From positions 1 to 57,716 of IMG/VR virus record IMGVR_UViG_3300025132_008330: a stretch of DNA of 57,716 nucleotides; one strand, given 5' to 3'. This document shows, piece by piece, positions 1 to 57,716 of this stretch. Under the pieces are notes generated by a model, which ran no database searches, had not been told where the DNA came from, and saw only the letters and a list, made by a program, of their open reading frames with translations. Position 1 is the first letter of the stretch; the number at the start of each line of letters is the position of its first letter. The position numbers and the translations under genes are program-made. This stretch comes from a virus.

Positions 1-129
1 GCCTGTGTTAACAATGATGTCTGGCTTGAGTTCCCTTAGTTTTTCGTAGAGTTCCTCAAATACAGCGGTGTACTCTTCATGATACCGATGGTTGCGAATG
101 TGAATGTCTGAAACATGTGCGATCTTCAT
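1..129 (-). CDS. SbcD/Mre11-like nuclease (T4 gp47-like), 3' end outside window
   Basis: Only the first 43 residues are inside the window; the gene runs off the left edge. It starts MKIAHVSDIHIR, which is the first metal-binding motif (D-x-H, here D8 and H10) of calcineurin-like metallophosphoesterases, and continues to a PDIIVNTG segment that normally precedes the second metal motif (GD). In T4-type phages this protein (gp47) pairs with an SMC-like ATPase (gp46) to process DNA ends for recombination and recombination-dependent replication. The ATG overlaps the stop of the upstream gene as ATGA, so the two are probably translationally coupled. A short phosphoesterase of other function cannot be excluded from this fragment. 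Confidence 0.8.
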   Translation of the reverse strand, partial: MKIAHVSDIHIRNHRYHEEYTAVFEELYEKLRELKPDIIVNTG

Positions 130-377
130 TTAGCCTTCCTTACTAGCTCAAGTTCTTTGTTCCATACTGGAACGGGGTATTTTGCCCCTGCTGGTATGAC
201 CATGTAATAATACCTATTCCAATCATGATTTGTACCTTGAATTTTACCCTTTACCTCTGATATTATGCCGAGAGTTTTCATGCTGTCCCTAACCATTACA
301 AGGTCTCCGACTTCGAAGTTTGGATTACTTCTAACCACTTTGTCGGCATCGGATCTGTTCCCTTGTTCGTTACCCAT
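126..377 (-). CDS. small KOW/SH3-like hypothetical protein
   Basis: An 83-residue basic protein of unknown function. A central stretch (EVGDLVMVRD followed by LGIISEVKG) has the look of a small SH3/KOW-type beta barrel, a fold often used for nucleic-acid or protein contacts. The same GDLV...LGII pattern appears in its upstream neighbour, so the two may be distant paralogues. The ATG lies 82 bases inside the neighbour's reading frame, in a different frame, but an AGAGG ribosome-binding sequence stands about 4 bases before it. It joins the nuclease gene downstream through an ATGA overlap. Confidence 0.6.
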   Translation of the reverse strand: MGNEQGNRSDADKVVRSNPNFEVGDLVMVRDSMKTLGIISEVKGKIQGTNHDWNRYYYMVIPAGAKYPVPVWNKELELVRKAK

Positions 378-487
378 GTTACCTCTGCTATTCCTAGTTC
401 TTCATCGATGCCGGTGATAATCCCCAAAGGAGAATTATTTGGCAAGCCTATTGGCGTCTTATAATAAACTAGATCTCCAATCTTCAT
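296..487 (-). CDS. small KOW/SH3-like hypothetical protein, first gene after an early-type promoter
   Basis: A 63-residue protein that begins MKIGDLVYYKTP and contains PLGIITGIDE, a small-barrel pattern like that of the next gene. No function is recognised. It is the first gene after the promoter at 507-535. A GGGGAG sequence 11 to 16 bases before the ATG could bind ribosomes, but part of it may lie upstream of the predicted transcription start near 500, so the transcript leader would be very short. Its position ahead of the gp47-like gene suggests an early or DNA-metabolism role, by inference only. Confidence 0.6.
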   Translation of the reverse strand: MKIGDLVYYKTPIGLPNNSPLGIITGIDEELGIAEVTWVTNKGTDPMPTKWLEVIQTSKSETL

Positions 488-490
488 AAC

Positions 491-525
491 AAAAAAGCTC
501 CCCTACATTATAGCAGGGGAGCTTT
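491..525 (-). terminator. intrinsic terminator downstream of the lipoprotein gene
   Basis: An 11-base perfect inverted repeat (AAAGCTCCCCT at 494-504 and its complement at 515-525) with a 10-base loop. On the minus strand the second arm runs into six T residues (496-491) and then G. This is a canonical rho-independent terminator for transcription coming from the lipoprotein gene. It overlaps the promoter for the next unit. Confidence 0.8.
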
Positions 526-535
526 GCAAAGTCAA
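507..535 (-). promoter_or_regulatory. sigma70-type promoter, TTGACT - 17 - TATAAT
   Basis: Read on the minus strand, TTGACT (530-535) and a perfect TATAAT (507-512) are separated by exactly 17 bases. The predicted start is near 500, about 13 bases before the ATG at 487. The -10 box sits in the loop of the hairpin at 494-525 and the spacer forms one arm, so promoter and terminator share the same bases. It should serve the two small genes and the gp47-like nuclease through host RNA polymerase early in infection. Confidence 0.75.
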
Positions 536-551
536 GTGTTTTTTTACACTT

Positions 552-2183
552 CTATTTCATTGGTGTTTGCGTTTGACGATATAATGTTGGACTGTGGTAA
601 ATTCCTGCACGAAAGTCGACATCTCCGAACAACATTGTTCCTGTTTTTGTTTTTGCAGTGACACTATTTTTTACACGGCTTCCATTTACAACTTTTTGAT
701 ATTCCGCAGCTTGCAGAGGAATGGCGGTAATGTTGAAGTGCGATAGCGGGAATACTTCTGTAGTCAAAGACACGCCATTATAATCAAGATCAATCCAAAC
801 AAAAAGCTTGTTATAACCAGTGTCTTCCGATGTGATCTGACGATCACCATTAGTATCGTAAGCCATTAACTGGGCGAAGGCGTCTTGTCCTGTGGTACCA
901 AAGAATTCCGTACCATTGTCTACAACACCATTACCGTTAGAATCGCTAAACAAAAACCCATCTCCTTGTAGCCAGCTTGTTGCCGTTGGGCGGTTCCCCG
1001 TCATTGCAAAATTGACGCCACGCTCTACTCGGGTGATATCAAAAACACCATTACCATTCAAGTCAAGGATGATTGGGTCCGACACATTGCATGGGACAAC
1101 CTCAAAAATCTTTACTGCGGCAAGGGAAAACTCATCTGCAATTCCCTGCTCAATAGCCTTTGAGAAATCAGTTTGAGCTTGGGCATATTTTAGTTCTTCA
1201 TCGTTATTTGAAGGTTGATAGTCTGCACACAATGGATTACCAGTTACCGCTTGGGAGATGGAATTCAAGGCGTCATCATATACCGGGTCCAACATCGATG
1301 CATTCGCATCACAAACCTCAATGGGCTCAGACATCACCGGATAATCACCTTTGTGACCATTGGTTGTGAGCCAGTTGTTCATAGAGTTAATAAAGTGTTG
1401 CCGACCAACAACAAGACCTTTTTCCATCGAACTTTCAACTGCTGTAGGTGTTTGGTTGCAAATACTCTCTGTCTTCATTTGAACCTGAATTACGACACGA
1501 GTCTTTTCTAGACCGCTAATTGCACCTTGTTCATACCAAAAATCTTGCTCTGATAGCGTAGAATTAAAGTTTTCACGCTCGGTCTGCAACTCTGCTGCCA
1601 ATTTTGAATAAGCTTCAGATCTTGCCTGATCTACAAGATACTCACAACTAGCCTCCGATAAAGGCTTTTCATTGTCATAAAACTCAACAAAGGGACAAGA
1701 TGATACCTCCGGTAATGTTTCATCGGCGCCCCAAGTAATGTCTCCATTAAACAAGCCGAGTTCTTCTAATGCAAGATTCACTTGCTTAATATAGAGATCT
1801 TCACCCACATTAATGCCTTCAAAAATGTTATCTCTCAAAATATCAATTTCTGCTAATTCATCAACCGTCAGATCTTCAATGGTTACTCCTTCTACTTCCT
1901 CTACTTCAGTTGTTTCCTCTGGTTCAACTTCAGTTTCAGTAGGGTCGACCTCTGTCTCTGTGCCAGCTTCAACTTCTGTTGGAGTTGTACCTGTTTCAGT
2001 TTCAGTTGTCGTTCCAGTTTGCTCTGTTGTAGTTTCAGTAGGCGTTGTTGTACCATTGTCGTTTGCTCCCGTGAAACTGACACCTTGTTCTGTTTCAGTT
2101 GCTGCGTCTGTAGTCGTTGTGGTTGTATCCTCGCATGCAACCAATCCAAATACAAGCATTGTAGTAATAAAAAAGTTCTTCAA
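552..2183 (-). CDS. secreted lipoprotein with RTX-toxin-type EF-hand calcium module
   Basis: 543 residues. The start is TTG, chosen because AAAGGAG lies 6 bases upstream and because it gives a complete lipoprotein signal peptide (MKNFFITTMLVFGLVA then C17, lipobox LVAC). Residues 18-98 are a Thr/Glu-rich disordered stalk. Residues about 100-365 form a domain with six cysteines (163, 180, 242, 291, 319, 365) that I do not recognise. Residues 370-525 hold four calcium-loop-like motifs (DLNGNGVFD, DSNGNGVVD, DTNGDRQI, DLDYNGVS) and the FFG, FAQL and VWID pattern found in the EF-hand region next to RTX repeats in bacterial toxins. The protein should be lipid-anchored in the envelope, probably outside the inner membrane. 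Roles such as superinfection exclusion, adhesion or envelope binding are guesses. A terminator follows it. Confidence 0.8.
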   Translation of the reverse strand: MKNFFITTMLVFGLVACEDTTTTTTDAATETEQGVSFTGANDNGTTTPTETTTEQTGTTTETETGTTPTEVEAGTETEVDPTETEVEPEETTEVEEVEGVTIEDLTVDELAEIDILRDNIFEGINVGEDLYIKQVNLALEELGLFNGDITWGADETLPEVSSCPFVEFYDNEKPLSEASCEYLVDQARSEAYSKLAAELQTERENFNSTLSEQDFWYEQGAISGLEKTRVVIQVQMKTESICNQTPTAVESSMEKGLVVGRQHFINSMNNWLTTNGHKGDYPVMSEPIEVCDANASMLDPVYDDALNSISQAVTGNPLCADYQPSNNDEELKYAQAQTDFSKAIEQGIADEFSLAAVKIFEVVPCNVSDPIILDLNGNGVFDITRVERGVNFAMTGNRPTATSWLQGDGFLFSDSNGNGVVDNGTEFFGTTGQDAFAQLMAYDTNGDRQITSEDTGYNKLFVWIDLDYNGVSLTTEVFPLSHFNITAIPLQAAEYQKVVNGSRVKNSVTAKTKTGTMLFGDVDFRAGIYHSPTLYRQTQTPMK

Positions 2184-2194
2184 ATTATTCTCCT

Positions 2195-3154
2195 TTAAAA
2201 ATTAAAACTGTTTATAAACTTTTGTAAAAATGCGTCTTCCGACGACATAAGCCTAGCGGCTTTCTTCCTCTTAAGGAATTCTTTTTTCGGCATCTCGCCT
2301 ACATCACTGTACGGAAATACATCAATATTGTAAACCTCCGCACCATATTTAATTAAATTTTCTACCAAATACGACGCCTTCCTTTTGGCATCCAAGTCAA
2401 AAGCAACATAAACTGGCGTGTCGTTTAAAACGATACTTTTGAAAAGTTTAGATTGCTGCTTCAAAGTGGAGCCTAAAATGGGCACCGAATTTTGTCCAGC
2501 TATTATAGCATCAAACACTCCTTCTGTCAAGATCAAATCTTCATTCCAATCAATAAAAAGCTCATTAAAGATAATTTTACTTTTCGCTGTTGGCGGATTC
2601 ATGTATTTTCGCCAATCATTCTGGTAAGTTCTGCCAATAAAATAGTTACAGTCGCCGCTCTCATTGAAAGAAGGTACGATAATTCTACCAGCATACTCTC
2701 CGCTGATACAGAACCCAATTTTCCAAAACAAAATGTCTTTCTCATCTATACCCCTCTTTAGCAAATAGTTTTTTGCGGCTTGAGCTTGTAAAGTGTTGTT
2801 TTTGTTAGCCAGTGATATAAATTCAGATGGCAAGTCGACGACGATTTCTTCTTCTAATTGTTCTTGAGGGAAAATGCTCTCAATAATTGAGTCAAACTCA
2901 AGGAGATCTATGTCATCAGTTAGTTCTCTCCATCGACTCTTATTCTCGTAAGTGCCAAATTTCCTTACCAAACGGTAAATATTGTTGCCCCTATAATCAC
3001 ATATCCAACACTTAAATACATTTTTGTCTAAATTAACACTAAGTTTCTTTTTGTGGTGATTGCATTTTGGACAACTGAAAAGGTGCTCTTGCCCGGTTCG
3101 ACCATATCTTCCGAGGAAATCTTTAAGAACTGCTATCTTTTCGCTACTTGACAA
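2195..3154 (-). CDS. DNA primase, DnaG/T4 gp61 type
   Basis: 319 residues. An N-terminal zinc-binding domain has C28-x2-C31 and C49-x2-C52 (CPKC and CWIC), as in DnaG CHC2 fingers. A TOPRIM domain follows, with the acidic residues E211 (LILTEGVFDA) and D253/D255 (AFDLDAK). It should synthesise RNA primers for lagging-strand replication. It is shorter than cellular DnaG (about 580 residues) and lacks an obvious helicase-binding tail, which is usual for phage primases. The start is TTG inside the last codons of the upstream nuclease gene, with an AGGA sequence 7 bases before it; no ATG exists nearby in frame. The 11-base overlap implies coupled translation. Confidence 0.88.
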   Translation of the reverse strand: MSSSEKIAVLKDFLGRYGRTGQEHLFSCPKCNHHKKKLSVNLDKNVFKCWICDYRGNNIYRLVRKFGTYENKSRWRELTDDIDLLEFDSIIESIFPQEQLEEEIVVDLPSEFISLANKNNTLQAQAAKNYLLKRGIDEKDILFWKIGFCISGEYAGRIIVPSFNESGDCNYFIGRTYQNDWRKYMNPPTAKSKIIFNELFIDWNEDLILTEGVFDAIIAGQNSVPILGSTLKQQSKLFKSIVLNDTPVYVAFDLDAKRKASYLVENLIKYGAEVYNIDVFPYSDVGEMPKKEFLKRKKAARLMSSEDAFLQKFINSFNF

Positions 3155-3662
3155 GTTCGTATCCTGCTTTGGCTATAACAATACTATCGGCAATATCATA
3201 ATACTTGGGCTTCAAGTTCCCAGATTTTGTGTATTCTACAATAAATTTAGGCTCATTGTCAAGTAAAAACTTAACAACCTGTTCTTTTGCCTTAGTTCCT
3301 CTCTTAATAGTGATGCCACAAGACTTGCGAGCAGAGGCGGCTGAGATGTGTTCGGCTTTGATGCCCAGTTCTCGGTAACAAAGGTAAGTTACAACACCAT
3401 TGAACGAAGAAAGAGTTGAAAGTGTCTTGGCTGATGAGAAGCCAGAGCGGAACATTTGGAGACTTTGTTCAATAAAGATATGCTCTATCTTGTATTCTCG
3501 CTGAATATCAAGCAGCTCTCCTTGAATGTGGTTGTATTTTGAATATATGTCTGGGAATTTGTTCTTGTTTCTTAGATCTACTGCAAATGTCTTTACTATT
3601 TCGCCTTGATCCACGATGGTGAATCCAATAATACTTGTTGAAATGTCTAATCCTAAAATCAT
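3144..3662 (-). CDS. RuvC-like Holliday-junction resolvase / RNase H-fold nuclease
   Basis: 172 residues with the RuvC fold signature: an N-terminal GLDIS strand with D6, E65 in HIFIEQS, and D156/D159 in YYDIADSIVIA near the C-terminus. These form the usual acidic metal-binding site. RuvC-like enzymes cut four-way DNA junctions; in phages they can resolve replication or packaging intermediates, a job done by endonuclease VII (gp49) in T4. Length matches cellular RuvC (about 170). The primase gene follows with an 11-base overlap. Cleavage specificity cannot be told from the sequence. Confidence 0.82.
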   Translation of the reverse strand: MILGLDISTSIIGFTIVDQGEIVKTFAVDLRNKNKFPDIYSKYNHIQGELLDIQREYKIEHIFIEQSLQMFRSGFSSAKTLSTLSSFNGVVTYLCYRELGIKAEHISAASARKSCGITIKRGTKAKEQVVKFLLDNEPKFIVEYTKSGNLKPKYYDIADSIVIAKAGYELVK

Positions 3663-3686
3663 AGGAGGAATGTAACAGAGTTTTTA

Positions 3687-4865
3687 TTAGATGTCAAGCT
3701 TTAGTTTGAAAGTAAGATCTCTTTCTTCTGTTTTTTTGACTGGGGTGGCTAGCTTGGCAACTGCTATGAGATTTTTGTTTTCATCATATATGCCAATTTT
3801 TGAAATGTATGTCTCTTTTTTGAACTGCGGCTCCTCATCTGTATATGAGGCACTAACAACATTTTTTAGTACTAAGTTCTTCTTTTCTATGTAGAAAGTA
3901 GAGCCTGTTGTCGCAGTTGCTGCTTGTCCATAGCTTTTAAATGTTGGATTGTTTGAGTGGTTAATCGCCCCTTTGGGGGCATTTGCAAACATTGTAACGA
4001 CTTGAGATTTAGTTGTACCAGCAAAATCCAAAACCCATGACGACTTTTGACCAGATATTGATATTCCGTCCTGTGCCCCTACTGCAAATTTCAGCCAGTT
4101 TGGTACCGTATCTGAATCGGAAGGGTTGTAATCCTCTGTTGTGTGTTGACCGCTTGTCAAATCCCAAGAACCAGTTAGCATTAGGAAACCCTCGTTGTAC
4201 AGGGCGACTCCTGCGATTGAGCCAGAGCCGTTGCTGGCGGGGGGACCTGTTTGAATTAGCTCTCCATTTTGTTTTTCATCTTTGAGAGTACCCACCAAGG
4301 TGCCAGAAACAAAAAAGTTTAATTCTAATGATCCTTTTTTTATCTGAGATCCGTAAAAAATCGATGGTATGCTAATCAAATTAACATCTTGCGTATCCTT
4401 ATCCCATCCGTCGTTAAAATTAGACGAGTAAGCATAGTGCTCACTGTTAGCCTTATAAAAATTCATAGTATTTTTTAAAGCATCTAATTCTTTCCTGTCT
4501 TGAAGAGAGGATGAAAAGAAGTTCCTTGTTATACTAGCAGATAAAGGATATGAGCCGGTTATTATGTCTCCAAATTGAAAATCTGAATTAAATCCGGTTG
4601 TTGAGATCGTCTTAAAGGCAGTCAAGGAGCCGTTTTTTGTGAGAAACGGATATATCAACTCGCCTGCTGGGCGGTCAACATTTACTTCGTATAAATTTAA
4701 AAAACCGGGAGGGACATGATTAATGTTTTGTTCCGACAAATCCCCTTTATTGAAAGGTCGGTTATTGTGATAAACAACACCACCATATATAAAAAAGGTG
4801 CTTTTTGGGAATGTCTTTAGCGTGTTTCTTACAATGTCATCACGACCAAATGGATAGTAAGGCAC
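3687..4865 (-). CDS. virion structural protein, paralogue of the next upstream gene
   Basis: 392 residues. The start is GTG, chosen because AGGAGG lies 8 bases upstream. There is no recognisable enzyme motif; Ser/Thr/Gly-rich beta-type sequence suggests a virion component. Its C-terminal 60 residues (KIGIYDENKNLIAVAK, then PVKKT and LTFKLKLD) match the end of the neighbour at 4881-6014, and the central QIKKGSLELNFFVSG matches EIKKGSFNLKLGVSG there. The pair therefore arose by duplication. Position at the end of the baseplate/tail block points to a tail or fibre part. I cannot assign a precise T4 counterpart. Confidence 0.7.
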   Translation of the reverse strand: MPYYPFGRDDIVRNTLKTFPKSTFFIYGGVVYHNNRPFNKGDLSEQNINHVPPGFLNLYEVNVDRPAGELIYPFLTKNGSLTAFKTISTTGFNSDFQFGDIITGSYPLSASITRNFFSSSLQDRKELDALKNTMNFYKANSEHYAYSSNFNDGWDKDTQDVNLISIPSIFYGSQIKKGSLELNFFVSGTLVGTLKDEKQNGELIQTGPPASNGSGSIAGVALYNEGFLMLTGSWDLTSGQHTTEDYNPSDSDTVPNWLKFAVGAQDGISISGQKSSWVLDFAGTTKSQVVTMFANAPKGAINHSNNPTFKSYGQAATATTGSTFYIEKKNLVLKNVVSASYTDEEPQFKKETYISKIGIYDENKNLIAVAKLATPVKKTEERDLTFKLKLDI

Positions 4866-4880
4866 AGGGTCAACCTCCTG

Positions 4881-6014
4881 TTAGTAGTCCAGTCTTACTC
4901 TTAATGTCAACTCTGTGTCTGGAGTTTTCTTTAGAGGTTCTGATACTTTTGCCACGGCTAACAATTCATTGTCAGCCGAGTATAGTCCAACGGTGGTGAT
5001 GTAAGAGGCTGGTTGGTCTAAACTGCTGTTCTTTACTCTAATTTGACTAGTATTGTCAATGTATGTTGGGTTAGAGCTATAATTAAATTCATTATGACCT
5101 GCTCTTGCAAAATAAATAGTAGAATTTAATTCTGTTGTATTGTTGAAATCTAAATCATAAATTCTGTGCCTGAAGGAGTCGCACGATCCTGAAATAGAGA
5201 CACTTGTTAGGGCATCATTGATCGTTTGACCGGAAGGCGTAAATGCTACAGCAGAATTCGCACCCCCGGCGCCGCCGGAGACGATTGCGTTCGTAGAATC
5301 GGTACCTGCTCCGAGCATGACCGATGCGGTTAAAACTGCAATCCCTGCTTGGTAGAACAACTGACCAACAACGGTGTCGGCTGGAGTAGTTGCACCTGTT
5401 GCATAAAGTATTGCATATTCCCCTGCTGGAGAGTTTACTTTGTAGCTTGTTGCTGCGCCAGAATCAGTTATTGTCAAGAGTTCTCCAAATTCTGTTGCGC
5501 CTGCGCCGCCGGACATAAATGAACCACTAACCCCAAGCTTCAAGTTGAAAGATCCTTTTTTAATTTCATCTTTTTGAAGTAGTCTAGCAAAATTAACAAA
5601 AATGCACTCACGAAGCTTTGTGCCTGTGGCATAATTACCGTCTTCATCAAACTCTCGGATTGACCCCGTTATGTCGTGTCCTGCTAACAATTGAGCCATT
5701 TGATTATAAATGTTAATTTTGTCAGCGTTTTGGGTGTTTGCAGAAGCTGAAAGATCTGAGTTGTTTGAATACCCCACTGTCAAATCTATAATGTGATTCG
5801 CAGATGAGCTTAAATAAGGATAATCATACACAGACTGAAAAAGACCATGTGAATAATTTTTAATATTTGTCTCTGCATTCGAGCCTGTCAACACAACTGC
5901 TGGATTATTGTAAGTTCCTGACAAGATCGATCCCGTGATCGGAATTGCTTCATGCAGAAGAGTCCTAGTTGTTGTAACATCGTTGTTTAAGAAATTTTTA
6001 AAACTTGTTGCCAT
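4881..6014 (-). CDS. virion structural protein, paralogue of the downstream neighbour
   Basis: 377 residues, ATG start. It shares with 3687-4865 a central IKKGSF motif and a C-terminal module (TVGLYSADNELLAVAK, PLKKT, LTLRVRLDY). The sequence is rich in Ser, Thr, Ala and Gly and lacks transmembrane segments or catalytic motifs. It is probably a tail-associated structural protein. The two copies have diverged strongly outside the shared motifs, so the duplication is old or the copies are under different selection, for example contacts at different positions of one assembly. Confidence 0.7.
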   Translation of the reverse strand: MATSFKNFLNNDVTTTRTLLHEAIPITGSILSGTYNNPAVVLTGSNAETNIKNYSHGLFQSVYDYPYLSSSANHIIDLTVGYSNNSDLSASANTQNADKINIYNQMAQLLAGHDITGSIREFDEDGNYATGTKLRECIFVNFARLLQKDEIKKGSFNLKLGVSGSFMSGGAGATEFGELLTITDSGAATSYKVNSPAGEYAILYATGATTPADTVVGQLFYQAGIAVLTASVMLGAGTDSTNAIVSGGAGGANSAVAFTPSGQTINDALTSVSISGSCDSFRHRIYDLDFNNTTELNSTIYFARAGHNEFNYSSNPTYIDNTSQIRVKNSSLDQPASYITTVGLYSADNELLAVAKVSEPLKKTPDTELTLRVRLDY

Positions 6015-6029
6015 TTGATTATTCCTATT

Positions 6030-6965
6030 TTATTGTATTTTTAGAAACGAAACTGGAATCGTTATTCTGTATCCGGTTGTCGCCCCAGTAATTCTAATAT
6101 TTGTATCAATTCTTCTAAAAGTTCCAGTTCCGCCATTGAAAGTAAGCGAATTTCCACTAGTCCCGAGGAGTGTAAACAAATATGTTGAGCTATTAAGCTC
6201 AATGGAAGGATTAACTCTAAGAGAAATCCTACTTCCTCGTGGACCCTGAATGGGGGAATTGCTATTTTTTGTCAAACTTATATTAACCATATCAGAGTCT
6301 GATGAGAAGTTATAGCTAGCAATATTGTCATCATCCAGATAAGAGTATGCTTGTGTAGACCCTTGCTGATCTACGACATATCCAATCCTATTATCTATCT
6401 CCACGATGTATTGCGTCTCAAGCAGTGTTGGATCAATAGTGAAATTTTTTGATATTGCTGTGGTGTTTAATCCCTGATCAACCATAATGACAGTGTTTTT
6501 TTCTTCATTCTGCCCAGATAAGAATAATCCCTGCGGGATCGTGTCTGCTCCAGAGGCAGAGTATGTACCTTGCTTGGTGAAAAAGTTGTCTGTTGCATCG
6601 TCGCATGAAATAAAGAATGTATTTGAGCTAGTTGCCGATCTTTTTTCTGCCGAACCATCTTGTTCATTGAGCAACATTGTGGGCAAGTATAGAAGATTTG
6701 TCTTTGGAATTGACAGCAGTCTGTTTTTCATCGTAGACATATTATTTGTCAAAGCTTCGATTACTGGTGTTGTCAAAATGTTGATGTCATAGTAAGCAGA
6801 GCCGCTGGAATGGTTTAAGTCATACTTAGCATAGTCGATTTCATCATCTGCAAAAGCATATTTTACAATCTTAAATGATCCGTCGCCCCTCGCTAATCTT
6901 GCTCTACCAGCGTCGGTGAGCACAGCATCTAAAATAATATCTCCACTGTTGTCTAAAAAAGCCAT
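6030..6965 (-). CDS. virion structural protein with LTxxGR N-terminal module
   Basis: 311 residues, preceded by AGGAG. The N-terminus (DIILDAVLTDAGRARLARG then KYAFADDEIDY) closely resembles the start of the protein at 15096-16064 (DIQLTQYGKYLLSKG, YAFYDDDVIYD), so these two share a domain. From memory, proteins beginning with this pattern recur in marine myovirus structural blocks, usually unnamed. There are no membrane or enzyme motifs. A structural role in the tail or neck is inferred from neighbours on both sides. Confidence 0.7.
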   Translation of the reverse strand: MAFLDNSGDIILDAVLTDAGRARLARGDGSFKIVKYAFADDEIDYAKYDLNHSSGSAYYDINILTTPVIEALTNNMSTMKNRLLSIPKTNLLYLPTMLLNEQDGSAEKRSATSSNTFFISCDDATDNFFTKQGTYSASGADTIPQGLFLSGQNEEKNTVIMVDQGLNTTAISKNFTIDPTLLETQYIVEIDNRIGYVVDQQGSTQAYSYLDDDNIASYNFSSDSDMVNISLTKNSNSPIQGPRGSRISLRVNPSIELNSSTYLFTLLGTSGNSLTFNGGTGTFRRIDTNIRITGATTGYRITIPVSFLKIQ

Positions 6966-7045
6966 TTATTTTCTCCTAAAATGCGTATATTGCCTTTATA
7001 ATTAGTCTTTTCATATAAATAGTTAAGTTTTTTAATTTGTCTCAT
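6953..7045 (-). CDS. possible 30-residue peptide in the 90-base gap
   Basis: An ATG opens a 30-codon frame (begins MRQIKKLNYLYEK, ends LGENKWLF) that fills the gap between two structural genes and overlaps the start of the next gene by 13 bases. Only a weak purine stretch (AAAAGA) precedes it. It is basic and unlike any family I know. It may simply be leader sequence, since it also contains the motif at 7014-7022. Low confidence that it is translated. Confidence 0.15.
   Translation of the reverse strand: MRQIKKLNYLYEKTNYKGNIRILGENKWLF
7014..7022. promoter_or_regulatory. TATAAATAG motif, copy 1 (candidate late or processing signal)
   Basis: TATAAATAG on the plus strand (CTATTTATA in the direction of the genes), 49 bases before the ATG at 6965. 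The same nine bases occur in two other short intergenic gaps, at 16069-16077 and 37222-37230. The plus-strand form contains the T4 late-promoter core TATAAATA, but it would point away from the genes. Orientation and function are unresolved. Confidence 0.3.
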
Positions 7046-7055
7046 TTAATCTTTT

Positions 7056-10000
7056 TTAAAACTCGCCCGGACCAGCAAAAGTTGATCCAGCCTTGACCAC
7101 TTCTCCAACGGTGCCCTCTGTTGTTTCTGGTTGTTGCGTAACCTTTACTTGACCTTGAGAATCTCCGCAAGTTGTTATTTCTTCCGTTGGCTGTTCATGT
7201 CTGGAAATAAATGCTATATTTAAATCTATTATTTTGCCTGTATGCTTAGATTTAATTCTAAACTTATATTTCTGAGAGCCGCTTGATGTAAAAATCCCTT
7301 TATCTTTAATTCCGAGTACAGGCTTCTGATTGACTTGAGGATATGCTGTGTCGGAGTCTTTTAATTTAGATTTTTCCAAATTCACAATTCCTTGCAGGGT
7401 CTCGGCATCGATCTGTAATCTTCTTTTAAAAGGCTTAGTTTTTAGTCCCAAAGCTGGTTTTTGGAATTCATAAATTGATATCACTGGATATACAACGCCT
7501 GAATTTTCTACCATTTCCACCTGATAGACCGGTGAGGGGTTAGAAACATTGCCATGTACATCAACAGACCTAAACATGTAATAGTATTTCTTATTTTGTT
7601 CTAGTTTATCTGTAAAAGAATGTAGTTTTAAGGCATTTATAGTTTTCTTAGTACCATTTGTAAAACTTGGGTATTCTGTAGGTGGCACATCCATTCTATA
7701 AACCTGATATTTGACTGGGTAGTCATCCGATTTAAATTGCAATTTTGGCTCCACAAAATATGATGCAGGCAAAGCTGAAGCGAATAACGCTTCGGCAAAA
7801 GAAATTGGTGCTTTTAGTAAAAATCGATCTTGTGCTGTTCTGACCTTGTTAAATATGGGTCCATCATGTGCCAAATCAACATAAACTGGCTCTACCTCCC
7901 TGTCAACAGAGGGGGGATAGAAATTTATTTTTAAATCGTTGTTTTTGCCTTTTAAGGGAACAATATCGACTTCAGGTGCAAGGGATGGTGAATCGTGTAC
8001 AATTGCATTTTTCTTATAAAATGGCACCTCTACAATTTTTACATCTGGCTCTAAAACAACATCGAACATTGCCATTATTTTATTTTCTTGATCTAAGCTT
8101 TTGTAAAAATATGCCCCTGTCCATGGGGATTGACCACCTGCAAGCATTCCCTTTACATCTACCCCACCAGCTTGAGTGCCGAATGAAGACTGAAGCGAGG
8201 CTACTTTTTCAGGTATTAGAACATTTATAATATCGCTAACTTGTTTGTTTTTTTGGTCGATTGATTTGTAAACATCTGCAATTTGTTTTTTAATTAGTTT
8301 TCCGTAACTAATTCCCTTAGCTTCTAGCTGTGTAGAAAGTACAAACGGCGCCTTGCTCTCTATTGTTTGGATTGCCGTGTTATATAAATTCCATATTTCA
8401 GGATAAATGGATTCTTGAAAGTTTGCAGCCATGACTTTATCTAATTCATCTTGAACTTGTGAATAATAGCTTGCGATTTCCTCTTCTAGTTTGGAATTTT
8501 CTGATTGCATTTTTGCAGTTGATTCAAGAGTTATGTATGTTGCCAGATCTGGGTATTTTATTAGTATTTCATTGACTCGCTTTCCGTACACTCTTGGTCT
8601 CAAGGAATTATACAATTTTTCAAGATTTTGCAAAACCTCTATGCCGGGATTTGGAGGAGCAGCTTGTTGCTGTTCAAACACAGGATTTGTCTTATAGTAT
8701 ACAAAATCCTCTGTCTTTCCATAACCTTCATTAAAGGCACTCTTTTGCATGGAATCTATAAATTTTGTTTGTTTTTCCGTTACAAATCCCGGAGAATGTG
8801 AGGCGATTTGGAATCCGTACTTCGACCCTATAGTCAAATTATAAGCGTATATTGTGTATTCATAATTTTGATCATAGACGACTTGCGTATCAATATATTT
8901 CATTATATCTTTGCCGTCTTCTATTCCTGTAGGTTTTGGAATCCAAATGTTTTGAACTATTCCGCTGCCTTGAGCATTCCCATTATTGTCCAAAGCCACC
9001 TTTTGAATTCTATAGAAAAGAGTTTCCGTGTACGCAGAATCTTTATTCAATATTTGATCATATGTTCTAGAGTTTTGCTTTACTAAATCTCTGTATTTGC
9101 CCATAAATTTTACAGTTTTCAGCATCTTTATTAAAGATGTTGTCTCCTGCTCTGGACAGTCTAGCAAAGATGAGGCGATTGAGCCAAACTTCTTGGAGTT
9201 TTTTGTTGCCTCATAAGAGCGAATGACATCTACTTTATATTTTTTATAGTAATCTGATAATTGATTATTTGAAATACTAGCCCAAGTTGACATATGGCTA
9301 ATATACATATCTAGCCACCTATTTAAATCGAACTCTCGGAAGCCGCTAATATCCCCTTCCCTTATTGGGTTTGGGCTCATCTGAGTCATGTCAATTGAAT
9401 CAGATAGAGGAACAACTTTGTAAAAATCTCTATAATCTGATATAGAATATATCTGATCTTGGCAAATTCTAGGTGATTGCTTTTGCACTTCGCCGCTATT
9501 GTAGGCTGGGTTTAGATCAAAAGGATTCCAGTATCTTTTTGTTTGATCTGCAATTGTAGAGTTCTTGCTTGGCTCAACATTTAGCCCATCGGATGAAACC
9601 TCTCTTGTAAAAACATTTCCAATTAGGGTGTCCAACAAGTCATTCATTAAGCCAGAATCGCTAAATATTTGCGTAAAAGCCCTCCTTGAATCTGTTGAAA
9701 ATTTAAAATCTACATAAAATGGGAATTGTCTTTTTATACTTTCATATCTAGAGAGATATTCTTGATCGTCTTGGTACAGCACAATATTGAACGCTTTTGT
9801 TTCGTCTTTCACATCATCAGGAACATAGCCGCAGTTTAATAACTTATGCCCAAATTTTTCGAATTTAAACTTTGAATCATTACCTAGAGGGGCGGGTGTT
9901 TCGTCCTCTTCTATGGGGACTTCATAAATTAATGGCAAAGTTCGTTCTGTGAATTCTACAGTCTCATTTCCAGAATCTGGCAATGTTACAAACATTTTTC

Positions 10001-11015
10001 CGTTTTCATTCTTTTTTGTGGCTGTTTCATACAGTTTGGAATAAAAATTATATGACGATCTTATGTCACAAATTAAATTACTTTTATTTATAACATTTGT
10101 CAAACTGGATGCTCTGGTTGATATTGGCAGATCCATATTAAATGCCATATCTGAATACCCACTGAATGTTTTTAATATGGTTTCTTTTGTTAGTGGGTTA
10201 AAAAAGTTTAGCGGATACTTGTATGTTTCGGTCTTAAAGTCATAGAAGTAGTCCATATGACCATTGTCTACTGCGGTCTCTATAGCGCTTAAAGAATAGT
10301 TTGACCAAGTGTTCTTTACAGAATCAAGAACACCTTGCTGTACCGGGTTCAGATCCAGAGTCTCCGCCATCTTAATGTCTGTTTGAAGTGCGGTGTCGTA
10401 GATATCACTTTTATCAAAAGTGCTCCTGTAATTGTATATGTAATTTGGTCCAGTGGTTGACTTTGGGAATGAAAAAGATATTGGATTTTCAGTTCCTTGA
10501 TTTACAGTATATGATGGTGCGCTGCTTTTTACGCTCATATCCGTTATTAAAGATAGCACCCCTAGTCTATTGTTTAATAAGTCCGAATTATTAAAGAATA
10601 CTTTTACCCTTGTTGCATCCCTGTGCAAGTTCAAGTTATTTGAAGAGCCGTTGACAAATATTTGCTGCCAATCTTCAGAAACATCTTCAAATTTTAAATT
10701 ATTTGATACATCAAAACTGGCGTTATAAGCTTGAGGCACAAGGCTTGCTTTGATATCTGCCAAGCTATCTTTAAACCTTGTTTTGTTGCCGAATGTCCAA
10801 AATTTTCCCAAAGATTGCCTAAATGGGTCTATTGAAGAACGAGGTATTTCATCGCCGTTGGTGTCAATCCCCGGTGATGCAGAGCCATTAACTTTATTCA
10901 AAATAATTTTCGGATCAGAACCTTGAGCTTTGGGGAAAAAATTACTTTCCCTCACAACCAAAGTGTAAGCTGTCGAATATTCGTTTTTTAATCTATCGTC
11001 TAAAGAGTTTGACAT
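7056..11015 (-). CDS. large virion structural protein with fibronectin-III-like segment
   Basis: 1319 residues with no signal peptide or membrane segment. Near the C-terminal part (about residues 1090-1180) the pattern of a Tyr-rich strand YQVYRMD, then NKKYYYMFRSVDVHGNVSNPS, is typical of fibronectin type III folds; a second possible copy has YEYTIYAYNLTIGSKYGF. About residues 840-960 are predicted helical, with many Glu, Lys and Gln (LEEEIASYYSQVQDELDKV). The combination of helical and beta parts fits a large tail or baseplate component. It lies between two other large structural genes in a run with tiny gaps. No T4 equivalent can be named. Confidence 0.7.
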   Translation of the reverse strand: MSNSLDDRLKNEYSTAYTLVVRESNFFPKAQGSDPKIILNKVNGSASPGIDTNGDEIPRSSIDPFRQSLGKFWTFGNKTRFKDSLADIKASLVPQAYNASFDVSNNLKFEDVSEDWQQIFVNGSSNNLNLHRDATRVKVFFNNSDLLNNRLGVLSLITDMSVKSSAPSYTVNQGTENPISFSFPKSTTGPNYIYNYRSTFDKSDIYDTALQTDIKMAETLDLNPVQQGVLDSVKNTWSNYSLSAIETAVDNGHMDYFYDFKTETYKYPLNFFNPLTKETILKTFSGYSDMAFNMDLPISTRASSLTNVINKSNLICDIRSSYNFYSKLYETATKKNENGKMFVTLPDSGNETVEFTERTLPLIYEVPIEEDETPAPLGNDSKFKFEKFGHKLLNCGYVPDDVKDETKAFNIVLYQDDQEYLSRYESIKRQFPFYVDFKFSTDSRRAFTQIFSDSGLMNDLLDTLIGNVFTREVSSDGLNVEPSKNSTIADQTKRYWNPFDLNPAYNSGEVQKQSPRICQDQIYSISDYRDFYKVVPLSDSIDMTQMSPNPIREGDISGFREFDLNRWLDMYISHMSTWASISNNQLSDYYKKYKVDVIRSYEATKNSKKFGSIASSLLDCPEQETTSLIKMLKTVKFMGKYRDLVKQNSRTYDQILNKDSAYTETLFYRIQKVALDNNGNAQGSGIVQNIWIPKPTGIEDGKDIMKYIDTQVVYDQNYEYTIYAYNLTIGSKYGFQIASHSPGFVTEKQTKFIDSMQKSAFNEGYGKTEDFVYYKTNPVFEQQQAAPPNPGIEVLQNLEKLYNSLRPRVYGKRVNEILIKYPDLATYITLESTAKMQSENSKLEEEIASYYSQVQDELDKVMAANFQESIYPEIWNLYNTAIQTIESKAPFVLSTQLEAKGISYGKLIKKQIADVYKSIDQKNKQVSDIINVLIPEKVASLQSSFGTQAGGVDVKGMLAGGQSPWTGAYFYKSLDQENKIMAMFDVVLEPDVKIVEVPFYKKNAIVHDSPSLAPEVDIVPLKGKNNDLKINFYPPSVDREVEPVYVDLAHDGPIFNKVRTAQDRFLLKAPISFAEALFASALPASYFVEPKLQFKSDDYPVKYQVYRMDVPPTEYPSFTNGTKKTINALKLHSFTDKLEQNKKYYYMFRSVDVHGNVSNPSPVYQVEMVENSGVVYPVISIYEFQKPALGLKTKPFKRRLQIDAETLQGIVNLEKSKLKDSDTAYPQVNQKPVLGIKDKGIFTSSGSQKYKFRIKSKHTGKIIDLNIAFISRHEQPTEEITTCGDSQGQVKVTQQPETTEGTVGEVVKAGSTFAGPGEF

Positions 11016-11037
11016 TTATTCTATATCCTCAAATAAA

Positions 11038-14000
11038 TTAATATTGACTTCCGCCAAGGGAGCCGCCGCCTGTGAATCCTGTAAGTGCCGGTGATGCGCC
11101 TCCAGTTCCGCCTGTATCTCTAGCGGTAGGTGTTGCAGTGCTCTGTTGGGAGGATTGTGGCTGCATCATGCTATTTTGCAGTGCTCCTGATCCAGCTCCA
11201 GAGACTCCGGATTGTGAGCCAATTTTAGCAATTAATCCCAAAAGAGGACCCGAGCCTCCACCGAGAGGTCCCGCAGCCCTTGCTGCCCCAGTTCCAACAT
11301 CTACGCCGCCAGCAGAACCGCCTAAAAAACCAGTCATACCAAGTTCAGTCACTGCGCCAGCAGACAATCCAGTTGCTACACCTATGCCTGCGGCTCCCCC
11401 GTCCAGTCCTACAAGAGCCTCTGCTTCTTCCATCGTCTGACCTCCGGGTAAAGTCCCTCTTGAATCCGGCTCTAAGAAAGGATTGTTATCAAGATTTCGC
11501 TGGTCTATGGCGCCTTGAGCCAATTGTTCCTCCAGTGCAGGTGTAATTGAAAAATCTACAATAAAATATTCATTGTAGTATGGTAATTTCATAAACTCAT
11601 ATGACTTAATTCCATACATTTCTTTTTCATACGGCATTAACCTGCACAAGACATTTCCACCTTTTTGTATGCACGAGTTGTACACATCTTGAGTTAAAAG
11701 TTTCCATATAGGAGAATTCAGACTTTGCTTTCCATACTGGTCTGTTTCGTATCCCGATAGCACTTCTACCTTTGCAAGAGTTTTAAAGTTTAACATGAAA
11801 AACGGCAAAAATTCAGGATTTTGATACATAATCTTATTTCCTGCCGCAGCAGTTGCTTTACCATCTTTATTTATCAAATACCCACCTTGCAAGGAAGATT
11901 CTGGATCTGCGTCTACATCAAAAACATATGGCTTATTAGATTTTACTTGTTGATAAACCTCCTCCATTGCTGAAGTGGGTTTATCTCTTGTGTAATCCAA
12001 ATTTATCATCAAAGATTTTAAGTGATTTGGCGCTCTTGTTAGAGGAGATTGAGCTGGGACTTGTCCGAGTCCACCAGTGCCACCACCAAAGGCAGCTAAA
12101 ATTCCATATGCTAAATATTCTTTAAAAAAAGTAGAATCAAAATTCTCAACATAATACTCCCAACTCCAAATATCGTCTTCAAGAATTTTGAAAAGATTTT
12201 GCTGAACTATCGTTAATAGCAGTGGAGATGGGTCTATTTTAGAATTATATATGTTGGTACCCGGAGCATTATCTTTTGAAGTTATCATGATCTCAGATGC
12301 CGCCAAATTATTAACTGGTGCCCCTATTCCGCCCATGATTCCGGAAGTTGTTTTATTTTTGGGACTAGCCTGCTTCAAAATCTCTAAGGCTGATACCGTT
12401 GTTTGTCTATTTGACAACAAGGTTAACAAATCAAATTTTGACTCTGTTGAGGATTGTTTTTTAACAATTTCATCTCCTTGTCCGGTAGCGAGAGAGGCAA
12501 AGGGAACATCTAGTTTTTGTCCATTTAAAGCATTGTATCTCACAATATTTAACATCACATTTTTAAGATTTTTTATGTCAGTTCGCATATTTCCGTTGTT
12601 CAATAGAGGCTGATTAGTAGCAGTTCTAAAGTTTACTAGAGATGGAGACAAAAATGCACTCTTAGTAAATGCAACTGTGTCGTTTGGATTCATTATTGGA
12701 CCCTGTTTTTGTTCAATTTGAGAGGGTCCTAAATTTTCAAGTTCAGAATATGAAAGGGGCTTTTTTGGTATTTCTATGTTATAATCTTCGTCTGTGAATA
12801 ATTTTTTTGTTTCGAGGTTCACACGGTTTTCGTAAGAGGGGCGACTGACTCTCTTTAATCCCATCGTGGGAAGGGAATCTTCTGATGTTGTCGACGCTTT
12901 CGATAAAAAATCGTACCCCGTTAAATGGTCTAAAGATCCATCAACTTTAGATGAAAATTTCTTTGTTATTTTAAAATTTCTTTTTGGATTTGAGCCTGCT
13001 GAATATTGTGATTCAACATGTTGAGAGTCTACGGGCTTCTTATATTTGGACACAGAGGAAAACAAGTTTAGTATTTTTTTATAAATATTTTCCATTACCT
13101 GCAACGAGGTCAAAGCACCAGTTGGGTTTCCATATGATGTGCTAGATATGGATGTCATAAAATTGTATAATCCATATATTTTGTCATCGAATTCAGTAAA
13201 AGAGCTTAATATTTGAAAGAACTCGTATATTCTAGAGTATATGAATAAATTTGAATATTTGTTATCCAAATACTCAATTCCTTCCTGTGTAAATCGATTT
13301 GTGTAAAGATTAAAATATGCGGGTTTGCTTTTTGCGTCTTGCACATATTCTATAAAGCCAGTGCCAAGTATACCTGTTTTATCAGAACCATACAGTACGC
13401 TCTCCATATCAATAATTTTTGCAGATAGCCACTGTATCATTGGGTCGCTAATTGTTATTTCCACAGAGAATACATATGCTCCGTCATTCGGTGTTCCAAG
13501 GTCCGTTCCAGTAAAAAATCTAGTGCTATAATTTGATCCGTTTGAGTTATTTAACAACTCTATTTTTTGTTCCCTAATTGTCCCTAGCAAATTTCCATCT
13601 TCATCAGAATTTGATGTGGTTATTAAAGTTCCAGATGAATCATCTTTTGTTACAACCACCAACTTTGGTATATCATTTTTTTCAATTTCGTAAAGATCTA
13701 CAGTTGGATCAGCTATATTTTCCTTATATACCTTGTGTCTATAGATTTTAAAGTCCTCTATTAAGCTATTGCTTAACAAGTTACTTTTTTCTTGTTCTGT
13801 TCCGCTTTCAAATATATTTTCTAAAAGTTTTGGAAAAGCTGTATTTTGTTTTAGTGCTTCTTTAAAGTCTAAACCAAAGAAATATCTGGTGTTTCCTGAG
13901 CCGTCCATTGCTGTGTAAAAATCTGCAAATAGTGGGCGGTGGGATGCGTTGGATAAGCTTTTTACAATTGCTGTTTCAATGTCTTGTTCATCTTTTATAG

Positions 14001-15096
14001 CAGCGTTGTCCCTTGCAGCAATCTGTTTTATTCCATTTAGGTTGTTCTGTAGGCTTTCTGTTGTTTTTTGATTAAACCAAGAATTAGAAAACAAAGAATA
14101 ATTAAAATCTAATTTTGTTATTTCTACAATTTCTCTAAAATCTTGTATGATCCCGTTAAAAACTGTTTCTGCGACCAGATAAACGCCCATGTCGTCATTT
14201 GTGCCAGCCATGTATCCCACATATCCATTTGGACCGGGGTTTTGAGGACCATGATAATGCACCGGACCTGTCCAAATAGATGCATTTGAAACTTGATTTA
14301 AGGGCTTTGGCTTACCTTGGGCATCTAATTCTGTTACATAAAATGTTTTTCCAAAAAAACTAGTTGTGCCACCTTGAATTACGCTTAATCGATTAACTTC
14401 TCCGCTGGTTAAATTATTTATTATGTTTTGGTCTAGGTCTTTCCAACCATTAAAGGCACCCTCATCGATAAATATTTCTTCAACATCAATATATGCTTGA
14501 ACAAAATAGTCCAAATTTTGAACATCAATTCCACCCCGAGCTGTTGGCACTTCGAAAGTTATTTTATATGGAAAAACATATACTATGTTTCCATTTTCAT
14601 CAGTTTTCTTCTCTATTGATGTTGAGTCATCTGTCAAAGGATTGTTGTCTAGGTCGATCATGTTTCCCTCAAATTGAGAAAAACTAATTAAGGCATGACT
14701 AACCAAATCAGTATTTAAGCCCAGTTCTTGATACAAAGCCTTTAGCAGGAAATCACTGTGATCAAAATACTTTTTTGGTGTTGAAGCTAAATTATTAGAA
14801 ACTGAAGCATCTGTGCTTTGCACAACTAATATTTTAAGGTATTTTGTAAAATCGTCTTGAAAAAATGACGAAAATAAATTACAAGATGAGTTATCAAAGC
14901 CAACCTCTATCGACATAATAATGTCTACCTGCATTTTAGACTCAGAATTAGCCAATGCATCGGATGGGATTGGCCCTGATGTGTCTGATAGATCATAAAT
15001 GTGCGGCTCATTCGTAGGCTTAAGCAAATCTTTTCCACCATCAAGCGTCACGCTGATGAAATTTACTTTTGGTATTGTGAATCCTGCTGTTGCCAT
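11038..15096 (-). CDS. very large virion structural protein with Gly/Ala-rich C-terminal tail
   Basis: 1352 residues from the ATG at 15096, which overlaps the previous gene's TAA as TAATG; an in-frame TTG two codons upstream is less likely. The body has alternating beta and helical regions without enzyme motifs. The last 150 residues become low-complexity, rich in Gly, Ala, Ser and Gln (for example GGAAGIGVATGLSAGAV and MMQPQSSQQSTATPTA), and end in a Gly-rich sequence. Such tails are often flexible linkers or surface-exposed parts. Position among the baseplate-side genes suggests a tail component. Confidence 0.7.
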   Translation of the reverse strand: MATAGFTIPKVNFISVTLDGGKDLLKPTNEPHIYDLSDTSGPIPSDALANSESKMQVDIIMSIEVGFDNSSCNLFSSFFQDDFTKYLKILVVQSTDASVSNNLASTPKKYFDHSDFLLKALYQELGLNTDLVSHALISFSQFEGNMIDLDNNPLTDDSTSIEKKTDENGNIVYVFPYKITFEVPTARGGIDVQNLDYFVQAYIDVEEIFIDEGAFNGWKDLDQNIINNLTSGEVNRLSVIQGGTTSFFGKTFYVTELDAQGKPKPLNQVSNASIWTGPVHYHGPQNPGPNGYVGYMAGTNDDMGVYLVAETVFNGIIQDFREIVEITKLDFNYSLFSNSWFNQKTTESLQNNLNGIKQIAARDNAAIKDEQDIETAIVKSLSNASHRPLFADFYTAMDGSGNTRYFFGLDFKEALKQNTAFPKLLENIFESGTEQEKSNLLSNSLIEDFKIYRHKVYKENIADPTVDLYEIEKNDIPKLVVVTKDDSSGTLITTSNSDEDGNLLGTIREQKIELLNNSNGSNYSTRFFTGTDLGTPNDGAYVFSVEITISDPMIQWLSAKIIDMESVLYGSDKTGILGTGFIEYVQDAKSKPAYFNLYTNRFTQEGIEYLDNKYSNLFIYSRIYEFFQILSSFTEFDDKIYGLYNFMTSISSTSYGNPTGALTSLQVMENIYKKILNLFSSVSKYKKPVDSQHVESQYSAGSNPKRNFKITKKFSSKVDGSLDHLTGYDFLSKASTTSEDSLPTMGLKRVSRPSYENRVNLETKKLFTDEDYNIEIPKKPLSYSELENLGPSQIEQKQGPIMNPNDTVAFTKSAFLSPSLVNFRTATNQPLLNNGNMRTDIKNLKNVMLNIVRYNALNGQKLDVPFASLATGQGDEIVKKQSSTESKFDLLTLLSNRQTTVSALEILKQASPKNKTTSGIMGGIGAPVNNLAASEIMITSKDNAPGTNIYNSKIDPSPLLLTIVQQNLFKILEDDIWSWEYYVENFDSTFFKEYLAYGILAAFGGGTGGLGQVPAQSPLTRAPNHLKSLMINLDYTRDKPTSAMEEVYQQVKSNKPYVFDVDADPESSLQGGYLINKDGKATAAAGNKIMYQNPEFLPFFMLNFKTLAKVEVLSGYETDQYGKQSLNSPIWKLLTQDVYNSCIQKGGNVLCRLMPYEKEMYGIKSYEFMKLPYYNEYFIVDFSITPALEEQLAQGAIDQRNLDNNPFLEPDSRGTLPGGQTMEEAEALVGLDGGAAGIGVATGLSAGAVTELGMTGFLGGSAGGVDVGTGAARAAGPLGGGSGPLLGLIAKIGSQSGVSGAGSGALQNSMMQPQSSQQSTATPTARDTGGTGGASPALTGFTGGGSLGGSQY

Positions 15097-16064
15097 TAAC
15101 AAGGCTCCTCTGTATCATTTGTTGGAGTTTCATAAATATTTGTTTTTATGTCTTTTCTTATTCCAACACTTTCAGTTATCTCATCATCTACTTTTATATC
15201 AAAATAGTATTCAACATTGCCTTGTTTAACATCTATTTTTTGCGACAGGTCTTTTGAGTAATATATCTCATTAACTACCTTTGTACCGTTTATGAAATAC
15301 AATGGCTCCAAAGAGTCTTTTATTTTGTTATCCGATGGTTCATCAACGATTTCGTAAACTTCAATATCAAAGTTTTCGTTATCAAAAACAGAATTGTGCT
15401 CTTTTAAGTCTATTAGTATGTGATTTTTTGTCACTTCGATATAAGTGCTGTCTGGGAAAACAGTTATATTTTCAGAATTTGTTGATTGTGGTGCAACATT
15501 TTCTGTAAATTGCTTTATTGAAGTGTCATACACCAATTCCATTTCTACTTGGGGTATTTTTAGCAAACCCGAAGACCCCGTGTAGTCCAAAACAGAACCT
15601 GTTATTTCTCCACTGTGCACGAAAAGATCCCATGCAGGGTCTTTATCAGAATTATATTCGCTTGTTCCCATGGGTAGCCCCATACTGTAGTGGTTTTCTA
15701 TAGTATCGGGCGGTTTTGACAATATGTCAAGCTTTTCCTCTAGAGACAACTCTACTTGTACCACTTCGCTCAAGAATGGATTAAAAACATTTTCTACTTT
15801 TGCGATTTTATTAAATGTGGTCTCTACGCCAGAGAAATTATACTGTGCTGTTGGTCTAATGCTCTCTCTAATCCTGTCGGATGCGTTTGTAGAGAATTCC
15901 AACTGTGTTGATGAGCCTGTTGACATATATTGGCTGTCATATATTACATCATCATCATAAAAAGCATAACAAGCAGGTTGAAAAACTCCCTTTGACAATA
16001 GATATTTGCCATACTGCGTTAACTGTATGTCAATTACTTCTTCTTTTCGATTAAAAAACTTCAT
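15096..16064 (-). CDS. virion structural protein sharing the LTxxG N-terminal module
   Basis: 322 residues. The start (VIDIQLTQYGKYLLSKG, then CYAFYDDDVIYDSQYM) is related to the first 45 residues of the protein at 6030-6965. The middle contains FNKIAKVENVFNPFLSEV and the C-terminal third is acidic (KVDDEITES, NDTEEPC). No enzyme motif was found. The ATG is only 4 bases from the TATAAATAG motif and has no good ribosome-binding sequence, which is unusual in this window where most starts have AGGAG-like sites. Tail-associated by context. Confidence 0.7.
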   Translation of the reverse strand: MKFFNRKEEVIDIQLTQYGKYLLSKGVFQPACYAFYDDDVIYDSQYMSTGSSTQLEFSTNASDRIRESIRPTAQYNFSGVETTFNKIAKVENVFNPFLSEVVQVELSLEEKLDILSKPPDTIENHYSMGLPMGTSEYNSDKDPAWDLFVHSGEITGSVLDYTGSSGLLKIPQVEMELVYDTSIKQFTENVAPQSTNSENITVFPDSTYIEVTKNHILIDLKEHNSVFDNENFDIEVYEIVDEPSDNKIKDSLEPLYFINGTKVVNEIYYSKDLSQKIDVKQGNVEYYFDIKVDDEITESVGIRKDIKTNIYETPTNDTEEPC

Positions 16065-16068
16065 TTGT

Positions 16069-16077
16069 TATAAATAG
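16069..16077. promoter_or_regulatory. TATAAATAG motif, copy 2
   Basis: Second copy, in the 31-base gap between the 3102-residue gene and the gene starting at 16064. On the gene strand it reads CTATTTATA and ends 4 bases before the ATG. If it acted as a -10 element in that orientation the transcript would begin at or inside the start codon. Confidence 0.3.
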
Positions 16078-16095
16078 CCATTATTGTTGTTTTTG

Positions 16096-19000
16096 TTATG
16101 GTAAAGGATCATCTAAGCCAAATCCCGGTATGCTTGCAATATCCACATCAGAAGTTTGCTGCCCCGGAGTGCTTACTGATTGCTTTTTTGCCTCCTCTGA
16201 CTGGATTTGCTGCTCCAAAGGAGGTTCTTCGGCAGTACCTGCTGGGGAGTTTCTTGGCTCAAATGTTATAGTAGAGTCCATTTTTCCTAATTCAACCAAG
16301 GAAAAGAAATCGTATGGCCAATTATAGCTGTATATTAACTGCTTTCCCGACACTCCCAGTTTACCTTGTGGATCAAGCTCACTCAAGCCAAATCCCTTAT
16401 TGTCATCCTGTGTAATTGACAAGCCAAAATAATTATTTTTTGCTCTCTTTTTAACCTTAAACACCATCCACTTCATGTCAGCAGGAAATACAGATATGTC
16501 TGCCGTATCTGTCTTATCTTTTCCTGTTAAAACTCCGGGATTCGTCCCAAAAAACTCTAAATCTGGTCCGGTTAAAACCGGATGCTCAATTGTTGCTTCA
16601 GTTAGCTGTGCAGTCACTGAAATATCCGGCATCATGTTTTGCCAAATTAAAGATAGGTCATCTTTTGACAAGCTGTGTTCAAATTCAAAAATATAAGCAA
16701 CATATGGTTCTACACTATCGTTATTGATGCAATCTAGGTGTGGAGGCATCACATATTTTTTCATCTTTTTTATCATATCAGATATGGAAGTTTCTTTAAT
16801 ATTTTGTGTTACGCCAGAAAAATCGCCTGCTTTTACAGCTATTCCGTCATTCTCTATATTTTGTTTCTGCACATTAAAAGCTGACTTTGGTATTTTGACC
16901 CTTGTGCCGTCAGAATTTAAAGGTATTGCAACAATTGCTTCACTGATTGTTTTTGACGAGGCTATTTCTCCAACTCTTTTCTGCCTGCCATCAAATCCAC
17001 AGACATCTATCAAAGATCCGGTAGCTCTAATACTAGTTTCTCTTTCTCCGCCTGCACGACCAACAACAGCCTTCCTTGTTTTAATTTGAGGGAATGAGTC
17101 TTTTATAGATATGAACACTCCTTCGTCTTCCGCTGGTATTGTTCCGAAAGTCTTCCACATCCCAGATGTCATCTTCTGTTCTTCGCCGGAGCCATGACCG
17201 AATGAAGCTGTTGGGTGGGATTGAAAATTTAATGTTGGACATTCAAACTTTGTTTCTATCACCCAGACATCGTTTTCAGTGTTATTTGGAGATGTTACTG
17301 CCTTTGGGACATATGAAATTTCTCCATTGTCACCTATAATTGGTGCATAATCAACAAATTTTTCTCCTGTCCTTTCAAAAAGTTTTATAGACGAGCTGAT
17401 TTGCATTTGATTTCTATAAGCCGCAGAGGCTGATGGGCTTAATGCAGTCAATGCCCTAGAGCTGCTCCACGCACCTTTTGTGTTGTCGTTTGTATTTAAA
17501 TATACAGTCTCTATTTCAGCCGAAGAGAATATCTCAGACAAAGTAAATGTGTCAGAATCGCCTTCTTCCATAGCTCTTAGTGCATGAGGTCTGAATGCAA
17601 CCCTTGCGATTGAAGAGCCATAGAAATATGGTGGTGTGTATGGAGCAAAGGCGGGATCTCTAGTTGCCCTTACGATTTCTGAGCAAACCTGACTAGCTGT
17701 AGCCTCTGAGCGCATTCTACTAACAGAAAAAGCAGGTCCATAATGCATGCCCCTTAGCCTATTGTCAAATTCAACACTTAGGTCAGATGCAGTATGTGCC
17801 GCTGTAAAATCAAAACAAGCAGAGGGACCTTCATACATTTTAAATTGAGATGTTTTACTTAACACAACATCCATAAAATATGTCGTTCCAGACACCATTG
17901 GTTTGAATTGTTTTTCTGGCTTTGATACAAATGTTGTAACTTGCTGATCTTCCAAGAAGAAATCAATTGTTTCTGCCAAAAAGTTGCTCATTGCAAGGTT
18001 ATATTTTCTATCGAATTCTCCTGTCCAAGCACAATTTGGAGTGGGTCTTGCATATCCTGCATTATCGTACCAAGCAGATGTTTCAGTTGGATCCCCATTG
18101 CCATCAAGGGGGGAAAATCTTTTAGCAAGATCACTATAATTCAAGTCAAGGTCCAAATAATTGTTCCACATGTGATACAAGTTAGCAGAGGGGTCGGTGA
18201 TGCCCCCATTGTTAAAGTTGTCATTAAATTTAGGTAAGTGCTTATTTGGCTCAACGATTGCTTCAAATGGCATTCTCCAATCTGGGTCGAAATTAAACAT
18301 TCCGGCAGCACGATAGCCATATGCTGGTTGCGATCCAGTGCTTAATGGAGTTGGATTTTTTGAAGTAATCGAGCCGGTGATTACCGGCCAATCTACAGCA
18401 ATTCCAGACTTAACTGTATTGAACATGATTCCGGGTGCAAAGAAAGGCTGCAAAAGAGACGCCAATTGTTGCGTTTCCTGTTCTGCATCAACAGCACCTT
18501 TGCCATTGTAAGTCCCTGTCAAGTAAGGACCATATGACGAAGAAAACATTTGTCCCAACTGAACTGTTCTTAGGGCGGGATAAAATCCTTGATAAGGTAA
18601 TAGCTTTTTGATTCCTTTGCATTTTAGCTTTATTTTTGAAGGGATAAGGGCGCTATTTATCTTCTCAGCGGGGGCGCTAACATGATCTTCCCTTAGCACT
18701 TCAAAGTGCTTCATAAAGTCTGTATGTGAATATATTCTAAAAAACTCATCATTTAAAAGATTGGTGTTTTCTGTTGTCGCACTAGATGTATTTGAAGTTG
18801 TTGCACCAATGACATCCATGAATTTTTTATTTGGGGCTTTGAAACCTTTTTTTAGATAGTAATCCATGTGATCAGATATTCTAAATTCTGGTATAACTGT
18901 AAAATCCTTACCGATTCTTCTGATGTCGTTTGAATATTCATCGTATGAATCAAACCACGGGTTTCTACTGGAGGTCAGATTTGCTGTCCAGTCTGGTATC

Positions 19001-22000
19001 ATGTTTAAGTGAGCTAAACTGTAGCTATTACCTGTTTTATCAAGTATGTCTGATCCTGATAGTGCAAAGGTTCCATACTCGTAACTTAAGGATGCCGTTA
19101 TTGCGTTTGAAGACGAGAGAGTCGTTGGCGCAGAGCTTGCCAATCCCTGCATTGGCACTTTGTATAAATTAAACACCCAGTTGTTATAAGAGAGTTCTCC
19201 ATTCAAGGATTTTAATTCAGTAGTTGTTGGCAATCTCAGTGACCCTTCGCCATCTCCCGCTGCTGTTACACTGGCTCTGGAGCCACCGGCACCTGTCGGA
19301 GCAATTTGAACCATTGGGTAATTTGCTGTCAACGGCCAACAATCTAAGTCAATTACATTCTCGTATGATGTTCCTTTGAATGTACCAGCATCAATTGGTA
19401 CATTCATTGAATTTTTTGCATCGCCGATTGACCTTAAGCGATCTTTTGATTCATCTCTCCAGAATGTCCTAGCTTTTCCAAGTGGTCTATTAAACTCTGT
19501 TGATCCGCTCGCTTCACCGTAATTTTCTCTCATTCTTGTTTTTTTCAAGAATGTAAATGACTCTCTAGGATAAACAGTTTCTCTATATTTCATGGATGGC
19601 ACTAACTTAATTGGGTTAGATCCAAGAAGGGCGCCGTCATATTCATTATCGATATAAATTCTTTTAAGATCATCGTAAACCTGTCTTTCATAAGACGGGT
19701 CAAACCCAATGGTTTTTGTCATGCTTTCAAAAACTGTTTGTATTCCATTGGTATTTGTCATGGTGAAATATACCAAATTATTACCATAACTACTGTTTAG
19801 TATAATTTCTGGACCTTCTAAGCCATCGTCTTTTTGAAAATTCCAAAGTTGCACTATGTGCCTTAGCGGTTTATACTTTGAGCTAACCGGGGGTTCTGTA
19901 TAAGAAAACAATTTGTCCTCTGCCACAAACTCACCATTATTTTCAAATATATCGTTTAATACATTTTCTTCCCTCAAGAAAGACATTCTGTTTGTCTTCT
20001 TCATGTCTTTTACTACAGGGTGGTCTCCTTGTCTTACTTGCTTCCAAGAAGAGAAGCCGCCAGCACCATTTCTATTAAGATTGATCGCATTTAATATAGC
20101 ACTCTGACCAATATATCCGGCAGCAAGATTGCTTAAATCTTCAGCTATCAAACCGCTATTGACAAAATCAGAATTCAATGACAAACCTAAAGTGTTTGTG
20201 GATGCCGTTATATCCCCAATAGCATGAAAATTTAATCCCACAAAATCAGTTGGAACAAGTGCAAAAGTCGCAGCTCGTGGGATTGCCGAAGCGAAAAGTC
20301 TATTCCCTGATGTTACAAATGACTGTACCTGACTTGCTGTAACAAATGTGATATCTGTCGAAGCCATGCTAGCATTAACATTGTTTGGCTGCTGGTATCC
20401 AAATATTGTTGATGTAGCAGATGCTGTGATCCAGCTATATTGCATATCACTTTGCGGAATCATATGCTGAACAAAAGCATTATCAAATGTTGTTCCCGTA
20501 ACTAGATTCAACCCGAGACCATCGTGAGACCCAGCGTCTGGTTGTCCGTTAATTTTTAGTCTTTTTGCCCCATTTCTTTGCGTCTTATGGTATGACGCAT
20601 TTGGGCTGCCAATAACGCTGTTGTATCCCCCAAAAGCACTGTGCTCCGTTAACCAACCTCTCAAAGGGACTCTGACAGACAAGTTTCTGTATGGCAATGC
20701 ATTATAGACAGAAAATGTTTCTGATTCGTAGTCCATGAACCCTGCACCCATGGTTTCGGGACCTCCGGGGGCGGAAAACTTATTGACAAAAACATACTTG
20801 TTTTTTCCTCGATTTGGAATAGCCCTATCAATATTGCTGCGGATTGGCAAAAAGGTCGGCGACACAGATGCTGTGCTTATGCCAACATTTTCAATAAAAT
20901 ATTTATTATTTATAGACCTGCCCGGAATTTGCACAATTTCGTAATCATGTGAGTAGTTACCAAGAGATATTGAGCTTCCAAGCTCATTCGTTGTGCCTCC
21001 GACTGAAGGTATTTGAGAACTTGTTATGTTTTTGATGTTCTTTATATTTACAGAACTTTTGGCAATATGATCTCTTGAATATCCTGCTCTTGGGTACCCC
21101 GTTGATATAGCAAAAGGATTATAAATTACAAAATAGGTTTCAGTGCCAACGACAGTTGTTGTTGTATACCACCCTTCTTGTCTTGTCGAAGCAGCCGATA
21201 TATTAAGACCTACATGCCTATATTGATATCCCCCAACATGTTGTTCTGTGAAAGGACCCTGTAGAGGCACATCTTTAGTGTCTACATAATAATCTTGCAA
21301 ATGCTGAGTTGTTTTAAAGAAGCCTGTTGGGTCTGTGTTTTGACTCCCGACAGATGAACTATAAAACACAACTGGAGAAGCCATTCTTCCCAAATATGAT
21401 GCGCCAGATTCGCTGCCAGATGTTATTCTAAATTGAGGCTTAAATTTAAACTGAGGGTTTTTATCAGTTGTGTCATCGCATGTTACTGGCTTACTAAATG
21501 TCGTTGTGTTAAAAGCTATGTTCTCTCCGGTTCCCGGAGGTGTTTCTGCAAAGACAAACTGTTTCTTATTAAGACTTTTTCTAAGCCCTTGATTATCCAA
21601 GTTCAATCTTATTCCAGTATCAAGTTTTCGGTTGAATACCTGAAGGGAGGCAGAATGAATCTGTTTTCTATCATAATCAGTGGCAGCATCACCGCTGGTA
21701 AGCGTTGGATTATCTCTTGATGCTCTTTTATTCCACCATAGACAGTTGTCTTTTTCTGAATTGTCTAAAGGGGCATGCCCGTTCTTCCAATCATATGCTA
21801 ATTCGTTGATTCCTCTGGCTGCATCCTCAATAATGCCAAGTTTTCCCTCCACTGTAGGGAACTTGGATTGATATTTATTTCTTTCCAGCATGTGGCTTTC
21901 AACAACATTCGTTACTGAGGGCATTTTTGCTGAAGCTGGCACTAATTGTTTAACCATTTCAGAAATTGAGTTATCTAACCACTTGTAGTAATTTAAATAT

Positions 22001-25000
22001 TTTTCAAGATCAGGAGTGTTTCCAACTCTATTGAAGAAAAGATTTCTAACCTTTTCCATTGACTTGAACCCCATCCTATATCGATTTACAGGATCGCCAA
22101 CATAGTTTTCTAAAGCACTTGCTTCTTTTGATGCGATGAAAAAATTTATCATTTCTTCGGAAACCGTTTGATACATGCTTTTTTCAATTGCAAAAGAAAA
22201 TTTTACAGGAAGTGTGTTTTTTGTAAATGTTAGATCATCTGTAGCTGCAATAGTGATCATGTTTGAATCATTAATATTTTCAGGTATTTGCTGCTTAAAA
22301 GCAGATAAATATTCTCTAGACACAGAGTTTTTATCACTTGCTTCGAAGAAATCTCCTCGGGCGTCATTATTGCCCTCTAATAAGTTTTCAAAATCTGTGC
22401 CCCAGAGTTGATAGTTTTCATCCTGATTAATAGTATAGCTACTATCCTTAACAATAAACTGCCCACTTCCATCAGAGCCTGTAATCGTGTCAAATTCCCA
22501 ATTTAGTAAAAGCGATTTTATTCTTGGGACCTCGATTGCACCATCTGGTCTTGGAATTGTTAAATATGAATTTTCATTTGGTGTTATAACTCCATAGGTG
22601 CTTGGATCTATGGCATGAGCTTTGAATTCGTCGCTACTCAAATCGTCTGCCCAGTATCTACATGAAGAAACAAGAGCATCAGAAAATTCTCTTACGGACC
22701 CAGTAAAGTTTGTCCTATGAGCACCTGCATAAAGCCTTTTCTTTTGAGTTATAAAGTTTAACCCTGCGGCGTTTGTTATTGATCCAGTGGCTTTGAAAGA
22801 GTTTATCACAACATCCGATATTGTACTTATTCCTTCAAACTCAACATCGTAATCCTTTCCCAATGAACCAGTAATTGTTGTTCCTATGTACGGATATCCT
22901 TTTGGCTTTACTCTTACTGCAAAATTCCACTTTACATCCTTGTACTGATCCATATATAAGCTACTTGTCAAAGTTGGCAAAACACCATTATAGCTTTTCA
23001 TTATAAATTGAACACTTTTAGAAGCTTCCTCATCTTCTTTAAAAGTATCAGCGACGGCGTAAACTTGAAAGTTTGCATAATCATTAGAGTCCCAAGTTGT
23101 AACAGTCGCTGCATCGGAGCCTGCATCAATTTTAGCAGAGTGCATACCAAACACTGAAGATGTTAAATAAGGAAAATATTTATTTTGAAAATTTGGATCG
23201 CCGAATTCAGGCTTTCGAGGAAGAATTGCCTCTGCCTCCACAGTCATGGCAAGACCTCTATCAAATCCCGATGTTGTGTTCGTGCTACCTGTTATAAAGC
23301 CAAAATTATTTGCCTCACTTGAGTTTTTATATGAGTAAACGCTTGCATCATTTCGTTCTACATTGTTAAAATCAGCATATGTCTTTCTTATTGATTTTTC
23401 TACAAAATTATTTGTCAAAGTGAACTCTGAATTGTCAGCGTACAAGTTAATTTTGTATATTTCTTCGTCTACCCCAAAGCACCTAAAAAGATTTCGTATT
23501 GCCTTTTGAGTACCCTTAGACTTATTAATATATGTTAAATTGTTGTAAATATTTTGGTATATATAATTTTTAACATCATACAGTTTTTTTTCGTACTCTC
23601 TTTCATTATCTTTGTGCGACAAAGCTGCAATTACATCAGTGTCAGCAAATATTTCAGGAGCTACAAAACCATAGTTTGTTAGCAACTTCGAAGCGAAAGG
23701 GGATGGCTTGGTGTGCGATTCTATACTGCTACTCAAATACCTAACTGTTTTTATTTTTTTCATCTCCTCGATTTGAAGATGAAGGGTGTCAAAATAGCTA
23801 GCCATTATTTGAGTCAGCTCTAATGTCGTGTTTCTATTTCCATTGGAATCCTCTTCTTGAATCCAAGCTGGTAAAGTGTTGAAAAGCATTGACGGATTTC
23901 TATAATCCCACTCTTTTCCTTTTTGTATTGAAGAGTCTTTGTATGAACTAACTGTTGGGTGAGAGAAATACAATATGGGGTCTTTAAATTCTCTTTCAGC
24001 GGCTCCTGCCAAGACCATTGCAGACCCCGTACTTCTGGCTGTGGCGCTATAATTGTTATAAAGACCATTGGAGACTCGACCTGAATAGTCTAAAACATTT
24101 TGGTCTGATGTGGTGTCTCCTGTGATTCCTTCATTAAATTTAAAATATATTCCAAGCTTTGTGTTTGATGTATCTGTGTTTGTGCCTGCTCCAACTTGAG
24201 TAAACCAATATGAATTGATTTCATTCTCTGTCCTTGCTGTTTTCCAAAACCTAAACTCATCAAATGAGGCAGACGCATTACCTCCACCAGAAAAGGTTGA
24301 TAATCCAGCAGTTATACCGGCAGCTTTTACATATTCATTTGGATAAGTTCTGTATCCTCCAAGATGAGCGTCAATTCCGCCAGCAGATGCGCCTGTGACT
24401 TCTAGCACAGATGATCCTGTCAGCTTGTTTTCAATAAGATTTCCGTTATAAAATGTTTTAACATTTAATTGATTGCCGCTATTTTTAATTGTTACTGCAT
24501 AATGGTCAAAACTTCCTACTGTTGGCGCACCAATAATAGAAATTGGAAACAGTGGCACTCTTTCTGCACCAGTTGTACCGGAGTGGAATGTAAGGTGCAT
24601 CAAGCAACCATTGACAAAGTTGTTGCTCGTTGTTTCGAACCTGCTCTCCAACAAGAGGCGACCATAGCTAGCGCTACCGGGTTGAGTTTCTGCGGTTCCA
24701 TCGCTGTTCCAAGCATCAAAAAGAGCCTTAGTTGTAAAAACATTGCCGTCTGTTCTTAACCAGAACTCAATAGTGTTTCCCGTAGCTCCATCAATAGTAA
24801 TGTTTTTTTCCCTATTGTTGGAAGTATCATAGAAATTTGCTTTATGTTCTGGATTTTTAAAATCTGCTGATTTTTCTAGATTTTGATCGTACAGGGGAAG
24901 AGATGCTTGATTTGGTCCACCCTTTACACTAACATATTGAGCGCTTGTTGCCAATTGATAAGCTTCATCACCAGTTCCGGGGTTATTGACAAAGGACGCT

Positions 25001-25404
25001 GCGGCGCCTCCATTTAGGGGTGCAAACGATACGAATCCATTTGTTCTAGGATATTCGTTTTCAAAAATATAGTTATCCAAATAAGACGAAGACAAAGACC
25101 ATTGAATTTTTTCTTTCTTTGACCCATCATATGGATAGGTCTTGTAAATTCTTTCAATGGATGTTTTGTAATATTCTTTAGCAGATCCGTATTTAGCGAA
25201 TTTTGCCGGGGCAGAAAAATCTACTGTTGGCACAACTCTTTCTTTATTCTCTAGCTCTGCTCTAATATAATCTGCTGATTCTATTTGATCCCCTAAAGAA
25301 TCTAAACTTGCAGAAGCAACAAATTTTGAAGACGCTTGTCCGTTTGTACTTTTTTTGCCAAAAAGGGATTTTAACCCGCTGGTCTTATCGCCGTATTTTG
25401 CCAT
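16096..25404 (-). CDS. giant virion structural protein (3102 residues) with LamG/concanavalin-like domain
   Basis: A 9.3-kb gene, the longest here. Residues about 200-420 resemble a LamG/concanavalin A-like jelly roll (NTIEFWLRTDG, FDHYAVTIKNSGNQL, then DEFRFWKTARTENEI), a fold that binds carbohydrate or protein. The rest is mainly beta-type, Ser/Thr/Asn-rich sequence without recognised enzymatic motifs. The C-terminus is a short Gln/Ser-rich tail ending PGFGLDDPLP. It may be a long fibre, a baseplate-peripheral adhesin or a structural scaffold. Its last gene neighbour upstream is joined by TAATG. It is unusually long compared with T4 fibres (gp34 is about 1290 residues). Confidence 0.75.
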   Translation of the reverse strand: MAKYGDKTSGLKSLFGKKSTNGQASSKFVASASLDSLGDQIESADYIRAELENKERVVPTVDFSAPAKFAKYGSAKEYYKTSIERIYKTYPYDGSKKEKIQWSLSSSYLDNYIFENEYPRTNGFVSFAPLNGGAAASFVNNPGTGDEAYQLATSAQYVSVKGGPNQASLPLYDQNLEKSADFKNPEHKANFYDTSNNREKNITIDGATGNTIEFWLRTDGNVFTTKALFDAWNSDGTAETQPGSASYGRLLLESRFETTSNNFVNGCLMHLTFHSGTTGAERVPLFPISIIGAPTVGSFDHYAVTIKNSGNQLNVKTFYNGNLIENKLTGSSVLEVTGASAGGIDAHLGGYRTYPNEYVKAAGITAGLSTFSGGGNASASFDEFRFWKTARTENEINSYWFTQVGAGTNTDTSNTKLGIYFKFNEGITGDTTSDQNVLDYSGRVSNGLYNNYSATARSTGSAMVLAGAAEREFKDPILYFSHPTVSSYKDSSIQKGKEWDYRNPSMLFNTLPAWIQEEDSNGNRNTTLELTQIMASYFDTLHLQIEEMKKIKTVRYLSSSIESHTKPSPFASKLLTNYGFVAPEIFADTDVIAALSHKDNEREYEKKLYDVKNYIYQNIYNNLTYINKSKGTQKAIRNLFRCFGVDEEIYKINLYADNSEFTLTNNFVEKSIRKTYADFNNVERNDASVYSYKNSSEANNFGFITGSTNTTSGFDRGLAMTVEAEAILPRKPEFGDPNFQNKYFPYLTSSVFGMHSAKIDAGSDAATVTTWDSNDYANFQVYAVADTFKEDEEASKSVQFIMKSYNGVLPTLTSSLYMDQYKDVKWNFAVRVKPKGYPYIGTTITGSLGKDYDVEFEGISTISDVVINSFKATGSITNAAGLNFITQKKRLYAGAHRTNFTGSVREFSDALVSSCRYWADDLSSDEFKAHAIDPSTYGVITPNENSYLTIPRPDGAIEVPRIKSLLLNWEFDTITGSDGSGQFIVKDSSYTINQDENYQLWGTDFENLLEGNNDARGDFFEASDKNSVSREYLSAFKQQIPENINDSNMITIAATDDLTFTKNTLPVKFSFAIEKSMYQTVSEEMINFFIASKEASALENYVGDPVNRYRMGFKSMEKVRNLFFNRVGNTPDLEKYLNYYKWLDNSISEMVKQLVPASAKMPSVTNVVESHMLERNKYQSKFPTVEGKLGIIEDAARGINELAYDWKNGHAPLDNSEKDNCLWWNKRASRDNPTLTSGDAATDYDRKQIHSASLQVFNRKLDTGIRLNLDNQGLRKSLNKKQFVFAETPPGTGENIAFNTTTFSKPVTCDDTTDKNPQFKFKPQFRITSGSESGASYLGRMASPVVFYSSSVGSQNTDPTGFFKTTQHLQDYYVDTKDVPLQGPFTEQHVGGYQYRHVGLNISAASTRQEGWYTTTTVVGTETYFVIYNPFAISTGYPRAGYSRDHIAKSSVNIKNIKNITSSQIPSVGGTTNELGSSISLGNYSHDYEIVQIPGRSINNKYFIENVGISTASVSPTFLPIRSNIDRAIPNRGKNKYVFVNKFSAPGGPETMGAGFMDYESETFSVYNALPYRNLSVRVPLRGWLTEHSAFGGYNSVIGSPNASYHKTQRNGAKRLKINGQPDAGSHDGLGLNLVTGTTFDNAFVQHMIPQSDMQYSWITASATSTIFGYQQPNNVNASMASTDITFVTASQVQSFVTSGNRLFASAIPRAATFALVPTDFVGLNFHAIGDITASTNTLGLSLNSDFVNSGLIAEDLSNLAAGYIGQSAILNAINLNRNGAGGFSSWKQVRQGDHPVVKDMKKTNRMSFLREENVLNDIFENNGEFVAEDKLFSYTEPPVSSKYKPLRHIVQLWNFQKDDGLEGPEIILNSSYGNNLVYFTMTNTNGIQTVFESMTKTIGFDPSYERQVYDDLKRIYIDNEYDGALLGSNPIKLVPSMKYRETVYPRESFTFLKKTRMRENYGEASGSTEFNRPLGKARTFWRDESKDRLRSIGDAKNSMNVPIDAGTFKGTSYENVIDLDCWPLTANYPMVQIAPTGAGGSRASVTAAGDGEGSLRLPTTTELKSLNGELSYNNWVFNLYKVPMQGLASSAPTTLSSSNAITASLSYEYGTFALSGSDILDKTGNSYSLAHLNMIPDWTANLTSSRNPWFDSYDEYSNDIRRIGKDFTVIPEFRISDHMDYYLKKGFKAPNKKFMDVIGATTSNTSSATTENTNLLNDEFFRIYSHTDFMKHFEVLREDHVSAPAEKINSALIPSKIKLKCKGIKKLLPYQGFYPALRTVQLGQMFSSSYGPYLTGTYNGKGAVDAEQETQQLASLLQPFFAPGIMFNTVKSGIAVDWPVITGSITSKNPTPLSTGSQPAYGYRAAGMFNFDPDWRMPFEAIVEPNKHLPKFNDNFNNGGITDPSANLYHMWNNYLDLDLNYSDLAKRFSPLDGNGDPTETSAWYDNAGYARPTPNCAWTGEFDRKYNLAMSNFLAETIDFFLEDQQVTTFVSKPEKQFKPMVSGTTYFMDVVLSKTSQFKMYEGPSACFDFTAAHTASDLSVEFDNRLRGMHYGPAFSVSRMRSEATASQVCSEIVRATRDPAFAPYTPPYFYGSSIARVAFRPHALRAMEEGDSDTFTLSEIFSSAEIETVYLNTNDNTKGAWSSSRALTALSPSASAAYRNQMQISSSIKLFERTGEKFVDYAPIIGDNGEISYVPKAVTSPNNTENDVWVIETKFECPTLNFQSHPTASFGHGSGEEQKMTSGMWKTFGTIPAEDEGVFISIKDSFPQIKTRKAVVGRAGGERETSIRATGSLIDVCGFDGRQKRVGEIASSKTISEAIVAIPLNSDGTRVKIPKSAFNVQKQNIENDGIAVKAGDFSGVTQNIKETSISDMIKKMKKYVMPPHLDCINNDSVEPYVAYIFEFEHSLSKDDLSLIWQNMMPDISVTAQLTEATIEHPVLTGPDLEFFGTNPGVLTGKDKTDTADISVFPADMKWMVFKVKKRAKNNYFGLSITQDDNKGFGLSELDPQGKLGVSGKQLIYSYNWPYDFFSLVELGKMDSTITFEPRNSPAGTAEEPPLEQQIQSEEAKKQSVSTPGQQTSDVDIASIPGFGLDDPLP

Positions 25405-26945
25405 TAATCCTCTACCCTAAATTTAAATACCTCTGGTTGCTCATCATATCTACCGTTTGTATAATAGGCTAGCTTTATACCATACGCATACCCCGACTCT
25501 AACAAGTCCATGTTTAAATCAAAATAGTTCCCAGAAATATCATAAGATAATCTGGTGTATGATCCTGCCGAACCTGTTTGCTGTGGAGTAGATGCTGAAC
25601 CAGTTCCAAAAGCAATTGCCTCTAAATCATCAACAATTCTAAATACTTTAAAATATGCATTTTCAACTATGTAATTCTCTATTTGTGAACTAGCGACAGT
25701 ATATGCTGTCGGGCTCCAACCTTTTTCTCTAACATATAATCTAAATCTCGCATTTTCCGCTCGGGAATATGAGTCTTTTAAATTAGTTATCTTGCTAACA
25801 AAATTTGGATTTGGGTTTGTATTTGAAGCTCCATAAAGATTTACCGTTATCGCTGAACCTGTGTGATATTGTGTTCCACTTTTGTTCCACACTGGGAATA
25901 CAGTCGTTACCGATGAACTCGCTGCCGGATATACTAAACTAGCAGTATATATTCCCGTTGATATTTTTCCACCTACGGCTACAGTGTCGCCATCTGCTGC
26001 AACCCCTGCGCCTTGAGGCAACAGTATAGCATCTCCTGTTGGGGTAACATTTAAAGCAGATCCTGAAAAAAGGCTAACATCTACTATATTGTCTGTAAGT
26101 CCGGGGATGTCTGTTAGTTGCCCTCTAATATAGTTGTACAAATAAAGTTTATTAACATTGTCATCCGCTGGGGCGAGGGCACTGCTTAAGTAAAAAGTTG
26201 CGGCATTGTCCTTCTCTGTAGAGTCCCATCTAGCCTCAAGCACAGGTCTTTTGAAAAAATATTCACTTGATCTAGAAAAAAACTTTTTAGTATAATAAGT
26301 GTGAGATCCAGTTTCATAACTACCAGATAGTTTAACTAAAAACCCATATCTTGCCAAGCCAGAGCCAGAGCCATGAAGCATTTTCTCTACCATGTGAGAA
26401 ATATCAACTTCAAGGTCTTCTGTCCCATTGGTAAAGTATCCAACACCAGTAATCGTATCGTCACCTTCTCCGTCAGGAACTATGTCGCCACCTTGGGTTG
26501 TCCAATTGGTGCCGAGAGATGAAACAATCCAGTTGGATCCGCTTAGTACTCCATAAGTTTGATCCGTATACTCGTCCATATCAAGACCATCACCCTCTTG
26601 CCATGAGGCAGAAAGTGGCTGAACTGACATATAAAATTTCTTTGGGAGTGTAGATGCATGCCTAGCATTGTACATTCTTAAATACCAAGAGACATTTCCA
26701 CTAGCAGGGATTGTTGGGAGGCTGGAACTTCTTTCGGTTTCAATATCCGCAAATGGGAAATTTATTAAGATTCTAGATTTTTCAGACGAAAGACCAGAGG
26801 ACGATGATGTTTGCCCTGATATATAAAAAGATTCTAAGACATCTGCTGCCCCCATATTAGAACCTGTTCCACGAAATGCTAGGCTTGATCTGAAGGCATT
26901 TGTGATTGTGTTGTCAGCACTAGCTGTGTATCTATATAATCCCAT
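25404..26945 (-). CDS. virion structural protein with DNRLRE-like beta domain
   Basis: 513 residues. The N-terminal 240 residues have the rhythm of DNRLRE-type domains: an ordered-start YRYTASADNTI, SRILINFPF, WYLRMYNAR, PKKFYMSVQPLSASWQEGDG and a later YGFLVKLSGSYE and RPVLEARW. Those domains are usually extracellular or surface modules that contribute to large filaments. The C-terminal half is also beta-rich (NARFRLYVREKGWSP, YFKVFRIVDDL). Its TAA overlaps the next gene's ATG and its own ATG overlaps the gp6-like stop in the same way, so it belongs to the baseplate operon. Likely a baseplate-attached structural part. Confidence 0.65.
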   Translation of the reverse strand: MGLYRYTASADNTITNAFRSSLAFRGTGSNMGAADVLESFYISGQTSSSSGLSSEKSRILINFPFADIETERSSSLPTIPASGNVSWYLRMYNARHASTLPKKFYMSVQPLSASWQEGDGLDMDEYTDQTYGVLSGSNWIVSSLGTNWTTQGGDIVPDGEGDDTITGVGYFTNGTEDLEVDISHMVEKMLHGSGSGLARYGFLVKLSGSYETGSHTYYTKKFFSRSSEYFFKRPVLEARWDSTEKDNAATFYLSSALAPADDNVNKLYLYNYIRGQLTDIPGLTDNIVDVSLFSGSALNVTPTGDAILLPQGAGVAADGDTVAVGGKISTGIYTASLVYPAASSSVTTVFPVWNKSGTQYHTGSAITVNLYGASNTNPNPNFVSKITNLKDSYSRAENARFRLYVREKGWSPTAYTVASSQIENYIVENAYFKVFRIVDDLEAIAFGTGSASTPQQTGSAGSYTRLSYDISGNYFDLNMDLLESGYAYGIKLAYYTNGRYDEQPEVFKFRVED

Positions 26946-28753
26946 TATCTAACAGTCCCCACGATATCTGAGTCCGGGTATTTTACTTCAAAAATAACAT
27001 CGTCTCTTCCTAATATTAGCCTTCCGTCCGGAGAGGTGTTTGCTTTTACATCATAAGAAAATGAAGAATACAGAGATCCAGTCTTTCTCTCAACGCCAAT
27101 AGAGACAACATCTAAAATACCATCGACATCTTTAAGAACTCTAAACATATCACTCACCCTTATAGGCTCTGCTATATTGTATTTTGATCCTAAGATCTCA
27201 AACTTCAATGCATCGATGGCTCTCTGCAAAACTTCAAACTTATTAGTTTCTTCATTTGCTATGATATCAATTTTAATTCCTAAATTAACTATTTTTGCAT
27301 CCATTATATCAATAGTGTCATTTATCATTTTATAGTTTGATAAGTAATTTTTTAAGTTTGTTTTTAAAGTATTGGTTGATTCTACCAAATGTCCATCGGA
27401 ATTTTCTGATATGATGTAAAGATTTAGGTTTCTCTTGAACGAATCCTCATCTTGAACTATGTTGCACCTCTTTACTGCACCGAATTTTGGAGGCATGGCG
27501 TACACAACTGCTCTGTAGTCCTCTGCTGTTACCGCACGATTTTGAGAACTAAAAGCTCCATATGCTCGATATTTTATCTCTTGAGTTGTTGGAGCAGAGA
27601 CGCTTCCAAGGATTGGTTTTTCGTTTTCAAACTCTAAAGAATTAATCACATTGTTTATTTTTACGGTTGAAAGGGATCCTCTGTTTGCAAAACTATACGA
27701 TGCATCTCCAATTGCGGTTAATGCTCTAGATGCTACATTGTTAATGTTTACACTATTTTTTCTATATTTTATTGTTAATGTAGTGTTTGTTGGGCAAACT
27801 CCCATTTTTTCTGTTTCGATCAAATTTGTTGGATCAAATGTTTGATCAGTGATATAGTCTTTTCCATTTACATTTAATATAACTTTATTTGGCTCGCTAA
27901 TTAGCTCATTTGTTATGTTAGTTTCTGAGCCGTATCCAAACTGCAAATAATATTGATTGCTTAATTGTTCAAAAACAAATCTTCTTGGCACTCTTTTTGG
28001 CTTCATAATCATTGGAACACTGTCACTATCTGCTGTCTTATTGATAATTGGGATGTGAATTACATCCTGTGTCAAGTAATCAACTTCATAGTATTCGTTT
28101 CCATCGCTGTCAATTACAGAAATAATTTCAGATATATTGTTGTCTGCAATTAGAACTTTGCGGAATCTTTCAAATGCTCCGACCTCTATTGTTTTTGACC
28201 TTATTTGACCAGAAATAACTTCTCCATATGCCTTTATCGCATATCCGGTTGGAACACCAGTGTCTGTATCGACCGTAGCGACAACAACCTCGTTGCTTGG
28301 CAATGAAAAATCCACATCTTGATTTAAAGTAAATGTGGCGGTGGATGAACCAGCCGTGAAAACGGCGCCCGATTTCAATATTGGCGCATAATCCAAGTCA
28401 GGTTGCACACCATTGGCTGCCGCAGGGACAATAACATAAAGAGTCACAACACCAGAGGAGACAGGCAGACCCTTGTATCGATAACCCATTTGTCTGGCTA
28501 ATTTTATGATGTTATTTGATTCTATTGCTGATTCAATAAAGGATTCGTTTACATTATAATCCATATAAAAAGACAATATGTCTCCCACATAAGCAACAGT
28601 GTCAATCATGATTGAGCCAAAAGATGCCTCATTAAAATCTTGATATACACTTGGGTAATATCTTTTTACATGGGTAATTAAATCATTTCTAATAGATTGA
28701 TAATCTCTACTAGTGTAATTGATGGGTACTATATCTTTTTTTTCAAATGGCAA
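26945..28753 (-). CDS. baseplate wedge protein, T4 gp6 / J-like family
   Basis: 602 residues. The N-terminus (INYTSRDYQSIRNDLI, then FGSIMIDTVAYVGDILSFYMDYNVNESFI and LARQMGYRYKG) is characteristic of gp6/baseplate-J proteins, which form the inner ring of the baseplate wedge. The AVTAEDYRAVVYAMPPKFG segment near residue 400 and the C-terminal ISVSD-type region are also family hallmarks. T4 gp6 is 660 residues, so the length fits. An AAGGAG site precedes the ATG. It lies directly after the gp25-like gene, an order common to contractile tails. Confidence 0.88.
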   Translation of the reverse strand: MPFEKKDIVPINYTSRDYQSIRNDLITHVKRYYPSVYQDFNEASFGSIMIDTVAYVGDILSFYMDYNVNESFIESAIESNNIIKLARQMGYRYKGLPVSSGVVTLYVIVPAAANGVQPDLDYAPILKSGAVFTAGSSTATFTLNQDVDFSLPSNEVVVATVDTDTGVPTGYAIKAYGEVISGQIRSKTIEVGAFERFRKVLIADNNISEIISVIDSDGNEYYEVDYLTQDVIHIPIINKTADSDSVPMIMKPKRVPRRFVFEQLSNQYYLQFGYGSETNITNELISEPNKVILNVNGKDYITDQTFDPTNLIETEKMGVCPTNTTLTIKYRKNSVNINNVASRALTAIGDASYSFANRGSLSTVKINNVINSLEFENEKPILGSVSAPTTQEIKYRAYGAFSSQNRAVTAEDYRAVVYAMPPKFGAVKRCNIVQDEDSFKRNLNLYIISENSDGHLVESTNTLKTNLKNYLSNYKMINDTIDIMDAKIVNLGIKIDIIANEETNKFEVLQRAIDALKFEILGSKYNIAEPIRVSDMFRVLKDVDGILDVVSIGVERKTGSLYSSFSYDVKANTSPDGRLILGRDDVIFEVKYPDSDIVGTVR

Positions 28754-28779
28754 TTTTGTAACTCCTTAGATTAAATAGT

Positions 28780-29184
28780 CTAATATGATTCATTTTTCAA
28801 AGCCAAATTTAAAATATCATCAGCTCCTACAGATCTAATTGAATATTTAATCGACACAAGCATAGTGTTGGCTGACGGAGGCGACAATTCATCCCCACTT
28901 TTTATACTAAGACCCTTTAAATCAATAAAAGGCATATATTTTTTAACCTGCTGTCTTATTCTTATTTTAATGCTGGTATCTAATGACGGTGCGGTGTTCT
29001 CAAATAAGTATTTTTTAAGACCTACACCAAACTCTGGATCCATCATTCTTTCTCTGGGGGCAGTTAATAACAGACATTTTAAATTTTGTTTTGTTGTCTG
29101 CCTTATTGTCAATAACATTTCGTGCCCAAACTTTGAGTCGATGGTTAATGGCAGTCTTGGAGCTAATGTATTAATTTGTGACAT
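28780..29184 (-). CDS. baseplate wedge protein, gp25 family
   Basis: 134 residues, the normal size for the gp25/GpW-like sheath-initiator family. The segment with TAPRERMMDPEFGVGLKKYLFEN contains the conserved ExR/P-FG-L-L motif found in T4 gp25 and type VI secretion TssE, followed by the conserved IRQQVKKYMPFI helix. In contractile tails gp25 links the wedge ring to the first sheath ring. The gp6-like gene follows after 26 bases. High confidence. Confidence 0.88.
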   Translation of the reverse strand: MSQINTLAPRLPLTIDSKFGHEMLLTIRQTTKQNLKCLLLTAPRERMMDPEFGVGLKKYLFENTAPSLDTSIKIRIRQQVKKYMPFIDLKGLSIKSGDELSPPSANTMLVSIKYSIRSVGADDILNLALKNESY

Positions 29185-29188
29185 TTTT

Positions 29189-32100
29189 TTATCCTAAATA
29201 ATCAAATTTCTTAGCATTTATAATTATCTCTAGAAGCCTGTCTAAAGACTCTTTTGAATTGAAAAAGGCATTTTGCGCTTCATTATTTTTATAAAACATC
29301 TTTTGCATGCCATAGAAAGTTAAAAAGTATATTATATCGTCCGTTGGTACGCAAAACCTTAAAAAATCATTAAATTCTTCACTATTAATTAGATCAGTTT
29401 TAAGATTATTGTTTTCAAACCCACCAGATTTACCTATTTCAATAAAATCGCTGACCGAAATGCTGCTAAGATCGATATTCTCTTCTACTTTGATTATCGG
29501 AATAATTACAGAAAAACTGCTCTCCTCATCAAGATCTTCTATTGAGGCGTTTTGTTTGCTAAGAAGGTATTTGTATACACTTTCTCCGTATTTTTTTCCA
29601 ATCGCTATATTTTCACCATCAAAGCATATCATGGATTTGTCTCTTGCACACAATTGATTAATACCCTCAATAGTAGCCGCAGGATGATTGTCGTTCTCCT
29701 CTGCAAGTGGGCTAAGTGGATATGCTGTATCTCCACCAATTATTTTAAATATTCGTTTAGCAGCAGCGTATACATCAGGATCTTGAGTTTCGTCGCCTGT
29801 GTTTTCTATTTGTGAGGGCGTTTCATATGCTATTCCGTAGCACAATCTGTATCCAAATTTAAAACCTTTGATGTAGTCCGATGCGTAGGAGCCGAGTGCG
29901 AATCCTGCGGCGACTGCGCCTACGGCATCTACGGCAAGCGGTAATGGTCCGTTGTCGTCGAGCAACATATTCAGCCCATACTCATTAATTGTATATTTAG
30001 TTTCTGGGTGAAATGGTCTGTTAAAAAAATTGTTTTGGTGTGCCGGTGCAGGCGCTTCGTTCTCTGAATAATCTTCTACATAATAATATTTTTGCAAAAA
30101 GAATTTTCCATTCTTAAACTGTTCGTAGTTACTTCCCTCAAATAAGCTTGAGTTAGTATTTTCGATCCCTTTCTTTATCTCTTGTGCTGTAAGGGCTTCC
30201 TTTACAGCAACAGGGTAGGGATCATATAATTGTCCCAATTTGTTTTCAATTGATGTACTGGCGTAAGTGTGGACCCAAAGATCTTTATTTAAATCCACAA
30301 TCACATTTGCTGGTGGTATTTGTTGAGATCCTGCGCCTTGGATTCCGCCGAGCAGATCTATAGCGCTGATTATTTTTTGCTGAACATCTGAAATGTTTGC
30401 GTTGATGAAATAATCCAAACCGGGGGTGTCGCCCTGATACTCGATCACTTCTGTATCGCTTACTGTTTTCAAATACTCATATGAAGAATCACTAGATTTT
30501 AAAAGTTGCTCGTATTTTTCATTCGTTATGGATAGTTTTATTAAACTTTTGATGTATTCAGAAGAAAAATCTTTATATATTGTTGACAACTTTTGTTTTA
30601 CATCCGTATTGTACTCGGTCATAAAAACAAGAGATCTCAAAAAATATTCCAATATGTATGATCGAGCATATAAATGACAACTTCCAAGCAAAGAAGCCAG
30701 TTGCTTCTTGCTTAATGTTTCTGAATCATCAAAATCTTCATTATCGCCCATTGTATAGTTGTTGCTTACAAAATCTTTACACACTTGATAGTCAACAATT
30801 TCATCTAGATTTTCTGCTACTGCTAAATAATATTGAGTAGCTTTGCCTTTAATGTCCTCAGAACTAAATATTTTTCCATAATTTTTAGCTAACTTTTTTG
30901 CATTAGCAGAGATAATAATATCATACAGTTTTTGTACAGGGTCGTCGGTGCCGTAGGCGTCACCTATATTTTTTGTTATATAATATGGCGCAACTTTATA
31001 ACTATTTGAAACATTTTCTTTATAGTATTTTCTTATCAACTCGTAAAACATCAATTCTTGATTAGAAGCTTTTCCCGATTCTTTTAAACTCTTTGCAATG
31101 GGGCTGTTTTCAACTAATTCTTGTGTCTTTTCTGCAATTGGCACTGATTCGAGAGACAATTTCCCATCTGGTTCTAATAACTGATCATTGATGAATAAAT
31201 TTGTCATCTCCGATGTTCCATTGGGATTTAAATAAAGTCTTGGTATTGTAGAAACGCTAGTCAAGCCAGTTACTTGTGCGTCCACTTCATTACTAATTGT
31301 AACATATTTCACTTGCTCCTCTTCTTCTGGCTCTATAGTGACTATCATTTTATTTACCAAAGGCTCTGTAAATACAGAGATTAGCTTGTTCCACCTTTCT
31401 GTTGAGTATAGAGAGTTAAAATAATTTTTAGTTTCTGCGCTAATTGTTGTCTTTGTTGGGGAAAACAAGGTCTCTGTCATTCTGTCAATCGCAAAGTTTT
31501 GACTTAGTGGCTTGTATTCCGGGGAAGCCAACAGACCTTGCTCCCCAGTTTCATAATTGTTAAAAAGGTTTGGAACAGCGTTTGGAACAAATCCGCCATT
31601 TGCTTGAGCATAACTTATGCCGTTGGCGTTGCATGCCTCTTCTAATCCAGACTCCAGTATTTCAATGATTTCTTGAAATTTCTGAACATCTGACTGTATC
31701 TCCTTTTGGTACATAGAATCATACAGTATTGGATCAGGGCACTTTTCCTTCATCTTTTCAAGCAATTCATCTTTTATGTCTCTGCACAGATCTGGATTTT
31801 CCAACTGCATAACAATATCATTTTGAATTTGCTCTATTACACTAGGACTTATATTTTCCCCCAAGCAAATGAACATTTCTCTTATTTTAGATGTATTATT
31901 TTTAAATGCATAAATATCGCTGTAGTTCTCTTTTGTGAAAACAAGCACTTCGCTTAAAACACCGCCTGCTGTGGTACCATCAAATAAGTTTAAAAGCTCT
32001 ACAGGAGAAATTATTTTTGAAACTTCATCTAGATATTCTTTTGTTGTCGATGCGGGGACGGCAGTAGACGGTATTCCACAATTGTCAAATATATTTGAAA

Positions 32101-34111
32101 CATTTTCCTCGTATGGCTTTTCTTCAAACACTCCGATAGAGTTTTGAAGAGCGTCATTAATATTTTCGGCACCATAATTCTTTTTTGCTAAAACTAATGG
32201 GTCAGAAGTTTCTTCTTCGTTGTTATATATAGCCAAGCCAGCAGCTACAAGACCCCCTGTTGCAGCAGCAGCAAGTAACATCTCGCACCTAGCTTTCAAA
32301 AGCCTAATAATAATAGCTAAGAGTATTTGAGAAATTGCAAACAAAAACATTTTACCAATTGCAGATCCAAATATCTTCATCAAACTAAAAGAGGGAAGCT
32401 CTATTCCGATTGAGATACTGCCGAGACCGGTTAGACCGGGAATTCCAAGGTCAAAATCTCCGTCTCCGAAGCCGAAGCCAAAGTCATTCTCGCCGTTATC
32501 ACTGTCGTCATCGTCGTCATCATCGCTGTCGTCGTTATCTCCAAAATCTGGAAAAGTCATTCTCCATATTGTTCCAAAATCTATATCTCTTAAAACAAGG
32601 TCATAAACAACTTCAAGGCTTCCAGCTCCAAGTGGACCAAGAAGGTCGACCAGATCGCATAAAGAGTCTGGTGAAGAGAATTTATCTCCGGAAACAATGT
32701 TTCTTAGGTTTCTTGCTTCTGATGCTTTTTTTGCTAACTCTTCTTGTTGAGACTCTGTGAAACATTTGGGATCTATATTCTCATCTAGCCCGAAAAGGTC
32801 TCCCAAATCTTTAGCCAAAGCAACTATTATTGCTCCAGTGTCCAGCGCTAGACCAAGCTCTTGCGTTCCGAACAGTCCGGGCTGTTTTTGCTCCACAGTT
32901 TCAGTTGCTGTCGTTGCTTGAACGAGCACTGGCTTAGGGTCTATTACATATTTTTTAAAGAATACTTCAGTTGTAGGCTCTGTTCGGCAAATTTCAACTT
33001 GTTTTAAAAACAAATAAGCAACCCTTGGTTCATTAAATGGATAAGAATTCTTAAGTACTGAAAAGCCAGCTAAAAGAGGTTTATCTTCCTTAGTGCTATC
33101 AGTGTGGAGCACAGAATACAGTTTAAATTCCTTATCGAAACATACCTTTACATATCCCCTGTATGCAATATCAGAACAATATTCTCCCTTTGTTTGATTG
33201 TCTATAGGATCTAAACTAATGTTGTTTTTAGTTAAAAATGATTTGAGCTTCTGGAAAGCGTCTCGTTGCTTTTTTATTTCTTTTTCGTATTTAAACGGAT
33301 TAACCTTGAAGTTTGATAATATGAAATTATTGTATTGTTGAGCCAAACAATCGACAAAAGTTTGCTGCTGATCGTTGATTGTTTCCAAATCTATTTTTAT
33401 GCAAAAATCTTCATCTACATCTTGTAGTTCTAAAACTTCTGATGCTTGTTCTGCTTTATCTTTAACATATTCTAGGTATATTGCTGGTATAATTACCAAC
33501 ATTCTCAACTTACTATTTGGTCTTGATGATAAATAATGGTCTTTTACATAGCTAGACAAGAGACCATTATTAAACCCTTCAGGACCGTAACCTATTTGGG
33601 GCAAAATTTCATCAGAAACTCCAAAGTATTCATACATCTGCTCTATCGCAGACAATTTTGCTTCTTGCTTTTTGTTTTCTAGATCCTGATTGCTGCTTAA
33701 GCAAGTATATGGAAGGACGACAGATACCCACCATTCGCCATTTTCCCTGTGGTAGTAGGGCTCATCAGTCTCTTGCCAGTCAGGTATGATTGCTAGAGCT
33801 AGGGGGGACATTTTTTCAACTTGTATCTCTTTTTTTAGCAGAAAAAACCCATTTTTTGCCGAATTGTCTATTTCTAGAAGATATTTTGTTCGGACATATC
33901 CAATATCCCCGGTATCTACTACTTTAACATATGCCCATTCACTATTTCCGGTTGCATATTCCCTCAACATGGTTATTTGAGAGGATATTGGCATCTTATA
34001 CAGTGTTTTTGATGAATTACTTGCTTTTTGACGAAGAAGAACATTGGATTCTCCTTGAGAAACCACTATATGTGTTGCTTGTTTAAGCTGTTGATAATTA
34101 AAATCTGCCAT
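29189..34111 (-). CDS. large baseplate/tail protein with N-terminal SH3 domain and hydrophobic centre
   Basis: 1640 residues. Residues about 13-78 match a bacterial SH3 domain (SNVLLRQKASNSSKTLYK, then EWAYVKV and GYVRTKYLLE), a module that often binds cell wall. About residues 522-535 form a run of Asp and Ser. Residues about 570-625 are strongly hydrophobic (KMFLFAISQILLAIIIRLL and AAAATGGLVAAGLAIY), consistent with a membrane-inserting or hydrophobic core segment. The C-terminal thousand residues are mostly helical. A tape-measure-like or baseplate-hub role that combines wall contact and membrane passage is possible, but this is inference. It sits between gp25 and the spike gene. Confidence 0.65.
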   Translation of the reverse strand: MADFNYQQLKQATHIVVSQGESNVLLRQKASNSSKTLYKMPISSQITMLREYATGNSEWAYVKVVDTGDIGYVRTKYLLEIDNSAKNGFFLLKKEIQVEKMSPLALAIIPDWQETDEPYYHRENGEWWVSVVLPYTCLSSNQDLENKKQEAKLSAIEQMYEYFGVSDEILPQIGYGPEGFNNGLLSSYVKDHYLSSRPNSKLRMLVIIPAIYLEYVKDKAEQASEVLELQDVDEDFCIKIDLETINDQQQTFVDCLAQQYNNFILSNFKVNPFKYEKEIKKQRDAFQKLKSFLTKNNISLDPIDNQTKGEYCSDIAYRGYVKVCFDKEFKLYSVLHTDSTKEDKPLLAGFSVLKNSYPFNEPRVAYLFLKQVEICRTEPTTEVFFKKYVIDPKPVLVQATTATETVEQKQPGLFGTQELGLALDTGAIIVALAKDLGDLFGLDENIDPKCFTESQQEELAKKASEARNLRNIVSGDKFSSPDSLCDLVDLLGPLGAGSLEVVYDLVLRDIDFGTIWRMTFPDFGDNDDSDDDDDDDSDNGENDFGFGFGDGDFDLGIPGLTGLGSISIGIELPSFSLMKIFGSAIGKMFLFAISQILLAIIIRLLKARCEMLLAAAATGGLVAAGLAIYNNEEETSDPLVLAKKNYGAENINDALQNSIGVFEEKPYEENVSNIFDNCGIPSTAVPASTTKEYLDEVSKIISPVELLNLFDGTTAGGVLSEVLVFTKENYSDIYAFKNNTSKIREMFICLGENISPSVIEQIQNDIVMQLENPDLCRDIKDELLEKMKEKCPDPILYDSMYQKEIQSDVQKFQEIIEILESGLEEACNANGISYAQANGGFVPNAVPNLFNNYETGEQGLLASPEYKPLSQNFAIDRMTETLFSPTKTTISAETKNYFNSLYSTERWNKLISVFTEPLVNKMIVTIEPEEEEQVKYVTISNEVDAQVTGLTSVSTIPRLYLNPNGTSEMTNLFINDQLLEPDGKLSLESVPIAEKTQELVENSPIAKSLKESGKASNQELMFYELIRKYYKENVSNSYKVAPYYITKNIGDAYGTDDPVQKLYDIIISANAKKLAKNYGKIFSSEDIKGKATQYYLAVAENLDEIVDYQVCKDFVSNNYTMGDNEDFDDSETLSKKQLASLLGSCHLYARSYILEYFLRSLVFMTEYNTDVKQKLSTIYKDFSSEYIKSLIKLSITNEKYEQLLKSSDSSYEYLKTVSDTEVIEYQGDTPGLDYFINANISDVQQKIISAIDLLGGIQGAGSQQIPPANVIVDLNKDLWVHTYASTSIENKLGQLYDPYPVAVKEALTAQEIKKGIENTNSSLFEGSNYEQFKNGKFFLQKYYYVEDYSENEAPAPAHQNNFFNRPFHPETKYTINEYGLNMLLDDNGPLPLAVDAVGAVAAGFALGSYASDYIKGFKFGYRLCYGIAYETPSQIENTGDETQDPDVYAAAKRIFKIIGGDTAYPLSPLAEENDNHPAATIEGINQLCARDKSMICFDGENIAIGKKYGESVYKYLLSKQNASIEDLDEESSFSVIIPIIKVEENIDLSSISVSDFIEIGKSGGFENNNLKTDLINSEEFNDFLRFCVPTDDIIYFLTFYGMQKMFYKNNEAQNAFFNSKESLDRLLEIIINAKKFDYLG
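32498..32540 (-). repeat. Asp-coding triplet run
   Basis: GAC/GAT triplets in the 1640-residue gene encode a stretch of Asp broken by Ser and Asn (DNDDSDDDDDDDSDN). Such runs expand by slippage and give a flexible, highly acidic, possibly metal-binding linker. It marks the boundary between the N-terminal part and the hydrophobic central part of the protein. Confidence 0.8.
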
Positions 34112-34120
34112 GTTATGTCT

Positions 34121-35056
34121 CTAGTTTGTATTGTTATAGCTACTAAGTATAAACTTTGATCCACCTTTCTTTAAGTATTCTTGCCTATGACTTATGATAC
34201 TAATATTTCTATTAAAATGAGATGGAAAGTCTAAGAATCCAAGCTGTGCTGCATCGATGGCACACGCTGTAGCAGCAGTCAGAGACGGCAAAGTACCTAA
34301 CAAAGTAGGGCTCGTGGGGTCTGGTATGACTGAATGTGTGTGAGCGGCTAATGCTGAATCTAATGCTAACTGTTTTGTTGCTAAGGAATTGACCATTCCG
34401 ACTATTAACTCAAGATCATTGGAAATAATATTTAATATTTCATTTAAATTTTTACCTTTTGCAAGCGGTTGCAAGTCTCCGCTTTTGTTTCCTGCAATTA
34501 GATCTATGCCCTTTATAGTCGTTATTTCGCCGGTTCCATCTGGGACTGAATTGCGACGGTCGACTCTGGTTACAAGCTTAATCCCTTCTCTTCCAATAAT
34601 TCTGACCGCATCTGCCTTAATCCCTATTGCAGACCTTGCTACTGAATTACCAACACGACCTTTTGTTAGTTTAAAATTCTTGTCTATGTCTGTTCTTTGG
34701 CTAATATAAATTCTAGCTGCGTCTTTTTTAAAATTTGGATTAACTTCTTTTTCAGGATCCTCCTGATTTGGGTATCTTCCTACTACTATATCAATTCTTC
34801 CGCAGTGTGTATCTCCACTCCCGCCATATCCGGAACACAATTCAGATGGTCGGTCTCTTCCGAATACTATTTCTGCATTGTTTTGTCCAGAAAATAGAGT
34901 TTCGCTAGATTGCTCTGCCTCTTTTAACCTTGGCACATGCTCAAGTTTTTTAGAATTACATATACCTTCTAGTTGCAGCTTTTCTTTTGTTGTTGCATTT
35001 TGAAGCGCATGTTTTTCTGCTTTATTTAACTTTGTAAGATCATTGGGGTTTGCCAT
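34121..35056 (-). CDS. baseplate spike-like protein ending in a His-x-His motif
   Basis: 311 residues. The central part has repeated beta strands (ARIYISQRTDIDKNF, SAIGIKADAVRIIGREGIKLVT) of the kind found in phage spike beta-helices or prisms, then a helical segment (NEILNIISNDLELIVGMVN) and AAHTHSV. Spike tips of P2 gpV and relatives hold iron through an H-x-H motif, and this one lies close to the C-terminus (about residue 240) before a hydrophobic end. The neighbour is the OB/VanY-like hub gene, so a trimeric central spike or its tip is a reasonable guess. The four Cys in the N-terminal half (SELCSGYG, DTHCGRID) are odd for a virion protein. Confidence 0.55.
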   Translation of the reverse strand: MANPNDLTKLNKAEKHALQNATTKEKLQLEGICNSKKLEHVPRLKEAEQSSETLFSGQNNAEIVFGRDRPSELCSGYGGSGDTHCGRIDIVVGRYPNQEDPEKEVNPNFKKDAARIYISQRTDIDKNFKLTKGRVGNSVARSAIGIKADAVRIIGREGIKLVTRVDRRNSVPDGTGEITTIKGIDLIAGNKSGDLQPLAKGKNLNEILNIISNDLELIVGMVNSLATKQLALDSALAAHTHSVIPDPTSPTLLGTLPSLTAATACAIDAAQLGFLDFPSHFNRNISIISHRQEYLKKGGSKFILSSYNNTN

Positions 35057-35078
35057 TTCTTATTCTCCGGATCTCATT

Positions 35079-36932
35079 TTATTCAAATATAATATCATCA
35101 TATTCCTCATCGGATGTATTTTTTCCTGTTTTTATACTTTCTTCAACGACATACGAACAATATTTATAATATTTGCCATTTATCGTGCTTCCAGAATTAT
35201 AATCAACAAACTCTGTCCCAGTGAACCAATTTTCTCTTGGGACCTTAACTTCCCATTCGTTGTATAGCCTTCCAGTGGGATAAATTCCATACAAATATGC
35301 ATTATTAACAAGCCACTGCCATGCTGTATTTTGTAAAAAATTAATATTTTTATCAGCAAAGCCATTGTTTCCAAACTTAAAAACTAAACCAGTCTCATAA
35401 GATGTGTGAAATGGTTCAAATTTTATGCCCTCTTCTAGAGATCCGTATTTGTCTGAGAGCTTTTCTATATAGAGTTTGTAATTATCGTTGTATTGGTTGG
35501 GCTGCCAGCCACGGGAAATCTTAAATATCTCATTGTATTTTGGTTGCGAAGATATGGGTGATTTTTTTAAAAAATCTATCCATCCATAATTTAATTGCTT
35601 TATTCTCTCTGCTGCTAAAATATGAAGTTTTTGTGTTCTTGCTCCCAAAACAGAGCTTACTGGGACTAAATTTTCTGCAAAATTGCCCAAGTCTCCATAT
35701 GAGTAAACCCTAACCCTGTTGGTTGTTAATGCATACAATGGTCCATTATAGTTGTAAGTGTCATATTCTGTTGGTTTTATTTTTATATCTTTTAAATAGC
35801 TGACTTGTGTAGCTACTTTGTATATTCCTCTATTTAATATTTTTGAATCCTTATGAACAACTCTACCTTTTTCATCAACAACCTTTTGAGTAATTCCTGC
35901 TAAAGTCGATCTTGGTTTCAACAGCAGACCGCCGTTAGATGAATAAAAATTTGCCCCTTGTTTTTGCAAGTAAGGCGTATTTAGTGACACATATTTGGCA
36001 ACTTGAGATCCAAAATCTCCGCCAAGTGCTTTTTTTGCCAATTGTTCTTTTGTCTTGTCCCAACCATATCCAATAACCATGTCTCCAATTTCCAAGAATG
36101 CATCTTCATATGCATCCGATAGAGTATTCCCCATAGCAGGCTGTGCAGATGTGCCCTTGTCAATGTTTTTTGAATATTCAAAAGGCAAAGAAGAGTTTGA
36201 ATATATGTTTTCAGTAAATGTTTTAGGAATATCTTTTGATTTTGCTGGTCCAATATATATTCCTGCCTCTGTCGAAGTCATCTCTACCATAACAATAGAA
36301 CCCGGTTGTGGTACTGGTGTGTCTTTTCCAACTGCCACAAATGTTGGATATAATAAAATTGATATATTGTCATACATTTCCACTGTTTCTCGACCGCTTG
36401 GAGAAAAAGCACTAGGGGAGAGAGAATCACTTGATTTAAAATTTGATTCATTTTCAATATAATTTCGTGGATATGTGCTTGGTATTGGAATGTTGGCATG
36501 CAACTCTGGAATTCGTGCCTTTATCCTCACTAAAGATTCATTTTTGTTGCTGGGGTGCTTATATGTTGGATTCGCATCTGTTGGTTCAAAAGTAGATGGG
36601 GCTGCTCCCGCTCCCAATGCTTCTAGGGACCGCTGTTGGGCACTGCCGGGGCTGCCCTGTGGTAATACTTTTAAAACTATCGCATAATATGTCTTTCCAA
36701 TGTCGGGTCGACTTGTTAAGGCTATTTGCTTTGCAACCTTTAGCTGCTTAAAAAAGCCATCTCCAGCTTTAACTTTTTCGCTAGCGCCGGTGATGCCGTT
36801 GTCATCTAAAATATTTCTGTTAAGTAAGCCATAAGGTAGATTAGCCATGGAATATTCGCTTTTGCTTCTACCCATATCAGCGTTTGGATCTAACCCCAAA
36901 GAGCCACTTGCCTTATTGTCAGTTGAGGCCAT
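35079..36932 (-). CDS. baseplate hub protein with OB-like region and degenerate VanY/M15-like region
   Basis: 617 residues. Residues about 110-240 (LVRIKARIPELHANIP, then NISILLYPTFVAV, PQPGSIVMVEM and AGIYIGP) have the strand order of the gp5/gpV oligonucleotide-binding-like barrel at the top of tail spikes. Residues about 450-600 resemble D-Ala-D-Ala carboxypeptidases of the M15/VanY group: SRGWQPNQYN, PFHTSYETGLVFKF, and TAWQWLVNNAYLYGI followed by EWEVKVPRENW. However, the canonical zinc motifs (SxHxxGxxxD and ExxH) are not intact, since H aligns to Y and D to K. So it may be catalytically dead, or a different enzyme. T4 gp5 carries a lysozyme at this place. Confidence 0.6.
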   Translation of the reverse strand: MASTDNKASGSLGLDPNADMGRSKSEYSMANLPYGLLNRNILDDNGITGASEKVKAGDGFFKQLKVAKQIALTSRPDIGKTYYAIVLKVLPQGSPGSAQQRSLEALGAGAAPSTFEPTDANPTYKHPSNKNESLVRIKARIPELHANIPIPSTYPRNYIENESNFKSSDSLSPSAFSPSGRETVEMYDNISILLYPTFVAVGKDTPVPQPGSIVMVEMTSTEAGIYIGPAKSKDIPKTFTENIYSNSSLPFEYSKNIDKGTSAQPAMGNTLSDAYEDAFLEIGDMVIGYGWDKTKEQLAKKALGGDFGSQVAKYVSLNTPYLQKQGANFYSSNGGLLLKPRSTLAGITQKVVDEKGRVVHKDSKILNRGIYKVATQVSYLKDIKIKPTEYDTYNYNGPLYALTTNRVRVYSYGDLGNFAENLVPVSSVLGARTQKLHILAAERIKQLNYGWIDFLKKSPISSQPKYNEIFKISRGWQPNQYNDNYKLYIEKLSDKYGSLEEGIKFEPFHTSYETGLVFKFGNNGFADKNINFLQNTAWQWLVNNAYLYGIYPTGRLYNEWEVKVPRENWFTGTEFVDYNSGSTINGKYYKYCSYVVEESIKTGKNTSDEEYDDIIFE

Positions 36933-37216
36933 TAGCCCGTCTCCTTAATTAAGTCAAACAACTCCTCCTTGTCTTGGCTACTTAACTCATCAGAACCTGC
37001 TGTCTTCTTTTGAATAAGGGCACTTACTTTTACAAGTTGCTCGTTTGATCTTTGTAGGGTTTCAACATATTTGGCAGCGACTGTACCGACTTTTTCTTTG
37101 CGTTCGTCGTCTTTTTTCATGTATTCCATCAACTCCATTAATAGAGTTGTGGTAATGGCTCGGTCGCTTCTTATGTTTTTAATTGCTTCGTCAATATATG
37201 AGTCTAGATCTTTCAT
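36932..37216 (-). CDS. small helical hypothetical protein
   Basis: 94 residues, predicted fully helical and rich in Glu/Lys (EYMKKDDERKEKVGTVAAKY, KVSALIQKK). Such coiled-coil proteins can be assembly chaperones or baseplate accessory factors, but no family is recognised. Its TAG-type junction overlaps the hub gene's ATG by one base. The ATG lies 5 bases after a TATAAATAG motif and has no clear ribosome-binding sequence. It is the first gene of the structural block reading leftward from the sigma factor gene. Confidence 0.6.
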   Translation of the reverse strand: MKDLDSYIDEAIKNIRSDRAITTTLLMELMEYMKKDDERKEKVGTVAAKYVETLQRSNEQLVKVSALIQKKTAGSDELSSQDKEELFDLIKETG

Positions 37217-37221
37217 GGTAA

Positions 37222-37230
37222 TATAAATAG
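37222..37230. promoter_or_regulatory. TATAAATAG motif, copy 3
   Basis: Third copy, in the 21-base gap between the gp55-like sigma gene and the small helical gene, at the entry into the structural block. On the gene strand it reads CTATTTATA and ends 5 bases before the ATG at 37216, like copy 2. Confidence 0.35.
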
Positions 37231-37237
37231 TGCTAAA

Positions 37238-37918
37238 TTATATTTCTCCACGATCCCATTTCTTTTTAAATACTCTGTACCTAACTCTCATTTTATTTAG
37301 ATTGTTAACGACTTGTTTTGTGTTGAGACCTGTGATTTCTCTGATGTAAAAGTAAATGGCTTTTTTGTTGTAAATTTCTATGCAATCTGGGGAAGACAAT
37401 AGCATACGGACTGCTTCATATACTTTTTCTTCGTTGGGCTTCATTGTGATTGCTTTTTCCCAATGATTGATCTCGTTCCAAAGGTTCTGCCAAAATTCAA
37501 AGTCTTGCCTAGCGGCATCGTACTCATGTTCTACTGTTATCTTTGACATGTCAATGTTTTTTGGAAGGTCATCTATTTGAACTTCTCTTTTGTTACTTTG
37601 GTTTGTTTTTCTGACTTTATGAATAAACCAGTTTTTTGTGATTACTGAGAAGTAAGAAAAAGCTTTGGACCCTTTGTTTGGGTCATATTTGTCTAGAATA
37701 GTTGTAAGCCATATCTTGCATTCATCTTTTAATACTTCAATATTTGGAAGGGAAGTAAAGCGATAAGTGTAAATGATCTTATCAACCATCTCATTAAATG
37801 CTGGGGCTATGTACTCAATATACAAATCTGTTCTTATTTTTATATCATCTGTCTGTGCATATTGTACAATTGCGTCTTCATGAACTTTTGTAAAATATAG
37901 GTTCTTTTTTTTTGCCAT
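37238..37918 (-). CDS. late-transcription sigma factor, T4 gp55-like
   Basis: 226 residues. The segment YDPNKGSKAFSYFSVITKNWF with the following FIHKVRK is a sigma-region-2-like core, as seen in gp55 of T4-like phages, where it recognises the late -10 element with the sliding clamp and gp33 as co-activators. The C-terminal third (EITGLNTKQVVNNLNKMRVRYRVF) resembles a helix-turn-helix. T4 gp55 is 185 residues, so this is slightly longer. Its presence implies that the structural genes form a late class with a simple -10-type promoter. It lies between the structural block and three small conserved genes. Confidence 0.85.
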   Translation of the reverse strand: MAKKKNLYFTKVHEDAIVQYAQTDDIKIRTDLYIEYIAPAFNEMVDKIIYTYRFTSLPNIEVLKDECKIWLTTILDKYDPNKGSKAFSYFSVITKNWFIHKVRKTNQSNKREVQIDDLPKNIDMSKITVEHEYDAARQDFEFWQNLWNEINHWEKAITMKPNEEKVYEAVRMLLSSPDCIEIYNKKAIYFYIREITGLNTKQVVNNLNKMRVRYRVFKKKWDRGEI

Positions 37919-37919
37919 A

Positions 37920-38228
37920 TTAGTCTAATTCTATTTCATTGATTTTGTCCATCCTTTCCTCTGTTAAGCTATAAACATCATTAAACTCTTTTACATGTTC
38001 AATAATTTGCCTAGAATGGACTATTAATTCTCTAATACTTGGCTCTCCATAATACATTTCCATTTCATACAATTGCTGCAAATGGTTCTGGTATGAAGCC
38101 AAGTCCTCCACTAAGTTTCCCATATTATCAGATACAGACAATAGATTACCTAGCATTTTTCGAATGTACCAAAGCAAAACACAATTAAGTGATATAGAAA
38201 TAACTAAAAAAATAATGAGAAGCATCAT
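37920..38228 (-). CDS. small membrane-anchored coiled-coil protein
   Basis: 102 residues. A single hydrophobic segment (residues 2-22) at the N-terminus is followed by a helical, mostly polar part with EDLASYQNHLQQLYEMEMYYG and a conserved-looking VYSLTEERMDKINEIELD end. It should be inserted in the inner membrane with the C-terminal part in the cytoplasm or periplasm. From memory, related small proteins sit next to gp55 in marine T4-like phages; the function is unknown. Not a recognisable holin or spanin. The ATG pair overlaps the upstream stop as ATGA. Confidence 0.7.
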   Translation of the reverse strand: MMLLIIFLVISISLNCVLLWYIRKMLGNLLSVSDNMGNLVEDLASYQNHLQQLYEMEMYYGEPSIRELIVHSRQIIEHVKEFNDVYSLTEERMDKINEIELD

Positions 38229-38464
38229 TTGTATTCTTCCCTCGCTTGTTTTTTATCATCAGTCAATTGTTGCTTTGCATCTTCTATGTGTTGTCTAACT
38301 ACATTTCCAGCACTATTTTTTTTAAAATATGTTGGCATAGAAGGCACCCTAGTTAGTTGATCCTCCGTCTCGCATATTTTGCAAATAGTTTCGATGCTTT
38401 TCATGGAATGAAATGCTTCAAAGTGCTCATCACACGCTTCGCAATGATAACAGTAGGTTGGCAT
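38225..38464 (-). CDS. FmdB-like zinc-ribbon protein
   Basis: 79 residues. MPTYCYHCEACDEHFEAF with a second CKICE pair gives two CxxC knuckles, the pattern of FmdB-type small zinc ribbons (often annotated as regulatory proteins). The C-terminal part is charged and helical (EDAKQQLTDDKKQAREEYK). It could bind DNA or the transcription machinery, which would fit its place beside a sigma factor, but there is no direct evidence. Its start codon directly abuts the TAG of the upstream gene. Confidence 0.75.
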   Translation of the reverse strand: MPTYCYHCEACDEHFEAFHSMKSIETICKICETEDQLTRVPSMPTYFKKNSAGNVVRQHIEDAKQQLTDDKKQAREEYK

Positions 38465-38668
38465 CTATTGTTCTTCGCCTTCCACTTCTTCGACTCCCAT
38501 CTTAAAAAGTGGTGGATTTTTAACAAAAAGTTGAGCTTCTGCCCCTTCTTCTTGCGTTGCGGATACGAATTCAAAACCTTTGAGAACTGGTACAATGTCT
38601 GTTTGTTCCAGAAGACTTTTTTGAAGAGCCATCATTACTGCTCCGACTGCTTGGTCTGACATGTTCAT
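38465..38668 (-). CDS. small conserved phage protein of unknown function
   Basis: 67 residues, beginning MNMSDQAVGAVMMALQKSLLEQ and containing DIVPVLKGFEF and FVKNPPLF. From memory this pattern recurs in marine T4-like phages next to the FmdB-like gene, without known function. The ATG at 38668 is preceded by AGGAG 9 bases upstream, embedded in the last codons of the GDP-mannose dehydratase gene. It is therefore co-transcribed with the sugar cluster. Confidence 0.65.
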   Translation of the reverse strand: MNMSDQAVGAVMMALQKSLLEQTDIVPVLKGFEFVSATQEEGAEAQLFVKNPPLFKMGVEEVEGEEQ

Positions 38669-38669
38669 T

Positions 38670-39674
38670 TTATTTTTCTCCTATTTCTTTTTTAAAATAT
38701 TCTAAGTCTGCCTCGAACATCATCTTAGCGAGACCTTCAAATGTGACTTCAGGCGTCCAGCCCAATTTTTCCCTTGCCTTTGTTGAGTCTCCAAGGAGAT
38801 AAGGTACCTCCTGTGGTCTAAAGAGCCTCGGGTCAATCTCCACATACTTATCGGCGCTTCCAAGACCTGCTTGGTCAAAAACTGCGTCTAAGAATTCTTT
38901 TACGGAGTGGGTCTCGCCTGTTGCGATAACATAATCATCTGCCTCTTCTTGCTGTAGCATCATCCACATGAGCTTTACATAGTCTCCAGCAAAGCCCCAA
39001 TCCCTCTTGGCGTCGAGATTTCCTAAAAATAATTTATCTTGAAGACCTAGTTTGATCCTAGCTGCGGCCATAGTAATCTTTCTAGTAACAAAAGTTTCAC
39101 CTCTTCTTGGTGATTCATGATTAAAAAGAATACCACTACAGGCGTATTGATTGTATGACATTCTATAGTTTCTTACGAGGTTATGAGCGAAAACCTTAGC
39201 GCAAGCATATGGAGATGCTGGCATAAGGGTCGACTCTTCATTAAAAGGATATTTGGGATTATCCCCATACATTTCTGAGGAAGATGCTTGATATATCTTA
39301 CACTCTGGCACTAGCTCTTTCGCTGCATTAAGCAACCTTAGTGTCCCCATAGCAATACCATCTACAGTATGCTCTGACAAATCAAAAGAAACTCTGACAT
39401 GTGATTGTGCTGCTAAATTGTAGATCTCGTCGGGCTTATACTTATTGATCAAGGACCACATACAACCAGCATCGTTGAGGTCAAAATACTCTAATATAAA
39501 GTTTTTATTTGAAAAAAGGTGGTCGACCCTATCGGTACAAATTAGGGAGGTTCTTCTTTTTAATCCCACCACCTTATAGTCTTTTTCCAGCAAAAGCTCG
39601 GCGAGATATGAACCATCTTGACCAGTAATGCCTGTGATAATAGCAACTTTATTTGCTTTTTTTGTACCACTCAT
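38670..39674 (-). CDS. gmd: GDP-mannose 4,6-dehydratase
   Basis: 334 residues, a short-chain dehydrogenase/reductase. The nucleotide-binding [10 protein letters not shown], the catalytic SSSEMYG (Thr/Ser-Asp/Glu region) and YACAK (Y-x3-K), and the [12 protein letters not shown] substrate motif match GMD, which turns GDP-D-mannose into GDP-4-keto-6-deoxymannose, the precursor of GDP-L-fucose, colitose, perosamine and D-rhamnose. The length fits (E. coli Gmd 373). The next enzyme, GDP-fucose synthase, is encoded immediately upstream with a 26-base overlap, so together they make GDP-L-fucose from host GDP-mannose. Last enzyme gene of the sugar operon. Confidence 0.92.
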
Positions 39675-40548
39675 AAGTTTTTAAAACTCCATTTTCAAAT
39701 TTAGTAAATTCAAAATCGCCATACAGTTCTTTGAATTTTTTATTAGATCCGTCTTTTCTATATTGACCATCTAACTTATTATTAAACACTATTTTAACAT
39801 CTTTTTCTACATTGTTTAAAAAGATTTCTATCATTTCTTTTATCGACAAGTTTTGATCAGGAGATATGATTAGGGGCACATCGGTGCTGTGGTTGTCTAA
39901 GAGAAAAGGGATTATTCTCACTAAATCATCGACATATAATTGTTGCCTCAGAGGGCTTCCAGAGCCCCAAAATTCAACTGTATCTCCGTCGTGTGCTTCA
40001 TGTATCTTTCTTATCATGGCAGGTACGAAGTGCGAGCTTTCTAGATCAAAGTTGTCATTTGGTCCATATATATTCGATGGACAAAATGTAGAATAATTTA
40101 CTCCATATTGCTGCCTATAAGCATTTGTTTGCACCAATAAAGCTCTTTTTGTATATCCATAAGTAAAATTTGTTTTAGCCGGGGGACCTGCTAGTATATC
40201 CTCTTCAATAAACGGATAAGAGCTTACAGTATCTGGAAATGAGCAAGTACTTAAGCAGGATAAAACTCGGTTAATTCCTGCTTTGTGGGCGGCTTTAAGA
40301 ACATTTGTGTTTATATATGTGTTTGTGTCGTAAAACTCTGCTTGCTTTGTTGAATTTTCTTTTATTCCTCCAACTTTGTTAGCAAGATGCAATATTGCAT
40401 CGGGCTTAAGATCTGAAAATAGTTCGTATGTGCTATCAAAATTTGAAAGATTACAGTCTTTTGAGGATAAATATTTCCAGTCTGGGTTTTTAATCTTTAG
40501 CCTAGTTCCGACAAAGCCAGAACCCCCTGTTACCAAAACATTTTTCAT
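39649..40548 (-). CDS. fcl: GDP-L-fucose synthase (3,5-epimerase/4-reductase)-like
   Basis: 299 residues, SDR fold. GGSGFVG at the N-terminus binds NADPH; YGYTKRA holds the Y-x3-K catalytic pair; [13 protein letters not shown] and [10 protein letters not shown] are close to the Fcl signature. Fcl converts GDP-4-keto-6-deoxymannose to GDP-L-fucose. Partnership with the gmd neighbour strongly supports the call. A different reductase acting on the same 4-keto intermediate (for GDP-rhamnose or GDP-6-deoxytalose) is the main alternative. Confidence 0.85.
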
Positions 40549-40555
40549 ATATTTA

Positions 40556-41134
40556 TTATGCCCTAAGAGGAGAATTTGCCATTCTCTTCTTTTCTTGATT
40601 AATCGATGGGCAGTGGTTGCCAGTTTGGTGAATCATTTCATAGAAAAGCATCATTGTCATAACTTCGACAGTGTGAAAATAATCACAACCATACACCAAT
40701 TCTTTTATATTTTGTTTTAGTTTTTTAGACTTTTGACCACTCATCATATGAGTTGCAAATCCCTTTTCATCACCCCAATGTAGGGCATTGATGATATTGG
40801 TAGAATTACCAGAGCATGACATACCTACGATTAGGCACTCGCTTGGGTCTTCTACCATAGCTGTAGTTTCTAGCCATCTTTCAAAGATATGCTCATACCC
40901 ATGATCATTAGCATTAGAGGTTATAAAACCAACATTATCAAAAGAATAACAAGTCTTGTCAGGAATCAGTCTGGACATGTCGGTGGACATATGGCTGGCG
41001 ACATAATGCAGCCCACCATTACCTATCAAAAAAATCTTTTTGGCGGCTTTGATAGAGTCAACTAATTCAGCATAACCCTCAGATTCGATAATTTCATAAG
41101 TTTTCTTTTCAATATTTTCAAAATCTATCATCAT
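40556..41134 (-). CDS. SIS-domain sugar isomerase, GmhA-like
   Basis: 192 residues, matching GmhA (192 in E. coli). GNGGLHYVASHMSTDMSR, NDHGYEHIFERWLE and GMSCSGNSTNII follow the GmhA/SIS motifs for sugar-phosphate binding. GmhA turns sedoheptulose 7-phosphate into manno-heptose 7-phosphate for LPS heptose. An HldE-like nucleotidyltransferase (52389-52847) exists in the same cluster, but no heptose kinase is seen. Therefore either heptose synthesis is split with the host, or this isomerase acts on another phosphosugar, for example a 2-ketose of the rare-sugar branch. The start is one of two ATGs; the upstream gene ends 2 bases earlier. Confidence 0.8.
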   Translation of the reverse strand: MMIDFENIEKKTYEIIESEGYAELVDSIKAAKKIFLIGNGGLHYVASHMSTDMSRLIPDKTCYSFDNVGFITSNANDHGYEHIFERWLETTAMVEDPSECLIVGMSCSGNSTNIINALHWGDEKGFATHMMSGQKSKKLKQNIKELVYGCDYFHTVEVMTMMLFYEMIHQTGNHCPSINQEKKRMANSPLRA

Positions 41135-41135
41135 T

Positions 41136-42299
41136 TTACATTACCTCTTTTATTGTCGACAGAGCTATTGTAGCATCTTCTTTGTTCAAACTTAAGCTTG
41201 GTCTAATTCTAATTGATCGAGTTCCAGTTGGATTTGTTAGTACGCCTGAATTAAATAATCTTTTGGCAAACGAATCTCTTAATTCTTGAGTTTTTAAATC
41301 AAAAGCCATTATCAATCCTTTGTTCCTAAAGTTTTGTATATTGCTATTCTGGTTCATAAGATCTTTTATGTATTTTGAAATTAAGTTTACATTTTCTAAT
41401 ATATTATAATTTTTATAAGCCTCCATAATATATTTGCACCTAATCATATCTAAAATATCAGAATTCCATGTTACAGCTAATTTTGTAATATTGTTTTTAT
41501 GAAATATTTTACCAAACTTATCTTGTACCATTATTCCAGAAACCTGAGTTTTCTTTCCAAACACAACAATATCTGGATTGAATCCTAAGTGTTCAAAGAA
41601 CCATAGCTTTCCTGTTGCTCCGAAGCCAACCTGTATTTCATCAAAGATCAGCGGCACATCGTATTGTTCCGTTAGTGCCCTTAGCTTTATAAGAAAGTCA
41701 TAATCCATGTGGAGATCTCCAACGCTGCATTGTATTGGTTCGACGACAACGCAAGTTATATCTCCTGCCTTGAGATGCTCTTCAGTTTTGTTCAAATCCG
41801 CAGCAACCTTGATTGAAAATGGTTCAGGAAAGCTATTGAGCTTCTGATCTGCGGGCCAGAATCTGGATGTTATAAAGCCGCCATAACTATTGATGCCGTG
41901 AAAACTATTATCAAAAGAAAGTATTTTTGGATTTGAGTGACCCTTGTATTCTATTGAAGTCTTAATAGCTGCTTCCACAGCCAAAGCACCAGTGCAACAA
42001 TAATGAAAGTATTTATAAACTCCTTTGCCTGCATAATCCTGAAATAGACTGTCGAACTCCAGTGCTGCATCGGTTATAAATTCGCAGTTATTAACCTTAA
42101 ATGTCGAAGCCTGTAGGATTTCTTTTTTAAATTGTTCGGTTTTAAATATGTCGTGATTGTATCCTAGAGGAAGAGATGCGTACATGCCAAACAAATCTAA
42201 ATACTGTCTGTCAGTATTCTTGTCATATATGTAAGACCCATGGCTTTTATCAAAGTCTATATGTATGTTAAATCTAGTATTTACTGCAAAATTTCTCAC
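41136..42299 (-). CDS. PLP-dependent class III aminotransferase, lysine 6-aminotransferase-like
   Basis: 387 residues from the GTG at 42299. I chose it because AAGGAAG stands 5 bases upstream and it overlaps the previous stop as GTGA; an in-frame TTG 9 codons earlier lacks a site. FDEIQVGFG carries the Asp that contacts PLP nitrogen and VFGKKTQVSG carries the PLP lysine; the FGKKTQ pattern is a hallmark of L-lysine 6-aminotransferases. CTGALAVEAAIK and FDNSFHGINSYGG are fold I class III markers. In a sugar cluster it more likely aminates or links an amino acid-derived group to the glycan than serves lysine catabolism. The substrate is open. Confidence 0.8.
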   Translation of the reverse strand: MRNFAVNTRFNIHIDFDKSHGSYIYDKNTDRQYLDLFGMYASLPLGYNHDIFKTEQFKKEILQASTFKVNNCEFITDAALEFDSLFQDYAGKGVYKYFHYCCTGALAVEAAIKTSIEYKGHSNPKILSFDNSFHGINSYGGFITSRFWPADQKLNSFPEPFSIKVAADLNKTEEHLKAGDITCVVVEPIQCSVGDLHMDYDFLIKLRALTEQYDVPLIFDEIQVGFGATGKLWFFEHLGFNPDIVVFGKKTQVSGIMVQDKFGKIFHKNNITKLAVTWNSDILDMIRCKYIMEAYKNYNILENVNLISKYIKDLMNQNSNIQNFRNKGLIMAFDLKTQELRDSFAKRLFNSGVLTNPTGTRSIRIRPSLSLNKEDATIALSTIKEVM

Positions 42300-42676
42300 A
42301 TCACTTCCTTGAGTGCAGAATTCCAATCAACAAACCTAATCGCCTTGTCGTCAATATAGTATACAGCTCTTGGTTTTTCCGCTGTGACATCTTCAACATA
42401 CTGGTCCATGTCATACTTCTTAAGCCACTCCCAAATCAATTCAACTCCAGTTTTGCCACCTATTAGCATTCTATCTTCTCTTGCCTTAGCACTAAAGACA
42501 ATGATTTTATATTTTTTACTTAGGGCTATCAAAGCATCTCGGGATCCCGGAATTGGGTCATCATAGACAGTGCCGTCATAAAATCCTTTCGAATTTGCAT
42601 GAATAACCCCGTCAAAATCTACGCCAATTTGATAAGTTTCGTCTTCAAAGGAATGTTGTCTAATTTTTTCAGCCAT
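42296..42676 (-). CDS. small HAD-family hydrolase
   Basis: 126 residues with the HAD nucleophile motif DFDGVIH (D20, D22) and later VFSAKAREDR and KPRAVYYIDDKAIRF, corresponding to motifs II and III/IV. Such short HADs lack a cap and usually hydrolyse small phosphates; in nucleotide-sugar clusters they often remove phosphate from a sugar-phosphate intermediate. GmhB-type phosphatases are longer, so assignment to heptose synthesis is not safe. The stop overlaps the aminotransferase start (GTGA). Its own ATG is 2 bases from the upstream stop. Confidence 0.7.
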   Translation of the reverse strand: MAEKIRQHSFEDETYQIGVDFDGVIHANSKGFYDGTVYDDPIPGSRDALIALSKKYKIIVFSAKAREDRMLIGGKTGVELIWEWLKKYDMDQYVEDVTAEKPRAVYYIDDKAIRFVDWNSALKEVM

Positions 42677-42677
42677 A

Positions 42678-43805
42678 CTAGTTTTCTCCGGGGTAAATGT
42701 GATCTACATCTTCACGACTAACAGCTAGTCTTATTGCCTGCTGATTGCCAATGGCTGTGATTTTATGTTTTTTAAACCTTTCAATAAAAACAACATCTCC
42801 TTCTTTTACAGTCAAGTCTCGACCCTCCACATGCCATTTCCACTCCCCTTTCATTATGAGCCACCACTCATCCCACTCAGAGTGATAATGAAGTCTGTTG
42901 CCCTCTCCCGGCATTTGTGCAATCAAAGTAGCGCAGGTTGATGGAGAGTTTATAAGAGTGTGAGACCAACACACATCTGTTGGATTATTTTCAATGATCT
43001 CTCTAGCTGATACAACTTCTTTGTTAAAGTTAAACATGTTGTTGTTTGTGACTCCATCCTCCAGCAACACTCTGAGTCTATCGGCATCAAATACTTCATC
43101 ACTGTTATAGTACATTGGATCATCATTTGATTTTTGAATCGACCTTGCAACTGCCTCTGCTAATTGAAAATCTTCTTCATTATCAATGTCTACCGTAGAA
43201 AATCCGCTCAACTCAAAAAAATGAATACTACCTTCACCTCCATGATAAGCACAATTGTATTTCTCCATATTACTTAAGTAATTATCTTTTTTCCAACCCA
43301 TTAAACCGCATGCGTATGGCTTAATTGGTTCCAGATCTTGGGATGGAGGAGTTATCTTTTTTTGATCAAAATTTATTGGCGATCCGTTATAAACACATTC
43401 TATTTGTTGGTTAAACACCGATATCATAGTGTCAGCGCCCACTCTGTGCATTGTTCTTGTAAAGTCTCTTATTTCCTCCGGTGTTATGAAAGGAGAAGTC
43501 GGAAGTAATTGGACTAAAGTTTCACATTCCGTATTGTCTAAAAAATCATGTGTAAAATGATCATTAGTGGCTGAATCTGTAGAATATTGCTCAGGGCGTT
43601 TATAAAATTTTACTCCTTCCCTTTGTGCAATTTCTCCAATAATATCTGATTCTGAGTTAACATATATGTCATCGAAGCAATTTGCTTCTTTCGCAGCCCT
43701 AATAATGTAGCTGATCAAAGGTATACCGTTTAAAAGACGGATGTTTTTTTTTGGAACTCTTTTGCTACCAAGGCGAGCGGGAATCATAGCTATAGTTTTT
43801 GACAT
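42678..43805 (-). CDS. CMP-sialic-acid-type cytidylyltransferase fused to a cupin
   Basis: 375 residues. Residues 1-235 match NeuA-type CMP-sugar synthetases: MIPARLGSKRVPKKN binds CTP, and LLPTSPFIT and STVDIDNEEDF are typical. Residues about 280-375 are a cupin: the spacing G-x5-H-x-H-x4-E-x6-G is intact in GNRLHYHSEWDEWWLIMKG, so a metal site is likely. The first domain should activate a nonulosonic acid (sialic, Kdn or related) as its CMP form; the cupin could be an epimerase/isomerase or an accessory domain. No NeuB or NeuC is in the window. The next gene is a GT29-like transferase, which would use a CMP-sugar. Confidence 0.82.
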   Translation of the reverse strand: MSKTIAMIPARLGSKRVPKKNIRLLNGIPLISYIIRAAKEANCFDDIYVNSESDIIGEIAQREGVKFYKRPEQYSTDSATNDHFTHDFLDNTECETLVQLLPTSPFITPEEIRDFTRTMHRVGADTMISVFNQQIECVYNGSPINFDQKKITPPSQDLEPIKPYACGLMGWKKDNYLSNMEKYNCAYHGGEGSIHFFELSGFSTVDIDNEEDFQLAEAVARSIQKSNDDPMYYNSDEVFDADRLRVLLEDGVTNNNMFNFNKEVVSAREIIENNPTDVCWSHTLINSPSTCATLIAQMPGEGNRLHYHSEWDEWWLIMKGEWKWHVEGRDLTVKEGDVVFIERFKKHKITAIGNQQAIRLAVSREDVDHIYPGEN

Positions 43806-44695
43806 TATTTATTTCCTTTATATTTGTTCTCTATAAATTTAACAGATTTTGAAAAATTTTCAAGTAAAAAATCATCTAATTTTAATTTTCTCATGTAATG
43901 ATATGCTATAATTTTATGAAAATAATCTATTTGAGGCTGTTGGTGATGAATATCCATTCTAAGATCTTTTACAATTGGAGTATTGTCAATTGCAGATGTT
44001 CGGAAGTTTCCCCCCTTTAGAGCTGCATCTTGGTAAGTGTCACCATACACTTTTCCAAATTGGTTCATGTTAAAGAATGTCATACCGGTTACATAAAGCT
44101 CTTTTACATCATAGTTTAAAAGAGTAATTATGCCAGTTAGACCCGTATTACAGGTTGTGCCAACTTCTCTAAACACTTTAAACAAATATCCATCACAGAC
44201 ATTGTGCCATGGTTGACCAATCTCGTCTAGAAAATCATGCACTCTCTGAATATCCCACATCGATACCATTGGGCAAACAATATATTTCATTGATTTTGCA
44301 AATTCTATATTTTGCTTTAGTGCATTAATTTTAATGATGTTCATGCAATTAACTAAAACATCTGTTCTCCTGCCATAATCATTCCAATCTTTTTCAGGCA
44401 TATGATAAGCTTGATTAACCCTAACAACAATATCATATGAATCTATTTTTTCTCCAAGACCTAAACCTTGAAGATGCGGAGAAGGGCAAACATATGCTAC
44501 CCTCTTTCCCTTTAAAAAATTAGCCAGATTTTTATCGTAATTGTAATCCTTAAACTGAGAAACAAACGGACCTCTTGAGCTAAGATCTCTCAATTGTTGC
44601 TCTGGGGTTGGAGTCGATGATCGCCATTTTGCAAGATTTTTTGACAAAGGGATGTTTATTATGTTTGGCTCGCAATCGCCATACCAATTAGACAT
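43805..44695 (-). CDS. GT29-like sialyltransferase
   Basis: 296 residues from the ATG at 44695; an earlier in-frame TTG overlaps the previous gene. Residue numbers below are from this ATG. About 64-110 (GKRVAYVCPSPHLQGLGLG, KIDSYDIVVRVNQA, YGRRTDVLVN) follow sialylmotif L of GT29 enzymes, and about 179-208 (VGTTCNTGLTGIITLLNY, LYVTGMTFF) follow sialylmotif S. A later HHQQPQIDYF fits the third motif. GT29 enzymes transfer sialic acid or a related sugar from its CMP form and were first known from animals. No signal or membrane segment is seen. The CMP-sugar synthetase is the next gene, joined by TAATG, which strongly supports the donor type. The acceptor is unknown. Confidence 0.7.
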   Translation of the reverse strand: MSNWYGDCEPNIINIPLSKNLAKWRSSTPTPEQQLRDLSSRGPFVSQFKDYNYDKNLANFLKGKRVAYVCPSPHLQGLGLGEKIDSYDIVVRVNQAYHMPEKDWNDYGRRTDVLVNCMNIIKINALKQNIEFAKSMKYIVCPMVSMWDIQRVHDFLDEIGQPWHNVCDGYLFKVFREVGTTCNTGLTGIITLLNYDVKELYVTGMTFFNMNQFGKVYGDTYQDAALKGGNFRTSAIDNTPIVKDLRMDIHHQQPQIDYFHKIIAYHYMRKLKLDDFLLENFSKSVKFIENKYKGNK

Positions 44696-44699
44696 TATA

Positions 44700-45650
44700 T
44701 TACCACACAAACTTGTTTTTATAATACTCTACTATGCTTTGGATTTCTTGGTTGAATTTCCTCATTGTGTGCCAACCTAAAGACTGTAGTTTGTTATCAT
44801 CAACAGAATATCTAACATCTTGACCCTGCCTAGAATAAGAAAAGTCTACATATTTTTCTAAGTCAGCCACATCATGCCCATAGCATTCAACAATTTTCTT
44901 GACAGTATCAATATTTTTTTGGTCTTCGTGACCCGAAATATTATAAATCTCATTAAGTTTTCCACTTTCTATGATTTTTATAACTGCTTCGGCTGTGTCA
45001 TCAGCGTGAAGCCAACACCTATATGGCTCTCCACCGTTATGTAAACAAGTTTTCCTATCACGATTAAGGTTTTTTACAGTCAAAGGTATTAGCTTCTCTG
45101 GATATTGACCGATTCCATAATTATTCGCTGGTCTTACAATGACATATTCCAAATCATATGTCCTTGCCCAAGCCAAAACAAGCATATCTGCTGCCGCTTT
45201 GGACGCAGAATAAGGATTACTAGGCTTTAAAAGGTCATCTTCTTTGTGAGAGCCATGAATAATGTCTCCATACACCTCATCAGTGCTAAAATGTAAGAAA
45301 ACTGGTCTTTTTCCTACATTTTTTTGCTTGCTCCTGATTAATTCTAGGAGATTTTTAGTCCCCAAGACATTAGTTTCAAGGAATTTATCGCTACTAACAA
45401 TACTATTGGCAACATGTGACTCTGCTGCTGTGTTTATTACATAATCACAGTCATACAGATGGTTCAAATCTTTAATATCAGCCTTCTCAAACCTAAAATT
45501 TGAATGTTTTGAGAACTCTTCAATCAGATCTGTGTTGGCTGCATAGGTGCATTTGTCAATTCCATAGACCATCCACCCTTTTTCAAGACATTTTCTGGTA
45601 ACATAGGAGCCAATAAACCCCAAGCAGCCGGTAACATAGACTATTTTCAT
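44700..45650 (-). CDS. NDP-glucose 4,6-dehydratase, RmlB type
   Basis: 316 residues, SDR fold. GCLGFIGSY binds NAD+, STDEVYGD holds the catalytic T-D-E, YSASKAA the Y-x3-K pair, and RPANNYGIGQYPEKLIP is typical for RmlB. It should convert a dTDP- (or another NDP-) glucose to the 4-keto-6-deoxy form. There is no nucleotidyltransferase like RmlA beside it, so the activated glucose must come from the host or from genes outside. It feeds the 3-dehydrase encoded just upstream, which overlaps it by ATGA. The T-D-E motif fits dTDP-glucose best, whereas canonical RfbH acts on CDP-sugars; see the findings. Confidence 0.85.
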   Translation of the reverse strand: MKIVYVTGCLGFIGSYVTRKCLEKGWMVYGIDKCTYAANTDLIEEFSKHSNFRFEKADIKDLNHLYDCDYVINTAAESHVANSIVSSDKFLETNVLGTKNLLELIRSKQKNVGKRPVFLHFSTDEVYGDIIHGSHKEDDLLKPSNPYSASKAAADMLVLAWARTYDLEYVIVRPANNYGIGQYPEKLIPLTVKNLNRDRKTCLHNGGEPYRCWLHADDTAEAVIKIIESGKLNEIYNISGHEDQKNIDTVKKIVECYGHDVADLEKYVDFSYSRQGQDVRYSVDDNKLQSLGWHTMRKFNQEIQSIVEYYKNKFVW

Positions 45651-47002
45651 GCTTTTTCCTCGAAGAATTTATCAACAATTTCCTTAATATAAGCCAATTT
45701 TTCGTCGTCAATACCGATAAATGTACCTAAAAAGAAAGAATTAAATGTCGCTTTGTGTGCAATTGGAAATTGACCTTGAAGATCCTCATAATTTTTAGCA
45801 ATATGTTGGTATCCGGGGTGATAAAGGATATTTCCAGAGAAGTATGATCTAGTTTGGATCTTGTTGCTTTCCAAATGGTTAATGAAGTCCATTCTAGTAA
45901 AACCAGAACCTTCTTTTAGCGTAAGAAGATACCCAAACCAACTTGGATCTGCCTTATCTGTGGCGACCGGCAAGTGAAAATATTTCTCGTAAGGCTTAAA
46001 AATTTCAGTCATTTTATCAAAATTAACCTTTCTTGCCTCGTGGAAATCATGCAGCTTTTTTAGCTGCTCAAGACCAATAGCTGCTTGCAGGTCTAGAGGC
46101 TTTAGATTGTATCCGATTTCATCAAAAACATATCTATGATCGTAATTTGCTCCGGGTGCGCCGGGGAGCCAGTCACCAAATCTATTACCACAAGCAGTTC
46201 CGGATGTAACATTTCCGGGCATGGATGTGTTGCAATAACAAGCCCTACCCCAGTCTCTAAAACTAGCTAAAATTTGTCTTAGTTTTCCTGAGCTTGTAGC
46301 TACAAATCCTCCCTCACCCATGGTCATGTGGTGTGCTGGAAAGAATGAGCAGGTTGATATGTCCCCATAAGACCCCAACTTCTTGCCATCATAGGACGAC
46401 CCAAGAGCATCACAAGCATCTTCAAGAAAAACAAGATTATGTTTTTCTACCAAAGCCATTAGCCTATCCATATTAGGAGGATTGCCGAGAACATGTGCAA
46501 AGCAAATTCCTCTGATTTCAGAGTTCTTGTCTTCTTCCAGAAGCCTTTCTACTTGATCCAAGTCTAAGTTAAGGTCTGGCAGAGTTACATCTACAAACAC
46601 TGGCTCGAAGCCGCATTGAATAAGGGGGTTAATCGTTGTCGGAAAACAGACAATGGGTGTAATAAATTTGGAACCCTTCTGTAAATTCCATTTTTTCTTC
46701 ACATATCTATCTTTACTTGTTAAAGCTGCGACCATAAGTAGATTTGCCGAACTGCCTGAATTCGTCAAAATGCCAGCTTTTTTTCCAAGCTCTTGGGCAA
46801 ATTCAAGTTCGAATTTTCTAGCCTGCTGACCGTAAATAAGCCAACCTGAAAGTAATGTTTCAATTGCCGCTTTATATTCGTTTTGATCAAATACAGGTCC
46901 AGAATACGCCAACCAGTCTTCGCCAGCTTTCCATTCTTTGCTGTTTTTGTCTTCTACATATTCTTCAACAAGATCAAGTATTTCTTTTAATTTTTCAGAC
47001 AT
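45647..47002 (-). CDS. NDP-4-keto-6-deoxyhexose 3-dehydrase, RfbH/E1 type with [2Fe-2S] motif
   Basis: 451 residues, DegT/DnrJ/EryC1 fold. Unlike aminotransferases of this fold, the PLP lysine is replaced by His: SFFPAHHMTMGEGG has H224 at the lysine position, as in E1 (AscC/RfbH). The cysteine pattern C197-x57-C255-x-C257-x13-C271 reproduces the E1 iron-sulfur spacing (C-x57-C-x-C-x7-C) with only the last gap longer. E1 removes the C3 hydroxyl from a 4-keto-6-deoxysugar, giving 3,6-dideoxysugars. The reductase partner (E3/RfbI) is not in the window. Its stop overlaps the RmlB-like gene by ATGA and its start overlaps the SDR gene by 8 bases. Confidence 0.85.
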   Translation of the reverse strand: MSEKLKEILDLVEEYVEDKNSKEWKAGEDWLAYSGPVFDQNEYKAAIETLLSGWLIYGQQARKFELEFAQELGKKAGILTNSGSSANLLMVAALTSKDRYVKKKWNLQKGSKFITPIVCFPTTINPLIQCGFEPVFVDVTLPDLNLDLDQVERLLEEDKNSEIRGICFAHVLGNPPNMDRLMALVEKHNLVFLEDACDALGSSYDGKKLGSYGDISTCSFFPAHHMTMGEGGFVATSSGKLRQILASFRDWGRACYCNTSMPGNVTSGTACGNRFGDWLPGAPGANYDHRYVFDEIGYNLKPLDLQAAIGLEQLKKLHDFHEARKVNFDKMTEIFKPYEKYFHLPVATDKADPSWFGYLLTLKEGSGFTRMDFINHLESNKIQTRSYFSGNILYHPGYQHIAKNYEDLQGQFPIAHKATFNSFFLGTFIGIDDEKLAYIKEIVDKFFEEKA

Positions 47003-47819
47003 TAATGCACCTTTCTAATCCTTTTTCAAGTCCATACAATTGCAAATCTAATGAATATAGCTTTTGCCCATCTCCGGTATATTCCGTATGATAACCGCTT
47101 TGCTTTATTGACACATTTTCAAAAGACTTTCCCATAAGTTTATTAATTTTGTTTGCTATTTCTAGCAAAGACTTGTTGCTATTATAACACAAATTGATAT
47201 CTTTTGCTAATCTTTTTTTCGAAATATTTTCAATATAATGCTCTACAACCTTACACAAATCTTCTATGTAAATAAAGTCCATGTATCTATTTTGATGTAT
47301 TTCTATTGGTTTGCCTTCTTTTACGCTTCTCACTGCTGACTTAACAAATCTTGTATCTGGCTCATCTTGCCCAAAACAGCCGAATATGCGGAGGTTGTAA
47401 AAGTTTTCTAATTTATCTATCTCTCTTTTGATAATCTTCTTTGACAATCCATAATAATCAAAGGGGCAAGATTCATCATTTTCTTTTGCTGATGATATAT
47501 CGGTTCTTCTGTCAAACTCTGCACCAGAGCCGAAATGAATTAAATATCCAAATTTATGTTTGTTTTTGACAAGATTATCAAACATTAACAAGTTGTTTAC
47601 TAAAGTATGAGTATTGTCCTCTTGGGTTCTATTTCCGCCAGATACGGCTGTGTGAATGACAATATCTATTTGATGATCATCAAAAAAGTTATCTACTTGA
47701 TCTTTATTTAAGACATCTAAAGTCTTTCTACTGGTCAAATATACATTGTGTTTATTTTTGATTGTTTTATAAATATTTGTGGCAATAAACCCATTACCAC
47801 CAGTAATTAATATATTCAT
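46995..47819 (-). CDS. SDR-family nucleotide-sugar reductase/epimerase
   Basis: 274 residues. GGNGFIATNIY for NAD(P) and YYGLSKK (Y-x3-K) are present, and FGCFGQDEPDTRFVK, RYMDFIYIEDLCK are typical of extended SDR reductases and epimerases. It is encoded between the split transketolase and the 3-dehydrase, so it probably reduces or epimerises the 4-keto (or branched) intermediate, as in abequose, tyvelose or yersiniose synthesis. The exact reaction cannot be told. It is shorter than classical RmlD (299) and Fcl. Confidence 0.75.
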   Translation of the reverse strand: MNILITGGNGFIATNIYKTIKNKHNVYLTSRKTLDVLNKDQVDNFFDDHQIDIVIHTAVSGGNRTQEDNTHTLVNNLLMFDNLVKNKHKFGYLIHFGSGAEFDRRTDISSAKENDESCPFDYYGLSKKIIKREIDKLENFYNLRIFGCFGQDEPDTRFVKSAVRSVKEGKPIEIHQNRYMDFIYIEDLCKVVEHYIENISKKRLAKDINLCYNSNKSLLEIANKINKLMGKSFENVSIKQSGYHTEYTGDGQKLYSLDLQLYGLEKGLERCINV

Positions 47820-48292
47820 CTTTTCAAATTAATGTAAGAAGGCTTTCCATTATTCATGAACTCGCCAAATTGGTATTGTAATTCATCTTCTGTGCTCGGC
47901 TTCATGGAAACAATATTCTTAAATGTTTTCATAACTTCCATATCTTCCTCTGCCCAATGTGAAAATCCAAGATACCCATAGTCTCTATCTCTTCCACCGC
48001 CAACTAACTTTACGCAGACTTTTTCGTGGTCTAGATAGTTTCTTATAATCTCAAATGGTCTGTAAAGCAAAAAGGGTGTTATTGAATATACAACGGGGAC
48101 TTTGCCTTCCATGGCAATTCCAGACGCTGCTCCAAGTAAAAGTTGTTCTGATGATCCTACATTGTAGAATCTGTCGTTGTAATCTATGCGGATTCTATCC
48201 CATAGACCATAACCAAGATCACCTGTCAGTAAAATGATTTTATCATTTCTTGCCATCTCTTTGTGCAACAATGTGCTAAATGTTTTTCTCAT
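47816..48292 (-). CDS. split transketolase, C-terminal (pyrimidine-binding) subunit
   Basis: 158 residues corresponding to the Pyr domain of transketolase/PDH E1-beta. VGSSEQLLLGAASGIAMEG carries the Glu that protonates thiamine diphosphate, and FLLYRPFEIIRNY and VGGGRDRDYGYLGFSHWAEED match family motifs. The third C-terminal domain of full transketolase is missing. Together with the next gene it should make an alpha/beta enzyme. It may transfer a two-carbon unit to a keto sugar. The ATGA and direct junctions indicate coupled translation and thus a 1:1 complex. Confidence 0.8.
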   Translation of the reverse strand: MRKTFSTLLHKEMARNDKIILLTGDLGYGLWDRIRIDYNDRFYNVGSSEQLLLGAASGIAMEGKVPVVYSITPFLLYRPFEIIRNYLDHEKVCVKLVGGGRDRDYGYLGFSHWAEEDMEVMKTFKNIVSMKPSTEDELQYQFGEFMNNGKPSYINLKR

Positions 48293-48907
48293 CTAACTCT
48301 CCATCACCTCTTTGTAATCATCTTCTTTCATTACATGATAGTGTGCATTTAAGCCGCACAAGAAAGAATAGTGAGACACATTAGTTCTGCGAAGATTTAT
48401 ATCTGGTAGAAACGCAACAAGTCTTTTTTCTAAGTATTCAACATCAATGGCATCATATGCAGCATACCCGTTGATATTAACATATATTTTGATGTTGTCA
48501 AGTTTTGATTCTTTTATAAACCTTAACCCTTCCCATATAGAACCCTCTGCGGATTCTCCATCAGAAATTAAACAATACACTTTTCTATTTTTGTTTGCCA
48601 TGGCTCTACCAATAGCAACCAATAAACCAAGCCCAAGGCTTCCGGTTGAGCAGTATATTTTATTTTGTTCATCTCTATGAGGATGCCCTCCATGTTTTAT
48701 AAACATCTCTTCTGCATTTGTGCCTTCGTATTTTTCCATCACCACATAAAGAGCCAGAGCGGCGTGACCAGAGGATAAAATAAAAATATCATCTTCGGAC
48801 TTTTCTTTATAAATTTCTTCAATAATTTCTAAACTAGAAAAATAACTTCCGAGATGACTCAGTTTGTGCTTATACGCTATTTCTGCTATTCTCTTTTTTA
48901 AGTCCAT
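48293..48907 (-). CDS. split transketolase, N-terminal (PP-binding) subunit
   Basis: 204 residues from the ATG at 48907, chosen over an upstream in-frame TTG because GGAAAG precedes the ATG. IFILSSGHAALALY, GGHPHRD and GSLGLGL match transketolase N-terminal domains. LISDGESAEGSIWE followed by VNINGYAAYD is the metal/thiamine-diphosphate motif (GDG...NN), with Ser in place of the first Gly and N-I-N in place of NN. Full-length transketolase N-terminal domains are about 300 residues, so it is a compact version as seen in sugar clusters. The gene overlaps the end of the GT2 gene by 10 bases. Confidence 0.8.
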   Translation of the reverse strand: MDLKKRIAEIAYKHKLSHLGSYFSSLEIIEEIYKEKSEDDIFILSSGHAALALYVVMEKYEGTNAEEMFIKHGGHPHRDEQNKIYCSTGSLGLGLLVAIGRAMANKNRKVYCLISDGESAEGSIWEGLRFIKESKLDNIKIYVNINGYAAYDAIDVEYLEKRLVAFLPDINLRRTNVSHYSFLCGLNAHYHVMKEDDYKEVMES

Positions 48908-49632
48908 TTTTCTTTCCAATAGTCTTGTATCATTTTGTCGTAATTCTTACCCTCTTTTTGCACACTCCAAGTTGCTTGCTCTGGGTGCCACCTGTAGTAA
49001 TATCCCAAGAAAATATTTGCTGGAAATATAAACACTCCGTTTTCTGCTAAGTTGCAGTACAAGTCATAGTCTGCTGCGCCACCATATAACTCAGGCTTTG
49101 TTTCAAGTAATCCGTCTTCATACAATTGCCTATTATACACTGCTGTGGGACTATTGACTGGGCATCTCTGAAGGGCTAAAGATTTAAATTGGCTTATATT
49201 TTTATAGAAATGTTTTGTCTCTGCCGTATTTGTATTGCCATTTACATCAATTCCAACGATTGGGCTTTGCAAAACTTTAACTTTATCTGGTGCCTTGAGG
49301 ATAAACTTTAGGTTATTTTCCACAAATTTAGGACCATATATATCATCAGAAGCAAGAGTAAAAAGATATTCCCCAGTTGCAATAGAAAAGCCTTTTTGCC
49401 TTGCTTCGTCCCAACAATTAGGGTAGATATTTTCTGCCGTATCAATTATTACTTTGCTGTTTTGACTAAACTTGTCTGTCAATATTTGCAAACTGTCGTC
49501 TTTGCTTTCGTTGTCAACAACAATGACTTCTAAGTTTTCATAAGTTTGATTTAGAGCAGAGTTTACGCACTGCTCAATCCATTTTTCTGCATTATAACAT
49601 GGTATAATTATTGATACTTTTGGATTATTCAT
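48898..49632 (-). CDS. glycosyltransferase family 2
   Basis: 244 residues. The N-terminus PKVSIIIPCYNAEKWIEQC, then QTYENLEVIVVDNESKDDS and LASDDIYGPKF (the DXD-like metal site) are GT2 hallmarks. An inverting enzyme that uses a nucleotide-sugar donor, probably in the cytoplasm. No membrane segment. The donor and acceptor are not inferable. ATGA junction with the next gene. Confidence 0.88.
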   Translation of the reverse strand: MNNPKVSIIIPCYNAEKWIEQCVNSALNQTYENLEVIVVDNESKDDSLQILTDKFSQNSKVIIDTAENIYPNCWDEARQKGFSIATGEYLFTLASDDIYGPKFVENNLKFILKAPDKVKVLQSPIVGIDVNGNTNTAETKHFYKNISQFKSLALQRCPVNSPTAVYNRQLYEDGLLETKPELYGGAADYDLYCNLAENGVFIFPANIFLGYYYRWHPEQATWSVQKEGKNYDKMIQDYWKEKWT

Positions 49633-50612
49633 AGCTCTAACATCTGTTTAATTCTATTGTTATAAGTGTGATTTTCCGCAATCATTTTTCGATTTTTCTC
49701 CTTAATAGAGTTTAACTGCTCTTCGCTCATATTAACATATTCCTTTACAAATTTCACCATTTCTTTTGGATCATTTGTCATTTTTACATCAGGAAACAGT
49801 TTACCAAGATGATTTATCTTATCACTAACTAAAACTCCGGTCAAACCTAAGCATTTAAAAGTTCTTTCATTTGTATCCAATCCAAGAGTTCTCTGATAAG
49901 CGTCATGTATATTTATTGCCACTTTTGAGTTGTATAATAGTTTATTTTCTTGCTCATGTGTCAAATTTTTACCTACAAAAAATCCACATTTTAGACCACT
50001 ATCTTTAAAAGCTTTAAAATGAGATACCATGATTTTATATTTTTCATCAAACCCATTATCCGCTCTACTGCCCACATAACAAACATCAAATTTGTATTTG
50101 TCATCTTCAATGTGCTCATATGATAAATTATCATAGGCTAGCGGGATGGTGGTCACCTCTCCCCAAAGAGGGAAAAATTTATCTTTTATGTTTTCCATAT
50201 CCATAAAAGACCAAGATGTGATATTGTCTTGTTGATTTATGTGACTAATCATTTTTTCGTTGCACATGGAAACAAAATTATTATGGGATCCCCATGGTGC
50301 AGGGAATGAATTAGGCTGAGAATGCAAGAAAATTCTTTTTGCAGAAGAAAGCAATAAGTCTGTCTTTTGCTTATCAATCAATTTTTGCTCTGCGAAAGAA
50401 TTGAGCGTCCTATAAAAATAATCAGTGATCATAAATATATGTTCATTTTTATTGCAAGCTTCTGAAGTTGCGTACTTATCGATTTCCTGTGGTGTGCCTC
50501 TTATGTAGATAGCTTCGTAACCTTGCTCTTCCCAAGCCCTCTTGTACCCTTCATATATCCATTGTCCGGCGCCTGTAATATCACTACAATCTTGTATAAA
50601 AACCGCTTTCAT
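49629..50612 (-). CDS. glycosyltransferase, CgeB-like (GT-B)
   Basis: 327 residues. The C-terminal part (TLGLDTNERTFKCLGLTGVLVSDK and KLFPDVKMTNDPKEMVKFV) fits the CgeB-like glycosyl transferase group 1 domain (spore maturation CgeB in Bacillus), as do the INIHD and nucleotide-sugar binding glycine. The N-terminal part is the acceptor-binding half, beginning MKAVFIQDCSDITGAGQW. A second gene of this type follows. Start ATG, stop overlapping the next gene by ATGA. Confidence 0.75.
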   Translation of the reverse strand: MKAVFIQDCSDITGAGQWIYEGYKRAWEEQGYEAIYIRGTPQEIDKYATSEACNKNEHIFMITDYFYRTLNSFAEQKLIDKQKTDLLLSSAKRIFLHSQPNSFPAPWGSHNNFVSMCNEKMISHINQQDNITSWSFMDMENIKDKFFPLWGEVTTIPLAYDNLSYEHIEDDKYKFDVCYVGSRADNGFDEKYKIMVSHFKAFKDSGLKCGFFVGKNLTHEQENKLLYNSKVAINIHDAYQRTLGLDTNERTFKCLGLTGVLVSDKINHLGKLFPDVKMTNDPKEMVKFVKEYVNMSEEQLNSIKEKNRKMIAENHTYNNRIKQMLEL

Positions 50613-51541
50613 ATTTTACATATCTCCTTTAATATTTGATCCATCCTCTCGTGAGAACAATGTTCCATTGCAAACCTGTCATTTCCGCTTTTTGCTATTC
50701 TTTTTCTCAAATTTTCTTTTTTTAATAGTATCGATATTTTTTGCAAGAGTTGTTCACTATCTTCAAAGCAAACTATTTCTTTATCGATATCGAAAAAATA
50801 CTCTAATCCTTCATGATACTCACTCATGACCATTGTATCTTTAGCTGCTGCTATCTCGAAGGGTCTCAGTTTCATCTGAGTTTTTACTGGATTACCATTA
50901 TAGTTTTTGCTGAAATTTAATCCGATCTTTGTTTCACTCCACACCTTTGTCATTTCACTATGAGATAACCCGTGAAAATTGTGTACACTAATACCATTAT
51001 CTCTCAGATATTTTATGTACCCTATTCTATCGGGATTGTTCAATTGACCAATAAACGAAACATCATATTTTTTCTCGTGATTTTCAGTAGGATAAAACTT
51101 TTGATTGGTATGCCATCCTCCAACGATTATATTGTTGTATCCTATGTTTTTATATTTATCAACATACTTCGGCTCTGGTGTTGAACATACATTGAAATAT
51201 TGACACGCTATTGTTGAAAAAGTGTCAAATCTCCAAGTGTCGTCACAAAACCAATTAAATGTTTTAATATTTCCTTTTTTAGTTATTTCCACAATTGATT
51301 CCATGGCTGTTTTTTCAGCAGGAGCAATTGTAAGGTCGCCGGTTATGCATGCAAATATTAAATCTGGCTTAAATGTATCGACGACCTTTTGATAGTCAGG
51401 CTCTTGTGGGCTAACTGTGTCCCAAAAGTAAACATCGTGACCTAAATCTTTTAATGGAAGGTATATGTTATAATACCCTCCATCAATCCATTTTGTTTTG
51501 CCGTTTGATAAAGTTTTATTGGTAGTCAATAAGATTTTCAT
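50609..51541 (-). CDS. glycosyltransferase, CgeB-like (GT-B), second copy
   Basis: 310 residues from the ATG at 51541 (MKILLTTNKTL), which overlaps the preceding gene by ATGA. An upstream extension of 44 codons lies inside that gene and lacks a signal, so it was rejected. MKLRPFEIAAAKDTMVMSEY and the KKENLRKRIAKSGNDRF tail are CgeB-like. It probably adds another sugar in the same glycan. The pair with 49629-50612 may be old paralogues or recruited separately. Confidence 0.75.
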   Translation of the reverse strand: MKILLTTNKTLSNGKTKWIDGGYYNIYLPLKDLGHDVYFWDTVSPQEPDYQKVVDTFKPDLIFACITGDLTIAPAEKTAMESIVEITKKGNIKTFNWFCDDTWRFDTFSTIACQYFNVCSTPEPKYVDKYKNIGYNNIIVGGWHTNQKFYPTENHEKKYDVSFIGQLNNPDRIGYIKYLRDNGISVHNFHGLSHSEMTKVWSETKIGLNFSKNYNGNPVKTQMKLRPFEIAAAKDTMVMSEYHEGLEYFFDIDKEIVCFEDSEQLLQKISILLKKENLRKRIAKSGNDRFAMEHCSHERMDQILKEICKI

Positions 51542-52383
51542 GCTAAGTATTTTAGCACAATTTCCGGGATTTGTAATCTTTTTTCTCTCATTTTTTGAAT
51601 AAGAGGGGTGCCTTTTAATTTGAACCACTCTTCGCTTGTGGCACCTATTTTTTTGTTTGTTACTACTCTGCAATTTAACATACGAGCTTCAACGACAATC
51701 CTAGAAAGGGTTTCTAAAGTCTTTGGAAAGAATATAAGGGTCTTATTTTTATTTAATTGTGTTAGGAATTGTTTATGAGAGCATGGCATTATTTTTTCAT
51801 ATTTTAGATTGTTCACCTTGCAGTAAAGTATAGATTCTTCAACATTTTTATTAGCTATGTCAGAGTACATAATTGAGCAAACACCCTCTTTATCCTCTTG
51901 CAAAGTTGATATTTCCTCTAGGTAATCCAATAACTCTTCAGACCATAAATTACCAGAGACACTAACAATATTGTCTAAATTTAAATTTCTCTCAACAACT
52001 CTCATGTGTAATTTAGATTGGCATATGATAGCTTTAGCGCACTCATAAAACTGTTTATTTACTATTTGGTCCTCTGGTGCTTTGTAGTTTTTAAACAAGG
52101 AGGGATCTCTTGTTCTTAAATACTTGTGATCATGTTCATATATTATATAAGAGTAGTTTTCTGATATGTAATCTTTGACTTCTTTTGATAGCCAAATAAA
52201 GTTAGCAATAATTAGCCCAACTTCTTTGTCAGGGAGATGGTCAATAGTTAAGCCACGAGTGTGGTACTTTTTTACATCATTTCCCTTATTTATTAATAGC
52301 TTAATTAATTCTTCGTTGTTTAATTCTCCGCCCCCATTGATTCCATCTTCGACAAATAGGTCGGCTAAAAAAGCTATTTTCAT
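51538..52383 (-). CDS. probable GT4-like glycosyltransferase
   Basis: 281 residues. The N-terminus MKIAFLADLFVEDGINGGGELNNEELI resembles GT-B acceptor-side domains, and IFFPKTLETLSRIVVEARMLNCRVV is the E-x7-E-type region of GT4 enzymes, here in weakened form. The family assignment is tentative. The downstream gene's ATG overlaps its stop, and its own ATG lies 5 bases from the nucleotidyltransferase stop. It sits among clear glycosyltransferases, which supports the role. Confidence 0.6.
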   Translation of the reverse strand: MKIAFLADLFVEDGINGGGELNNEELIKLLINKGNDVKKYHTRGLTIDHLPDKEVGLIIANFIWLSKEVKDYISENYSYIIYEHDHKYLRTRDPSLFKNYKAPEDQIVNKQFYECAKAIICQSKLHMRVVERNLNLDNIVSVSGNLWSEELLDYLEEISTLQEDKEGVCSIMYSDIANKNVEESILYCKVNNLKYEKIMPCSHKQFLTQLNKNKTLIFFPKTLETLSRIVVEARMLNCRVVTNKKIGATSEEWFKLKGTPLIQKMREKRLQIPEIVLKYLA

Positions 52384-52388
52384 GTCAA

Positions 52389-52847
52389 TTATTTTCCTTG
52401 ATTTTTAAGGGTGGCGAGACGGGGTTGGGCATTGACCAAATCACTAGAGCTTTGTACTTTTCCACCACCTACGCCCCAGATTAGATGTACACCCAGTTCT
52501 TCTGCGACTGGGATTTCTGGGATATTGTCGGAGGTTCTATCTCCACCATTGGCAAACGCTACTTTAAAATCAGGCCACAAAGCCCTAACTCGGCGCAAGA
52601 GATCACAAGCACTATTATCATTATCGTCGAATTCCATGGCTTTGGCAACTCCTCGTACACCTTGAACCATTTCTATTCTTTCTTCACATGGCATAAAAAC
52701 ATAGCCTTTTTTTCTCATTAACCACTCGTCTGAGTTAACCCCTACGACAACGATTTGAGCCATCTTTGCAGATTCTTGAATCATACGGAGGTGACCAACA
52801 TGCATAGGGTCAAACCCTCCACTCAAAACAACGACATCATAATACAT
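52389..52847 (-). CDS. cytidylyltransferase-fold nucleotidyltransferase, HldE C-domain-like
   Basis: 152 residues. LSGGFDPMHVGHLRMI has the HxGH nucleotidyl-transfer motif, and VVVGVNSDEWLMRKKGY matches the HldE (RfaE) adenylyltransferase domain. HldE C-domain attaches AMP to heptose 1-phosphate. No kinase domain is fused or nearby. It could instead activate glycerol-phosphate or another small alcohol phosphate, as related TagD-type enzymes do. It lies within the glycosyltransferase block, overlapping the neighbouring GT4 gene by one base. Confidence 0.8.
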   Translation of the reverse strand: MYYDVVVLSGGFDPMHVGHLRMIQESAKMAQIVVVGVNSDEWLMRKKGYVFMPCEERIEMVQGVRGVAKAMEFDDNDNSACDLLRRVRALWPDFKVAFANGGDRTSDNIPEIPVAEELGVHLIWGVGGGKVQSSSDLVNAQPRLATLKNQGK

Positions 52848-54166
52848 TATTCAAACACCTCCTCTCCCAAAGAGTCGAGCCAATTTTCTACATCAAACTC
52901 CTCTTGCTTATATACAGCATCTGAGAATTGCTTATATTGATTAGCATTTGTAAATCTAGATCTTAGATATTTATTTAAATCAGTTGCTGTTTTTTTATAA
53001 TCTTTATAATTTTCGTAAACATCTTGCAGGGCGATCTTGTAACTATTCTCTACTGGGTATGCCCACAACGCATGTTCTTCTATCACACCTTTCCAGACTG
53101 CATGTGGTGGGACCTGACCCATTTGATGATTAACTTTTGCAAAATAAGGAATCATTTTCTTTTTAGATTTTTTGCTTTTTCTTCCTTTTTCTGGTGCATA
53201 TAAGAAATCAACTTGCCCGCTCCAACCCATGGCAACAACTGGGACTTTATGATACGCTGCCTCGAACATTGGTAGTCCAAAACCTTCGCCGTGAGCGAGA
53301 TTAATAAACCCCTTCACGCTGTTGTGTTGATATAACCCGTTCATTTCCTCTTCGGTCATGTCGCCATGCAAAAGATAAACTTTACACTTGCTGCCCTTTA
53401 AACGATCAGAGTTAAGAAGGTTTTTCATCCTATCTTTTGACAACTCCCTGTCAATATTCGAAGTATTTTTCACTGCTGCTTTAACTATTAGTCCAACATC
53501 TTCGTTGTCTTTAAAGTGCTCAACAAACCACCCGACCGTGGCCTCCAAGTTTTTCCTCGGACCCCATTGAGCAATTGTTAAAAAATTAAATTTTGTTGGA
53601 AACTTATGATCAAATTTAACAGTTTCTGTCTCTTTTACTGGATAATTGACAACCTCAATTTCTGGATGTTGATCATTGTCTTCTTGCAACTTCAATTTCT
53701 GTACGATATTTCCTTCTCTATCTTGCATATCATATGATGTATTGTAAAAGACATCTTTTGCATGATTTGAAACAACAATAATTTTGTCCATTTCCATACA
53801 TTTTTGAATCCATATCGCTGATGTTCTGTCAGTTTCAATTCCGGCAGTATATCCGACATTATAAGCAGCCAAATCTGCGTCCCACTCATTAGGAATAGTC
53901 ACCTGCAATGATATATCGTATTTTTGCTTACTTGGAACACTTTGAGTTTGAGATTCGAAAATCATTGTCTTTTCTATAAGGGAGTCGATCCAGCGTCTTT
54001 CCTCATTGTTTTCCCAAGTCCAACTAAGTTGTCCCCAATTCGTTGGGACAACATGTATGTCAAACCTTTCCTCATGTTCTCTAAGAGACCTCATTGCAAA
54101 ACGAGCTTGCTCTCCATATCCAGACCTGCTCAAGACTGGACCTTTAACTAAAATTCTTTTTCTCAT
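52847..54166 (-). CDS. glycosyltransferase family 4
   Basis: 439 residues, GT-B fold. NLAHGEGFGLPMFEAAYHKVPVVAMGWSGQVDFL contains the E-x7-E motif that binds the donor nucleotide, and the FNFLTIAQWGPRKN linker is typical. The N-terminus MRKRILVKGPVLSRSGYGEQAR binds the acceptor side. A retaining enzyme; specificity unknown. The next gene is a second GT4 that ends directly before it. Confidence 0.85.
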   Translation of the reverse strand: MRKRILVKGPVLSRSGYGEQARFAMRSLREHEERFDIHVVPTNWGQLSWTWENNEERRWIDSLIEKTMIFESQTQSVPSKQKYDISLQVTIPNEWDADLAAYNVGYTAGIETDRTSAIWIQKCMEMDKIIVVSNHAKDVFYNTSYDMQDREGNIVQKLKLQEDNDQHPEIEVVNYPVKETETVKFDHKFPTKFNFLTIAQWGPRKNLEATVGWFVEHFKDNEDVGLIVKAAVKNTSNIDRELSKDRMKNLLNSDRLKGSKCKVYLLHGDMTEEEMNGLYQHNSVKGFINLAHGEGFGLPMFEAAYHKVPVVAMGWSGQVDFLYAPEKGRKSKKSKKKMIPYFAKVNHQMGQVPPHAVWKGVIEEHALWAYPVENSYKIALQDVYENYKDYKKTATDLNKYLRSRFTNANQYKQFSDAVYKQEEFDVENWLDSLGEEVFE

Positions 54167-55435
54167 TTATAACTCCGTAATGCTCCATGGTTTATACCCT
54201 TTTCTAGTATCCCAAGAGCCGCACTTTTCATGGATACTCGTCATAATATCAATCCATGTTTTATTGAAATTTTCAAAATTATAATTCTTTAAAACATGCT
54301 GTCTTCCTTTTCGACCCAACTCTTGTCTTTCTTCTTTCCCAATCTCATACATCTTATTTAATGCAGCGACAAAATCCTCTTCAGAAATTCTGTCTTCGTA
54401 AATATATGGAACTTGCTGAGATCCGATCAGGGCTTTTGAACACGGCTCAATACCTACACCAAACCATTCTTCTCCATCTGTCACTTGCTCCTGAAGACCA
54501 CCTGTCATGTTTACAACAATTGGAGTTCCACATGACAATGACTCTAAAGTTCCCAACCCAAACCCTTCAGCATCAGAAATATTAACGGTGACATCGGAAA
54601 TATTATACATTGCTGCTAGATTGTGTGGCGGAACTTTGTCTGTTGATATTAATACCTGTCCCTCATTGAGATTAAAATCCGAAAGTATCGCATTGATGTC
54701 CTGTCCATATGGATCATTTGGATCAGTGTGCAAAAGAAGAACGCACTTTTCTGCTTCTTTTTGATCAAGTTGTTTCAAAAAAGAGTCATACCAGTGAATA
54801 AGTGTTCCGGTTTGTTTTCTTTTTGCATTTCTGTTGTTCCACATGATGACAAACTTATCATCGGACCCAAAGTATTTCTCTCTTAACTCCTTTCTTTTAT
54901 CTTCATCTTCCAAGAGATTAAAGATGCTAGAATCAACCGCATGTGGAACATAAGACGACTCGACATCTTGCGTTGTCTGCTTCACAATATCGTGTGTCAC
55001 CTTAGAAATACATGCTATATAATCGTTTGAATCGTAGAATTTTTTATTGTATTTTGGAGCAGGATAATTATCCCATACATGATAATAAACCATAGGCATC
55101 AATGGTCTAATTTCATTTTCCATTTCCCATAGCCATTCCCAGAATCTAGGGTCTGTCATAAACCACAGCATGTCTGGCTTCTGAGTTCTGATTAAAGACC
55201 TTATAGCCTCTTGGTTTCCATATCCGTCAACAGGTTGAATTATCCAATCGTCTCCATATCCTTCTACTTTTGTAGGACTATAGTCATTATGTTTAATAGC
55301 TCCAGCCAAAGAAAATACTTGAAACTTTCCAGTTTTTAAAAGAGCTTCAATCATGTATTTTGTTTGAGTTCCAACACCCGATGGAGATAGTGGGTGGTCA
55401 CTAATGGTGAGTATTTTTATTTTTTTGTCTGTCAT
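54167..55435 (-). CDS. glycosyltransferase family 4
   Basis: 422 residues from the ATG at 55435 (MTDKKIKILTISDHP), overlapping the nuclease stop by ATGA; an in-frame TTG two codons upstream was rejected. DAEGFGLGTLESLSCGTPIVV is the GT4 donor-binding motif. The N-terminal half has LSPSGVGTQTKYMIEALL as in GT4 acceptor domains. It is the first glycosyltransferase gene in transcription order, so it may start or extend the glycan. No membrane anchors are seen. Confidence 0.85.
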   Translation of the reverse strand: MTDKKIKILTISDHPLSPSGVGTQTKYMIEALLKTGKFQVFSLAGAIKHNDYSPTKVEGYGDDWIIQPVDGYGNQEAIRSLIRTQKPDMLWFMTDPRFWEWLWEMENEIRPLMPMVYYHVWDNYPAPKYNKKFYDSNDYIACISKVTHDIVKQTTQDVESSYVPHAVDSSIFNLLEDEDKRKELREKYFGSDDKFVIMWNNRNAKRKQTGTLIHWYDSFLKQLDQKEAEKCVLLLHTDPNDPYGQDINAILSDFNLNEGQVLISTDKVPPHNLAAMYNISDVTVNISDAEGFGLGTLESLSCGTPIVVNMTGGLQEQVTDGEEWFGVGIEPCSKALIGSQQVPYIYEDRISEEDFVAALNKMYEIGKEERQELGRKGRQHVLKNYNFENFNKTWIDIMTSIHEKCGSWDTRKGYKPWSITEL

Positions 55436-56205
55436 GGGCAATGTTCCGTTCTGTGAAATTCACACTTACTGCAAGCAAGTCTGTTTTTTATGAAGTTTTT
55501 CTTTTCAATATTGTATACAGCCTTTTTCAAAAAGTTAAGAGCATTTTCTGTTTTTTTTGTGCCGCTTGTGACACGAAAGATCTCTACTCTATCTTTTTTG
55601 GCTGTTCTTTTAAGCAGCGCAAAGTAAGTCTCCACAAGCTTTGGCTCAACATTGTGCTTTTTTGCCCAAAAATGTTTGTAAAAAGTAAGTTGATATGTCA
55701 TCATAGGATCAGATCGTCGTTTAGCATCCCAACCCCAAGAGCATGTTTTCCAGTCAATGATGTGATACCTGCCTTCGGGAGTTCTAATAATTAAATCAAT
55801 AAACCCCTTAAACTTATCTACCTCTTTTGGTTGAAAATACTCAATCATTTCCATCAAATCTTCCTCGGCGGCAACTACTTCATACTCACCGAAGTGCTCT
55901 TTCAAAGCAGGAAGGACCTCATCAAGGATAGGTGGGGCTTGAATCTTCATTTTTTCCACCAAATCACCCGATTTTTCGACATTTTCAGGCAAATTATCAA
56001 GTATTTCCTTGAATTTTAGTTGAAAAAAGGACTTTTTGTCGTCTAAACCCTCGGTCATCATCTTTTCACATGTGTCGTGAATAGCGTTACCAAAGGCGGT
56101 AAAAGCGTTACCTTGGAAGCCTTTTACCTTGTCTAAGTTCATTAATTTGTGATAATAAGGACAAAAGTTCCAGTTTTTTGCCTCTGAGAAGCTAATGTGA
56201 GCCAT
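55432..56205 (-). CDS. Cas4/AddB-like PD-(D/E)XK nuclease with 4Fe-4S cysteines
   Basis: 257 residues. FKGFIDLII and HIIDWKT give the D...D-x-K active site and MTYQLTFYK the conserved Gln of RecB-type PD-(D/E)XK nucleases. C15 (NFCPYYHKL) and C245, C248, C256 (CSKCEFHRTEHC) match the four-cysteine iron-sulfur staple of Cas4, AddB and phage exonucleases of this group. In phages such enzymes process DNA ends in recombination or replication; no CRISPR array is present here. It directly precedes the sugar operon in transcription order. Confidence 0.85.
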   Translation of the reverse strand: MAHISFSEAKNWNFCPYYHKLMNLDKVKGFQGNAFTAFGNAIHDTCEKMMTEGLDDKKSFFQLKFKEILDNLPENVEKSGDLVEKMKIQAPPILDEVLPALKEHFGEYEVVAAEEDLMEMIEYFQPKEVDKFKGFIDLIIRTPEGRYHIIDWKTCSWGWDAKRRSDPMMTYQLTFYKHFWAKKHNVEPKLVETYFALLKRTAKKDRVEIFRVTSGTKKTENALNFLKKAVYNIEKKNFIKNRLACSKCEFHRTEHCP

Positions 56206-56207
56206 TT

Positions 56208-56909
56208 TTACTCCATATTTGCTAAAGTTTCAAGCTTATTATACAATACGGGGCTAATATTTGCAAGGTATTTGTGATCTTTAAATAAGAAATATGCTTC
56301 GAAACCTCTTGCGAAGTATTCTCGTACAGAAGTGGCTGCGTATGGCGAGTAAAACAATCCATTAATGTAATTTCCAAGCTTTTTATATCCTACTTGATTA
56401 ACAAGATAATCGTCAAACTTGGCATCATAATCTAAATCATGAAATAAATTTTTATATTCTTGTGAATTTTCGTTATTTGCTTTTAATATTTGATATAACC
56501 TTTCTCTCTTGCCCAAAAACTCCCTTTGAAGTCTTCCATCTCCATATATATGATTAGAGTGTCTCTCTTCCACCGAATGGGCTATCTCGTGAACAATATC
56601 GTCTGCCATGTCTTTGGCATTATCTTGTACATTAATAACATATATTGCACCATCTTCATATGCTGCATTAAATCTTTTTTCTTGAAACTCTTGAAAATCA
56701 CCGATGTATATTACATCAATGCCGGATGCAAGGTATGGTGGTACACTCTTTTGTACCATATCTATAACTTGTTTTATGTTACTACTTCCATCCAAAAAAA
56801 ATAAATCTGGATTTATATAAACAGGAATGGAGTTGAACAAGAAATGTTCTTTTGAATTATTTTTACTTCTGGATGAAGATTCGTTTATATATTTTTTAAG
56901 GTTGCTCAT
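56208..56909 (-). CDS. zinc metallopeptidase (HEIAH), possibly ATLF-like
   Basis: 233 residues with H107-E-I-A-H111 in DDIVHEIAHSVEERH, the HExxH zinc motif, and E197 in SVREYFARGFEAYFL as a plausible third ligand, as in the anthrax lethal factor-like group. No signal peptide or membrane segment. It could act on a host protein or during phage maturation. The gene overlaps the upstream small gene by 14 bases. A role in virion assembly or counter-defence is open. Confidence 0.65.
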   Translation of the reverse strand: MSNLKKYINESSSRSKNNSKEHFLFNSIPVYINPDLFFLDGSSNIKQVIDMVQKSVPPYLASGIDVIYIGDFQEFQEKRFNAAYEDGAIYVINVQDNAKDMADDIVHEIAHSVEERHSNHIYGDGRLQREFLGKRERLYQILKANNENSQEYKNLFHDLDYDAKFDDYLVNQVGYKKLGNYINGLFYSPYAATSVREYFARGFEAYFLFKDHKYLANISPVLYNKLETLANME

Positions 56910-57207
56910 CTGTTTCGCTATTTTTTAATTCCTGCTCTACTAACCTCTCTCCAACCTCAACATCAACCATTGCCTGTTGATACCCTCTGATCCAATTTTC
57001 TTCAGCAACAGTTAAAACAAACTCGGGAAATTCTTTCGCTAAAGTGTTAACAATCATCTCAACAGTCACTTCATCATTTTCTGGTTTTTCTTTTTCTCCA
57101 ACATATTCTACAAGAAAAGTTTTTAATTCATTTTCCTTGTCAACTGCTTGATTAGAGACCTCTTGATATTGACTTAAATCAACATCATTAAAATTAATTT
57201 CATTCAT
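56896..57207 (-). CDS. small acidic hypothetical protein
   Basis: 103 residues, strongly acidic, with a short predicted helical middle (NTLAKEFPEFVLTVAEENWIRGYQQAM). I recognise no family with certainty. An ACGGAG site stands 7 bases before the ATG. It is the first protein gene after the tRNA, and its stop overlaps the metallopeptidase start by 14 bases. Expression would follow the promoter at 57310-57338. Confidence 0.6.
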   Translation of the reverse strand: MNEINFNDVDLSQYQEVSNQAVDKENELKTFLVEYVGEKEKPENDEVTVEMIVNTLAKEFPEFVLTVAEENWIRGYQQAMVDVEVGERLVEQELKNSETDEQP

Positions 57208-57222
57208 TTTTTTCTCCGTATT

Positions 57223-57299
57223 TGGTGGACCCCCTCGGACTCGAACCGAGGACCTAACCGTTATGAGCGGTGTGCTCTAACCAACTGAGCTAGAGGTCC
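57223..57299 (-). tRNA. tRNA-Ile(CAU), lysidine type; tRNA-Met(CAU) is the alternative
   Basis: 77 bases with a complete cloverleaf and an encoded 3' CCA. The acceptor stem (GGACCTC with GGGGTCC), D arm (GCTC/GAGC), anticodon loop CTCATAA with anticodon CAT, and T arm (CTCGG, TTCGAGT, CCGAG) all fit. Only position 27:43 (C/T) does not pair. The anticodon alone would be Met, but C4:G69 and C5:G68 in the acceptor stem are known features recognised by TilS, which changes C34 to lysidine to read AUA. AUA codons are frequent in this AT-rich phage, so tRNA-Ile2 fits the need. Confidence is high for a tRNA and moderate for Ile. Confidence 0.9.
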
Positions 57300-57309
57300 A
57301 ATATAAAAC

Positions 57310-57338
57310 AATATAGTGCAATATTTAAGCTTTGTCAA
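57310..57338 (-). promoter_or_regulatory. sigma70-type promoter, TTGACA - 17 - TATATT
   Basis: On the minus strand a perfect -35 TTGACA (57333-57338) and TATATT (57310-57315) are 17 bases apart. The predicted start near 57303 is about 4 bases before the mature tRNA end at 57299. It lies in the 47-base gap after PhoH and should drive the tRNA and the genes downstream of it. No terminator follows the tRNA, so read-through into the nuclease and glycan genes is possible. Confidence 0.75.
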
Positions 57339-57346
57339 GAAAAAAG

Positions 57347-57716
57347 TTATAAAATCTTTGCTGCTAGAGTAGCAACCTTTGACCGCTCGCCTTTCTGGAG
57401 GGTAATGTGACCTGATATATCGTGTTCTTTAAACTTTTCAACAGCATAGGTAAGTCCGTTGGAAGTCTCGTCGATGTAAATATTGTCGATTTGCTCGATA
57501 TCACCAGTAAGAATTATTTTTGTTCCCTCGCCAACACGGGTAAGGATAGTCTTAAGTTCATGTCGTGTGAGGTTTTGTGCTTCGTCAATAATAATGAAGG
57601 CATTTGTGATAGAACGCCCTCGGATGTATGTGATGGCTTCTATCTCGATCACACCCTTCTCGAAGTACATTTTGACTGTATCTCTATCATTTCCTAGTAA
57701 AAACTCTAGATTATCC
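57347..57716 (-). CDS. phoH: PhoH-like ATPase, 5' end outside window
   Basis: The C-terminal 122 codons of a PhoH family protein; the reading frame stays open to the right edge, so the start is outside. DNLEFLLGNDRDTVKMYFEKG, the Walker B FIIIDEAQNLT and the LTGDIEQID segment are PhoH signatures. PhoH is an RNA-helicase-type ATPase of uncertain role common in marine phages. The tRNA promoter follows in the gap after its stop. Confidence 0.9.
   Translation of the reverse strand, partial: DNLEFLLGNDRDTVKMYFEKGVIEIEAITYIRGRSITNAFIIIDEAQNLTRHELKTILTRVGEGTKIILTGDIEQIDNIYIDETSNGLTYAVEKFKEHDISGHITLQKGERSKVATLAAKIL

Follow-up and report, generated by a model that had tools for sequence, protein, structure and literature searches.

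A five-gene set in a marine-type phage and its most likely product, an unusual sugar branched by two carbons

Gene content and layout of the cassette

The stretch of DNA analyzed here (the window; 57,716 nucleotides, IMG/VR record IMGVR_UViG_3300025132_008330) encodes several viral hallmark proteins, namely a baseplate wedge protein, a late sigma factor and a primase. The five genes of interest lie on the minus strand; TK-N is transcribed first, followed by TK-Pyr, SDR, RfbH and RmlB (Table 1). Neighbors in this cassette abut or overlap by 4-10 nt. The start of TK-N is assigned to an ATG; an alternative upstream TTG would begin at 48919. The original prediction of five coupled genes, with the transketolase genes overlapping or abutting their neighbors, is borne out by the coordinates and by the domain and profile matches of all five products. 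In addition, TK-N overlaps the GT2 glycosyltransferase gene upstream, a homolog of which occupies the same place in L262, a phage contig that is the near twin of the window.

Table 1. The cassette and other sugar-related genes of the window
Feature	Positions	Strand	Length	Supporting match
TK-N, ThDP/Mg-binding subunit of the split mini-transketolase	48293-48907	minus	204 aa	Transketolase_N 5.6e-7; NCBIfam transketolase 2.7e-24
TK-Pyr, pyrimidine-binding subunit with catalytic Glu	47816-48292	minus	158 aa	Transket_pyr 3.5e-14 only
SDR, proposed branch-ketone reductase (YerF role)	46995-47819	minus		Epimerase 3.7e-27
RfbH/E1-type 3-dehydrase with [2Fe-2S] Cys and catalytic His	45647-47002	minus		NCBIfam RfbH
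RmlB-type NDP-glucose 4,6-dehydratase	44700-45650	minus		TIGR01181, 297 bits
GT2 glycosyltransferase, candidate sugar user	48898-49632	minus		Glycos_transf_2 4.5e-28
GT29-like (sialyltransferase-like) protein, directly downstream, candidate sugar user	43805-44710	minus		Glyco_transf_29 4.7e-6
GmhA-like gene	40556-41134
HldE-type nucleotidyltransferase	52389-52847

With 467 bits, the RfbH protein exceeds the NCBIfam RfbH cut-off of 423 bits, and its best match among solved structures is CDP-4-keto-6-deoxyglucose-3-dehydrase E1 (3bcx, E 5e-101). In the alignment, the catalytic histidine, which stands in place of lysine, and the four cysteines of the [2Fe-2S] cluster are in register with 3bcx and 3bb8; this histidine is present in 157 of 158 distinct phage RfbH sequences. 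The best model for the RmlB-type protein is dTDP-glucose 4,6-dehydratase, although the score is under the equivalog cut-off of 365; the motif residues (STDEVYG, Y and K) are invariant, and the YxxxK motif of the SDR is conserved. Given that no E3-type reductase (PF00175) was detected in the 12 phage records searched, several of which are fragments, and that 11 of these 12 records yielded no sugar-1-phosphate nucleotidyltransferase, supply of these functions by the host is assumed.

The transketolase pair

TK-N matches Transketolase_N better than E1_dh (29.3 vs 19.3 bits), whereas Transket_pyr is the sole domain match of TK-Pyr. Accordingly, the split transketolase that had been predicted with both halves is only partly recovered: both subunits are present but, in the absence of Transketolase_C from the Pyr subunit, they make up a minimal transketolase rather than two full halves. 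The domain search found none of the TPP_enzyme_N/M/C domains (the single-chain architecture of YerE) in either subunit. In profile searches, TK-N and TK-Pyr have as their closest solved relatives the two chains of 6yaj/6yak, a split transketolase from Carboxydothermus. This is an ordinary full-size split enzyme with an N subunit of 309 and a C subunit of 341 residues, both far larger than the phage proteins, which also lack the C-terminal domain. The AF2 models point the same way: TK-N (pLDDT 93) has 6yak as its best fold match, and TK-Pyr (pLDDT 92.7) matches DXS, split transketolase and transketolase.

Ten residues (His26, His66, His100, Asp155, Glu160, Asn185, His261, Glu411, Phe437 and His473, in the numbering of Escherichia coli transketolase) are invariant in all 87 phage sequences, so that the Mg/ThDP motif, the catalytic Glu411 and the substrate histidines (26, 66, 100, 261 and 473) are present throughout. 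The alignment is uncertain around the phosphate site, and its residues (Arg358, Ser385, His461 and Arg520) were therefore left out of the evidence. In the phylogenetic tree, the phage Pyr subunits form a clade of their own, on a long stem and apart from ordinary split transketolases, with 100/100 support; grouping with ordinary transketolase, which had been named beforehand as an outcome that would refute the prediction, was thus not observed.

The intact catalytic residues, together with the GmhA-like and HldE-type genes elsewhere in the window, are compatible with an ordinary transketolase for sugar phosphates (for example, sedoheptulose-7-phosphate in a GmhA/HldE-type heptose route) that lies in the cassette incidentally. 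The separate clade, the missing C-terminal domain and the exchange of the pair for YerE-like or E1-like carboligases (see below) make such a role very unlikely. Heptose supply via GmhA was considered and rejected, the GmhA-like family being absent from the 45 commonest neighbor families of the transketolase loci.

Recurrence of the set and exchange of the carboligase

The five-gene set recurs across 89 distinct TK-Pyr loci and therefore is not a chance assembly. Among these loci, the SDR is found in 85 and the RmlB-type gene in 79, and an RfbH/ColD/d380-type 3-dehydrase lies within 10 kb in 74; when whole records are counted, about 82 carry RfbH or d380 (the 3-dehydrase being counted as RfbH or its Fe-S-free His-type relative). 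The next commonest neighbor is GDP-mannose dehydratase (26 of 89). The prevalence of the 3-dehydrase fits a 3,6-dideoxy-4-keto acceptor, whereas its absence from the available sequence of 7 loci, most of them fragments, leaves a 6-deoxy acceptor possible in some phages. More generally, the pair could be a carboligase for another acceptor, such as a sugar without 3-deoxygenation, a different ring carbon or a different NDP-sugar (for example, a GDP-sugar). The few loci without a visible RfbH-type gene would permit this, as would two short contigs (L014 and L015) that retain TK-N, TK-Pyr and SDR without RmlB. We nevertheless consider it improbable given that the RmlB-type enzyme and the 3-dehydrase are the commonest partners of the pair and that the same frame serves YerE-like enzymes, YerE itself being known to act at C4 of CDP-4-keto-3,6-dideoxyglucose.

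The original prediction also held that no phage with this set was known. This remains valid for the INPHARED collection; in IMG/VR, by contrast, the set is common. Close relatives of the transketolase pair are missing among the cultured phages of INPHARED, the matches there being distant (<40% identity) and several of them in records of host DNA. Seven contigs from genome bins (L010-L016) encode proteins with 54-70% identity to the pair; these were rejected as bacterial homologs because the genes of the six examined (L010-L015) are largely those of phage contigs, and hence they look like binned viral contigs. A literature search on phage branched sugars and on phage transketolase or YerE sets returned nothing relevant; rfbH does appear among the viral AMGs of a depth-profile study, which gives it no branched-sugar interpretation.

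The SDR was analyzed in phage contigs picked by RfbH or RmlB, not by any ThDP enzyme. A ThDP carboligase is encoded in the same locus for 88 of the 90 distinct SDRs (48 YerE-like enzymes, 26 transketolase pairs and 14 E1-alpha/beta-like pairs), and the two exceptions are both at contig edges; by comparison, only 8 of 28 RfbH loci lacking this SDR family have a ThDP carboligase. The transketolase pair and the SDR touch in 23 of the 26 cases. RmlB, RfbH and SDR enzyme types make 3,6-dideoxyhexoses of the abequose or paratose type in Salmonella-type O-antigen pathways, so the phage genes could yield such a plain sugar, with the SDR reducing C4 and the transketolase pair merely hitchhiking. The near-constant company of a ThDP carboligase, adjoining the SDR, renders this hardly credible, and of all the alternatives we give it the least weight.

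The exchange is clearest in L262, which is colinear with the window (48-89% identity for the upstream genes; SDR 71%, RfbH 64%, RmlB 87%) and has a YerE-like and a PanB-like gene exactly in place of TK-N and TK-Pyr. The slot enzymes of the YerE-like class contain the TPP_enzyme_N/M/C domains and are nearest to JanthE (8rph, 461 bits; the next match, acetolactate synthase, has 267 bits), and the E1-like pair of another phage, L182, matches E1_dh with 58.9 bits. Several YerE-like loci additionally carry PanB-like genes, or acetaldehyde dehydrogenase and DmpG-like genes, which are apt to make hydroxy-keto acids; ErwE is known to prefer such acids. On the SDR tree, a minimum of 29 changes of carboligase type is needed, against a mean of 37 after shuffling; the corresponding values are 33 and 39 for the RmlB tree and 32 and 38 for the RfbH tree. 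The association is weak, and tight co-evolution of SDR and carboligase was therefore rejected. The kit is found in over 100 uncultured phages, each with a carbon-joining enzyme from one of three interchangeable classes. The natural replacement of the pair by YerE-like and E1-like carboligases is an observed result, as are the gene identities, the conserved catalytic residues and the conservation of the set, and this swap, including that in L262, supports the two-carbon branching role first guessed by analogy with YerE and AviB.

A similar exchange occurs in bacterial clusters of the O-antigen type, where one SDR family lies beside a split transketolase in four genomes and beside a YerE-like enzyme in four, with RfbH adjoining in several; this parallel speaks for a YerE-type role of the phage pair. 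The split transketolase of these clusters has a Transketolase_C domain, and BLASTP detected no relation between their SDR and that of the phages beyond the nucleotide-binding start.

Proposed pathway and comparison with known systems

Taken together, these observations make it likely that the five genes form a cassette for branched-sugar synthesis, the transketolase pair attaching a two-carbon unit at C4 of an NDP-3,6-dideoxy-4-ketohexose and the SDR then reducing the ketone of the branch, with the caveat that no biochemistry is available and that sugar-phosphate activity is not excluded. The acceptor, donor, nucleotide, product, stereochemistry and use of the sugar are all inferred. Under this scheme, the RmlB-type enzyme would convert NDP-glucose from the host (probably dTDP-glucose) to NDP-4-keto-6-deoxyglucose, from which RfbH, with host electrons, would remove O3. 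The C4 ketone of the resulting NDP-4-keto-3,6-dideoxyglucose would then receive a hydroxyacetyl unit that the TK-N/TK-Pyr heteromer, as a minimal transketolase, takes from a ketose (phosphate); a tertiary alcohol would be formed, and reduction of the branch ketone by the SDR would yield a 3,6-dideoxy-4-C-(1,2-dihydroxyethyl)hexose. The putative product is a hydroxylated relative of yersiniose A, and the neighboring glycosyltransferases may be its users.

The same cassette and acceptor might instead be combined with an alpha-keto acid donor, pyruvate or hydroxypyruvate, the former leading, like the yersiniose A pathway, to an acetyl-derived branch. YerE and the enzymes resembling alpha-keto-acid dehydrogenases use pyruvate for two-carbon branches, and the TK-Pyr fold resembles pyruvate-using DXS as well as transketolase. 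Nevertheless, TK-N is transketolase-like in both sequence and fold and retains His26, His100 and His261, and in sister cassettes pyruvate can already be handled by an E1-like pair, so that this donor, although conceivable, appears unlikely.

With somewhat less assurance than for the ketose-donor cassette itself, we favor the broader interpretation that the phages harbor a modular system for making branched sugars. Its frame of dehydratase, 3-dehydrase and SDR would be constant and would accept any of three distinct ThDP carboligase classes, some of which bring their own genes for making the donor, and the phage-restricted minimal transketolase would be a new natural ketone-accepting carboligase leading to 4-C-dihydroxyethyl sugars. 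The three-carboligase kit suggests that viruses build and diversify rare surface sugars. If so, phages would make octose-type branched sugars and alter the branch by exchange of a single module, with possible consequences for surface masking, superinfection exclusion or the decoration of virions or DNA. Whether a transketolase can accept a ketone could be tested cleanly with the phage pair and its bacterial counterparts, since a substrate is predicted and a nearly identical phage provides a natural YerE-like control; the mini-subunits may also serve as catalysts for tertiary alcohols.

One of the closest known systems is the pathway of yersiniose A and erwiniose (DdhB, DdhC, that is, RfbH/E1, with E3, YerE or ErwE, and YerF), which likewise unites a 4,6-dehydratase, an RfbH-type 3-dehydrase, a ThDP carboligase and an SDR in one cluster; in sister phages, the carboligase slot is filled by YerE-like enzymes. 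The pathway differs in that the carboligase of the window is a split mini-transketolase, the phage dehydratase is RmlB-like rather than of the CDP-glucose type, and E3 and the nucleotidyltransferase were not found in the phage records searched (the latter in 11 of 12). Split transketolases have been proposed to transfer a hydroxyacetyl unit to ketosugars in miharamycin and amipurimycin biosynthesis in Streptomyces (PMC12247030). Those enzymes belong to actinobacterial antibiotic clusters and are unproven, whereas the phage pair lies in an RfbH 3,6-dideoxyhexose context, is truncated at the C terminus of its Pyr subunit and is naturally exchanged for YerE-like enzymes; according to a 2025 review, ketosugar branching by transketolase is unproven anywhere and ketone-accepting transketolases have never been shown. 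AviB1/B2 and KbDH-alpha/beta are also two-subunit ThDP enzymes for two-carbon branching, and a mini E1-like pair fills the same phage slot in L182, but the pair of the window is transketolase-like, keeps the transketolase histidines and belongs to another subfamily. Finally, the cyanophages S-SM2 and P-TIM68 encode single-chain 'transketolase central region' proteins, which are likewise phage-borne mini ThDP proteins in sugar clusters; these are a distant match to the E1-like Pyr subunit and, with no RfbH-annotated gene alongside, are adjoined by a zinc alcohol dehydrogenase and phosphoheptose isomerases.

Composition and distribution of the cassette

The 57.7 kb viral record, in which a baseplate wedge protein, a late sigma factor and a primase point to a T4-like phage, contains a long stretch of sugar-nucleotide and glycosyltransferase genes that surrounds the five-gene set (hereafter, the cassette). 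The original prediction that these genes are coupled was borne out, all five being encoded on the minus strand and overlapping or abutting their neighbors. RfbH has the catalytic His and the four cluster Cys that mark it as a true 3-dehydrase of the E1 type. The transketolase is indeed split into two subunits (TK-N, 204 aa, and TK-Pyr, 158 aa), but the earlier assignment of both halves overstated the enzyme, which is minimal; the absence of the C-terminal domain from TK-Pyr, together with a separate clade, distinguishes the phage pair from ordinary split transketolases. Both subunits yielded confident structural models (pLDDT 93), the best match of TK-N being the split transketolase 6yak, and the matches of TK-Pyr including DXS, split transketolase and transketolase.

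Genes of the cassette and neighboring genes in the window
Gene	Position	Strand	Remark
TK-N	48293-48907	minus
TK-Pyr	47816-48292	minus
SDR	46995-47819	minus
RfbH	45647-47002	minus
RmlB-type 4,6-dehydratase	44700-45650	minus
GT29 (sialyltransferase-like) phage protein	43805-44710		immediately past the cassette
Cupin domain fused to PseF-like cytidylyltransferase	42678-43805
Class III aminotransferase	41136-42326		neighbor of the cupin/PseF-like fusion
GmhA-like SIS protein	40556-41134		neighbor of the cupin/PseF-like fusion

Scans of IMG/VR, whose contigs come from uncultured viruses and are often fragments, were run with small subunit alignments, mechanically called open reading frames and HMM thresholds of our choice, and identified 146 and 71 relatives of the two subunits. 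Of the 89 distinct TK-Pyr loci, 85 have the SDR, 79 the RmlB-type enzyme and 74 a 3-dehydrase (RfbH, ColD-like or d380) within about 10 kb, two of these 74 having the ColD-like enzyme only; once 15 whole records, those of these two loci among them, were searched, the count for RfbH or d380 rose to approximately 82 of the 89. The d380 protein (e.g., 7906-9057 of phage contig L122), which belongs to the His-type DegT relatives and lacks the CxC motif of the [2Fe-2S] cluster, often stands in for a missing RfbH. The His is present in 23/23 sequences, and the closest solved structures are E1 and ColD. Possibly, d380 is an E3-independent 3-dehydrase, an activity that is only inferred. Because gene order differs among phages, with RfbH and RmlB either upstream or downstream, this repeated co-occurrence does not amount to a single inherited block. 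A related phage sugar cluster (L004, 4306-5304) encodes, on reading by eye only, a dehydroquinate-synthase-like (sugar phosphate cyclase-like) protein.

Exchange of carboligases beside the SDR

Contigs were also selected by RfbH or RmlB, without regard to thiamine diphosphate (ThDP) enzymes, from the 80 loci closest to the query in each scan, and the companions of the SDR were then recorded. In this sample, a ThDP carboligase accompanies 88 of the 90 distinct SDRs, namely a YerE-like enzyme (TPP_enzyme N/M/C) in 48 cases, the TK pair in 26 and a mini E1-alpha/beta-like pair in 14; the two exceptions (L190 and L267) are located at contig ends. Among the RfbH-selected loci that lack this SDR, a carboligase was found in 8/28, a figure that contig truncation may depress. 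When the carboligase type is mapped onto the tree of the SDRs, at least 29 switches are needed, so the modules of the cassette are swapped freely. The clearest example is L262, a phage contig colinear with the window (identity of 89% for 52389-52847, 71% for the SDR, 64% for RfbH and 87% for RmlB), in which YerE-like and PanB-like genes occupy the exact position of TK-N and TK-Pyr. Both sets occur together at a single locus (L038, 10483-13200).

The nearest solved structure to the phage YerE-like enzyme is 8rph (461 bits), identified as the YerE-like JanthE, followed by acetolactate synthase (267 bits). In six contigs (L179, L184, L196, L226, L242 and L262), this enzyme adjoins genes for a PanB-like protein or for acetaldehyde dehydrogenase and a DmpG-like aldolase, which apparently provide specialized keto acids from which longer branches on the sugar are built and could be the source of the 4-hydroxy-2-oxo acids preferred by ErwE of the erwiniose pathway. 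Among the TK loci, such genes are found only in L038, a near-absence to be anticipated were a central ketose phosphate the donor. Some YerE-like cassettes (L178, 5623-7607; L252; L256) pair an HpcH/HpaI-like protein with a 4Fe-4S (LdpA-like) protein.

Proposed chemistry and known pathways

In transketolase, the donor is contacted by His26, His100 and His261. All tested catalytic residues, including these three, are invariant in 87 phage sequences, which favors hydroxyacetyl transfer from a ketose. In the absence of an enzyme assay, we infer that the TK pair would move this unit and that reduction by the SDR would give a 3,6-dideoxy-4-C-(1,2-dihydroxyethyl)hexose. The nucleotide is probably dTDP, an inference from the resemblance of the dehydratase to RmlB and from the failure to find a nucleotidyltransferase in 11 of 12 phage records; given this absence, the phage would use host NDP-glucose. 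Electrons for RfbH would presumably also have to come from the host.

The cassette can be regarded as a yersiniose-type pathway in variant form, its carboligase being transketolase-like, with an activity that is inferred. According to a 2025 review, the demonstrated ketone-accepting carboligases are YerE-like and E1-type enzymes, and split transketolases have merely been proposed as ketosugar carboligases, in Streptomyces clusters. Our literature searches, the coverage of which was incomplete, revealed no report of phage branched-sugar cassettes. The cultured cyanophages S-SM2 (L258) and P-TIM68 (L259) have sugar clusters in which no RfbH is annotated and a 'transketolase central region' protein is encoded as a single chain.

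Bacterial counterparts

In 9 of 398 Pseudomonadota genomes, O-antigen-type clusters are marked by one SDR family, for which no similarity to the phage SDR was detected by BLASTP. A split, full-size transketolase adjoins this SDR in four genomes (G104, G148, G096 and G116) and a YerE-like enzyme in four others (G253, G279, G120 and G176), whereas genes resembling acetaldehyde dehydrogenase and DmpG are present in the remaining genome, G076. Comparison of an SDR from a transketolase cluster with one from a YerE cluster gave 49% identity. Hence the same exchange occurred with different SDRs and different transketolases. The G104 cluster further contains an E3-like reductase, a nucleotidyltransferase, a CDP-glucose dehydratase-like gene and RfbH. 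In four bacterial O-antigen-type clusters (L371, L408, L409 and L410), which are apparently undescribed branched-sugar loci, the split transketolase lies beside the conserved SDR, directly after RfbH in L371 and L408.
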